NCBI RefSeq assembly: GCF_036373705.1
Contig: NC_089863.1
Coordinates: 3,766,444-3,830,443, forward strand
Direction: 5' to 3'
Source: Amia ocellicauda
Lineage: Eukaryota; Chordata; Actinopteri; Amiiformes; Amiidae
DNA: 64,000 nt
Shown here: positions 1 through 64,000 of the stretch, in pieces
Layout of the letters: every line of letters begins with the position of its first letter
Position numbering within the stretch: position 1 is the first letter of the stretch
Notes under the pieces: generated by a model
The model's input: the letters and a program-made list of their open reading frames with translations, nothing else
What the model was told of the DNA's origin: nothing
Database searches by the model: none
Position numbers and translations under genes: made by a program

Positions 1-2462
1 TAAAAGAAAAAAAAGCAGAAGGAGAAGTCGAGGCTGCGCTTCACAATGGGAGACTGTCACCACCCGGCCCTCCCCTGGGGCCCCGCCAGCCCTCACTGTC
101 CCTAATGCGCCACTGTGACACACTGACTGACTGACACACTGACACTGACACTGGCTGAGGACCGGAGAGGTGTGTAGGAAGAGATGAGGGTCTGAAGGAG
201 CTCAGTGCAGTCTGGTCGAGACAGCGGAGAGCGTTAGTCTTGAACTGGATGGGAGCCGAGATGGTGAGCCAGTGGAGGGATTAGATTCCAGTGTAACTCA
301 AATGGAGAGATCGGTGGCAGTTGAGGAGGAGGAGGAAGGACAGAAGAGATCAGGTCTGGAAAGGTTGCAGTTTGTTGTTTTGGTTGTGGCACGTGAGAGA
401 GACGCCTCACCCCGACCCACGGGGGGCAGTAAAGTTCTCCGCTTGTCGTGCAATGCTCGTGCCACGGAGTCCCCCCGATCCCGGAGAATAAAAACATAAC
501 CACCCGCCGCTATCTCGGCCTGCAGGCAACAGTCAACAGCAGCCAGTGGGGGGCAGTGGCACTGTCAACACTGGCTGTTGTGTGTAAAGAAGGGAGTCCT
601 GTTTTCCAGCCTATCGGGCTTCAGGAAACCACCGTGGAAATGCCGTTGCTGGGACCCATTGTGACCAACACGGGCTGACTGGTGACCTAGAAAGAGTTTA
701 ACAGACGAGCCGAGAGAGAGTGAAGAAAATAAATAGAAACGCAACAAAAGTCTTCTTTATTTATTACTCCAGTCCAGTGTTGTGTTTTCAGTAAGCGTAT
801 AACAACAATAACAGTGAGATTGTCCCTCGGACTCTTGCAGGGCTGTCTTCGAATGTTTGTGCGTTCGATGGTCTGTTCGGTCTCCAGACCTTCGGAGGTT
901 CGCCACGTGACAGTCACATCGATTCTTTTCTCTTGTTGATAGAAATTGACATTGTTTCAATACTGTAGCGTTAAAGGGGTACAGGCGGTGTGGTGTGTGG
1001 AGCGTAGAGAGAGGTCATAAAAGATGAAGGGAGGCGGAAGAACAAGTCAGTGTGTGAGTGTTCAGTGTCTGAGACCTGCGTGCGCTGCACTAATAATAAA
1101 TACGATGTGTTGCTGCACACGCAATAATGAGTTGGAAACCTCCACAAGCATTACAATACTAACCCACACGTCTGATGTCCACTATCTAAATTAAAACATT
1201 ACATTTGCATACTGCCCGTTACTTAAATAAAAGTGTCTGGATGTAACGAAGTTCGAAACCATCATAAAAAGGCCCTCAATTGCCACTGTCATGTCAGCAG
1301 GCATTGGACCAGATTAAATTTAAACAATTAAACAAATTTAAACCATCCCCCATTTGCCAGCATGCCTGTGGACCACTCTGCATTACGCTGCTGGTTTCTT
1401 TATCCGCCATCTTTACAGCAGAGCGTTATGAAACGTAAAACATAACAAATATTTTGAAAAATTCCTGCTGTTTGGATTTTTTTGCTAAATGTAAGCTGTG
1501 CAACTGAAAATTGGTATCATGAAGAAACAAGCAATCTCCGGGATCACTTAACCAACTTAAGTTTAAATTATTTTGCATTATTTATTAGGCTTATAGGTCA
1601 ATTGCAAAGAAAGCTCTGTACTAACTCTGCGAGTTTGTTGCATTGACTAATTATATTTTTTGGTATAATATTAATAGTATTTTTATTACTGTCAACCCAA
1701 ATGTCAAGGTTACTGGTTTCCGAAGTCTTTAGTTTTTACTTCTTTCAGTATAGTTCTCTTTTTAATGACACTGTTCAAAAACGTATTTTAAAATCCCTCC
1801 AAAAAATAGTAGCTAATGTGACGTCATCGATACATTTAAGCAAATTAGGACAGCCCTAGACTCTCGAGTCGGAAGAGAAAAATATGCAGTGGAGCGAATA
1901 AAAAAGAAACTACAAGCTGCCAGTATTTTTATTGCGGGGGTATTGTCAATAGCCAAAGCCAGGTTCTGCTTCAGTCACTATTCCCCTACTGTCCTTCTGT
2001 AACAGGGAGTGGAGCATACAGGTGATACGGATACGGGTTCGAGGGTTTCGGAGGACACCAGGGAGGTAAGGTGAGGCACAGCGGGGTTAAACCTGATTGT
2101 GGTCATCAGCACTGGGCCGTGTCCAAATACCCATAGCACAGTGGCCGAATGGGACGTGCCCCCGCGCCCCCCCCCACGGCTGTGCCTCAACGGGACCGAC
2201 CCGTCATACCCGTCCTGTTCGATGATGTCATTTCTATCTGGTCACGAGGGCCTGTTCCACAGAAGCTCTGCTCGGTTTGATGATCATTTTCTTGCGCTTG
2301 AGTTTGACGGCGTATCCTGTGTATTTCGGGCTTGTCATCTGTGACATCTGAGATCACGGCCTTGGTGTGTCCTCCTCCAGAGGCGCTCCCCAGCGTGCCT
2401 CCTCTTAGACTACAGTGCACCCCTCTCGGATCTCCCCAGTTGATGCTCTTTCTGTCCCGCAG
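1..2462. other. Intron or upstream sequence of acap1, no gene seen
   Basis: No convincing exon was found here. The expected acap1 first coding exon, which in the family encodes an N-terminus of about 18 residues ending PRFR, is absent on both strands, so it should lie left of the window. Positions 100-160 hold a short run of TGACACTGAC-type repeats. On the minus strand around 2577-2590 there is a tRNA B-box-like GGTTCGAGTCC, probably a SINE relic. The short open frames in this stretch show no family resemblance. Confidence 0.6.
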
Positions 2463-5400
2463 GGCGGCCATCGAGGGCGTGGAGAGCGATGTCGGCGATC
2501 TGGAGACCAAGCTGGACAAGGTGAGACCCGACGCTGTCCACCATAGCGCTCCATCAGGAGATGTAGGAGTTCACAGGGGACTCGAACCCTGACCCCGGCC
2601 CGGACCACAACGTCACCCTCATTTAACCGCAAGTTTCCCGTCAGTGCCAAATGTAGCAAAGCCATCCTCTAGACCATGGGTTTTCAAACCCATCCTGAAG
2701 TACCCCTTGCCCTGCTGGTTTCGGTTCCAACCTAGGTCTTAATTACTTAATTGAATGACATATTGCTTCGTTAGGTCAATTAAGGATTCAATTAAGCAAT
2801 TAAGACCTTGGTTGGAACAAAAACCAGCAGGGCAGGGGGAACTCCAGGACTGGTTTGGAAATCACTGCTCTAGACCAGCGTTTCCCAGCCTCAGTCCTGC
2901 AGGAGCCCCTACGCTGCTGGTTTTTGTTCCAACCAAGCTCTCAATTACTTAATTGAACCATTAATTGAACTAATCATTTCCTAAATCAGAGCCTTTTGAT
3001 TATTTTAAACAGAGGGGTTTCAAGTATAGAATTGTATTAAGAACTTCTTAAAGAACCCACTCTTTTATTACACAATTTAAAAAGTCAAATCGAAGCAGAT
3101 TGAACAGCCCTCAGATTTGCAGCTGGAGACGATACAATGTGTTCCGTCCCTCCCGTCCACAGAGAGACCGCAGCCAGGCGTTCGTGTCTCATTCACTTCA
3201 CTTCCCTCTCCAGGTGGGAAAAGTCCCTTGTGTTTCAGTAGCGGTCTTGTTTTTTTTTGTTTGTTCCTGCTTTTAAACTGCTGCCAAGTCATCAAATGAA
3301 TGAAAGGATCTTCTATGGTCTGTCTCTTCCCCTCAGTCACTGCCCTCTCTCTCTCTCCCTCTCTCTCACTGTCTCTGCCCTACCTCTCTCTGCCCCTCTG
3401 TCCCCCTCTCTCTCTCTCTCTGCCCCTCTGCCCCCGTGCCCAGCTGGTGAAGCAGTGTCACTCGATGCTGGAGGCGGGCCGGGTGTACTGCAACAGCAGC
3501 CGGCAGTTTGTGACGGGCGTGCGCGACCTGGGCCAGCACCCCAGCTCCGACAGCACCGTGAGGGTGAGCGCCGCCGCCTGCCCGGCCACTGACCGCGTGG
3601 CTGTTGTTTTTGTTGTTGCAGTGTAACGGTTTGTGTTGTAGTTGTTGTAGTGTGTGCTGTCTCTGTAGTGTCACTGTTTGTTGTTGTAGTGTGTGCTGTT
3701 TGTGTTGTTGTATGGTGTTTGTGTTGTAGTTGTAGTGCAACTGTTTGTGTTGTAGTGTGTGCTGTTTGTAGTGTGTGCTGTCTGTGTTGTAGTTGTTGTA
3801 GTGTGCTGTCTCTGTAGTGTCACTGTTTGTTGTTGTAGTGTGTGCTGTTTGTGTATTTGTTGTAGTGTGTGCTGTCTCTGTAGTGTCACTGTTTGTTGTT
3901 GTAGTGTGTGCTGTTTGTGTTGTATGGTGTTTGTGTTGTAGTTGTAGTGTAACTGTTTGTGTTGTAGTGTGTGCTGTTTGTAGTGTGTGCTGTCTGTGTT
4001 GTAGTTGTTGTAGTGTGCTGTCTCTGTAGTGTCACTGTTTGTTGTTGTAGTGTGTGCTGTTTGTGTTGTATGGTGTTTGTGTTGTAATTGTAGTGTAACT
4101 GTTTGTTGTAGTGTGTGCTGTTTGTAGTGTGTGCTGTTTGTAGTGTGTGCTGTCTGTGTTGTATGGTGTTTGTGTTGTAGTTGTAGTGTAACTGTTTGTG
4201 TTGTAGTGTGTGCTGTTTGTAGTGTGTGCTGTCTGTGTTGTAGTTGTTGTAGTGTGCTGTCTCTGTAGTGTCACTGTTTGTTGTTGTAGTTTGTGTTGTA
4301 GCATGTTTGTTGTAGTATGTGTTTGTGTTGTAGTGTCACTTTCCGTGTTGTAGTTGTTGTACTGTGTGCTGTTTGTGTTGTTGTAGTATCTATTGTGTGT
4401 GTGTGTGTGTGTGTCTCTCAGTATTTCTATCTGCAGTACAGCAAATTATATATAAAAGCTTTATTGGCACTAATGACATCAGTGTTGCCAGAGCAGCTGA
4501 CCGGCCCAGTGACAGGACCAGGGCGATGTCATTGTACACTACAGTTTCAATCTCTCTCTCCCTCTCAGGACTGTCTGGAGAAGTTCTCTAACAAGTTGGC
4601 CCTGATGATTGACGCTCATGGGGTGAGTGATGTCACACGTGCTGTCCCCGGGGGGAAATAAAAAAAGAGTGAGTGAACACGTCTGCGTGGAAGTTCACAT
4701 CTCCCCTCTCTCTGTCTCTCTCCCTCCCCCAGGAGCTGCTGGAGGTCACACAGAAATCAGTGAAGTTAAAGCTGCAGAATTTTGTGAAGGAGTGGGTATC
4801 AGAAATAGTGCCATCTTGTGTGTAACTTCAGTCACTGCAACTGACTGAGTGACTGACTGATTGACCCCCTCCACCCCGCTCTCTGTAGGGATGTGAAGCG
4901 CTTTAAGGACACCAAGAAGGAGTTCGACCGCAGCAGCGAGAGTCTGGAGGCGGCGCTCGGCCGGAACGCCCAGGCGCCGCGGAACAAGCAGCACGAGGTG
5001 GACGAAGCTACGACCTCCCTGCTGGCGGCACGGACCACCTTCCGCAACGAGGCGCTGGACTACGTGCTGCAGGTGAGGCGGCAGACACCGCAGGGGACAG
5101 GGTGGGCACGACAGAATGGCAGGGTCTCCTGGAGAGCTACAGCACAGAACAGTGTTGTGCTGTTTAGTAGACTGCAGATCTGTGTAGGGCAGTGCGGTAT
5201 AGTGCAGTGTGTGAGTGTGAAGGTTTAGGCCGTCTGGGAGAGATGTAATTAATGCCCAACTATTTTAATTACCTGCTTCCTTTGTAGATGTGTATTTCTT
5301 ATTATGTATTTTTGTAACAGTAGTGCTGTGTAGTATAGTCCAGTACAGTGCAGTGCAGTGCAGTGCAGTGTAATATAGTCCAGTACAGTATTATGTATTA

Positions 5401-5634
5401 CAGTATTATTATGTATTTTTGTAACAGTAGTGCTGTGTAGTATAGTCCAGTATAGTGCAGTGTAGTATATTTCAGTATAGTGCAGTGCAGTGCAGTATAG
5501 TCCTATAAAGTGCAGTGCAGTGGGGTCTCTCTTGTACAGTGCCATAATCTCTGATGTTGTTTTTGCTTCTTCCAGATCAACGTGATCGAATCCAAGAAAA
5601 AGACGGACATCCTGTCAGCTGTGAGTGAGAGACA

Positions 5635-5666
<32 letters not shown>

Positions 5667-6388
5667 CACGCTGTCGCAGAGCCGAGCGGTGCTGTCCTGC
5701 AGAATATCGCAAACTTAAAAAAATAAATAACAGGGTTATTTATTTCTTATGGCCGTGTTGTTTGCAGAGCAACAGTAATTCAGTTGTAGCCAGTACTTCA
5801 ACTAAAAGACTTTACTTTACTTACGGAAAACAGTTGCGTACCTCCAAACACAAAGTATAGTAATAGTATTGTAGTGATTCTGAGGCCCCTCGCCGTGACC
5901 TGAGGTCACCGGGATGTTACATTGGTGTCAGTAGTGGGATGGTAGCGCAGCATGCTGTAAATACTGGGAGTGTAGTGTGTCGATCCTGAGGCCTCTCTAA
6001 GAGATGTGGGCCTTTAACGACGCGTTAAGGTCGCTGCACTTTGGCGCTGGAGACCGGGTTCGAATCTCGCCCTGGCCGGAACCTCCCAGATGTTATAATA
6101 GCCCAAAAGAATAATGCAAACATTATTACAAAAATACATGATAAGAAATACCTGTTTACGAAGGAAGCAGGTAATTAAAATAGTTGGGCATTAATTACAT
6201 CTCTCCCAGACGGCCTAAACCTTCACACTCACACACTCATTCACACAGATGCACACACCTCTCTCTCTCTCTCTCTCTCACACACTCACACACAGCCATG
6301 GAGCTATACACCTTGTCTGAAATTATTTTTATATATTTTTTTTAAAGGCTCCGCTGGATAATTCCTCTAATCTCTCTCTCTCCCTGCC

Positions 6389-6421
<33 letters not shown>

Positions 6422-7408
6422 CTGCTCAGATGCTGTCCCTGATGGACGCTCAGGCCTCATTCTTCGAGCAGGGCAACCAGTCCCTGAAGGAGCTGGAGGG
6501 CTATCGCAGCAAGCTGGCTGAGCAGGTGAGACTGGGGTCAAGGGTCAATCTGAGACTGGGGCCCCCAGCTTTATAGTGTGTTGTGAGTATGTGAGTTTTC
6601 CATGTGGGTGGGTGTGTGTACTTTCACATCCTGATGAGTTCAATAGTGGGCCATGCAGCAGTAGTGCGGGGAAAACAGGATGCGAACGAGAGAGAGTGAG
6701 AGAGAGTGGGAGAGCGAGAGTGCAAACATGGGGAGGGAGGGAGGGAGGGACAGTGACGACGAGCGAGAGAGAATATGACAGATATGTACTTGGATTTAAA
6801 GCTGCATTGTATATTCATGGAAAGACAGAGGTGGAGAGATGGAGAGAGGGAGAGAGAAACAGAGAGAAGGTGGCAGTTTTGCAGATTTCATTCCCTACAA
6901 TGCAACCCAATTCTGTCCTCCGCACTGACACCCCCCCCCCCCCCCATCCCAGACTGTGGGACAGGAAGCCTGGAGTGGGCCTGGAACCTTCCGGTTTCCG
7001 GTTTCCTGTTGGCATCTTGGCCAGGGTGACCTTTGACCCTCACCTGAAGAGGACACTCTCCCCTTCCTCCCTGCCATTTTTAGCGCCTGTCCGTCTTTCA
7101 ATCTCGGTCTCTCGTCATATGCAAAAACCGAGTCCCCCCCGTCCCCGTGTATACATGTATATGTATTTATTTTCCCACGTGTATAAAAAGTAACTGTACA
7201 TTGTCTGTCTGCAGAGTGAATTTTCCTGCTGCACTAATTTTAGTATAATCAATATTAATGTCTTCCCTCTCTTCGCCCTCTCTCTCTCATCCTCTCTCCT
7301 CTCTCCCCTCTCTCTTTCATCCCCCTCTCCCAGCACACTCATCTGGTACTGAACTCGGCGCGGGACAAGAGAGACATGGAGCAGCGCCACGCCACCATCA
7401 AACAGAAG
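2463..7408 (+). CDS. acap1: acap1 exons for the BAR domain
   Basis: Eight exons, each bounded by AG and GT: 2463-2520, 3444-3563, 4569-4622, 4733-4791, 4889-5072, 5576-5620, 6430-6525 and 7334-7408. They encode a helical BAR domain with family blocks ESDVGDLETKLDK, NFVKEDVKRFKDTKKEF, NKQHEVDEATT, LDYVLQINVIESKKK, LMDAQASFFEQG and NSARDKRDMEQRH. BAR domains dimerise and sense or bend membranes. The 45-bp exon 5576-5620 (INVIESKKKTDILSA) is flanked by oppositely oriented SINE copies. The phase at the first exon (one leftover base) fits a preceding codon ending in arginine, as in the human protein. Confidence 0.93.
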
Positions 7409-10400
7409 GTCAGACCCCTGGGGCTGTGTGCGTGTGTATTTTCAGCAGTCAGCACCGTGTCAGGAGCGTGTGTGTGTGCGTGTGTGTCTGGACCGTGTGT
7501 GTGTGTGCGTGTATGTGTGTGTGAGTGAGTGTGTCAGGACCATGTGTGTGAGGTGAGTGTGCCAGTACCGTGTGTGTGAGTGAGTGTGTCAGGACCATGT
7601 GAGTGTGTCAGGACCGTGTATGTGAGTGACTGTGTCAGTACCACGTGTGAGTGAGTGTGTCAGTGCCGTTTGTGTGTGTGTCAGTACCGTGTTGTGTCTC
7701 CTGCAGGACATCTCCTATGACGATTCCATGATGGAGTTCTCACCCGACACTGCCAACGTCGTGGCCATGGAGGGCTATCTGTACAAGAGGGCCAGCAACG
7801 CCTTCAAGACCTGGAGCCGGTGACTCCATCCCTTCATCTCTCTCTCGTCCACACTACTTGTCTGCTGTCTCTTACCTGTTCCTTCGCCCTCCCTCTCTCT
7901 GTGTGTTTCACCAAGTCTGTCCGTGTCTCTGTCGTGCTGCATCTCTCTCTCTCTTTCCTCCCCCCCTATCTCTCTGTCCGTCTCTTCTTGCGCTCACTCT
8001 CTCTCTGTACTTCTCCCTCTCTCTCCTGACTGTCATCTGTCTCTCTCTCCTGACACACTTCCTCTTCAATCCCTCCCTCTCTCTCTCTTTCCTAGACGCT
8101 GGTTTTCCATCCAGAACAATCAGCTGGTTTATCAGAAGAGGCTAAAGGTGAGAGCACAGAGAGATGGGGATTTTAGCATACGCTCGTGGGTCGAGGTCAG
8201 ACGGACAGTGTTTCCACATTAATCTGAGATGAACTCTGTCCCTCTGTCCCACTGTCTCCCCACTGTCTTCCCCTGCAGGACCCACTGACGGTGGTGGTGG
8301 AGGACCTGCGGCTGTGCACAGTCAAGCTGTGTCCCGACAATGAGCGACGCTTCTGCTTTGAGGTCGTCTCCCCCTCCAAGTGAGTGCCGTGCAGCTACAG
8401 CTAGAGTTACAGCACAGTTAGTGTGTTTGGCTACAGTTAGTTACAGTACAGCTACAGTGTAGTTATACTTACTGATCCGTTACAGTTAGTTACAGATGCA
8501 GTACAGTTAGTTACTGTAGTTGTAGTTACAGTACAGTTAATGTAGTTGTAGCTACAGTGTAGTGCTGTGTGGGACAATGACAGTGCAGTGTAGTGCTGTG
8601 TGGGACAGTTACAGTGTAGTGTTGTGTGGGATAGGGGCAGTGCTGTGTGGGACAGTGACTGTAGTTGCAGTGCTGTGTGGGACAGTGACAGTGTAGTGCT
8701 GTATGGGACAGTGACAGTGTAGTTACAGTGCTGTGTGGGACAGTGTAGGGCTGTGTGGGACAGGGACAGTGCAGTGCTGTATGGGACAGTGATAGTGTAG
8801 TTGCAGTGTAGTGTTGTGTGGGATAGGGGCAGTGCTGTGTGGGACAGTGACTGTAGTTGCAGTGCTGTGTGGGACAGTGACAGTGTAGTTGCAGTGTAGT
8901 GTTGTGTGGGATAGGGGCAGTGCTGTGTGGGACAGTGACTGTAGTTGCAGTGCTGTGTGGGACAGTGACCGTGTAGTTACAGTGTAGTGTTGTGTGGGAT
9001 AGGGGCAGTGCTGTGTGGGACAGTGACTGTAGTTGCAGTGCTGTGTGGGACAGTGACAGTGTAGTTACAGTGTAGTGTTGTGTGGGATAGGGGCAGTGCT
9101 GTGTGGGACAGTGAATGTAGTTGCAGTGCTGTGTGGGACAGTGAATGTAGTTGCAGTGCTGTGTGGGACAGTGACCGTGTAGTTACAGTGTAGTGTTGTG
9201 TGGGATAGGGGCAGTGCTGTGTGGGACAGTGACTGTAGTTGCAGTGCTGTGTGGGACAGTGACAGTGTAGTGCTGTATGGGACAGTGACAGTGTAGTTAC
9301 AGTGCTGTGTGGGACAGTTACAGTGACAGTGTAGGGCTGTGTGGGACAGGGACAGTGCAGTGCTGTATGGGACAGTGATAGTGTAGTTGCAGTGTAGTGT
9401 TGTGTGGGATAAGGGTAGTGCTTTGTGGGAAAGTGACTGTGTAGTTACAGTGTAGTGTTGTGTGGGATAGGGGCAGTGCTGTGTGGGACAGTGACTGTAG
9501 TTGCAGTGCTGTGTGGGACAGTGACAGTGTAGTGCTGTATGGGACAGTGACAATGTAGTGCTGTATGGGACAGTGACAGTGTAGTTACAGTGCTGTGTTG
9601 TGTGGGATAGGGGCAGTGCTGTGTGGGACAGTGACTGTAGTTGCAGTGCTGTGTGGGACAGTGACAGTGTAGTGCTGTATGGGACAGTGACAGTGTAGTT
9701 ACAGTGCTGTGTGGGACAGTTACAGTGACAGTGTAGGGCTGTGTGGGACAGTGACAGTGTAGTGATGTGTGGGACAGGGACAGTGCAGTGCTGTATGGGA
9801 CAGTGATAGTGTAGTTGCAGTGTAGTGTTGTGTGGGATAGGGGCAGTGCTGTGTGGGACAGTGACTAGTTGCAGTGCTGTGGGGGACAGTGACAGTGTAG
9901 TTACAGTGTAGTGTTGTGTGGGATAGGGGCAGTGCTGTGTGGAACAGTGTAGTTACAGTGTAGTGTTGTGTGGGATAGGGGCAGTGCTGTGTGGGACAGT
10001 GACTGTAATTGCAGTGCTGTGTGGGACAGTGACAGTGTAGTGCTGTATGGGACAGTGACAGTGTAGTTACAGTGTAGTGTTGTGTGGGACAGTGTAGGGC
10101 TGTGTGGGACAGTTACAGTGACAGTGTAGGGCTGTGTGGGACAGTGACAGTGTAGTGATGTGTGGGACAGGGACAGTGCAGTGCTGTGTGGGACAGTGAC
10201 AGTGTAGTTGCAGTGTAGTGTTGTGTGGGATAGGGGCAGTGCTGTGTGGGACAGTGACTGTAGTTACAGTGTAGTGTTGTGTGCGATAGGGGCAGTGCTG
10301 TGTGGGACAGTGACAGTGTAGTTACAGTGTAGTGTTGTGTGGGATAGGGGCAGTGCTGTGTGGGACAGTGACAGTGTAGTTACAGTGTAGTGTTGTGTGG

Positions 10401-12116
10401 GATAGGGGCAGTGCTGTGTGGGACAGTGACAGTAGTTACAGTGTAGTGTTGTGTGGGATAGGGGCAGTGCTGTGTGGGACAGTGACAGTGTAGTGCTGTA
10501 TGGGACAGTGACAGTGTAGTTACAGTGTTGTGTGGGACAGTTACAGTGACAGTGTAGGGCTGTGTGGGACAGTGACAGCACAGAGCTGTGTGGGACAGGG
10601 ACAGTGCAGTGCTGTATGGGACAGTGACAGTGTAGTTACAGTAGTGCTGTGTGGGATAGGGACAGTGCAGTGCTGTATGGGACAGTGACAGTGTAGTTGC
10701 AGTGCTGTGTGGGACAGTTACAGTGACAGTGTAGGGCTGTGTGGGACAGTGACAGTGTAGTTACAGTGTAGTTACAGTAGTGCTGTATGGGACAGTGACA
10801 GTGACTCTGTGTCGCAGGAGCTGTCTGCTGCAGGCGGACTCTGAGCGGCAGCAGCAGGCCTGGGTCCTGGCTGTCCAGAGCAGCATTGCCACAGCCTTCC
10901 AGGAGCACAGAGAGGACCCAGTGGGCCCGGTGAGACACACACACTGCAACACACGCACACACGCACTCTGCCTCTCTCTGTGTGTCTGTGTCTGACGGTG
11001 TGTCTCTGTGTCAGCGGGGTTTGGAGCGCACCTCCTCCGTGTCCGGGGGCTCCTCTATGCTGGACCTGCCTGGACCGGCCCGCGGGCCCTCGGCGCAGGT
11101 GGCACTGGAGCAGGTGCAGAAGATCCGGGGCAACGCCCAGTGTTGCGACTGCGGGGAGCCCAACCCCGACTGGGCCAGCATCAACCTGGGCATCACGCTG
11201 TGCATCGTCTGCTCCGGCATCCACAGGCAAGGGCACAGCCCGGCGGTCAAAACATGACCACAGCAATCGTAGTTCAATTTATGTTATAATATTAATCATT
11301 TCATTTGAAAACTTTCTCCCTCTCTCTCTCTCTCTCTCTCTCTCCTTCCTCTCTGCCCCCCTCCTCCAACAGGAGTTTAGGCGTCCATTTCTCAAAGGTG
11401 CGCTCCCTGACACTGGACTCCTGGGAGCCCGAGCTGACCAAGGTAAACGCTGTCCCCAACCCCCATTCAGAGCCCTGCCCTCACATACCCGCCCACCTGG
11501 GTGGCCCCTCTGCTCCCTCCCTCCCCCAGGAGCAATGGCAGTGGTGTCGGGACACCACAGATGAGTCCGGGGGCCCAGCGTAAAAATCCCTGATCTGAGG
11601 CCCAAGTGATCTTGTATTCTTATAGGGACTGAAGAATGTAGGAAGACGCCAGACCATGCAGTGCTTTGTATGTGATTAGTACAAGTTTAAAATCAATTCT
11701 AAAATGTACCGGCAACCAGTGTAGAGAGGCTAGTACTGGGGTCATGTGTGAGGAAGTTTTGGTCCTAGTCAGTAATCTAGCAGCAGAATTTTGGACAATC
11801 CGGAGACGGGCCAATGTATGGTGATTGAGACCTGAAGGCATCGCAGTAATCGAGACATGAAGAAATAAAAGCATGAATCATTTTGTCTGTATCCCCAAAA
11901 GATAAAACCCATCCAAAAACATGACTGAACCAGTTTCATGATATGATTTTCAAATTTTAAATTGGAGTCAAAGTTCACTCCTAGATTTCTGAAAACTGGT
12001 TTAATGTTAGCAACCCAAAATTCACGTGAAGTTGTCTGTGGATCTTCTTTGGGCTGATAATGAGAACTTCCGTTTTGACCGAGTTCAGCTGAAGAAAATT
12101 ATAGAATGTTCCATCA

Positions 12117-12153
<37 letters not shown>

Positions 12154-15100
12154 GTTGATGTGTGAGTTGGGGAATGATGCCATCAACAGGATCTACGAGG
12201 CGCGTATCGACGAGATGACCATCAAGAAGCCGCATGCTGGCAGCCCCAGGTTCGACCCCAGCGCCACGCCCCACACACTGCCCTCGCACCACGCCGTGCC
12301 CCCCACACACTGCCCTCGCACCACGCCGTGCCCCCCACACACTGCCCTCGCACCACGCCGTGCCCCCCACACACTGCCCTCGCACCACGCCGCGCCCCCC
12401 CAACGCTCGCTCGCACCGCGCCACGCCGCGCCCCCCGAACACTCGCTCCCACCGCACCGCGCCGCGCCCCCAGAACACGGCCTCGCACCGCTCCACACTC
12501 TGACAGGGTTCCCACAGTCATGGAGAAGGCACAGAAAAGTCATGGAAAATTACCAAAATATTAAAGTCATGGAAAAGGCATGGAAAATTACCAAACAATT
12601 TGAAGTCATGGGAAATAGCTACACATATACACAGGCAACATACATGGGAGATAATGTTCACTCTGGTACAAAGTAACAGTTTCATGGTGCGGAATAAAAT
12701 TGTATGAAATCCTGTTTAAATTTTCCTTTTAGTACGTACTCTGTAATACATGTGGTTATTATGAACGCATGGCACACAGTGGTCTGTGTTGATTTTATGT
12801 ACACAGGGATTTCCAAGTCTTGGGAGAGTCTGTGTGAAGCACATATACGCTGAGCACAACTCCTATAACCGTATAGCAACACAAAGAAGCTCGGTGCGTT
12901 CACAACACGCAGACTTTCCTCATTCTGCACAGATTCTCAAGATCATTGGTTGCGTTCTTGTACTACAAATTTACGTCATTCTGAACTGAGTGTGACCATC
13001 AAGCCAGTAAATTCACAATATTTGTGTAGATTCTGAGCAGAATGACGTAAATCCGTGTACTGATCGTGACTAAATTGGTCAGGATCTGCCAGAATGATGA
13101 TCTCCTTATGTGAAATAAAGTTAATTGTAAAAGTTAATCACACACACATCCAACTTACTTAGTAGGTGCGGGGTACAAACAAATCTATATAATTATGGAT
13201 TATGGATCCTGATGAAGATCTCTTGTAAATCGAAATGCTGTTTTTGTGAAATAAAGTTGAAATGCTGTTTTCTCGTTATCATACACATAGTGTTGCGTGT
13301 TTTTGGTTTTGATTTTGAATAAAAATAAACAAACACTGAAATTGGTTGAAAATCAGTGCAAAAACAATTATCGGGATTAATTAGATAAAAATTAGAAATA
13401 ATTAGAAAAAAAATACTATAACCTACAGTGTTTCTCAACCCAGGTCCTGACAAACCACTGTGTCTTCTAACGTTCGCTCACCTGCGCTCTCAGCTCTCAG
13501 TTATTTAAGCAAACCTGTAATTGAACAAATGAAGTGATTCATTAGAAATGTCCTGTTATTTTCAGCTCTCATGTGTTGGTTGATAATTCCATTTAAGGTT
13601 TCAATTAAACAGATGAGCGCTCTGTTAGAACAAAAACCAGCCGACACAGGGGTTCACTAGGACCTACATTAAATGCTCAAACTTTATGACGTGTCCGTTG
13701 CATTTGAATTAAGTAGCCAAATGTATGATATGCATATTTATTTCAGATCAAGTCAATAATAACAGTACATATTGTTCTATTCAAGAAATTACATTTTATT
13801 TCAAAACCATAAACAAGTTCTACAAAAGTTAACAAAATACACTGTTTATCCCAAAGCTCACTTGCTTGTGCCGTTTGCTTCTACGCGCTGCTTTATCCTG
13901 TCAGCGCCAGCCCTGTCCTCGATGCCACAGTGCTGACCAACCTCCGTGTGCGAGCCCATCATAGCGCGCGATATTCATCAGTAAGCGTCTGTGTGAGCTG
14001 CACACTGCAGAACAGCTTCGATGCGAGTGCTGACAAGATAATGTCGTAATATCAAACAAGCTTGTGAAGTAGTGTTTCATAAAAATAATTACCGAAAAGA
14101 AACTGAAAATGATATCGAGTGTGTTTTAAAATGGGTATAAACTCCTCAAATAAATCTGGTAATTTATGGGTGAAAATCATATTTTTTTGTATTTCTTTCA
14201 AAACAAATTATAAATAATCAAAGCAAAACAAAGCAGTCGTCTAAAATACTTATTTAGCAGCGTACAGGAAAGGATTACCGTAGGCCCCTACTGAACTGAC
14301 CATTTGTATATCGTAATGTTTGAATGTGTGTTTTTATTAATTAATTTAGCTGATGTATAGACTTAATGTTGTTTTGTATGGTTTCTACTGTAATTATAAT
14401 TTATTCTACATGTACATTGATCAGATAGTAACAGGTTTAATTCTGCATTTACATCTTTGTTTACTCTTTATTAGCTGATGGTAGCATGTTTAATTAAAGT
14501 GGGTGAATGAAATGGCTGTGAGGGGAGGAGGGGGCTGTCATGACAAAAGCTGATTGTGTTCGTTTCCTATTGTGTTTATCAATATCCTCATTATTTTCTG
14601 CGTGCATTTCCAACTTTCCAGCATTTGTGTTGTAAACGAATGAATGTAGTCATGGAAAATCAGAAAATGATCATGGAAAAATCATGGGGAAAAACTAAAA
14701 ATTGATTTGCATGGGAACACTGCTCTGAACACTCCCTCGCACAGAGCCACGTTCTGACCCTCTTTTTCTTTCTTGGTCTCTGACTCTTCCTCTCTCCTTC
14801 TGCCCCCTTTCACAAAGCCTGCCAGGAAGTTGCACAGGTAGGGTGTGTGACGGGAAATAGCCTCCCCAGCCTGGGGAACCTCCCGAGCGCTGCATGGTTC
14901 CTCCGGTGGTGTGTTTAGAAATCTCTGCATGGCTTTGCTTGTGTGAAAAAGTCTGCTCTCTCCCGCTCTCTCTCCCGCAGATCCAGTCTGTATGGCTGTG
15001 TGTTTCAGATCTGGTTTGGTCTTGTATAGAGATTCTCTTTCTCTCCGTCTCTCTCCCTCTCTCTCACACCCTCTCTGTCTCCCGTCCTCTCAGGCAGGAG

Positions 15101-17953
15101 AAGGAGTGCTGGATCCGCTCCAAGTACGTGGAGAAGAAGTTCATCCAGAAGCTGCCGGAGACGGGCCGCCCCCTGCGCCGCTCCAGCGCCCGCCGCAATC
15201 GCGGCAACACGCTGGAGCGCGACTCTGCCCGGCCGCCCATCAAACCCAAACCTGGCCGCGCCACCCTGCCCCGGCTAGCAGGTACACTGACACACGCGCG
15301 CACACACACACACACACACTGACACACACACACACACACACACACACTGAAACAGACACACACACTGTACTTGACCCACATTCTTGTGCTCTTTGTGTAT
15401 AAGCTGCCTGTTGCCCCCCCCCCCCAGGTCTCAGCCTCGGTGACCAGAACAAGAACAACGTGGCCCCGGCTAGCCCCCGAAAAGGTGAGGGGTCAAAGGT
15501 CAAAGCCAACCAATAACAGTGCTGCAGACAGCCCTTCTACAGAGATGCAGTTCAGCACAGCAGAAAGATCACATGACCTGCCACTAATTAAGCCAATTAA
15601 GTAATTGGATGAGTAATTAAACAAGTGACGGTTAATCATGTTTTTCTGGTGTCCCCCCGGTCCCCCAGATGAGGAGGAGGAGGAGGACCTGAGTGGGCTG
15701 CACCCTGGCGCTCTGCTGTACCGGGCCGCCGGGCTGCAGAACTTCCCCGTCATGGCGGACGCGCTAGCCCACGGCGCCGACGTCAACTGGGTCAACAGCA
15801 TGGACGGCAGCAGCACCCCGCTCATCCAGGCTGTGTCCGCGGTGAGGGGGTCTGTGTGTCCGTGTCCGCGGGACTCTGTTTCTGCCTGTGTGTGTGTGTG
15901 TGTGTGTGTGTGTCAGTCAGTGTTTCTGTGTGGTTTTTTCTCTCTCTCTCTCCTGTCTGAAAACCCACCCCTGAATTGCACTCCTCTCCTCTCTCTTGGT
16001 CCTCCTCTATCCCAGGATTCCCTGGTGGCCTGTGAGTTCCTGCTGCAGAACGGGGCGAATGTCAACCAGACTGATGCCAAGGGGCGCGGCCCCCTGCACC
16101 ACGCCACCATCCTGGGGCACACCGGGTATGAGACAGACAGACACAGAGACAGACAGAGACAGACAGACAGACACAGAGACAGACCGACAGACACAGAGGG
16201 CTAGTGGTGATTATTGATAAATATTGTGCGACTGTGTGCGTCTTCAACATTTGTATCTGTCTCATCGTATTCATGGTATGTGTGTATGTCGCGTGTCTGT
16301 GTTGTCTGTGTGTTTATCGTGTGCGTCTGTCCATCCGCAGGCTGGTCTGTCTGTTCCTGAAGAGAGGAGTGGACCAGAGCGCCCGGGACGGAGAGGACAA
16401 GGACCCCCTGACCATTGCCATCGACAACGCCAATGCTGACATCGTCACACTGTGAGACGGGGGGGGAGAGGAGAGAGGGAGGAGGGGAGCAGTAGGAGAG
16501 AGGGGGAGGAGCAGTGAGAGAGAGGAAGGTGGAGAAGAGTAGGGGAGGAAGGAGAGAAATTTTGTGAGATCGTCGGACTGACTCCTCTCACTTTGTGTCC
16601 CCGCCCCCCTCCCAACAGGCTCCGCCTTGCCAAGATGAAGGAGGAGATGATGCGGGAGATGGAAGGCGCCTACGGCCAATCAGGTCATTGCAGGGAGAGG
16701 GAGGCCGCCGCCAACAGCAGCGGGGGGGCGCCCAAAAAGAGCTTTCAGGCATTCCGGAACCAACTGACCGGCTGGGCCCTGGGGACACAGGGGGACTAGA
16801 CTGACCCCCCAAACACACACACCCTCTCTCTCTCTCGCACACACACACACATACATTCACACTGACACACTCACACAAATCCTCGCACTACAATTCATGT
16901 TGCACTTTGAGACGCAGTCTCGTTGCACTTTACCGGCCAAAAAACGGCTGCATTTCTTGACGAAGAAGAGCATAATCGAACAAAAAGACTCCAGTCGGGA
17001 GCCTTTTGGACAACAACGGCCTTGTTTTAAAAGGAAAACAACCGAATCGCCGCTTTTTTTTTTTTGTCATTTGTTAATGCTGCCGTCCTGTTTCCTACAC
17101 AAGTGACTACTGAACAATCGACACTATCTAAGCGCGCCGGGGCCCCCGTGTGGCCCTGAGAGGGGCCGCGTGTTTTTAATGCTTTATTTTAATGCACCTG
17201 TTTTTGCAGTTCAGCCTCGTGTTGCCATGCTCTTTATTGCCGTGTGCGAGCGAGCCTTTGTGTGTGTGTGTGTGTGCGTACCTGCGTGTGCGTCCGTCTG
17301 TCTCAGTGTGTCGGTCCGCTTGTCCGCTGTGCCGGCGTCTGTCTCCGCGCTCCTCCACGGCGTCGCCCCGGGCCCTTGGCGCTTCGCTGGCTTTGCGTTG
17401 TCCCCCGAGTCCAGCGCTCCCTCAGGTAACGGCGCCTGCGTCGCCCGCAGCCACCTCTCCTGTCCGCCCAGCGCCCAGATCTGCCTGTCGTCTCCTCTGA
17501 TTTAGTCTCACTCATTTATTCACGCATGCACTTGTTTATTTCCATATTCCTAGTGGCGTGTGCAGACCTGCTCCTCTCATTTGATTTGGTTTGATTCATT
17601 TATCCATCCATCCATTTCTCTCTATCTTTCTCTATGATCTGTTGTTAATAATCAGACCTGTGTGCCGTGCAGATTGAAAGTGTGCATCTGTCCCATGGGC
17701 CACTTGTATTGAATTTCCTTCTCTTCCTCTCTCCCCTCTCCTCCCTCTCTTCCATCCTTTTCCTCCCCTACCTCTCTCCTATTCCATCATCTTCCTCTCT
17801 CCCTCCCCTCCCTCTCCCATTCCATCCTCTCCTCTCTCCCTCCTCCTCACAGGAGATGAGACGTACCACGACATCTTCCGGGATTTCTCCCAGATGGCCT
17901 CCAACAACCCGGAGAAGCTGAACCGCCGCAGCACCGACCTGAAGCTGCCCTGA
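2463..17953 (+). CDS. acap1: acap1: ArfGAP with coiled-coil (BAR), ankyrin repeat and PH domains 1, 5'-partial
   Basis: GTPase-activating protein for Arf6 that binds phosphoinositide membranes and acts in endosomal recycling (family knowledge). Twenty-two exons splice in one open frame to 749 aa plus stop; human ACAP1 is 740 aa. Domain order: BAR (about residues 1-250 of the visible part), PH (about 255-350), ArfGAP zinc finger (about 390-510), a basic proline-rich linker, ankyrin repeats (about 580-700), and a C-terminal G-D-E-T-Y / D-I-F-R-D-F motif. It is assigned to ACAP1 rather than ACAP2 or ACAP3 by the short basic P-x-K-P linker and best overall match. The first exon lies off the left edge. 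Exon coordinates are in the domain entries. The gene converges on slc16a13. Large minisatellites and transposon relics fill several introns. Confidence 0.95.
2674..2880. repeat. Palindromic MITE-like element in an acap1 intron
   Basis: The left arm (about 2680-2750: TTTTCAAACC, CCCTGCTGGTTTC, GTTCCAACC, AATTACTTAATTGA) is repeated in inverse complement in the right arm (about 2790-2875: AATTAAGCAATTAAGACC, GGTTGGAAC, AAACCAGCAGGGCAGGGG, TGGTTTGGAAATCACTG). A related single copy follows at about 2878-3000, and similar sequence is seen at 13430-13680 and 48450-48505, so this is a dispersed repeat family. No coding capacity. Confidence 0.7.
3610..4400. repeat. GT-rich minisatellite (GTTGTAGTGTGTGCTGT-like units)
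   Basis: Degenerate tandem repeat built from GTTGTAGTGTGTGCTGTTT / GTGTCACTGTTTGTTGTTGTA words, with higher-order units of roughly 130-300 bp that recur nearly unchanged (for example CTGTCTCTGTAGTGTCACTG at 3658, 3808, 3868, 4018 and 4258). It fills an acap1 intron. The cysteine/valine-rich and threonine/glutamine-rich open frames on its two strands are artefacts of the repeat. Confidence 0.85.
5209..5321 (-). repeat. SINE copy 1 (minus orientation, truncated)
   Basis: About 110 bp (GAAGGTTTAGGCCGTCTGGG through TTATGTATTTTTGTAA) is the inverse complement of 6121-6230 with only a handful of mismatches. It lies in the acap1 intron just before the 45-bp BAR exon. It appears to be the 3' body of the SINE family whose tRNA-like head is visible in copy 2. 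Confidence 0.75.
5985..6240 (+). repeat. SINE copy 2, tRNA-derived (plus orientation)
   Basis: The head contains a tRNA-like segment with a good B box (GGTTCGAATC at about 6058-6067), followed by an unrelated body ending GACGGCCTAAACCTTCAC and a CA-rich tail. The body is the inverse of 5209-5321. It lies in the intron after the 45-bp acap1 exon, so the two copies face each other across that exon. Confidence 0.65.
7707..10929 (+). CDS. acap1: acap1 exons for the PH domain
   Basis: Four exons: 7707-7819, 8096-8147, 8279-8379 and 10818-10929. They encode the PH domain, with hallmark stretches MEGYLYKRASNAFKTWSRRW, FSIQNNQLVYQKRLKD, VVEDLRLCTVKLCPDNERRF and CLLQADSERQQQAWVLAVQ, the last carrying the invariant PH tryptophan. 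The intron between the last two exons (8380-10817) is almost wholly a tandem repeat, so a single PH domain is interrupted by about 2.4 kb of minisatellite. The phases agree across all four joins. Confidence 0.93.
8395..10805. repeat. 2.4 kb minisatellite inside the acap1 PH-domain intron
   Basis: Tandem array of related units such as GTGCTGTGTGGGACAGTGAC, GTGTAGTTACAGTGTAGTGT and TGTGTGGGATAGGGGCAGTG, combined into longer higher-order repeats. It fills the intron almost from the donor (8380) to the acceptor (10817). The minus-strand histidine/threonine-rich frames at 9065-9553 and 10264-10581 are repeat artefacts. Confidence 0.92.
11015..12249 (+). CDS. acap1: acap1 exons for the ArfGAP domain
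   Basis: Three exons: 11015-11226, 11373-11442 and 12155-12249. The zinc finger is C-x2-C-x16-C-x2-C (first C in CCDCGEP, last pair in CIVC), followed by S-G-I-H-R, whose arginine is the catalytic finger that stimulates Arf GTP hydrolysis. That arginine codon is split AG|G by an intron with a GC donor (11227-11228) instead of GT. The next exon reads SLGVHFSKVRSLTLDSWEPE and the third LMCELGNDAINRIYEA, both ArfGAP signatures. The acceptor of the third exon uses a pure (TC)n microsatellite at about 12116-12150 as its pyrimidine tract. Confidence 0.93.
11625..12110 (-). mobile_element. L2-like LINE reverse-transcriptase fragment
   Basis: The minus strand encodes the typical C-terminal end of a fish L2/Rex-type reverse transcriptase: RLRIVQNSAARLLTRTK, TPVLASLHWLPVHFRIDFK and LITYKALHGLASSYI, preceded in other frames by KTEVLIISPK and FDSNLKFENHI blocks. 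Frameshifts separate the pieces, so it is a dead copy. It sits in the intron between two ArfGAP exons of acap1. Confidence 0.8.
12250..12490. repeat. GC-rich minisatellite starting at an acap1 splice donor
   Basis: About four good copies plus degenerate copies of a roughly 32-bp unit (ACACACTGCCCTCGCACCAC followed by GCCGTGCCCCCC). The array begins within about 25 bp of the donor at 12250. Because 32 is not a multiple of three, all frames alternate through the same peptides, which explains the proline/histidine/alanine-rich open frames on both strands. Confidence 0.85.
12504..14722. mobile_element. hAT-like non-autonomous DNA transposon (about 2.2 kb)
   Basis: The left end reads CAGGGTTCCCA and the right end, in inverse complement, CAGTGTTCCCA. 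Both ends carry subterminal GTCATGGAAAA-type repeats (12538-12605 and 14650-14690). CTCTGA directly abuts each end (12498-12503 and 14723-14728), which looks like a target-site duplication, although hAT elements usually make 8 bp. The interior is AT-rich, has no transposase frame, and holds a nested palindromic repeat at about 13430-13680. It lies in the acap1 intron 12250-15093. Confidence 0.6.
15094..17953 (+). CDS. acap1: acap1 exons for the linker, ankyrin repeats and C-terminus
   Basis: Seven exons: 15094-15281, 15428-15484, 15669-15841, 16016-16125, 16341-16451, 16619-16683 and 17853-17953 (stop TGA 17951-17953). The first completes the ArfGAP C-terminal helix (KYVEKKFIQKLPE) and begins the basic linker. 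The ankyrin part reads LYRAAGLQNFPVMADALAHG, then ADVNWVNS, CEFLLQNGANVNQ, GRGPLHHATILGHTG, FLKRGVDQ and DPLTIAIDNANADIVTLLRL. The last exon encodes GDETYHDIFRDFSQMASNN and ends KLP. At 16683 the penultimate exon can also be read through to a stop at 16797-16799, which may be an alternative end. Confidence 0.92.
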
Positions 17954-18652
17954 ATGTAGGGGGCACTGCGGGGGTCCCCATCACCCATCCTTCTCCACTC
18001 TCTCACCCCATTATTATTATTTTTTATTTTATTTCCTCCCTGGCCCCCCAGTTCTCCCTTGTGCAGATTTTACTTTTAAATCTTGGAGAGCTAGTGTCGG
18101 TCTGGCGGGGCTGCAGTTCCATCTTCTCGCCACAAGGGGCACAGTTAATGCAGTCTAAGTATAACATCATGATGGGAAGCGATTTTTTTAATTGAATTTT
18201 CTCGTTTTACACCGTTAACCTCCAGCTAAAATATAAAGAAAACATTGAAAGTATCCCAGCACTGTCATTACAGTTATTTGTGTACCTGGACCATGTTCCC
18301 TGCTCTTGTACTGGAGACAATGTTCTACTGAGGGATGTGTGTTCGAGTGCGAGTGTGTTATTATATTGTATTGTGTGTAAATGAGACGGGTGTCTTGGCT
18401 GGGGGGTCCCAACCCACAGACACCCCTCTCTGTGTTTAGGGGTCCAACACTCCCACTCTCCTGTCCCATCCCTGCTGGTGCATGCTGGGGGAGGCAGTTG
18501 GTACAGCCCTAAGAACCGCAGAATTGCGTGTCCCGTCCCCCGTCTAACGAGTTCGCTGATGTTTGTTCTTCTCTTGTACATGTTGTATTTATTGTCCGTG
18601 AGCTTCCCATGTCGTGTGTGTGTGTGTTGTGTGGGTGTAACAAAACAATAAA
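17954..18652 (+). other. acap1: acap1 3' UTR and polyadenylation signal
   Basis: The sequence after the stop codon runs about 700 bp to a canonical AATAAA at 18647-18652, followed by a GT-rich stretch (18664-18695) typical of a downstream element. An AATAAA for the convergent minus-strand gene lies only about 90 bp further on. Confidence 0.65.
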
Positions 18653-18742
18653 GGCAGTATTTCCATGTCGGGCGGTCGTGTGTGTGTTTTTGTGTGTGAA
18701 GGGAGGCGCTGCTGAAAGGATGGGCCAGGGAGACCGTGGAAG

Positions 18743-18748
18743 TTTATT
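18743..18748 (-). terminator. Candidate polyadenylation signal of slc16a13
   Basis: Plus-strand TTTATT is AATAAA on the minus strand. It is the candidate end of the slc16a13 transcript, giving a 3' UTR of about 0.9 kb and leaving the two convergent genes nearly touching. The inferred UTR holds CA (about 18973-19026) and CT (about 19265-19480) microsatellites. Confidence 0.45.
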
Positions 18749-18991
18749 TTCTTTATGGAACAGTATAAATAGGCTTACAAAAACATCCCCGGCAGGAGAG
18801 ATAAGATGTCATGTCTCGTGGCAGCTGAGGATCAGGGGGACAAGGTCCGCTGGTTGTGTTCGCACTGTATTTGAGGAAAAGGACTCGGCTACTTAAGGCA
18901 GTGACTCCACTTCTAGTGCTTGTAGGTCGTTGTGGTCCTATTAACCAATTAAGTGCCTGCATGCGCGCACACACACACAATATGCACCCCA

Positions 18992-19028
<37 letters not shown>

Positions 19029-19637
19029 CTTCACAGTTTGGTCACTTCTGTGGGCCTCGACTGTGCGGCTCGTTGTCATTAATGACGGTTTGTGTAGTTC
19101 TTGTTATTTTCGGGGGTTGTTTCTGGGTTCCTTCCCCAGCTCTGTGCTGCAGATCTGTTATCAGTGTGCTGAAGACTGGCACAACGGAGAGAGAAGAGGA
19201 GGGGAAATGAAGGAATGATATAGGAATGACTCCCTGGGCTCAGAGAGGCACACTCTCAGTCTCAAATTCAAATTCACTCTCTTTCTCCCTCTGTGTATCT
19301 GTCCTGTCTGTGTATCTGTGTATCTCTCTCTCTGTCTCCCTCTCTCCCTCTCTCCATCTGTCTGTCTTTCTCCCTCCCCCCGTCTGTCTGTCTCCCTCCC
19401 CCCTCTGTCTGTCTGTCTGTCTGTCTCTCTCACTCTCACTCCCTCCCCCCGTCTGTCTCTCTCTCTCTCTCTCTCTCTCAAGCCTGTTGTCCCTGTCCCC
19501 CAGTCTTCAGATCGAAGCTGCTTCCCTATTGGCTCTTTTGGACTAGAAGCCAGGTGGAAGGCCTCCTGATTGGTTGCTAGAGGTGGGGGCGGGGCTGCTG
19601 CCACTGGCCAATCAGAGCCCAGGCTGGGGACCATGCA

Positions 19638-22219
19638 TCAGCACTCCAGCCCGGCAGCCGGGTGGGGGGGCGTGCAGTCTGGGCTCTCAGGGTCGGGCTC
19701 GTGTTGGGGGACGGGGGCGTCCGGGTCCAGTCGGAGGGGATCCCTCTCAGGTGACGCGGTTCCGTTGGCCTGGGGTCCGGCACCAGGGGTCCGGGGGGTC
19801 CGGGCGCAGGACCAGAAGTGCGGCAGGGTGCCCATCACTAGGGTGCCAGCCAGCAGGAAGCCGCCCGCCACCAGGAGAGACGCCACGTAGCTGCCAGTGA
19901 CGTCCCTGAGCCAGCCTGTCACAGAGCACAGGGTCACATGACACAGGAGCACAGGGTCCCATGACACAGGAGCACAGCACCATATGGCACAGAGCACTAC
20001 ACTACTACAGCACAGTGAACTACAGTACAGCACAGAGTACTATATTACAGCACAGCGCACTACAGAAGTACGGCGCAGTGCACTACACTACTACAGCACA
20101 GAGTACTATACTACAGCACAGCACACTACACTACTGCAGTACAGTCTACTATACTACACAGTGGGCTACAGTACATCACATCCGCCCCCACACACCCCCA
20201 ACCCTCTTACCGGACAGCGGCGCCCCCAGCAGGCCGCCCACGCTCTCGATCATCTGCACCAGCCCCAGCGCACCTAACATCCGCCGCATGCCCACGATAT
20301 CGGGCACCACAGAGAACACCACGGGGGTCATGGCGCCGGCGCAGAACCCGTAGGCCAGGCCAAGCGCCAGCAGCCCCGCGTACGACGTGCCCAGCGGCAT
20401 GGCCATGATGGAGAGCCCGGTCATACCCGTCCAGAAGGCCACCAGGTGGGGCAGCCGCAGCAGGCCCAGGTCCGACAGCCAGCCGGACGCCAGGCGGCCC
20501 AGCAGGTCGGTGACGCCGGTGGCGGAGATGACGAAGGCGGCCTGGTACTCGGAGAAGCCCTGCTGGCGGCAGTGGGCCACCAGGTGGACGTAGGGCACGA
20601 AGTAGCCGGCGTTGAAGAGCGTCACAGCCAGCGCATAGGCCAGGAAGGCCGGCTGGCACAGCAGGGAGAGCTCCAGGTGGGCCGCCAGCCGGTACCGCCA
20701 GGTCAGGTGGGCGGCGGCGGCGGTGTGGTTCGAATCACTGCAGGCCTGGGGAGGGAGAGAGATGGGAGATGGAGGGAGAGAGATGGAAAAGAGATGGGAC
20801 AGGGAGAGATGGGAGAAGGGAAAGATGGGAGAGGGGAAAGAGATGGGAGAGTGGGAGAAAGCGAGAGAGAGGAAAGCAAGTGGGAGAAAGAGACAATTTG
20901 AGAGATGGGAAAGGAGAAAGAGATGGGAGAGAGTGGGAGAAGGAGAGAGAGGTCAGCAATCCCTGGGCTCCTGTCTGTACCTGTCCCCCCCGAGCCTCCC
21001 AGCTCTACTGTAAGTGCTGTATAACTGTGCTTTAGTGGTTTTTCATTTCTGACGCCCTCTATGTGTTGGATGTGTTCAGAGCCCAGATCCCCGACCAGGT
21101 GTTTCGTAACAAAGCAGCTGCGGTTATGAAACTCAGGAAAGAGTCGTCTTGTGCAAGAGTCGAAGAGTTTCTTTTTTTTTTTTTACTGTATTTTTTTTTG
21201 TTTCTATTCGTGTGTCAGTGTGTGTCTGTGTGTTGCCATGCCCTTGTGCCCACCTGCTCGCCCCCTCCCTGGGGCACGGGCCGGATCAGCGCCCCGCAGG
21301 CCACCATGTTAAAGCTGAGGCCCCCCAGGATGAGCAGCCCACCGCGCCAGCCGTAGCTCTCCACGAGCAGCTGGAACAGCGGAGAGAAGCCGAAGGACGA
21401 CAGGCCGACGCCGGTGAAGCCCAGAGCCATGGCCAGCGACCGGCGCCGCTCGAAGTACTGCATCACCGAGCCCACCGTGGGCGTGAACACCAGCGCCCAG
21501 CCCATGCCTGGACAGAGAGGGAGGGAGAGAGAGAGAGATTGATGCCATCAGGCTGATACGAGACAAGCCCTCCGGTGTTCTTGGGCAATAGTAGTTAATG
21601 ACAAGTTCAAGATCTTCCCCTCACCGGAAACGAGCCCCACCGACAGGTACAGGTGCGTCAGGCTGCTGGCCAGAGATGCCAGCACCAGCCCCAGCCCCGA
21701 CAGCAGCCCCCCCGCCATCACCACCGGCCGCGCCCCGTAGGCATTGCACAGCGCCGTCGCGACCGGGCCTGAGGGAGAACAGAGCCGTCAGCACCGAGCC
21801 ACACCCTGCCACACACCTCCTCCACCTCTCTTCCTCCTCTCCCTCTCTCACCCCCCTTCCCCTCCCTCTATCTTCCTTCCATTCTCTCCCTCTCTCTATC
21901 TTTCCTCCCCCTCCCTCTCTTTCCTACCACTCCCTCTATCTTTCCTTCTTCCTTCTCTATCTTCCCTCCCTCTCCCTCCCTCCATCCCCCCCCTCCCTCA
22001 CTGACTGGCGAGCTGCTGCATGGCGATGCCGGTGGAGGTGATCCAGGACACGGCGCTGGCGCTGCGCTCGAAGTACCGCACAAACTCCACGAAGAACACG
22101 CCGAAGGAGCGCACCAGGCCGAACACCAGCGCCGAGTCCACGAACAGCGCCAGCACCACGGCCCAGCCCCACCCGCCATCAGGGGCCCGCAGCACCCCCC
22201 GGCCCCCCGCCGAGGACAT
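19638..22219 (-). CDS. slc16a13: slc16a13: monocarboxylate transporter 13-like
   Basis: Multi-pass plasma-membrane carrier of the SLC16/MCT branch of the major facilitator superfamily; the physiological substrate of this member is poorly defined. Five coding exons, in transcription order 22219-22006, 21768-21625, 21507-21254, 20745-20211 and 19915-19638, join in frame to 474 aa (human SLC16A13 is 426). Visible signatures: [20 protein letters not shown] in TM1, [67 protein letters not shown] and [23 protein letters not shown] and H-L-V-A-H match SLC16A13 better than SLC16A11. The ATG at 22219 is the first in the exon, whose acceptor is at about 22227. The acidic proline-rich C-tail is longer than in human. 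Confidence 0.93.
20755..20960. repeat. GA-rich tract in an slc16a13 intron
   Basis: Purine-rich simple sequence (GGGAGAGAGATGGGAGA-type) directly upstream, on the minus strand, of the 20745 splice acceptor, for which its complement supplies the pyrimidine tract. Other slc16a13 introns carry similar CT-rich stretches (21800-22000). Confidence 0.7.
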
Positions 22220-22239
22220 CGCCGCCCTGGGGAGATAGA

Positions 22240-23487
22240 GAGAGAGCGTGTAAGAATGTGTCAGAGAGCGAGTCTGTGTGCGTTTATGTGAACAGGAGTG
22301 TGTGTGTGTGTTTCTGTGAATATGCGCAGTCACAGCGCTCAGACAGCCAAAGCCTCCAGCGCTGAGTGGGATTAAAGAGTAACTCCAGGAATCCAGGACT
22401 CACTGGGGCAGTCTGACCTGACCTAGTGTCACTGACTGACTAACTAACACACTGACTGACACAGTGACACGTACACTGAATTACTGAATGACTGACACAC
22501 TGTCACAGTGACACACTGACTGATACACTGACTGACTTACACACTGAGTGACTGACCGACGCACTGACACACTGACTGACTGACATACTGATTGACCGAC
22601 TTACACACTGACACACTGACTGTGTGTGTGCGTTGTATCTATACAGGGGTGTAGGTTTTGTTTCAGAATTGGGGGGGACGTGCCTCCCCTAAACTTAGTT
22701 ATATTACTGTCTCTCTGTCTGCCTTGCTGAAAGGTTTGCTAGAATCAACCTCCAACGCCCCTCTGGGTCGGGGGGTGTTGGGGCAGCACCTGTATGTTCG
22801 CAGTGCTGTGAGGCAGCAGGATGGAGGATTAGTCCGTGGCTCGGCTCAGTCGTGCTGGAACCCGCGGCCCGATCGCCCCGAAGCACAGGAAGCCAAAATA
22901 CCAGCGTCTGGACGAGTCAGAAGAAGAGCATGGGGACAAGACAACTGACTCCCCCCACACATATGTGTGAGCGAGACAGTGAGAGAGTGTGTGTGAGTGT
23001 GCGAGTGTGCGGTGTCTCAAAGGGCACATGTCCAGAGTCTGTCCATCTGTGCTGCGTGACTCCACTCCTAACATCCCTGTCGCCCCCGTGTCTCAAGTCT
23101 TGTGTGTTTGGTTGACACTGCAGCCGTCAAGACGCACACAGACACACAGCGATAAACAAACACAAAAGAGCTCCGTGAGCAGATATCATTTCAGTTTTCA
23201 GGTTCAAAGGCCCGCGGCATTTGGCGGCCAACAAAGAAAGGAACCAATCTAGTCCGCGCCGTGCTAAAAATAGCCTGCAAACTGACTACAGCGAGTACAG
23301 CCGGCTGCACCTTACCCCCTCTGCCCCGTGCCGCACAGCGGGGCCGTGCTGTTGAGCACCTGTGTGTGCGGTGGAGATGCCAGCTGTGACTGTCAGTGCC
23401 ACCTCCCTCCTGAACTCTGTACCCTCTCCCTCCCCCGTGCCCAGCCCAGGGCCTCCCCTTCACAACAAGCACACGCTCCATGGCGAT

Positions 23488-23522
<35 letters not shown>

Positions 23523-25339
23523 CTAGACCAGGGGAACACACAGAGCACTACAGTGGGTATAGTAGGAATAGCGACTGTGTAGAACTAATGTGTTCAATTA
23601 AGGAATTAAACAATAACTCAACTTTGTGTGAACACTGACCCAATTACAACACCATAAAGTGTTGTGGCAAAAACACATTACTGTGTGATAAATACACATG
23701 ACAGTGTTACACAGACATTATTTGGTTGTAATTTTAACACCAAGTTGTGTTATCCTCAAACAAACAGACCGGTGTTATATTTAACAGGTTAGTAGACATA
23801 CTGGGTATAGTGAATATACATACAATCTGTGGCACAGCTTTGGGTATAGAGGGCAAACCTCTATTTCCTAAACAACACGGGCAGTCAGGGGGTATTGCTG
23901 TCACCAGCTGGGGCCTCCCGTTGCCTACTTACAGAGCTTACAGTATTGCTCCCCCCTCCCCAGCGCCATGGCCCCCTAATCTCACAGGGGTTCATAATTG
24001 CCAGTGCATTCCGGCCGCACCGCTTGCCTGGCTCTGGTGTGGAGGCTGCTCTCCCCATGCAGACTAAGCGCATGGATGGACAGACGGACAGACACATTGC
24101 TGTAGCGTCCTGCGCTCTCCCTCTCTCTGGATACAGTCTACAGGCTAATCCTCTCGACGGGCAGAAACCGCACACACACACACACACAAAACTAAATGAA
24201 TAACTGCTGAAATGTCCCAAACGGCTTGTTTTAGGAGCCTCTCATTGCAAAGGCGCACCGGCGGGGTGACGCACAGGAGCGCCTATTTGCGCCGGACGAA
24301 TGGCGTTGCGGCTCACCGGGCCGTGCAGTCTTGTGCTCACCTTCAGCAGACTTGGATCGGGTTCAAATAACGGATTAATCATTAAAACGGTCCTCAGCGC
24401 AGTGCTTTACAGTCAAATGCACGTTGGAGTTTATGCAGCGGAACACTTGTTTGCACATCTTGATTTTGCACAACTCTGCGCTCATCCCATACCAGTCCAT
24501 ATCATAAACAGAGAGGCTAAATACATCCAAATGTCGTTTTAATTGTCCTCGGTGGTGGGTCGCAAGCCTCATCACTCACCCTAATGACTTCGCAGTTACT
24601 TATTGCCCTCCGTGCGTGTGAACCCATTCACTCGTGGACTCCCTGCGATCCGGTCAGGCAACTCGTCTCATCGTGAAGCTCGACACTACAGTGCGCCTAT
24701 CACTTGTTTGTCTTCTTCGCTCGTCCCTCCTGGGGGGCACAGAGACAGGCAGAGCTGTGTGGCACCGGTGTATATCACGCCGGGCACAGTCCACTCCCCC
24801 CCACCGTGGGTCGCCCTGCCCCTCTCACCGCGTCGCTACTTTCACACAATATATATTTGAGAGATGATGTCCGACTGTCGGATACACTGTGACTCAAGAA
24901 CAAAGGGCATGGCAACCAGAGACTCGCACCCACTAGCAGAGACTCTCAGGCAGGTGAACACTGTATTTTTTCCTTCCACAGTTTTATTTTTGAAAGGAGA
25001 GAGATTAGAGGGGGAGTGGGGGGCACAAAACCGGTTGGGAAAGCTTGCGCTCGCAACACCGGCTCAGTTGCGTCACCCAACATGCAATGTCATTCATCCG
25101 GTGTAACAGTGTGACGTAACACGTTCGGATGCTTCTATTAGGCCCGTGCGATTGATATTGATTTAAATGCACTTGTTTTCCCCGCTTAGGCACCATTTAA
25201 CTTGTTCTGTTTGTAAGCGTCTCCTAATAATAATGTAATTATAGGTTTGCAATCGTATACCAGTTACACAGCACAGGCGTGCACATCCTAACACACAGCG
25301 GCCAGCGACACGCAATCCGGAAGTGTTTGCACTCGCCGG

Positions 25340-25385
<46 letters not shown>

Positions 25386-26396
25386 AACCCCACATGCTTT
25401 AGATGCACTATCCACATTTCTAAGTGCTGACCCGGTTCGTTAGCACCAAACCGGCCGCTCAGCCTGTATTGACTCGCACCGGCGCTGCAACACGGTCTAC
25501 TATTATTATAGCCTGCTAATGCATGGACCGGTGCATGTGTAATGATAAAGAAAGGCTCGGGCTTCCTGATTCAAGCGGGTCCGTCTGCTGTGCGAGCATG
25601 CATCAGGCGCCACAGTGTCTCCACCGTTCATGTCGGTCCACTGTTATTATAATCAGTGTTATATTACTGTAAGTGACAGGCGTGCCACTGCGTCGCGCAA
25701 TGCCCGGTCCCTTACCTGGTCCACACGTGTTGTGAGAGAGACCCGGATGCGCTGCTGATTCAGTGTCCGTGTCGCGGCTGTAGAGGAGAGACGAGCCGCC
25801 GGGTTGCGGTTCACACGCCGGGGCTCGGGAGGTGATGCAAGGCGCCGGTGTTGTCCAAAGCCAGGGGGCTGTGAGGGGGAGTGGACGCACGGAAGTCCTG
25901 TCTCCCGGCTTCACACTGACACCGGCACAGCTGCATGCATTGTGACTATTATAGATCGTCCTGGTAAAGTCTCTCTGCTACCAAATACAACACTAATATT
26001 TGAACACTAATCTGCAATCTAGCCCTGTTGTGTCAAGTCATGTCCTGTCACTTGCCGGAACACTTGCTGTCGGTGTCGGGATGAATCAGCACGAATAATA
26101 ATACAAATCATTATAATAAAGATTTTGTCTGTAATACAGCGGAAGTAGAGCGCTGATCAATCGCCGGTCCAGTAAACTGCTTTATTGACCGAGAGCACTG
26201 AGCCCCTGTGGCCACTAGGTGACGTCAGAGAGTGAGAAACATAATGTTGATTGATTTCCGTTACAATACTACATCATACTAATCTCAGTGCCAATTAATT
26301 ATGCTGACTAGTAGTGGCAGCAGTTGCAACAGCACGAGAGACAGTTAGATGTGTAACACCTGATCCCCTGAGGACCTGCAGGTGGCCAGGTCCTGC

Positions 26397-26438
<42 letters not shown>

Positions 26439-26619
26439 GTATTGCTGGTGCAACAGTGAGTACTCCCTCCCAGTTGAGCAGTGTGCCGGAAACAGGTGCC
26501 CGACGTGCAATTGTCCAGCTGCCCTCTCCCCCTCCCCAAACCCTTCATCGCTCCTTGCACCAGAAGTTGAGTCACCTCCTCAAACGGGTGAGTTCGTGGG
26601 AGAGGAAGGAAGGGCAGGT

Positions 26620-26661
<42 letters not shown>

Positions 26662-27500
26662 GGGTGGACAGGAATTGATGAATATTATGTGATGGTTTTT
26701 GTGTTTTGGTACAAATGAAATCACTGAACGTCCAGAACAGAGGAAAAGACCTGAAAAGAGATGACTTCGGACAGTTCCTGCGAGGGCTCGGTTCTGGCGT
26801 CGGCCCAGAAAAGGCCGTCTTCTTTATGAAGATCTTTTGGGTTTTAAAAAATCGACAGGGTAGTCAGTTAAGGTGTCACTGAGAATTTAGTCTTATTCTT
26901 CAGATCTTATTCAGATTTATTATTTATGTTATCTCTGTTGCTGCTTCTTGGTGTGCTTTTGGTGATTCTGTGCCATGAATATAAATGTCTGCCTGGCACT
27001 TTAGGTTATGGGATTGTACGGGTCAGTTGATCCATGATTTCTTGCCGGAATCAGCGCCAAATTACAGCTGTATACAGAGTGGACCCATGGGAACAGAGTA
27101 CAGCTTGTTCATAACACACAGTGAATAATGAGTGGATGTCCCTTTGTCCCTGGTAATTAAACCACTTTATAGGTTTAAGCATTGCCACAAATTATAAACC
27201 ACAGTCCCGTGTCTGCAGGTTGAGAAAAAGTGTCAGTCGCCCCGTCACGCCAAGATGGCGGCCATGGGGAGCGTGTGCAATGAAACCCTCGTCAGACCTG
27301 GAGCACAGAGTGCAGGTTTTATTGAGAAAGCACAAAGCCAGCTTTGCAAACATCAATCAAATGACAGGGACATGATCCAGCAAGGAAAACAAAACAAAAC
27401 GGGATGGGACCTGGCCACGAACACGCCCGATCACCTTCCTCGCATCTCGGCACTCAAAAAACCCAGCAAGAGACAGACAAACATTCAGGATGCGTCAAGT
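22240..27500. other. Intergenic or 5' intron region, no coding gene seen
   Basis: Apart from the candidate exon above I see no exon. There are TGACACACTGACTGAC repeats at 22430-22620 and CT or GA microsatellites at 23490-23522, 25346-25382, 26401-26436 and 26622-26655. Other sequence is unique. The short open frames lack recognisable domains. Confidence 0.5.
25716..25900 (-). other. Candidate untranslated first exon and promoter of slc16a13
   Basis: On the minus strand CACGTGTGGACCAG is followed by GTAAGGG, a strong donor at 25715, within a GC-richer stretch. It could splice to the acceptor before the slc16a13 start exon (exon from 22226). No TATA box is obvious and the upstream end of the exon is a guess. 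It could equally be chance. Confidence 0.3.
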
Positions 27501-27509
27501 GTCTCACTT

Positions 27510-32754
<5,245 letters not shown>

Positions 32755-32936
32755 CTCCAACAAGCTGGAGGGGTGGAGGGGAGGGAAAGAGAGAAGCAGA
32801 GACTGAGAGAGACACAGAGAGACACAGAGATATGTGAATGGGACTGTAGGATTGTATTCATTTCCTGCCGCTACTGCAGCTGCTCATGATCACAAGGACA
32901 GCAGCGATGGTGCCGGGAGTGCGGTCAGTCGCTCAC

Positions 32937-33027
32937 CAGTGTGGGGGGCCGTGTCGTGCGCTGGTGGGAGCTCAGTCGGCGGCTGATTTCCAGCATTCGT
33001 TGGGAGAGACCAGCTCTCGGATCGTAC
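32937..33027 (-). other. bcl6b: bcl6b untranslated exon (inferred)
   Basis: On the minus strand a CCCCCCGCAG acceptor precedes 33027 and a donor (CACACTG|GTGAGCG) follows 32937, giving a 91-bp exon upstream of the coding start exon, whose own acceptor precedes 32764. It carries no ATG in the bcl6b frame, so it would be 5' UTR. Confidence 0.5.
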
Positions 33028-33099
33028 CTGCGGGGGGGAAAGAGGGACAGAGGGACACCCTCTCGTTAGCACTCAATAACACACACTTACGCCACTTTC

Positions 33100-34900
33100 C
33101 CCACAGACATGGCTCTCTCTCTTCTACTCACTCTCACATCGCTTGTCACTTCTACCCACTCTCTCTCTTCTACTCTCTCATTGCTTTACTTTACTTATAC
33201 TCACTCTCTCATCACTTTCTCACACTTCTACTCACTCTCACATCGCCTTCTCACACTTCTGCTCACACTCTCACTCTCTCTTTTACTCTCTCACTATTAC
33301 ACGCTCATGACAATGTAGGTGATAGCCAGCCCTAAAACTCCCCGACCCATGTGCAGTTTTAATCCACACAGGGCAAATTCTCTTTAAACACAATTATAAT
33401 CACTGCACCCTTTGGCTCCTCCAGCGTGTGACCGCGGCCTCGTTACGGCTTAATTAGCCAGGCTCGCCGGCCTCCATCGCAGCCCCGTCTCGCACACAGA
33501 CAGGAAACTGCGACAACGCAGCCCGTGGGATTTTAATTATAGAACATGGAGACCGGGGGCTGCATTGTTGCTGCCGTGATTCAATTTCCTTTCATGGCTG
33601 GTCGCTCAGCCTCTAGGTTGTGCGTCTGTACATACACACACGCCCTGCCCGCCCCGGCCAAGCGCTTTCGGAGACACAGACATCCACGCAGTTCCAGGCA
33701 TTGTGAAAACCATGAAAGACACACACACACACACCCCTGGGTAACACAGCAGCCCGTGCTTTCTGCTAACGGCTGCCCAGTCTTAAGCAACACAATTCAG
33801 TTGCATAATGTGACAACTGAAATCGCCGAGGTCAACTGCAGGGCGGCCGTTATTTCCTCTATTAGGTCAGAGGAGTGAAGTCAGACCAGACCAGACTCTG
33901 TCTACAGTTTATTACAAGTGTAACATTTTAAAATCGGAAGTTCTCTCTGATGAAAATGATTTTCATAACTGTTATGGTGTCTGTCGTCCTTTTCTTTCAT
34001 AGATCTATAACCTATAGTCGGATTAAATCAACAGTTTGACCGGTAAAGCAAACTACGAACCCCAACTGGATGGCGGTTTTATTTATACACAGAAGAAAGA
34101 AGCACATGGCGATGAATTCAGCCTCATATCGTGACAGTTAAAGCTCATGGCAGTATCGGACTGTTTTTGTTGTTGCAGCTGCTAATTGCAACTCTAATTA
34201 AACTCGGCGTGATTGGTACAATAGAAGTGGAGTTCAGAGCCAGGCTGCAAAACAAACATGACATCGAAAATTTTGCACTGAAGATATGCAACATTATAAA
34301 AAATACACAAATAAAATGAAGAGAGACAGTTAGAGGAACATGGAGGGGTAGATGTGGCAGACAGACAGGGACAGGTGGATATACTGACAGACGGACAGAT
34401 GCATAGATAGGTAGAAACAGAGAGATATTGATACAGGGATAGAGCGATAGAAAGGCAGAGATAGAAAGATAGAGAGACAGAGATAGATACAGAGATATAG
34501 AGATGGGTAGGTAGAGAGAGATAGAGAGACAGGAAGAAAAATATAGATAGAGATCATATATAGATAAATAGAGATAGAGATCGAGAGATAAGAGAAGTAG
34601 AAATACAGAGATATATAGAGATACAGAAAGAGAAGAGAACGAAAGAGACAGATAGGTAGAGATAGAATGTTAGAGAGATAAATAGGTAGAGACAGATAGA
34701 AAAAAGGATAGAGAGATGGATAGGTAGAGACAGATAGAAAGAGAGATATAGATTCAGATATAGAGAGATAGACAGCCAAGTAGAGATAGAAAGAGATATA
34801 GAGATACAGAGATAGATAGAACAATAGAGAAATATAGAGATGAGTAGGTAGGTAGAGACAGATAGAAAGAAAGAGAGCTCCATAGAGAATGTTGCGTTAT
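33100..34900. repeat. bcl6b upstream intron: CTCA-rich and GATA-rich simple repeats
   Basis: Positions 33115-33310 are a CTCACTCT/TCTACTCA degenerate repeat. Positions 34320-34870 are a GATAGAGAGA/GATAGGTAGAGA repeat whose complement gives a spurious long serine/leucine/tyrosine-rich frame. Between them (33320-34310) is unique noncoding sequence with no exon that I can support. Confidence 0.75.
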
Positions 34901-35021
34901 AAATGTCCACTTCTGGACCAGGACTGGACAACACCAACCCCACGTCCACCGATCCCAACAAGAGCAGGACCACGATGAGAAATAAACAAACCCCTGGACA
35001 AAACGAAGGTCCAGCACTCAC

Positions 35022-35310
35022 CCCGACCAGCAGGGACGAAATAACGACAACAGGAGCGACAATCCCTCACGCAGCGCTGCTGGAACTAATCCCCCGGCCG
35101 CGAGCGAGCTGTCCAGAAAGTTTTGTCCTCCTCCCGGAGACGCAGGCGAGCAGAGACCGTGCCGTTCGAGAGCCAGCCCCGAAGTGAGCGCCCACCTCTC
35201 TCTCGCCTCCCGCTTTTGGGAGACGGGGAGGTGTGTGGAGCAGGAGGAGGAGAGAGGGAGGGAGGGGACTCTTAATAACGTCGCACAGGAAGCCCCGAGC
35301 CGGCCGGGAG
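35022..35310 (-). other. bcl6b: Candidate bcl6b first exon and promoter
   Basis: GC-rich minus-strand stretch ending in a good donor (GGTCGGG|GTGAGTGC at about 35022), 2 kb upstream of the inferred untranslated exon. It is bordered upstream by a 500-bp CT tract. The transcription start is not determinable; the right limit is approximate. Confidence 0.4.
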
Positions 35311-35429
35311 TCCTGGTTTCCTGTTTCTTGCGGCCCACGCGGATACAGGAAGAGCGGCAGGAAAATATCCAGGCCCTTCTGTGTTCCTTGTATTTTTAGG
35401 CCGGGTTTTTGTATTATTGTTTTTTAACC

Positions 35430-35904
35430 TCTCGCCCTTCTCTCTCTCTCCCTCCCTCCCTCTCCCCCATCTCTCTCTAATCTCTTTTCTCTCTCCCCCT
35501 CTCTTCCACTCTCTATCTATCCCCCTCTCTCCCTCCCTCTCCCCTCTTTTCTCTCCCTCTCAATATTCTCTCCCCTTCTCTCTCACCTCTACCCCAATCT
35601 CTTTTCTCTCCCTCCCTTCCACTCTATCTATTCCCCTCTCTCCCTCCCCCAACTCTCTCTCCCTCTTCCCCATCTTCTCTCACTCCCTCCCCATCTTCTC
35701 TCCCCTTCTTTCTCTCCCCAATCTCTTCTCTTTCCCACCCTCTATCTATTCCCCTCTCTCTCCTTCTCCCCCTTCTCTCTCTCCTTCTCTCTCCCCCCTT
35801 TTCTCTCCCTCTCTCTCCCCTCTCCATCTTCTCTCCCTCTCTCACCATCTCCCCAATATCTTTTCTCTCTTCCACTCTGTCTATTCCCCTCTCTCTCTCC
35901 CCCT

Positions 35905-35960
<56 letters not shown>
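35430..35960. repeat. 530-bp polypyrimidine (CT) tract
   Basis: Almost uninterrupted pyrimidines on the plus strand (CTCTCTCCC, TTCTCTCCCC), ending in a pure (CT)n run at about 35911-35958. It lies just upstream of the candidate bcl6b promoter. The long serine/leucine/proline-rich open frame across it is an artefact. Confidence 0.9.
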
Positions 35961-35961
<1 letters not shown>

Positions 35962-36419
35962 CATTTTACTCAGACTAATGGCAGGAAAACCGGCCTCAGT
36001 CCTCTTTTCGAAAAAAATATCCTCTGCTCACAGGAAAGTGATTGAGCCACTGCTACTCCAAACACCCCCCCCCCCCACAGAAACACACGTACCACCCCCC
36101 CCCCACAAGAGCCATTATCCCCAGCGCCCCCCCGCCTCACCTCCGCTGCTCCACCAGTGGGGAACGGTGGGGAAGGAAGTCTCAATCGCACACAGCTGGC
36201 TTTTCACTGCGGCGCTGCTTTCATTTACTGCTGTGATTATTATCATTATTATTATGATGATTATTATTATTATTGGGGGGCTTTTGAAAATCTGCGGATC
36301 TGCGCCCCCCCCCCGCCTTCCTTCCCCTCGGAGTGGTGGAGGGACGAGCTTCAGGAATCGGCAGCTCCATATCGGGGCAAAACGGGGGCCGGATGCGGAT
36401 TGTGAATGAAAATGTGCTT

Positions 36420-37640
36420 CACAATACTGCACTGCACTGCACAGCACCACACATTGTACTGCAGTACACTATTGTAAACTGCACTGCATTGTACTACACT
36501 ACACTATAGTATACTGCACCACACATTGTACTACGCCACACTATAATATACTGCAATAAATTGTATTACACTATACTATAGTATACTGCACTAAGTTGTA
36601 CTAGACTACACTAAAGTATACTGCACTAAGTTGTACTACACTAAGTTTTACTATACTACACTGCATTGCACTACACTATACTGCAGTTAACTTAATTGTA
36701 CTACACTATAGTATACTGCACTGCATTGTACTACACTACACTATAGTATATTGCACTAACTTGTACTACACTATACTACACCGCATTGCACTACACTATA
36801 GTATACTGCACTAAGTTGTACTAGACTACACTAAAGTATACTGCACTAAGTTGTACTATACTACACTGCATTGCACTACACTATACTGCAGTTAACTTAA
36901 TTGTACTACACTACACTATAGTATACTGCACCACACATTGTACTACGCCACACTATAATATACTGCACTAACTTGTACTACACTATACTATAGTATACTG
37001 CACTAAGTTGTACTACACTAAGTTGTACTATACTACACTGCATTGCACTACACTATAGTATACTGCACTAACTTGTACTACACTGTACTACACCGCATTG
37101 CACTACACTCTACTACACTGCAATGTACTACGCTATACTACTTTGCATTGTACTACAGTTAACTACATTGTACTATGCCGCACTATAGTATTCTGAACTA
37201 ACTTGTACAGCACCACACTGCATTGTACCACACTATACTACAGTAAACTACATTGTACTAGGATACACTACAGTATGCTGCACTAACTTCTACTACACTA
37301 CATTGCACTACACTATACTACTCTGCATTGTACCACACTAGACTACACTATACTACACTAACTTGTACTACACTACACTGCATTGTACCACACTATACTA
37401 CAGTTAACTACATTGTACTAGGATACACTACAGTATGCTGCACTAACTTCTACTACACTACATCGCACTACACTATACTACTCTGCATTGTACCACACTA
37501 GACTACACTATACTGCACTAACTTGTACTACACTACACTGCATTGTACCACACTATACTACAGTTAACTACATTGTACTAGGATACACTATAGTATACGG
37601 CACTAACTTGTACTACACCACACTTAACTGCATTGTCCTA
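36420..37640. repeat. 1.2 kb degenerate ACTACACTATA repeat
   Basis: Tandem words TGTACTACACTATACTACAG, TGCACTAAGTTGTACTA and CTGCATTGCACTACA repeat with a loose period of about 30-60 bp. Longer duplicated blocks are visible (for example 36790-36900 versus 36590-36690, and 37215-37330 versus 37370-37500). No coding capacity. Confidence 0.88.
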
Positions 37641-38759
37641 GAGCACACTACACTACATGTGTCTGAAGCTGGGCTGTGTTTCTATCGTTATTGTTTACTG
37701 GAGGGAAGGCGGGGGGGGGGGGTGCGTTGGACAGCCTCGGACTGACGCGCCATTCAGGCAACGAAGAAAAACACACACCAAGGTCCAAAACAACACGAAA
37801 ACAACCGCAGAACAAAACAAAACAGGAACCCAAAACGAATAAAACAGATGTGGAGGAACAGGGGGTAATATCCCCAGCGTATCCCAGAATGCCACTGGCT
37901 CCTCGATAACAGGGCAATAATAATAATCATCAGCATAAAACATTGAAAATAGTCTTTCCTGTTTGTACAGGAAGTCGGTGTCTGAGTCTGTGACACCCCC
38001 TGCCCCCCCCAGCCAAGGTCTCCTCTCTCTCGCTCTCTCCTCACGGGGGAACGATTGAAGGTGTTTTTTCCTTCCATTCAGATACGGAGCATGAAACAAC
38101 AGACCGGACACAATTAAAGTCCAAACAAGGACCCCCCCCCCCATCGTACACCATTAACCTGTCTCTGTAATCCTGAGGAGCATCCGGCATCGAAGACATG
38201 GGAGGAACTGACCGCTGCGGCCCGCGGCACGCCTGGACCGCCAACAGGGCCCGCGCTCAGGGGGCCGTCCCGTGTCTTTAACCCTTTACGAGCCGACAGG
38301 ACTCACACATCCGTCTCCGCACGGTGCAGTGTGTGTAGAGCGTGTGCAGCTCTCTCTTTATCATCGGGAGTCGACGCTTTTAAGAAAGAAAAGAATGAAG
38401 AAAAGGAACAGTTTGTCTCGGATGCTTCCAGGCATTGTGAGTTCAGCAACGGGGGGAGAAGGAGAGAGAGAGAGTAGGGTACGTTTTAGAAGGCCTGACA
38501 ACACTTTGCAGAGAGAGGGAGAGAGATGGGGTAGAGAGGAAGGAGAGAAAGAGAAAGGAGAGGGAGAGTTGAATAGATAGACAAGACAGCACAGACTTCC
38601 ACTGCATTTAGGAATAGCCGTGTCAACATGTCCCCGCTCGGCACTTGGACGTGGACGTATTGTGGAAAAAGACATTGTGTCCGAGACCCCTACTGTGGCC
38701 CTGTAACACTATCATCTATAAAACTACATGCATGACAACAAGATGTACAATACGTAGTG

Positions 38760-38799
38760 AGATTGGGGAGATGAGGGAAGAAGAGAGAAGGGGGCAGGG

Positions 38800-38845
<46 letters not shown>

Positions 38846-40135
38846 GGATGGAGGGAGAGAGGAGAGAAAGAGGGAGGGAGTCGGGAGAGAGAGCGGGAGA
38901 GCCGGAGGGAGGGAGAAGAGAGAGGGAAAGGGAGAAAAAGAAAGGGAGTAGAGAGAGAGAGGGAGAGCCGGAGGGAGGGAGAAGGGAGAGAGGAGAGAGA
39001 GTTAATAAAAAATATCTATCCAATATTAATTAATAAGATGGTGATGATTATTATTAGACACCCTTGCCCAGGACTACTATTTTGCCTTTCTAATTCTATC
39101 TTCTTGCTCAAACTGGCCCTTGATTTCGTGTGGTGACCCCTCTGCCCCATGCCGGCTTATTGCCAATCAACACGCCTGGCCAGCAGGGGACTTTGTGAGG
39201 ACAGAGCTTTGGCTTTGGCCCAAGAGGAAAAACAAGAAAGAAAAATGAACCGGAAAACATGTGGGGAAACCCCCAGATCGACGACGACAACAACAACAAC
39301 AAGGGGAAACACTACAGAGTGTCATTGCGCGTCCTGTGGCTCCCCTTTGTGTGGAGATGGCGATTTGTGTGCTTATAAGGTCTGCTGTGGAAGCTGCTGT
39401 GCCCAGGACAGGAGAGAGGGAGGGGATAGGGAAGAGAGAGAGGAGAGAGAGAGAGAAGAGAGGTGGGAGAGAGAGAGGAGAGATGGAAGAGAGGTGGGAG
39501 GGAGAGGGAAGAGAGAGAAGGAAGAGAGACAAAAGAGAAGAAAGAGAGGGAGGGGAGATGGAAGAGAAGGGGGGAGAGAGGGAAGAGAGGGGGGAGAGGG
39601 AAGATGGGAGATAAGGGAGAGTGAGAGGGAGAGAGGGGAGAAAGGAGATAGAGAAGGAGAAATGATAAGAGAAAAGGAGATGGAGAGAGGAAAATTTGAG
39701 AAATAATGAACGAGAGAGAGAGATGGGGAGAGGAGGAGAGGGGGAGCGAGGGTCAGCTGACCGGACAACAGCTGGAGGACAGCAGGACGATCTCGGGTCC
39801 CCAGGGCCACTCTACCTTTCGGTTCAACCCAGGGACCTTAACACCCTTCCCACAGTATTCCCTTAATTGGACACGCTCGGAGCGAGGGAGTGAGGCACGA
39901 GGGAGGAGGGAGGAGAGACGGCGATCTCCTCGTGTGTCAGGAAAGGAAAAACCTGAGAAAAACATAAACAGAAGAGAATTGAAAACAAGCGCTTTTCTCT
40001 GTTCCTTGGAAACGACATCCGGCCTCTGTGAGAAAGACAGGAAGTCATCGTCCGGTGAGTCACTTCCCCGACAGGTGGCCCAGGGAGAGCCGGACTCTAT
40101 TATTCCTTCTGTTTCTTTTATTCTCTCTCGGGATG

Positions 40136-40191
<56 letters not shown>

Positions 40192-40360
40192 CAGGGGCAC
40201 TGGGGCAGGAGGAAGAGGAAGAGGGAGGGAAATGGGGAAGGCTTCAGAGCTGGGAGGAAGGAAGAGAGAGAGCGGGGGAGGGAGGGAGGCAGTGCTGCTT
40301 GTGGTGAGAGTACGAGAGACAGAGAGAGAGAGAGAGAAACAAACAGAGAGAGAAAGCAAA
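38760..40360. repeat. GA-rich purine tracts
   Basis: Three purine blocks on the plus strand: 38763-39003, 39410-39770 and 40138-40380, including pure (GA)n at about 38799-38841 and 40139-40189. The unique sequence between them (39010-39400 and 39780-40135) shows no exon that I recognise. Confidence 0.85.
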
Positions 40361-40379
40361 AGAGGGAGACAGAGAAAGT

Positions 40380-42940
40380 GTTCAGTGCCAGTGTGGTCAG
40401 TCAATATCAGTGTGGTCAGTAGCTCAGTGTCACAGTGTACTCAGTGTGATCAGTAGCTCAGTGCCAGTGTGGTCAGTAGCTCTGTCAGTGTGTTCAGTGC
40501 CAGTGTGTTCAGTGCCAGTGTGTTCAGTGCCAGTGTGTTCAGTAGCTCAGTGTCAGTGTGTTCAGTGCCAGTGTGTTCAGTGCCAGTGTGTTCAGTCAAT
40601 ATCAGTGTGTTCAGTAGCTCAGTGTCAGTGTGGTCAGTAGCTCAGTGTCAGTGTGTTCAGTGCCAGTGTGGTCAGTAGCTCAGTGTCAGTGTGTTCAGTG
40701 CCAGTGTGGTCAGTAGCTCAGTGTCAGTGTGGTCAGTGCCAGTGTGATCAGTAGCTCAGTGCCAGTGTGGTCAGTAGCTCAGTGTCAGTCAATATCAGTG
40801 TGTTCAGTAGCTCAGTCTCAGTGTGTTCAGTAGCTCAGTGTCACAGTGTGCTCAGTGCCAGTGTGGTCAGTCAATATCAGTGTGTTCAGAAGCTCAGTGT
40901 CACAGTGTACTCAGTGTCAGTGTGGTCAGTAGCTCAGTGTCACAGTGTACTCAGTGTGATCAGTAGCTCAGTGCCAGTGTGGTCAGTAGCTCAGTGTCAG
41001 TGTGGTCAGTGCCAGTGTGTTCAGTAGCTCAGTGTCAGTGTGTTCAGTGTCAGTGTGGTCAGTAGCTCAGTGTCAGTGTGTTCAGTGCCAGTGTGTTCAG
41101 TGCCAGTGTGGTCAGTCAATATCAGTGTGTTCAGTAGCTCAGTGTCAGTGTGGTCAGTAGCTCAGTGTCAGTGTGGTCAGTGCCAGTGTGGTCAGTAGCT
41201 CAGTGTCAGTGTGTTCAGTGCCAGTGTGTTCAGTAGCTCAGTGTCAGTGTGTTCAGTGCCAGTGTGGTCAGTAGCTCAGTGTCAGTGTGTTCAGTAGCTC
41301 AGTGTCAGTGTGTCACAGTGCCAGTGTGTTCAGTAGCTCAGTGTCAGTGTGTCACAGTGCCAGTGTGTTCAGTAGCTCAGTGTCAGTGTGTCACAGTGCC
41401 AGTGTGTTCAGTAGCTCAGTGTCAGTGTGTCACAGTGCCAGTGTGTTCAGTAGCTCAGTGTGTCACAGTGCCAGTGTGTTCAGTAGCTCAGTGTCAGTGT
41501 GTCACAGTGCCAGTGTGTTCAGTAGCTCAGTGTCAGTGTGTCACAGTGCCAGTGTGTTCAGTAGCTCAGTGTCAGTGTGTCACAGTGCCAGTGTGTTCAG
41601 TAGCTCAGTGTCAGTGTGTCACAGTGCCAGTGTGTTCAGTAGCTCAGTGTGTCACAGTGCCAGTGTGTTCAGTAGCTCAGTGTCAGTGTGTCACAGTGCC
41701 AGTGTGTTCAGTAGCTCAGTGTCAGTGTGTCACAGTGCCAGTGTGTTCAGTAGCTCAGTGTCAGTGTGTCACAGTGCCAGTGTGTTCAGTAGCTCAGTGT
41801 CAGTGTGTCACAGTGCCAGTGTGTTCAGTAGCTCAGTGTCAGTGTGTCACAGTGCCAGTGTGTTCAGTAGCTCAGTGTCAGTGTGTCACAGTGCCAGTGT
41901 GTTCAGTAGCTCAGTGTCAGTGTGTCACAGTGCCAGTGTGTTCAGTAGCTCAGTGTCAGTGTGTCACAGTGCCAGTGTGTTCAGTAGCTCAGTGTCAGTG
42001 TGTCACAGTGCCAGTGTGTTCAGTAGCTCAGTGTCAGTGTGTCACAGTGCCAGTGTGTTCAGTAGCTCAGTGTCAGTGTGTCACAGTGCCAGTGTGTTCA
42101 GTAGCTCAGTGTCAGTGTGTCACAGTGCCAGTGTGTTCAGTAGCTCAGTGTCAGTGTCACAGTGCCAGTGTGTTCAGTAGCTCAGTGTCAGTGTGTCACA
42201 GTGCCAGTGTGTTCAGTAGCTCAGTGTCAGTGTGTCACAGTGCCAGTGTGTTCAGTAGCTCAGTGTCAGTGTCACAGTGCCAGTGTGTTCAGTAGCTCAG
42301 TGTCAGTGTGTCACAGTGCCAGTGTGTTCAGTAGCTCAGTGTCAGTGTGTCACAGTGCCAGTGTGTTCAGTAGCTCAGTGTCAGTGTGTCACAGTGCCAG
42401 TGTGTTCAGTAGCTCAGTGTCAGTGTGTCACAGTGCCAGTGTGTTCAGTAGCTCAGTGTCAGTGTGTCACAGTGCCAGTGTGTTCAGTAGCTCAGTGTCA
42501 GTGTGTCACAGTGCCAGTGTGTTCAGTAGCTCAGTGTCAGTGTGTCACAGTGCCAGTGTGTTCAGTAGCTCAGTGTCAGTGTGTCACAGTGCCAGTGTGT
42601 TCAGTAGCTCAGTGTCAGTGTGTCACAGTGCCAGTGTGTTCAGTAGCTCAGTGTCAGTGTGTCACAGTGCCAGTGTGTTCAGTAGCTCAGTGTCAGTGTG
42701 TCACAGTGCCAGTGTGTTCAGTAGCTCAGTGTCAGTGTGTCACAGTGCCAGTGTGTTCAGTAGCTCAGTGTCAGTGTGTCACAGTGCCAGTGTGTTCAGT
42801 AGCTCAGTGTCAGTGTCACAGTGCCAGTGTGTTCAGTAGCTCAGTGTCAGTGTGTCACAGTGCCAGTGTGTTCAGTAGCTCAGTGTCAGTGTGTCACAGT
42901 GCCAGTGTGTTCAGTAGCTCAGTGTCAGTGTCACAGTGCT
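40380..42940. repeat. 2.5 kb minisatellite with homogeneous 39-bp units
   Basis: From about 41285 to 42935 a 39-bp unit (AGTGTCAGTGTGTCACAGTG + CCAGTGTGTTCAGTAGCTC) repeats about 40 times with near-identity; a few units are shortened, for example to 33 bp. From 40380 to 41285 the same words occur in scrambled, more diverged order. Since 39 is divisible by three, stop-free frames persist for hundreds of codons, giving serine/cysteine/valine-rich pseudo-proteins up to 348 aa. There is no start context, splice logic or family resemblance. Confidence 0.95.
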
Positions 42941-42959
42941 AGGCTGTAGCTTGGTAGAC

Positions 42960-43380
42960 TTGTAGACAAATACAAAAAGAGCGAAAATCCCGACCCTTCA
43001 CACGGTCCGCAGATCCCGCACAGCCGGCAGGTCATCGCGCCCGCAGCCCCCTCGCGTTCTCGAACACGGCGCTCTGACGGCGGACGGTGGCCGGGAGGGA
43101 CCTCGGCCGGGCTGGCGGCGCTCCAGACCTGTGGCGAGCTGGCGGGAGCATCTGAGGTCAGTGCGGTTTCGCAACGTCGTCCGCATTGTGCAAAAGCGGC
43201 CGGGCTACGGGGACAGGGGGGACACGGACACCGGGGAGAACAGCCCCAGCAACCGACACGGAGAGTACAATCCCCCCAGCCTGCAGGTGTAGAAACACCC
43301 CGACACCACAGGGATGCAAACACACTGGTGTCGTCTTAGAAAAGGGAACGTGTGTGTGTAGCAGATCATCGGGCATTTAA

Positions 43381-43417
<37 letters not shown>

Positions 43418-44420
43418 CCCGTCTGGACAACAGCGCGTTTCAGTTTTACACCTGTCTGTGGACAGAGCACTGCCAATACACACTATACTATACTATACTA
43501 TACTATACTATACTATACTATACTATACACACTGCCATTTCCCACGCTTCCAAGCGAACACCAAAACTGCCGCGAAGTTCCTTGAAAGTGAACATGAGGA
43601 ACAATTGAGCAGGTACACCAGCACTACAGAATGTGCACTGCCTAATAACAGCAACAACACCCATCATCATCATCATCATCATCATCAAGAGCAGGCACAA
43701 CAGTTCCACTGTAATCACTCTAGAATCAACCCCCCAATTAACAATTCAGTTGAAATGTGATTTTCCAATATGTGTACATTATTATTATTATCAAAAATAA
43801 CACTAATATGAGCCCGGTTTAGGCTGCGACAGCAGCGACACAAAGCAATCAGATACCTTTAATTAAGGCGCTGAGTTCCTGGAAGCGGCGGCCGCGGCGG
43901 CGCTCGGAATCGGTCTTCCAAGAAGCGCCCGGCGGCCGATTCTGAGAACCGGGCTGGCGGCGCGTACCATCGCCTCAGCGCGGCGGGGGGGGGGTTGTGT
44001 TGGTGCTTGTGTGTGCATCCTCGGAGTACCGGGCCGCCGTCGCACGGAGACAGTTTTGCTGATAGAGGCGTGTGAGGCTGACACTGTGACTCCTATCGGT
44101 CTGCCGAGGTGTGGGGCTTTTTTCCCTACAAATGAAATCAGTGTACCCCCCCGGGGACTTGGGCGAGCCCGGCTGGGGAAAGTCACATGTGCATGTAAAC
44201 ACGGTGAGGTCAGCGCCGCTTCTCAGAAATGCGCCGGGGAAGGAGGCGCGACTGAGGCTTTCTCGGTTTCTCGTAGATTTGAGCCGCTTTCGGGGAAACT
44301 CGTCCCCTGTGCTTCGGGGGATGCGAGCCCGGGAGCCACTCATGCACAAATGCTCTCTTCTGGTTTCAGTCATGATGAGACATTAGCCGGGGAAGCCTTG
44401 ACACTCAAGGGAGCAGCCAT
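42960..44420. promoter_or_regulatory. GC-rich, CpG-bearing block of unknown role
   Basis: Two CpG-rich stretches (about 43010-43260 and 43880-44350) flank CA (43383-43415), TATAC (43480-43526), CAT (about 43660-43686) and other microsatellites. No exon was recognised. It could be a distal promoter or enhancer for trip6 or an undetected noncoding transcript. Confidence 0.3.
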
Positions 44421-44782
44421 GATTTATTTTCCCACGCAGCCCACCATAAACCCCGCAGTGGACCAGAATAGCCCTGACATAAACACATTAACAACAAACG
44501 TGGGAATGCATTCTTATTATTTTGATGATGATGATGCTTAAATCACAAGCCGTTTGCACACAACCCCCCCGTTTTAAAGTGGGATCGCGGATTACTGTCC
44601 CGCTGCAGAATATTTAATCTTAATCCACGAATTGGAAACCGTACCGGGGCAAATCCCAAGAGATCAGGATTACTGGAAAACCAAGCGCAAAGCTGATTGT
44701 AAAAAAGACAAGTGTGCAACGCCAGCACAACACAGCCGGCTTGGTAGCAAATAGCAATACAAATAGTAACAACAAGAACAAT

Positions 44783-44788
44783 AATAAA

Positions 44789-44839
<51 letters not shown>

Positions 44840-45010
44840 TAACCCTTTCGCTCACTTCTATCAGACATATTCTAACATTGTCTAGGGGTGACTAACACGC
44901 ATTTAAACGCAATATTTCAGGAGCATTGATTTAGCATTTATTTTTGATCAGTGTTAGTTTCCCTGTAAAACAAAACATAATGGCAATTTTAACGACAATA
45001 ACAACAACAA

Positions 45011-45045
<35 letters not shown>

Positions 45046-45115
45046 ATAATAATAATAATAATAATAATAAAAAGAAGAAGAAGAAGAAGAAGAAGAAGAA
45101 GAAGAAGAAGAAGAA
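44783..45115. repeat. AAT, ACT and AAG trinucleotide microsatellites
   Basis: (AAT)n at 44783-44838, then (ACT)n/(AAT)n at 45012-45070 and (AAG)n at about 45072-45113. The two AAT arrays are each followed by AATTAACCC[T/C]TTCG + CACTTCTATC-type sequence (44838 and 45126), so the microsatellite plus flank is itself duplicated. A further (CT)n then (AAT)n pair lies at 46207-46300. Confidence 0.85.
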
Positions 45116-45379
45116 AAAGAAGAAAAATTAACCCCTTCGGCCACTTCTATCGGATATGCATCCTAATCAAGGTCTAGGGGCTGATAATAATCACACTATT
45201 ATGTCAGCTAGGACATATAAATATATAAAGCAGTGTTCATATCGTATTTCCTCTTCGAAAGCCTGTGCAGTGGTTTTGCACAAACTCCGCGCATGTATTT
45301 TTAGGGACAGCGGTCATTATAAGTAAGAGGCTTCAGGAGCCCCATCTGCTCCATGCGTGCTCCTGCACACAGCGGCCTG

Positions 45380-45425
45380 TCCCACCCGTGTCCCGGCGCG
45401 CTGACGTCACACGGGTGGAATGCGG
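45380..45425 (+). promoter_or_regulatory. CRE-like site within a small palindrome, candidate trip6 promoter
   Basis: A perfect cAMP-response element TGACGTCA at 45402-45409 lies between inverted 10-mers CCACCCGTGT (45382-45391) and ACACGGGTGG (45410-45419), in GC-rich sequence about 2.2 kb upstream of the trip6 start. The assignment to trip6 is by position only. Confidence 0.35.
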
Positions 45426-46016
45426 TGACGACATAGGCCTGAACAGAGAGGCAGGAGCCCAGAAAAAAGCCAGCTAAACTTTTAAAGTCGGGTAAAATAC
45501 CATCTAATATGGCTCTGAGTGTCTGAGGGGGGGTGCGAGCGAGAGAAAGGGAAGGAGAGGGACTGGTGTGTGTTGTGCGTTCATTGCAATCGGGGTGAAA
45601 GTTGGGAGGGAGAAACTATTAAACACAAAGAGCGGGGTGGCTAATAAGTGTAACTGTGTCGAGCAACAAGTGATGGTGCCAGACTGCGGCGGGGGGAAAG
45701 GGAAACATGCCGTTTTAAATGTAGGTTTGCGCAAATTGCAGGGCTGAAGCTGCGGGCAGGGACGCGCCTGCAACGTCTGCATATCTGGAAGCTGAGACAG
45801 TCGCTATAAATAATGCAGCTTTTAAATACAAGTCGGGCCGGAAAAGTGTGTGAGGGGGAGCGTGCAAAAGTACGGCTGGGTTTCACATAATAATGCAGTT
45901 AAAATGGGCATGCATGCACGGTGCAGCTGCTGTGCTTCAGTGAGCTCGTCTTCATGCACCACGGTGTGTCACGGGTGGGGGATAGAAAATAACCGATTTT
46001 CATGTTTCCTCCCCAG

Positions 46017-46079
46017 ATAAAATAGTCCAGGACGGAGGGAAGGGGGAGGAAAGCGCAGACGTGCAGGATTGTGCACAAG
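46017..46079 (+). other. trip6: Candidate trip6 untranslated exon
   Basis: A pyrimidine-rich acceptor (TTTCCTCCCCAG) and a consensus donor (CACAAG|GTAAGC) bound a 63-bp segment. It has no ATG, so it would be 5' UTR spliced to the exon that starts at 47560. Confidence 0.4.
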
Positions 46080-46208
46080 GTAAGCAGGGCAAATATTAGT
46101 TTGTTTTTTTTCTTCTCGGGGTCAGGGTGGTTAAATAGTAACGTGTCGGGTCCACGTCGTCATCTGCGCTACAAGTTTTCTCTCCGATGATACCACGTCC
46201 CATTGGTG

Positions 46209-46265
<57 letters not shown>

Positions 46266-46272
46266 GAAGTAC

Positions 46273-46303
<31 letters not shown>

Positions 46304-47566
46304 CAACATCGAAAATGAAAATGAAGTGCACATGGCATGGATCAAAGCCAAGCAATTATGACGTAAATGCATATCCACGAAGCTCTGATCGGAATCAGTG
46401 AGCTGGCAGGCTAGACATCAGCTTCCTAACCGTAGTTTTTATGCATTTATTAGTGTTACCAGTTAGAGAAATCCACTGAAAACACGTAGGATCTTTGGGT
46501 GTCTTTTAAGTTAGACACGCACACAAGCACATCTATATTTTCCGTGTTGTGATTGTGCAACGGCACTGCACCCCGGGCCTACCAGGCACCGGGCTCGATT
46601 CTGTCTCGATGGCCGAGTCTGCCCGATCTTGGGCTGGGGGAGTGTGTTCGCTCTCATTGCAACTTTGGATTATATGATTCAAATTACTTACCGTAGCCAA
46701 AACAAATAAAGTTGACAGTAGTTTTTATATACTGTAAATACTTTAATCCCCTTCAGGTGATTGCAATAACACTTGTAAAATTGAAACTTTCAGGTATTTG
46801 TTTAATCACTGTAACGGTCATAGGATGTGTGTGAATTTTGGCAGCGCACCCGTACAGCTGACCAGTCCTATTTATTATTCATGTATTCATTTACATGACG
46901 GCCTTGAGTATAATGGCATAAGCTCTCGCATTTCCTTATTATTATTATTATTACAGCACCACAGAACACAATTATAAACTGGGTTGTCTTCAGGGTTTCC
47001 AGTTTCATGGCCAAGTTCAGGTGACCTTGGAGGCTTTGCTGAGCTGTGATTGTGCATCCTGCCCAGCTGCAGGCTTGTGTGCAGGAGTGTCTTCTTCACT
47101 ACAGTCCTCTGTGTGACCAAAGCAGCTTCCCAGACCCGCAGCCCGAACCGCAGCCCCAGCTCACGCCAGCATTTCACGCTGGGCCGCTACACCCATCCAA
47201 ACCCGAGGCGGGCAGCTGGCGGGGACGACGACAATGGCTATTGTGTGCCAGTCCGGAGGGGGGCGGAGGACGGTCTGTGGAATTCCCCTTCTGGAAAAGT
47301 GTGTCTCTCTCCCTCTCCTTGCAACAAAGCCATTGTTTTTGTCCAGCCTGTCGCCACGGGAAAGCTCCAGGTCCTTCCCTGTCGAGCAGCTGTAAACGCC
47401 AAAATGTCGCCACATCTGTGGCAGTGTGAGGGACACCGAATGTCCTCGGACCGCTCGGTTTTATTTTTTGCCACCCACTGAACCTCTGGGAGAAGCTCGC
47501 TAAGCTCTCCACCGCTCCTGACCACTCCGTTAATCAAAATCTCTCTCTCTCCTCGGCAGGGAAGGA

Positions 47567-50500
47567 ATGTCTGGCCCCACCTGGCTGCCCCCGAGGACTC
47601 TGGGAAGCCCCGAGCGGCCAGTCGCCTCCGTCCCCAGCCCCAGCCCCGCCTTCTACAGACCGCCTAAGAAGGCAGCCGGCGAAGCCAAGCCCAAATACAG
47701 CCACTACGACCAGAACGGCGCCGGGGGTGGAATGGCGACCAGATACGTGGCGACGGGTCCCACAGGTGAGAAGACGACGGCGATGACCGAAAACGATGCG
47801 AATAATCATATTGAAACCTAGGGGTTGACAGTCCGGTGCCCGTGTCTCCCCGTGTCCCAGGTGGGCCCCCGCCCCTCAAGCACCCCGAGGGCCCTGGGGG
47901 GGGCGCTTTCCGACCACTGTCGCCCACATCGGCCGAGCACTATTACCCGGCAGCCCCGGCGGTCAAAGAGGAGCGGTCTGGCTGGAGCCCCCATGTGAAC
48001 CCCTACGAGCTGCAGGTAAGAAAAGGACTATAGCGCAGTATGGTATAGGACCCACACTGGAGCAGCACTGTAGTATACTGTAGTGTGGTGTAGTAATGAG
48101 GCTCGGGGGTCACTCCTCTCTCGTTCCGCACAGGTGAGGGGCCCCGACAGGCAGGGTGGCCCCCTGTCCGCCATCGACGCCGAGATCGACTCCCTCACCA
48201 GCATGCTGGCCCACATGGAGCACCACCCCCAGCCGCCCCGGCCCCAGGTACCCAGCTCCTGCCTGCCTCCCCCTCACAGCGAAACAGCATCGCAGCAGGA
48301 AGTGACGCGTATAAACGCGCACACATAGAGATATAGACGTACACCATATGTAATGCCAAAGCCCTCGGTGATGGAGAACTAGGAATTTCTCGTGTGCGTC
48401 TGGCGTGTGCCGTGTGTTTGTCTGCCATGTGTGTCTGCTGTGTCGCGCTATTAAAAAAGTAAATTAAGGTCAATTAGTTCAATTAAGTAATTAAGTCCAT
48501 CCTATTGCAGGTCTATGACAACGTGCAGTACACCAAACACCAGGGGGAGCTGAGGTACCAGCCCAGCCTGCAGGGCAGCCCGACCCAGGGCTCCCCGGCC
48601 GCCATGTACCCCCACTCTCCGGGTCAGTACCACCCGGCGCCCCAGTACGCCCCTGCCACCTCCGCCGCCCCGCCCCAGGGCTACCCCTACCCACCCCCGG
48701 GGCCCCGCGCCTACCCCCAGCCCATGCCCGCCTCCTATACCACCACCTCGGCGCCCACCGGCCCGCGCTTCAGCATCCAGGTGAAGAGCGCCCAGCCGGT
48801 CAGCACATATGTCCAGTCCGGCCGGCAGGCGGAGCAGGCCTACGCGCCCCCCCCGCCCCGCCACCAGCAGCCCCCGCCCTCCTCCCGGGCCCCCGCGCCC
48901 ACACCGCCGCCGCCCCACCACCACCACCTGGTCCAGGAGCGGGGCGGCCAGCCGGGGTACCTGTCCGAGGGTGGGCAGGGCTGGTACCACTCCGCCGGCC
49001 CCCCGCTGCCCCAGCCCCAGCCCCAGGAGGAGGCGGAGAGGGGGTACGGGCAGAAGGGCGCAGGGGCCGGTGCCACCCAGCACGCCCAGCCGGCCAGAGT
49101 GGTCCAGCCACAGAGGAGCCCCGAGTCGCTGCCCTCCGCCTCGACCCAGCACTCCGGCTTCCTGCACAGCAAGGTGAAAGAATGGGAGAGAGGGAGGGGG
49201 AAGGAGAGAGGGATAGATAGATAGAGAGTGGGAGGAATGGAGGGAGAGGGAAGGGGAGAGGGGAAGAGAGGTATTGAGGGAAGGAGCGGGAAAGAAGGGG
49301 AGAGGAGAAAGGAGGAGGGGGGTGGAAGAGGAAAAGTGGTGGAGAGGGAAGAAAGGGAGAATGAGGGGAAGGGAAAGAGTAGGAGAGGGAAAGGGGAGAG
49401 GGAATGAGTGTGAAAGAAGGGGAGAGGAGGAGAGAGTGGGGAAAAGGGAAAGGGGGAGTGAAAGGGAGGGAAGATGAGAAGGGGGTGAGGGGAAGAAACA
49501 GGGAAAGAGGGAGGAGGAAAGAAGGAGAGAGAAGTAGAGAAAGGTGGAGGGAATAAAGAGAAGGAGGGAGAGGGAAAGTTAGAGGTGTAGAGGGAGGGGA
49601 GAGAAGGGGAGTGGGGAGGGGGAGAGAGCATGCCTTGGTTAGGTTTTCTTGTACATCTGTTAGTATTACTGTGTCTGACTGCTGGCTGACCCGTGGTGTG
49701 CTCTCTCGGCCACCAGGGGGCGATGCCGCGGCCGGAGGAGGAGCTGGACAGACTGACCAAGAAGCTGGTGTATGACATGAACCACCCCCCCACCGAGGAG
49801 TACTTTGGTACGGCCCACTCCCTGTGCCTGCGTTGAGTTCGTTTATTAGTGATGTGTGAAATCATTATGAAATTGGGTTCATACTCGACAGCAGGGGGGC
49901 AGACTCCAGTCCTGGGGGGCCGCAGAGTCCGGAGTCTGACCCCCCCGCTCTACAGGAACGGGTACACCATTGACAAAGTCCTCCCCTCTCTCGCTCCCCC
50001 CTGCTCCTCTCCCACTCTTCTTCTCCTTCTGTCTGCCCCATTCTCTCCTCTCCCTCTCTCCCCCTGCTCTCCTCTCTTCCTTTTCTCTGCTCCTCTCGCC
50101 CTCTTTCCACCCTTCCTCCCTCTCCATCATTTCTTTCTGTCCCTGCCCCGTCCCTCTTTCCCGCCTCTCTTCCTTCTCTCTGCCCACTCTCCTCCCCTCT
50201 CCTCTCCCCTCCTCCTGCAGGCCGCTGTGCGCGCTGTGGGGAGAACGTGCTGGGCGACGGCAGCGGCTGCGTGGCGATGGAGCAGGTCTTCCACGTTGGC
50301 TGCTTCACCTGCATCACCTGCCAGGCGCGGCTGCGCGGGCAGCCCTTCTACGCCGTGGACAAGAAGAGCTACTGCGAGAACTGCTACATCGTGAGCACGG
50401 GGGGCTTTAGGACCGGGGGGTCTGTGGGGCGGGGTGGGCGTCTGTGACGGGGGTCTCGAGGGTACTGGGGTCTGTGAGAGGGGTGTCGTCTGACTCGTGC

Positions 50501-51367
50501 GCTCTGCCGCCCCCCCCCCCGCAGAGCACGCTGGAGCGCTGTTCCAAGTGCTCCCACCCCATCCTGGACCGCATCCTGCGCGCCATGGGCAAGGTGTACC
50601 ACCCGCGCTGCTTCTGCTGCGTGGTGTGCGGCCGCTGCCTGGACGGGGTGCCCTTCACCGTGGACGCCACCTCCCAGATCCACTGCATCGAGGACTTCCA
50701 CAGGTCAGGCCCGGCGGGGCGGGGGGGCGGGGTGGGTGTCGTGAGTAGGGAGAGGGGCTGAGGGCCAGGGACAGAGAGGGGGACTAGGAGACCCTCTAGT
50801 GGCCAAACGGTGCAGCACTCTTCATATATACAAAAGCACATCTCTTCATAATACAGAGGCAGGGCATGAATGACTGATGTAATAATTGATAAAAAACAAG
50901 CAATAAATAAAGTAAATTTTGTTAATTTAAAACTCCTCTCTCCCCCTCCCCCTCTATCCATCTCTCCGCTTCTCTCTCGCCTCCCTCCCCTCTCCCTCTC
51001 TCCCTCTCTCAGGAAGTTCGCCCCGCGCTGCTCGGTGTGTGGCCAGGCCATCATGCCGGAGCCGGGGCAGGAGGAGACGGTGCGCATCGTGGCCCTGGAC
51101 CGCAGCTTCCACGTCAACTGCTACATGTGTGAGGTAGGCGATGGCACGGGGGTCCGGTGTGTGAGCTGGGGCAGTTTGAACACCCTGTCCTTCACTCTCC
51201 CTCCCTCTCACCCCCTTCTCTCGCTCCCCCGGCAGGAGTGCGGGCTGCTGCTGTCCTCGGAGGGCGAGGGCCGGGGCTGCTACCCGCTGGACGGACACAT
51301 CCTGTGCAAGAGCTGCAGCGCCCGGCGCATCCAGGAGCTCAGCGCCAAGATCTCCACCGACTGCTAG
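47567..51367 (+). CDS. trip6: trip6: thyroid receptor-interacting protein 6, zyxin-family LIM protein
   Basis: Adaptor of focal adhesions and nucleus, binding actin-regulatory and signalling partners. Nine coding exons: 47567-47765 (exon from 47560), 47861-48015, 48134-48247, 48511-49173, 49717-49807, 50221-50390, 50525-50703, 51013-51133 and 51236-51367 (stop TAG). They join in frame to 607 aa (human TRIP6 476). The start is fixed by MSGPTWLPP, the TRIP6 N-terminus. An LD-like helix (LSAIDAEIDSLTSMLAHME) and a long proline/tyrosine-rich region (about 160-375) precede ELDRLTKKLVYDMNHPP and three LIM domains: LIM1 from CARCGENVLG, LIM2 from CSKCSHPILDRILRAMGK, LIM3 from CSVCGQAIMPEPGQEETVRI. 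The protein ends STDC, the family PDZ-binding tail. The length excess lies in the proline-rich exon. Confidence 0.96.
49175..49630. repeat. GA-rich purine tract in a trip6 intron
   Basis: About 450 bp of GGGAGAGG/GAAAGAAGGGG-type sequence directly after the donor of the proline-rich exon. The complement produces a spurious serine/proline/phenylalanine-rich frame that runs on into the antisense of that exon. A second pyrimidine tract, 49975-50220, leads into the LIM1 exon acceptor. Confidence 0.85.
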
Positions 51368-53243
51368 CGGGACGTCCCGGCACCGGCCCGTCCAGACCCG
51401 GCCGCTCTCCCCGAATTCTGGACTGTCCCCTTCTGTACACGCGCTCTCGCTGTCGCACACACGCAAGAGGGGAGACACACAAGGGGTTATTATATACATA
51501 TGTTTAATGGCTGCCGGTTTTTGGGTCCTCGGCACACATGGGTGGGGTCAGACTCCAGTCCTGGGGGGCCGGGGTGTCTGCTGAATGTGGTCCCTTCATC
51601 GTCCGGGTCCCGGGTGCGACTTTTTGGTTCCGCTTTTTTTTATTTTATTGTTGGCAGGGTTTTTTTTGGGGGGGGGTTAACCTGTGATGCTTTCTCTGCT
51701 GACACTTTTTTTGTGTGTATGGTGGGGGGCAGGGGGCCTGAAATTGCTCTGTCTGTCCGGGACTCTGGCCTCCTTTGGACAGATGTCAAGCCCGGCCAAA
51801 TTCTGGTCCCGAGGAAACCCAGTCCACAGATTCCCCTCGTCGCCCCCTGGCGGCCGGGGGTGTCCGAGACTTCCTGGTTGGTGCAAATGGGCTACCCCCC
51901 CCAGATCTGTGCAGACGGGGAGGGGCCCACTGTTACAGTGCCCGCCCGGATGTTATTATAAACCTTGTCTGTGGGGGTCAGCCATTTTGTTTCTGTGTCT
52001 TTTGTTCTTGTGTTTACATCTTGCCCGGGGCCTCTGAAGAATCTCTGGCAAAGGACTGTGGCCCCTTGGGGTCAAGGGCGGGGAGGAAAAGAGAGGGAAT
52101 CGGGTGTGGGGAAGGGTTGTCGAAAAATTGGAGCTTTAAGTTTAAAACGGGCTTCTCCCAGCAGTGTGTTTTGTTCTTGTTTTTTGTATTCTGGTCCGTC
52201 CACCTCTCTCTCCGGCCGTCCCTGTCCATGCAGTGCCTGGTTCTGATTGCACAGAAGCAGATGGGCGCTGGGGAACGAAGCTGTCTGTCTGTCTCTCTCT
52301 GGCTCTCTGGGCGAGACCAGCTCAAATCTAAAATTTTGAAGGTGTATCCTCTGGCTGCCCGCGGGAGGGTCGAGGTTTCGATTTGGTCCGAGCCCATGTC
52401 GGCCTGCGTGTCTTTGTCCTTCTCTGTGCTTCTAGTTGTCCTGTCTTTCTGTCTGTCCCGGTATTAGTCGATCCTGACCGTCTTGTGTTCGTCTGGCTGT
52501 CGCTCTGTCTATGGTGCCGTCTCATCCCGTCCCTCTGCCGCTCTCTGCGTCTGTCCTCAGCTTTCACTTGTCTCTCTGTCTGTGTCTGCATGTCCACGGG
52601 TGACGGGGCGGCCGCTGGCACGCGGTGCTCCGAGACGCCCCGCTGTGCTGAAGGTACTCCAGGTTCTACTGCGCTCTGTGAAGTTTGCAACACGGGGGCA
52701 GGGGGCTGGGCTGTATAAGCAGTAGGGTGCCCTGATAATAATAATAATAATAATCGTAATAATAATATACAGAAGCACTACAAGAGGATCTGATTCAGAG
52801 CATCACTAAGACGCACACTATTATTGTTTGGGATTTATTTTTCCTGGCGTGTGTGTGTGTGTGTGTGTGGGGTGGGGTGGGCTGGGGCGCAGACGGGCAC
52901 CAGGGAACCAACACAAACCCAGCGAGCGCTGCAGTGCGGAGGGAGACACGGGGGTGGCGTGTCGTGTTGGTTATCGGCGTGGGAGGGAGACGGGTCCCGC
53001 TGGCCCGGCTTGGATGTTGCTGGTTCAAATCCAGGCCGTGCCACCACGGCGGAGGGAGTGGGGTGGGCAGAGGGAGTGGGGTGTGTAGTGGGAGGTGGGG
53101 ATTGCTGAAGTGTCCCCACCCCCTCGGTCCTGCAGACTCCATTGCAGCGTTTGTTGTGTGTCCTGTCCCCCCCCAGTGTAATAATTGTCTTAACCCCTCC
53201 TCCGGTGGTAAGACGGTTCTGGGTGCCAGCTGCGGTTAATAAA
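51368..53243 (+). other. trip6: trip6 3' UTR (inferred)
   Basis: No exon follows the stop codon. The first strong AATAAA I see is at 53238-53243 (GGTTAATAAAGACTC), followed by GT-rich sequence, implying a UTR of about 1.9 kb. It contains an AAT microsatellite (52734-52765), a GT run (52849-52868) and, at about 53029-53039, a tRNA B-box-like GGTTCAAATCC that may mark a SINE relic. Confidence 0.45.
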
Positions 53244-54600
53244 GACTCTGTTTACAGTCACACTGCGTCTCGCGTTGTGTCTTCTCCGCTGTCGACGAGG
53301 GTGTCGATTGGGTCATGGTCTCCTACAGCCTTTACGGCCTCCTCCAGGATGGGCCCAGTGCGTCTCCCAACGCTGGCTGTAACGCACCCCACCGGGGAGG
53401 GAAGTGTGCATTTGTGTCTCAGTGTGTGATTTCATGTGTGTCTGTAAAAGTGCACAAGCTTATATTTAAACGCAACGGATGCCTCGTTGACAGTAGCGTA
53501 CCTTTAAAGAGCACATGTGGGTCAGACTCCAGATGACAAGAGCACAGAACTTTTTGGCCTGATGTGTCTTATGTGGTTTTCATAATTAAAGAAGCATAAT
53601 TTTTATTTTTGCAGCTGTGTGTTTTAACTGCTGAATAACACAAAAATAAAAATTATGCTCCGCGACCGGAATCACCACTTTCACGGTCCATCGCTGTCAT
53701 ATACATAATGCATACATTCCCGGCAGGTGAGTTTTCTGTAATGTGAAGTGTGCAAAACTATGGAAGGGTATCGCTGCCACAAAAACAATTTGGGGTCAAG
53801 TTACTGCCAGGAAAACAAAAAAAAGTTTGTAGTCCAAGACCATCTGTAGTTCTCTGGGGTAATCCCGTGACACGACAGGATTGAAACTTAACAAACGGAC
53901 ATATTGCTCCTGCGAATCGTCCTAGAAACTTTTTTCTTCAGTTAAAAGCCCATTATATTTAATTGTGTTGTGTTTTCATACAACTCAAACAGAAATGGGG
54001 GCGTGGATTTTTGCACGAAGAAAAAAACTAAATGCAGCTGCAAAATATACTAATTAGAAATGTGTACCAGACAAAAGTTGAACAGGAATGGCAGGTGTGT
54101 CAGACATTGTCCACTTCTACTTTAATCTTGGTTTTAGTCCTAAAGAAATATTACAATGTTTGAGCCATGTAAATGGAACATTAAGAACATAAGAAAGTTC
54201 ACAAATGAGAGGAGGCCATTCACCCCATCGTGCTCGTTTGGTGTCCATTAATAACTAAGTGATCCAAGGATCCTATCCAGTCTATTTTAAATGTTCCCAA
54301 ATTTTCAGGTTCAGCCACATCGCTGGGGAGTTTGTTCAGATTGTGACGCCTCTCTGTGTGAAGAAGTGTCTCCTGTTTTCTGTCTTGAATGCCTTGAAGC
54401 CCAATTTCCATTTGTGTCCCCGGGTGCGTGTGTCCCTGCTGATCTGGAAAAGCTCCTCTGGTTTGATGTGGTTGTTTGTGAAATATTTTTTTGTGTGGCA
54501 GCAGTTTGTTTCCATTATAATAAATAAGAACAGTTATAATAAATATAAACATACACACACACAGAGAGTTAGAAATAGGCAATCGACTAAAACACAAACA
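53244..54600. other. Intergenic region between trip6 and the somatostatin gene
   Basis: No gene seen. At 53593-53611 and 53641-53659 there is a perfect 19-bp inverted repeat (AGCATAATTTTTATTTTTG) with a 29-nt loop. From about 54183 to 54480 lies a sequence (AAGAACATAAGAAAGTTCAC ... GAGGAGGCCATTCACCCCAT ... GAAGAAGTGTCTCCTGTTTT) that I recall as a dispersed repeat of fish genomes. Its short open frames are not genes. Confidence 0.5.
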
Positions 54601-54605
54601 AACGC

Positions 54606-54611
54606 TTTAAT
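54606..54611 (-). terminator. Candidate polyadenylation signal of the somatostatin gene
   Basis: Plus TTTAAT is ATTAAA on the minus strand, the common variant signal, about 60 bp after the stop codon. Short 3' UTRs are usual for somatostatin genes. Confidence 0.4.
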
Positions 54612-54670
54612 AAAATGAGTTCACCACAATATACAGTCTAAGATGATTCTGGGGGGTGAGGGGTAGGGGA

Positions 54671-55614
54671 CTAACACGTGGTGAAGGTCTTCCAGTAGAA
54701 GTTGCGGCAGCCGGCCTTGCGCTCGCGCTGAGACAGGGGCAGCTGCCGCGCCACCTCCTCTCGGATCCCGGCGTCCTCGGCCGAGACGGGCGGCGCTGCC
54801 TCCTCTTCCTCGGCCCGCAGGAGGCCGCTTAGCACCTTCAGCAGCAGGACGCGAGAGAGGTCCTGTCGGGGGACATGGAGGGGGAAGAAGAGCCAGTCAG
54901 TTGTGATCGCCCAGGTGTGGCCAGCGCCCAGGCTCTCAGAGGCTGTGGAGTCCATATTTGCCCGTCCCCGCTGCTGTAATGGTGCGAACAGCCTGGCCGC
55001 AGCGGGGACGGGCAAATATGGACTCCATGGCCCATAAAACAAAGGAAAGTCATGTAATCATTGATCAAATACACAACACCAACACAGAGCCCTTAAGGAT
55101 TTGATGTTTTTAATATTCTGACATGTTTTTGAGTGGGACGACTCATGGCTCGGCAAGGGTCCGGTCTGTCAGAACCACACACACGCACACACACCATACA
55201 GAGACATACGGGGGTCCCGTTAAGAGAGGAACGCAGTCCCCCCCCACACACACATGCAACGCACCTGTCAGAAAAGATATTGCGTATCACAATATGGAGT
55301 ACAACACGCAGTAGAAGCCAGTAAAAAAACAGGCGTTCTTTGCAGACGCCTTCGCCCAGACTAGTGTCAAGTGGTTCCATTAATTAAAACATGAATCAAT
55401 AAATCACCCTGCTCTTTTAAGAAGGGTTTTGCCACCCAGCCCGTCTCCCTTTTCCCACCTCTGACCTCCGACTCACCTCCTTGCCTTCCGGGTCCCCCGT
55501 CCTCACTAGAGCGGACAGTCTCTCCCCCGGGGGCACCGCGCTGCCCACCCGGGTCAGCAGCACGGAGGCGGACAGGGCCACCAACAGGACCTGCAGCTGG
55601 GAGCACAGGATCAT
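54671..55614 (-). CDS. sst5: Preprosomatostatin, probably the sst5 paralogue
   Basis: Secreted neuropeptide precursor. Two exons, 55614-55477 and 54862-54671, give 109 aa (human SST is 116). Residues 1-26 are a signal peptide starting MILCSQLQVLLVALSAS, comparable to MLSCRLQ in human SST. The C-terminus is a dibasic site (ERK) followed directly by the 14-residue hormone AGCRNFYWKTFTTC. The two cysteines that form the ring and the F-x-W-K-T core are kept; against SS-14 it has K4R, F7Y and S13T. The single phase-0 intron falls in the propeptide, as in the family. An in-frame upstream methionine exists at 55728, but the TATA box position puts it outside the transcript. Somatostatin identity is firm; the sst5 assignment rests on the bcl6b/trip6 neighbourhood. 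Confidence 0.88.
54946..55027. repeat. Perfect 29-bp inverted repeat in the somatostatin intron
   Basis: Arms 54946-54974 and 54999-55027 (beginning TGGAGTCCATATTTGCCCGT) are exact inverse complements separated by 24 nt. The structure lies wholly inside the intron 54863-55476. Confidence 0.95.
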
Positions 55615-55700
55615 CTTCAGAACCGTGCGTTGGTCTATTGCCCTTGAAGAAAAGCCGTAATCGGAGACCCGACTGGTCCCCCCGAGCCAGGGTGTCCGGC

Positions 55701-55707
55701 TCTTATA
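55701..55707 (-). promoter_or_regulatory. TATA box of the somatostatin gene
   Basis: The minus strand reads GTGTATAAGAGCC about 87 bp upstream of the start codon, placing transcription start near 55675. A CCAAT motif is on the plus strand at about 55729-55733, upstream of the TATA box. Somatostatin promoters are normally TATA-driven. Confidence 0.6.
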
Positions 55708-55739
55708 CACCTCCCGATGAGGCGCCAAGCCAATGGCGG

Positions 55740-57520
55740 GAGAGGGGGACGGAGCCTGCGGGGGGACGGGGGGACGAGGGGACGTGGGGACAGGGAGCAG
55801 CCAATCGGAAGGGACAGGGGGTTGGCTGAAGTTCTACAGAGATGGACGGAGAGATAGATGTGTAACAGGTTTGTGTGGCGCCCCCTCCCGCTGTCTCCCC
55901 AGTGGGCGACTGACCTGCTGTCTATCCAACGAGCACCAGAGCAGAAGTGACTCAAATGCTAATTACCCCCCCCCCCACCTGCCACCACTTTTTTAATCCC
56001 TTGGCTTACATTTGGGTTGTATAGCAATTGTAGAGAACGTCTGAGATGCCCGTCGCCTGGTATCTCTTTATATGGTCAACTTGAGATCTCCCAGCTGTTT
56101 AAAATCATTGCAAAAAAACAACAGCAACCTCTAGGCAAATGATGAGTTCAAGTATTGATCCCCCGCCGCAACTGAGAGCAGGGCCGGGGTTTTCTGTCCG
56201 AGCTACAGGGTCCTTTGTTTTTGTCATCCTCAAACCCATTCGGTCACTGATATTCCCGTAACCCTTGACCCCTGCAGCCTCTCCTGACCTCTGCAGCCTC
56301 CCCTGACCCCTGCAGCCCCCACAGCCACATTTGAAAAGACTGGGGACACTGTATTCGAAGCCAATCCACATCACCGACGACCCGAAAGAGGCCGACAGAG
56401 CAAGAGGGATGTCATGGTTCGACCGGGGGCCATGTGGTCTCCGGAAGAGGGGCTGTGATTCCCTCCGGTACTGGGACTCCTAGCGAACAGATAACAAGGT
56501 TTGCACTGACCAGGTTCGTTTAAAGCTGAACCGAAATGGCCCGATGTATAATAAACAATGAAATCCCCCTCCAGTCCTCGTACAGCAGGGGCTTCGTGTT
56601 CTGAGACAGGCGCCCGTTCCCACTCCTCCGTTGAAAGGTCCCGTCGCTGTGTGTTTCTCTGGTTACTCATTAAGCCCTGGCATTTCTCGCCGCCTCGGGG
56701 CATAATTAACTTTTTAACGAGACACGAGCTGTCAGGGCTCGGGCGCCACACTGGGCAGCTAAACCCAGCCGCACGGGGTCCTTTCCTCACCAGTCGCGGT
56801 GGGAGGAAGCAAAATCCTAATTCAAAATCGCCCACTCCGGCCCGGCTTCGGAAATTGTCAGCGGTGACATGTGACGCTGTGTTCGTTAGTGCCCCCCCCA
56901 CGGTGATGATACAGGCGTTCTCATGATTTGGTTCTTGTTGGTTTGTTTTATAGGGTTTGACTGATGGCCTCAATGAACCGCCGTGTACCAAATGGTCTTC
57001 TTTAAGATCGTGACAAAAGACACACTAACACACATGTACAAACACAAACACTCACACACAAACACTAGCGCTGATGCACACACACACAGCGCACAAACAC
57101 AGAAACGCACAGGCCTGCGTCCAGACATGCTAACGTGCTCTGACAGGCAATCGGTGCTGACATTTGCACTGCGGGGGTGGGGGCGTTGCTCTCACGCGTG
57201 TCTCGCTGTGGTCCTCACTTCTCTCTGTCAGTGTCTGTTTTGCAAGGAAAAGTCAGGCCGTGTGAAGGGGGAGGATGAGTTAGAATCATTTGCATAGAGA
57301 TCTCTCTCTGGTTAATCGCACCACAGAGAGGGGACTTGGCGTCCTGCCTGTAGTGACAGGACAGTTCAGACACGGGAAAAGAAAGAGAGTAAGGTGGTGT
57401 TGCAGCCACTGAAGGTTGAGAGTGTTCTTCCTGTGCTGTTTGACACAGAAGGGTGCTCTCTCCGTGCACAGTCAATAAAAATGTATCGTTTACTGGGACT
57501 CGACGCATTGCCTCGTCCTC
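55740..57520. other. Intergenic, nothing recognised
   Basis: Unique sequence without exon-like structure. There is a short CTGCAGCCTCCCCTGACCCC repeat at 56270-56320 and CA-rich stretches at 57020-57110. The open frames here (for example antisense 56371-56991) show no domain. Confidence 0.5.
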
Positions 57521-57524
57521 TACG

Positions 57525-57965
57525 ACATGCCATGTCCCCTACAACACGCTGTCTTTTCAAACACCCTGTCCTCTACGACACTCTGTCCCCTACAACATGT
57601 CCTGTCCCCTACAAAACCCTGTCCCCTACGATATCCTGTCCCCTACAACATCCTGTCCCCTATGACATGCCCTGTCCCCTACAACATGCTGTCCCTTCCA
57701 ACACGCTGTCCCTTTCAACAACCTGTCCCCTATGACACACACTCCCCAACACACTCTGTCCTCTACGACACCCTGTCCCCTACAACACACTGTCCCCTAT
57801 GACATCCTCTCCCCTACAACACTGTCCCCTATGACATCCTCTCCCCTACAACACTGTCCCCTATGACATCCTGTCCCCTACAATAGTCTGTCCCCTATGA
57901 TATCCTGTCTCCTATGACATCCTGTCCCTTAAGACATGCTGTCCCCTACGACACACCTTGTCCCT
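57525..57965. repeat. Minisatellite of CTGTCCCCTACAACAC-like units
   Basis: Units of about 15-17 bp (CTGTCCCCTACAACATC, CTGTCCCCTATGACATC) repeat some 25 times, with a 33-bp higher-order pairing near 57790-57880. All frames read Pro/Leu/Ser/Thr-rich peptides. Confidence 0.9.
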
Positions 57966-58754
57966 TACAGTCTGCAGTACACACACACACACACACAAAC
58001 GTTTAATTACATTTACTTTGAAAACAAAGTGTTGCTTCAGACAGGTGATAAACTCAGCAACATGAATACAGGAGTCAGGTATTGTTGTAAGATGTTTTAT
58101 CTACAGCTCTCTGTGCTCATCTGCTCCCCGGCCCTGTCTTTGTGTCACTAATTTTAAGAGGCTTGTCAACCATACCACAACCGAAGACCCCCAGGCACTG
58201 GAGGTCTTTACTCATACCTATCAGTGATAACATCTGCAAATACGCTTCTGCTGTCTCGTCCTGCCTTCTCAAGCATCAAAAGAGCATCAGACATCTTACC
58301 ACAGGTCCCCAAAAAACCACATCATGCCTCGAGCAGAGGTGCTCAGAGTGACACAGGCGATAGCTGACATGGGTCTGGGTCTCGATGTTGTTATCAACTC
58401 GACTCGAGAGATGGAAAGTGTGGTCCAGAGCTGCACCGCTGACCTCATCCTGGAAACTGACAGAGAGGGAGCTGGGGGTGGGGGGTCGGGGTATAAATCT
58501 GCAGAGGCTCGAGAGGCAGCACAGTATCACCTACACTGTCCTCTCCATTGCTGCCCTCCACCTTTGACTGAGGATTCAACGCAGAGGTAAGAGGGGTCTC
58601 AGAGACTGGTTGGACAGTGTTATTTTGACAGCTGTTGTACAGGGGAGCCACCAGTTGAATAAATGACAACTACCGAGTCTGCTAGAAGAGACAGAGACTC
58701 AGAGGGATCTGACAGGTGACTGAATTCAAACGAGTGCCTGATCAAAACTTGATA

Positions 58755-59235
58755 AGTTTTTGGACAGTGACACAGCTGTCATCGTTTTGGCTCTGTATGC
58801 CACCACAATGGATTTGAAAGGAAACAATCAATATGTGCTTTAAGTGTAGACTTTCATCTTTAATTTGAGGGTGGCTACATCCAAATTGGGTGAACAGTGT
58901 CAGAATTACACCCATTTCTATACGTGGTCCCCCAATTTTAGCGGTAAGTAATTGGACAAACTAACATAATCATGAATTAAATTGTGAGTTTCAATACTTG
59001 GTTGCAAATGCTTTGCAGTCAATGACTGCCTGAAGTCTGAACCCATAGACATCAGCAGATGCTGGGTTTCTTCCCTGGTGATGCTCTGCCAGGCCTGCAC
59101 TGCATTGTCTTTAGTTCCTGCTTGTTTTTGCGGCATTTTGCCTTCAGTTTCCTTTCAAATCCATGTTGGTTGCATACAGAGACAAAATTATGACAATTGT
59201 GACACTGTTCAAATATTTATGAACCTAACTGTATA
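58755..59235 (-). mobile_element. Degraded Tc1-like DNA transposon remnant
   Basis: The ends resemble each other in inverse orientation (TTGGACAGTGACAC at about 58759 and GTGACACTGTTCAA near 59200). Between them the minus strand keeps a short frame including AVQAWQSITREETQHLLMSM, which I recall as a fish DNA-transposon C-terminal motif. The copy is too short to be active. GATTTGAAAGGAAAC at 58811 and GTTTCCTTTCAAATCC at 59146 are further inverted matches. Confidence 0.55.
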
Positions 59236-59563
59236 TATACACACATGGGTATTACTTACGTGTCGCCCTCATCTGACCCTTATAATGGTTTATCTTACAG
59301 ACCGTGGGAGAACTCAAGAGCCTGGTATCATTTATACTTGACATCTGCAGCTGCTTTAAATCACTGAAGTGACAGAGCTCAGGTGAGGCCAATTATTAGT
59401 ACAATTAATTGTTCCATTCACTGAGAGCTCGACTGGGAACAGAAATCCACAGCGGGGCCCCCGGGAGCCCATCGTAGCACATCTCTTGCTTGACTCCATA
59501 TCCCTCTGTTGCTGTGCTCTGACCCGTGCTGCCCGCTGTCCTGCAGGTGAGCGCTGAAGGACG

Positions 59564-60440
59564 ATGCCACTGACCCAGAGGCTGCTGTGTCTGACCCTCC
59601 TGCTCCTGCCGCTTTCCGGCGGCCAGTTCCTGCAACCCTCGCCCCCCCGCCCCCCTGCCCCCCGGCCCTGCGCCCGCCTGCTGCCCCCCGAGCCCCAGAG
59701 CCCCCTGCCGGGAGGAGGAGGAGGGCAGGGGCACAGGCTGGGGCAGGCGGGGGCACCCCGCTCCTTCGTTGTGGCCCCCGGCTGTGAGCTCACGCTGTGG
59801 GGGGGGCAGGCGTCTCGCTCCTTCACCAGCGGGAAGCACCTCAACGTGTCCCTGGGGCTCGAGGGGGGCCCCACCGCCTTCCACTGCAGCTGCCAGGACC
59901 AGCCCAGTGCTGAGGAGACAGAGGACAAGGTAATATTGACCAATGATCACAGACACCAGTAATACTGACCAGTAATCACAGACACCAGTAATACTGATCA
60001 GTGATCAGACACTAGTAATATTGACCAGTGATCAGACACCAGTAATATTGACCAGTAAGAATGAGACTGTTTTCCTTCTTCTATTTCAGTATCAAGAGGA
60101 GACTGCTTACCAGAAATTCCTGAGACAACACTTGGACCCGTCTGTGCGCAGCGGCAACGACAAGTATTGTGACAAAACCATGAGCAGAAGAAGAATGACC
60201 AGACCACAGTGTAAGGAAATCAACACCTTCATCCACGCCAAGAAACAAGAGGTTGTGAAGGTCTGCTCACAAAAGCCCCTGGTCAAAAACTTACACCAGA
60301 GTAACCATACGTTCCGTCTCACGGTTTGCGAGTTAAAAGGCAGATCCACCCATAAGCCCTGCCAGTACAGAGGCCGTGACAAGGTTAGAACCATCATTGT
60401 TGCCTGCAAAGATAAAAAGCCTGTTCACCTTGGAAAGTGA
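59564..60440 (+). CDS. Secreted syncollin-like / RNase A-superfamily chimeric protein
   Basis: Exon 59564-59929 (122 codons) begins with a signal peptide (MPLTQRLLCLTLLLLPLSGG), then a Pro/Gly-rich stretch and a syncollin-like block: RSFVVAPGCELTLW, FTSGKHLNVSLGLEGG, ending AFHCSC. Syncollin is a zymogen-granule protein with VVAPRCELTVW and YCRC at the same places. The donor AAG|GTAATA is phase 0. After 160 bp, exon 60090-60440 (acceptor TTCTATTTCAG, also phase 0) encodes an RNase A domain: catalytic His in FLRQHLD, the family signature CKEINTFIHA with catalytic Lys, and the C-terminal His in KPVHL. It has six cysteines, lacking the fourth disulfide as angiogenins do. Total 238 aa. The RNase exon has no signal peptide or start of its own, which supports a joint transcript. 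Two separate or decayed genes remain possible. Confidence 0.75.
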
Positions 60441-62370
60441 GAAGATGATTAGCTTCTTACCCAATGCTGTTTGGTTTGCTTTCCTTCCCCCTGCCACCCC
60501 CTCTCGATTGTGCCTCTAGGAGACCCTCTTCATCCCAATTCTCTCCTCTCCCCTCCATCGTCAATTCCCCACGGCTCATCCTGGGGCACTCACCCCTTAG
60601 ACGTCTTCATCCGAGAACACCCGACACCGCCGGTTCGATTTCTCCACATTTAAGAATCAAACATATAATATTTCTCACTTGATATCGTAACATGTGAACA
60701 CCTCCGCTGGTCTGGTCCCACCCTGCTCTAGAGTGTGCGGGTAGCCCCGAAAACTGCTTTAACAGCCCGGTGAAGAGGAGGAGGAGGACTGGTCGGTGAG
60801 GAAGAGATGAGCCCTCCTGGAAGTGATGAAGTCAACTAAGGTGAGGCCCAGACCACAAAGAGACCCACCCCCTCTCCTGGTCTTGAGTTCAAAGCAGTGG
60901 ACGGTGATTTCTGACCATAATCCTACACTCTAGATGAAGTGCGATCCTTTCTGGTGAAGCTCAAGCTATGCTGTGGCAGTAGGGTTGGCTGCGCACTGTA
61001 ATCATAATGTTCCTTTTATTAGAGGTGCTGAAAGCAAATGGAATTAAAAACAAATAAACGCTGCAATAAACAAATCGCTTTGAATTCACTGAGATTCGGT
61101 TTCCTGTTTTTCTTCTTCTCTTTTTTGGGTCACGAACAAAACAAGTGTTGATTCCTTCTCTAAACACTCCTTTCTCCCATCTCTTCCTCACATTCACCCC
61201 TCTCCCTCTCCTGTCCTCACATTTGCCCCTCTCCTCGTCTCTCTGTCCTCTCCCTTCCATGCCCTCCCCTTTCCCCATCTCTCTTTCCCCGCTCTCTCCC
61301 TCTCTCTCCTCTCCCACACTCCTCTGTCCAGGTCAGGGGATGTCAGTTCCAGTCCTGGGGGTGTGTTGTGTTGTCCTGTGCTTTGTGTTCCAGTCAGGCA
61401 GGGTTGTGGCCTCACATCTCGAGTCCTTCACCACAGTCAAGGTTATCAGCTCTACATATACAATGCGCTAAACCTCTCAGAAATAACATGAAAGAAATAA
61501 AGCCTGAACTGAGAGAATAAGTCCTGAATGATTGGGAGCTCATTCTGGACCAGGAAACACCACTGATCACGTGGCCTCCCCAGCTCTGTCTTAAGTGCAA
61601 CTTCAATTTCACCTACTGTCCGATATTTTACTGGATTTGCTGACCATCAAGAGATAAATCAACTGTAATGTCAGGAGCGGAGTTTTATTCCCTGGCAAGA
61701 TGGCGGACTCAAATCCCAATGAGTCGCACACACAGATCTAAATCTCAATGGTTGAAAGGCCCCAATAAAATTGGAAATCAGGTGCTATTATATATCTATG
61801 GTATGGAAACGAGGCCAGCCGCTTCTGATTGGCTGAGAGGGTTTTCGTCTGGAAACGGTGGTTGGTCAGGGACCTTGTCACTCACTGTAATATCCGGTTG
61901 GCCAGTCATGAGCTAATGCGGAGTTCGTATTGGAATAGCGTGTGGACAAACATGAGGAATTTGTGTAGAGGACATTCCACCTAAACATTAATAAACGTTT
62001 GCACTTACTGTGTTAAGCAGGGTGATGGACACGGCGCTTTAAAACACCGCGCATTAGAAACGTGCACATTGCGGCGCTGGGCACTCACGAAATGAACCAA
62101 CTGGCCCATGACGTCACCCAGAAAGCGGAAGTCACCAGCTGGCTGTAGGGTTTGTGTTTGCGAGAGAAGTTAGCATTGTTTTATGCTCCACAGGCGGATG
62201 ATTTTAACTTGAATTGATGGTTTTATGCGCGGAGATGTTTTAATTCACTTGAATCCGGATAACGAGATGCGTCTTTGCAAACCCAAGCGACGCATTTGAG
62301 GCGCAGGTGTTTGGTGCCAGGCTGCGGCTGTCCTCTGACATGGCGACGGGGTTTTGAAGCAGCGGGCGAC
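60441..62370. other. 3' UTR of the RNase gene and intergenic region
   Basis: AATAAA signals for the plus strand occur at 61053-61058 and 61496-61501. Positions 61150-61325 are a CT-rich tract. The last 300 bp before 62371 are richer in CpG and include a perfect TGACGTCA at about 62109-62116, so this is the likely promoter of the next gene. No other exon recognised. Confidence 0.45.
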
Positions 62371-62466
62371 ATGAAGCCGGTGTCAGGGGCCGCCAAGACC
62401 GTGGCCGTCGGCGTGTCGATGGCGCTGCAGGACGAGCTGGCGTCCACCATCGAGAGCGCCTTCAAG
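62371..62466 (+). CDS. First exon of an unidentified gene (3'-truncated by the window)
   Basis: ATG at 62371 opens 32 codons (MKPVSGAAKTVAVGVSMALQ, then DELASTIESAFK) ending at a good donor, TTCAAG|GTACAC. It lies at the 3' end of a CpG-bearing stretch with a CRE, as expected for a promoter-proximal exon. The amphipathic DELASTIESAFK resembles N-termini of some fish C2H2 zinc-finger proteins, but this is recall, not proof. An in-frame upstream ATG at 62275 is possible. The following exons are beyond the right edge. Confidence 0.45.
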
Positions 62467-62754
62467 GTACACAGAGACCCCCAGAGTGACCTCTCTGTCT
62501 GTCTCTCTGTCTGATATTGCTGCAAAGTACAGAACAAAGATATGAACTATCAACAGTGCCCCCTAATTACTATGTGTGTATGTATGTGTGTATATGTATA
62601 TCAATTAATTCAATCAATTTTAATTTGTATAGCACCCTTAAATAAAAGAATATGTACACAATACAATACAATAAAATAAATACAAGTAGTTTATGTGTGT
62701 GTCTGTGTGTATGTATTTATATGTATGTGTGTATGTGTGTATACATACATGCAT

Positions 62755-63117
62755 ACATACAGAAGGGTGACAGATTAAAGGAAAAACCTGAATAAATGAG
62801 TGGAGGAACATAACAAATGCAGGTGCCTCCAAACAGGTGTACTGCATGATACAATTAAGCAATTAACATCCTATCCTGCTCTGTGGCATGTATACAAAAG
62901 CTGAGCAGGCCCAGCTGACCTCGATTGTGGATCAAGGTGGCAGTACATAATGCCGTTGTTATAAAGACAAATGCACATCTGAGAGTTCAGTGGTGCAGAA
63001 ACCATAGGCACTGGTCTACAGACGTGGAAAAATGTGATCTGGTCAGATGACTCATCTTTCGCCATATTCTGGACAAGTGGGCAAGTGCATGTGTGGCAAC
63101 AGCAACAGAACAGTACA
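62755..63117 (+). mobile_element. Tc1-like transposon fragment, plus orientation
   Basis: Positions 62755-62935 match, in inverse complement, the terminal region 63790-63955 (AAAACCTGAATAAATGAGTGG and onward). After an internal deletion, 62940-63110 is a fragment of transposase sequence in plus orientation (CAGTGGTGCAGAAACCATAG; ATGTGATCTGGTCAGATGAC). It abuts a minus-oriented copy. Confidence 0.75.
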
Positions 63118-63960
63118 TATACAGATGGGTGACAAATTAAAGGAAACGCCAACATAAAGCCTCTCAGTAAGGTGTTGGGCACCATGAGCCCCAGAACAGC
63201 TTCAATGCTCTTGGCTCAGATTCTATGAGTCTCTGGACTCTACTGGAGGGATGAACACCATTCTTCCTAAAGATATTCCCTCATTTGGTGTTTTGATGAT
63301 GATGGTGGAGAGCGCTGTCTAACACGTTGGTCCACAATCTCCCATAGGTGTTCAATTGGGTTGAGATCTGGTGACTGCGAAGGCCATAGCACATCATTTT
63401 CATACTCAAACCATGTGGGGTATGGGGGGCCGTTGTCATCCTGGAAGAGACCACACCCATCAGGATATAAATGTGTCTCCATAGGATAAAGGTGATCACT
63501 CAGAATAACTTTGTAATGATTTGCAGTGACCCTTCCCTCTAAGGGGACAAGTGGACCCAAACCATGCCAGGAAAATGCCCCCCACAACATAACAGAGCCT
63601 CCGGACCCCCTCACTGTAGGGGTCAAGCAGTCAGGTATGTATCGTTCTTTTGGTGTCCCACACATGCACTCGCCCACTTGTCCAGAACACGAGCCGGTTG
63701 AGCATCTGTGTGACTGAATCTCCTGCCACTTGAGCCCCAATAATGCCCCCTCTTTCAAAGTCACTTAGATACTTTCTTCTTGCCATCTTGATCCAAAATT
63801 GAGGTCAGCTGGGCCGGCTCAGCATTTGCATACATGCTACAGAGCATGATAGGATGTATCATGCAGTACACCTGTTTGGAGGCATCTGCATTCATTATGT
63901 TCCTCCACTCATTTATTCAGGTTTTTCCTTTAATTTGTCAGCCGTCTGTATGTATGTGTG
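63118..63960 (-). mobile_element. Tc1-like transposon with broken transposase, minus orientation
   Basis: The minus strand begins transposase at about 63788 (ATGGCAAGAAGAAAG, M-A-R-R-K) but jumps from the first 25 or so codons straight to the catalytic core, so the helix-turn-helix DNA-binding part is deleted. The core 63267-63700 reads GGSVMLWGAFSWHGLGPLVP, FQDDNGP (second catalytic Asp) and [13 protein letters not shown] (catalytic Glu of DD34E). Terminal sequence TACAGATGGGTGACAAATTA at 63116 marks the 3' end, and TIR-like sequence to about 63955 marks the 5' end. It is incapable of transposing itself. Confidence 0.85.
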
Positions 63961-64000
63961 TAAAATTTTCCTGCAAAGTACAGAACACATGTTCGAACTC

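Follow-up and report, generated by a model that had tools for sequence, protein, structure and literature searches.

A candidate family of secretory proteins joining a syncollin-like domain to an RNase A domain in Amia ocellicauda

The window analysed here, a stretch of 64,000 nucleotides from Amia ocellicauda, contains an exon encoding a leader and a syncollin-like domain and, shortly downstream, an exon encoding an RNase A domain. This arrangement raises two questions: whether the two exons belong to a single fusion gene, and whether the front domain of that gene is related to syncollin by descent. The sequence-only reading had proposed an in-frame fusion across phase-0 splice sites 160 bp apart, and its coordinates proved to be right: when joined, the two exons encode 238 residues in an open frame (Table 1). 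We confirmed that this fusion is no chance arrangement, as two other loci of the genome have the domains in the same order and uninterrupted. Three loci thus encode a leader, a front domain and an RNase A domain, in this order, in an open frame; two have no intron, and that of the window is open after its exons are joined. Below, we discuss the gene in the window, its relatives in the genome, the relation of its front domain to syncollin, and what the fusion may mean.

The gene in the window and its RNase domain

Exon 1 comprises 122 codons and has a G+C content of 73%, and that of exon 2 is 47%. Judged by eye, the hydrophobic leader takes up approximately residues 1-20, and the syncollin-like core approximately residues 66-111. 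The splice donor is AAG/GTAATA at 59930 and the acceptor TTTTCCTTCTTCTATTTCAG/T at 60090, with phase 0 on both sides. One of the ten GTs scanned between 59701 and 59960 fits G/GTRA, and two of the 17 AGs between 59961 and 60120 are preceded by at least 10 pyrimidines in 14, namely those at 60090 and 60097, which share the same tract. If it were not spliced, exon 1 would run into a stop codon at 59960-59962, which ends 33 bases into the intron. Neither AATAAA nor ATTAAA is found between the two exons; the next such motifs downstream are at 61043 and at the positions given in Table 1. The second candidate noncoding exon of Table 1 recurs, with its flanking sequence, in a damaged copy in L038.

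Table 1. Positions of the features of the window gene and of two intronless fusion genes elsewhere in the genome
Feature	Position	Strand	Remarks
Possible core promoter, TATAAA	58492..58497	+	Motif match alone
Possible 5' noncoding exon	58520..58586	+	By eye; GTAAGA donor at its end, start guessed
Possible second 5' noncoding exon	59301..59382	+	By eye; CAG/ACCGTGG ... CTCAG/GTGAGG
Coding exon 1	59564..59929	+	Start ATG 59564; leader, Pro/Gly-rich stretch, syncollin-like core, linker
Phase-0 intron	59930..60089	+	160 bp, mostly a 27-bp unit repeated in tandem ~4.5 times (59930-60056)
Coding exon 2	60090..60440	+	RNase A domain, 116 aa and stop; TGA ends at 60440
AATAAA motifs, possible polyadenylation signals	61053..61070	+	Motif only; 61053 and 61065
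Fusion gene L008	C20:3465827-3466510	minus	227 aa, no intron; RnaseA Pfam E 3.2e-15
Fusion gene L009	C24:20064227-20064985	minus	252 aa, no intron; RnaseA Pfam E 3.9e-8

The RNase half can be assigned firmly. Exon 2 matches the Pfam family PF00074 (RnaseA) with an E-value of 1.9e-31 and 109.5 bits, the curated cut-off being 23.1. Aligned to bovine RNase A and to RNase5 of zebrafish, it shows six Cys, a CKxxNTF stretch and the equivalents of His12, Lys41 and His119; the earlier description of a six-Cys RNase with a complete catalytic His/Lys/His set holds. In the PDB, its sequence matches RNase A constructs and angiogenins, and zebrafish RNase5 also appears in the list. The domain is cationic, with a computed pI of 10.0 and 27 Lys and Arg against 10 Asp and Glu. 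An AlphaFold model of exon 2, made without an alignment, had a pLDDT of 44.7 and was useless. As had also been proposed, this exon has no leader of its own and the upstream exon supplies one: the frame upstream of exon 2 consists of the intron repeat. The conventional RNases L007 and L011 start leader-like in the RNase frame, and the lack of a leader in the window exon is thus a real difference.

Several other elements were seen in the window. Upstream of the gene, at 57490-57970, lies a degenerate minisatellite-like stretch with, by eye, TGTCCCCTACAACA-like units, and the minus strand at 63270-63764 carries part of a DDE transposase (PF13358, E 3e-7; Tc1-like by eye). Pieces of neighbouring genes at 4857-5225, 15629-16201, 32545-32883 (minus strand) and 50870-51364 contain a BAR domain and ankyrin repeats, which by eye resemble ACAP, a BTB domain slightly below the cut-off, and a LIM domain.

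Fusion genes and other RNase A loci in the genome

The assembly from which the window comes has 988 Mb in 385 contigs. It contains at least four matches to the Hox9 activation region, which agrees with a vertebrate that lacks the teleost genome duplication. Searching it with PF00074 gave 22 matches, of which 19 were above the cut-off and one was the window gene. Reading frames were inspected at 17 of the other 21 matches, that is, at all except L018, L022, L023 and L026. Two of these 17 loci, L008 and L009, encode the fusion in a single uninterrupted frame with the same domain order, which brings the intact fusion genes to at least three: the one in the window, one at C20:3.466 Mb and one at C24:20.064 Mb. 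Since both additional frames are uninterrupted, the fusion does not depend on guessed splicing. From base composition alone, the chance of an open frame is 7.6e-4 for the joined window gene, 5.1e-4 for L008 and 1.4e-7 for L009.

In L008, a leader and a front domain nearly as in the window are followed directly by the RNase A domain, which has six Cys. In L009, both the front domain and the RNase domain are strongly diverged. The L009 RNase domain has both catalytic His, an Arg in the Lys41 column and two of the six Cys. In the alignment to RNase A, both Cys of the disulfide pairs C26-C84 and C40-C95 have been lost and both of C58-C110 have been kept. Such paired loss would be expected if the protein still folds. 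Catalysis by the C24 copy is probably weak or gone. Approximately 1.3 kb upstream of the intact gene, its first 32 codons recur, 97% identical, as a partial tandem copy (L041 6282-6377; C24:20066282-20066377).

Two further loci are damaged copies. L006 (C20:3.495 Mb) retains the last residues of exon 1, an intron of the same kind and an open RNase exon; its leader and the greater part of its front domain are missing. L010 (C20:3.845 Mb) keeps the leader, has no front domain, and its RNase frame is broken. Among the other loci inspected, by contrast, ten (L007, L011, L014-L017, L019-L021 and L024) have, by eye, a leader-like start in the RNase frame, L012 and L013 are broken, and L025 is a frame without a start. 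A second cluster, at C20:9.52-9.62 Mb (L015-L017 and L019-L023), consists of diverged RNase A genes, several of them nearly identical, with matches barely above the Pfam cut-off, and is possibly a lineage-specific expansion. At L024 (448-1824; C20:3.868 Mb), an RNase-like frame follows a Cys-, His- and Leu-rich tandem repeat, long and in frame, which is probably a satellite that is open by chance.

Is the front domain related to syncollin?

Exon 1 resembles syncollin (SYCN, PF15138) in that it is small, has a leader, and contains in its core a Cys, Thr-x-Trp, Phe-x-x-Gly and, near the end of the domain, Cys-x-Cys. It differs in two respects. Firstly, the syncollin of this genome stops at the Cys-x-Cys, whereas the fusion chain continues into the RNase. 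Secondly, three of the seven Cys are missing from the window copy, which PF15138 does not match. The sequence-only reading had called this exon syncollin-like, and that claim stands in part: pairwise tests with shuffling, the core in common and a weak signal from a profile of two sequences favour it, and PF15138 and genome searches with syncollin queries do not.

The pairwise evidence is as follows. Exon 1 aligns locally with human syncollin with a score of 64, and with the genome's own syncollin (C5, L001) with a score of 49; none of 5000 shuffles reached either score, the best shuffles coming near at 60 and 47. As a control, the human query matches PF15138 at 1.6e-54. Of the 725 open reading frames in the window with 50 aa or more, exon 1 scores highest against either syncollin, with runners-up at 43 and 44. 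In a comparison of five sequences, all ten pairs beat 2000 shuffles, several by one point. Syncollin and the front domains have a core in common (S..V...C..T.W ... F..G ... G ... C.C) with ten invariant columns. A profile built from two syncollin sequences gave E-values of 0.0024 for L009, 0.012 for the window and 0.099 for L008, the best of 900 shuffled decoys being 0.27. The mature domains contain seven Cys in the genome's own syncollin, four in the window, four in L008 and six in L009, and all six of L009 align with Cys of the own syncollin, by which L009 would be a useful bridge between the front domains and syncollin.

The library searches gave another picture. Neither Pfam, up to an E-value of 10 and including PF15138 (Syncollin), nor NCBIfam, a prokaryote-oriented library, matched exon 1, scanned whole, trimmed and, in Pfam, extended to the stop in the intron. 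The profile search against the syncollin family thus returned no match, one of the outcomes that the sequence-only reading had named as a refutation, and it matched none of the three front domains of the window, L008 and L009. Genome-wide, PF15138 found one true syncollin, L001, and the fusion genes were not among its matches; two other matches, L002 and L003, contained stops and were taken as noise. Genome searches with the own and the human syncollin likewise returned the true syncollin and weak matches with stops, and none of the fusion genes; one match, on C2, looked like noise when read. Searches of PDB sequences with exon 1 and the L009 front domain yielded noise only. An AlphaFold model of exon 1, made without an alignment, was all-beta and middling (pLDDT 62.5), and Foldseek found nothing for it at E <= 0.001. 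Foldseek ranked a chain of a fungal fucosidase first (4ni3; E 0.14, probability 0.96, TM 0.30), with beta-gamma-crystallin chains lower in the list, and no inference was drawn from either.

An alternative to consider is that the front domain is an independent small Cys-rich domain, unrelated to syncollin by descent, whose C..T.W...C.C pattern arose by chance. The silence of PF15138 on all three front domains, and the failure of syncollin queries to find the fusion loci, would fit this explanation, as would the absence from the window copy of three of the seven Cys of the mature own syncollin. The same may be said of the profile-profile comparison with hhalign, which gave a probability of just 50% from a poor alignment that misplaced L009 (the later alignments served for reading). 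On the other hand, chance would have to account for pairwise scores that no shuffle reached, for the first rank of exon 1 against two syncollins, for the ten invariant columns, and for the alignment of all six L009 Cys. We consider this alternative unlikely, and descent of the front domain from syncollin quite likely, the syncollin identity of exon 1 being probable from these comparisons. As Pfam and NCBIfam do not match exon 1, the label rests on pairwise comparison; with pairwise support but no match by PF15138 or the genome searches, we use the name "syncollin-like".

Divergence, the intron and the possible role of the fusion

The two halves of the window gene and L008 have diverged very differently. 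Up to the CSC motif, 97 of the 105 aligned residues are identical between the window gene and L008 (dS 0.095, dN 0.036); past it, 48 of 113 are identical and synonymous sites are saturated. In the DNA, a near-identical block of approximately 415 bp (window ~59480-59893, by eye), interrupted by a 15-bp gap, starts approximately 80 bp 5' of the ATG and stops at the domain border. That the front halves are near-identical but the RNase halves very different suggests gene conversion or copying of a module, and such conversion or copying of the 5' part, between genes approximately 360 kb apart, would be the simplest reading.

In the case of the window gene and L006, identical aligned bases number 157/160 in the intron, 61/71 in the tail of exon 1 and 286/345 in the RNase exon; the intron of L006 is the longer of the two, and the intron alignment has 54 gap columns. 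A conversion of the front from one of these genes to the other was dropped as an explanation because the intron alone is nearly identical. In a genome search that skips simple repeats, DNA of the window intron was found elsewhere in the L006 copy only (L040 5451-5664), and an introner-like element was dropped since this DNA was seen at two related genes only. L008, L009, the true syncollin L001 and the conventional RNase L007 each have their coding part in a single frame, and the intron was thus probably gained, later, in the line of the window gene and L006. The sequence GAGGAGAC is present in the exons on both sides of the window intron and may be a duplicated target, which we offer as a lead only.

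Selection tests were marginal: in the front half of the window gene and L008, eight of 16 changes are nonsynonymous (P 0.055), and the RNase exons of the window gene and L006 have a dN/dS of 0.65 (P 0.090), close to neutral. A tree of the RNase domains was built from 12 rows, omitting near-copies (L016, L019-L021), fragments (L024, L025) and broken loci (L010, L012, L013). In this tree the fusion rows, L006 included, do not group together and two changes are needed; one change sufficed in 0% of 200 bootstrap trees. Of 500 label shuffles, 34 were as low as two changes, and L008 is a long branch. The tree neither shows nor excludes a single origin of the fusion RNases.

These results bear on two further explanations. 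The copies could be functionless relics of at least one fusion event, those on C20 having spread by duplication and gene conversion. Two of the five copies are damaged and the selection tests are marginal, as would be expected of relics, but three long frames have stayed intact on two chromosomes, and the strongly diverged L009 has lost its Cys in pairs; we regard this explanation as improbable. Least probable by a little more is that the window holds two independent pieces, a syncollin-like gene of exon 1 stopping at 59960 and an RNase exon that is dead or has another leader: the in-frame stop in the intron and the near-neutral change of the RNase exon would agree with this, but L008 and L009 read straight through without an intron, no polyadenylation motif separates the window exons, and the RNase exon has its six Cys and catalytic residues.

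We favour, with fair confidence, the reading that the fusion genes encode a two-domain secretory protein, with a leader, a syncollin-like domain and a cationic RNase A domain, in a family of at least three intact genes. A gene of the syncollin type would have become joined to an RNase gene, the first stop codon and the leader of the RNase being lost, and the window intron would have been acquired after the fusion. In PMC13349920, syncollin is described as pancreas-enriched and located at the luminal surface of zymogen granule membranes, and knockouts as indicating that it acts in granule formation and exocytosis; a title cited there states that transport was affected and secretion was not. By analogy, the front domain might take the RNase through the regulated secretory pathway to the luminal face of granule membranes. 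The fusion protein would be held there and leave with the granule, and the RNase, once released, could reach the gut lumen or microbes and act as a digestive or, judged more likely because of its cationic charge, a defensive RNase. Zebrafish RNase 5 is described, in PMC6794472, as antimicrobial and angiogenic.

A more far-reaching reading is that these genes form a lineage-specific set of granule-delivered RNases, with a syncollin-like front kept uniform among genes on C20 by conversion or copying (the uniform front being that of one gene pair, the window gene and L008), fast-diverging RNase domains and, on a second chromosome, one probably non-catalytic copy. The front module would then associate with membranes and serve to deliver a defensive payload that changes. 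We put this combined reading forward tentatively, as doubtful though possible.

Compared with the six-Cys members of the RNase A superfamily, such as angiogenins and the zebrafish RNases, the window protein is alike in matching PF00074 above the cut-off and in the His/Lys/His, CKxxNTF and six-Cys features, and it differs in having an extra domain in front, which provides the leader. To our knowledge, the members of this superfamily are single-domain secreted enzymes with their own leader. RNASE10 is an RNase A homologue that also has additional sequence before its RNase domain, a long N-terminal extension that is not known to be syncollin-like. The sequence-only reading knew of no described syncollin-RNase fusion, and we found none in the part of the literature searched, which took in few subscription journals and included passages of PMC6794472, PMC13349920 and PMC2582337. 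An annotated but unnamed copy may exist in predicted-protein databases, which lie outside that scope. As far as this literature goes, the searches suggest that syncollin-like plus RNase A is a new combination of known domain families.

The fusion bears on several subjects. The intron of the window gene and L006 looks like a recent gain from tandem repeats, and the sharp change in divergence at the domain border between the window gene and L008 would offer a clean example of a converted gene or a copied module. An RNase stably fused to a syncollin-like domain would be an architecture new to the RNase A superfamily. It would also provide a natural test of the role of syncollin, as a cargo tied to the domain would show whether this domain holds things at granule membranes.
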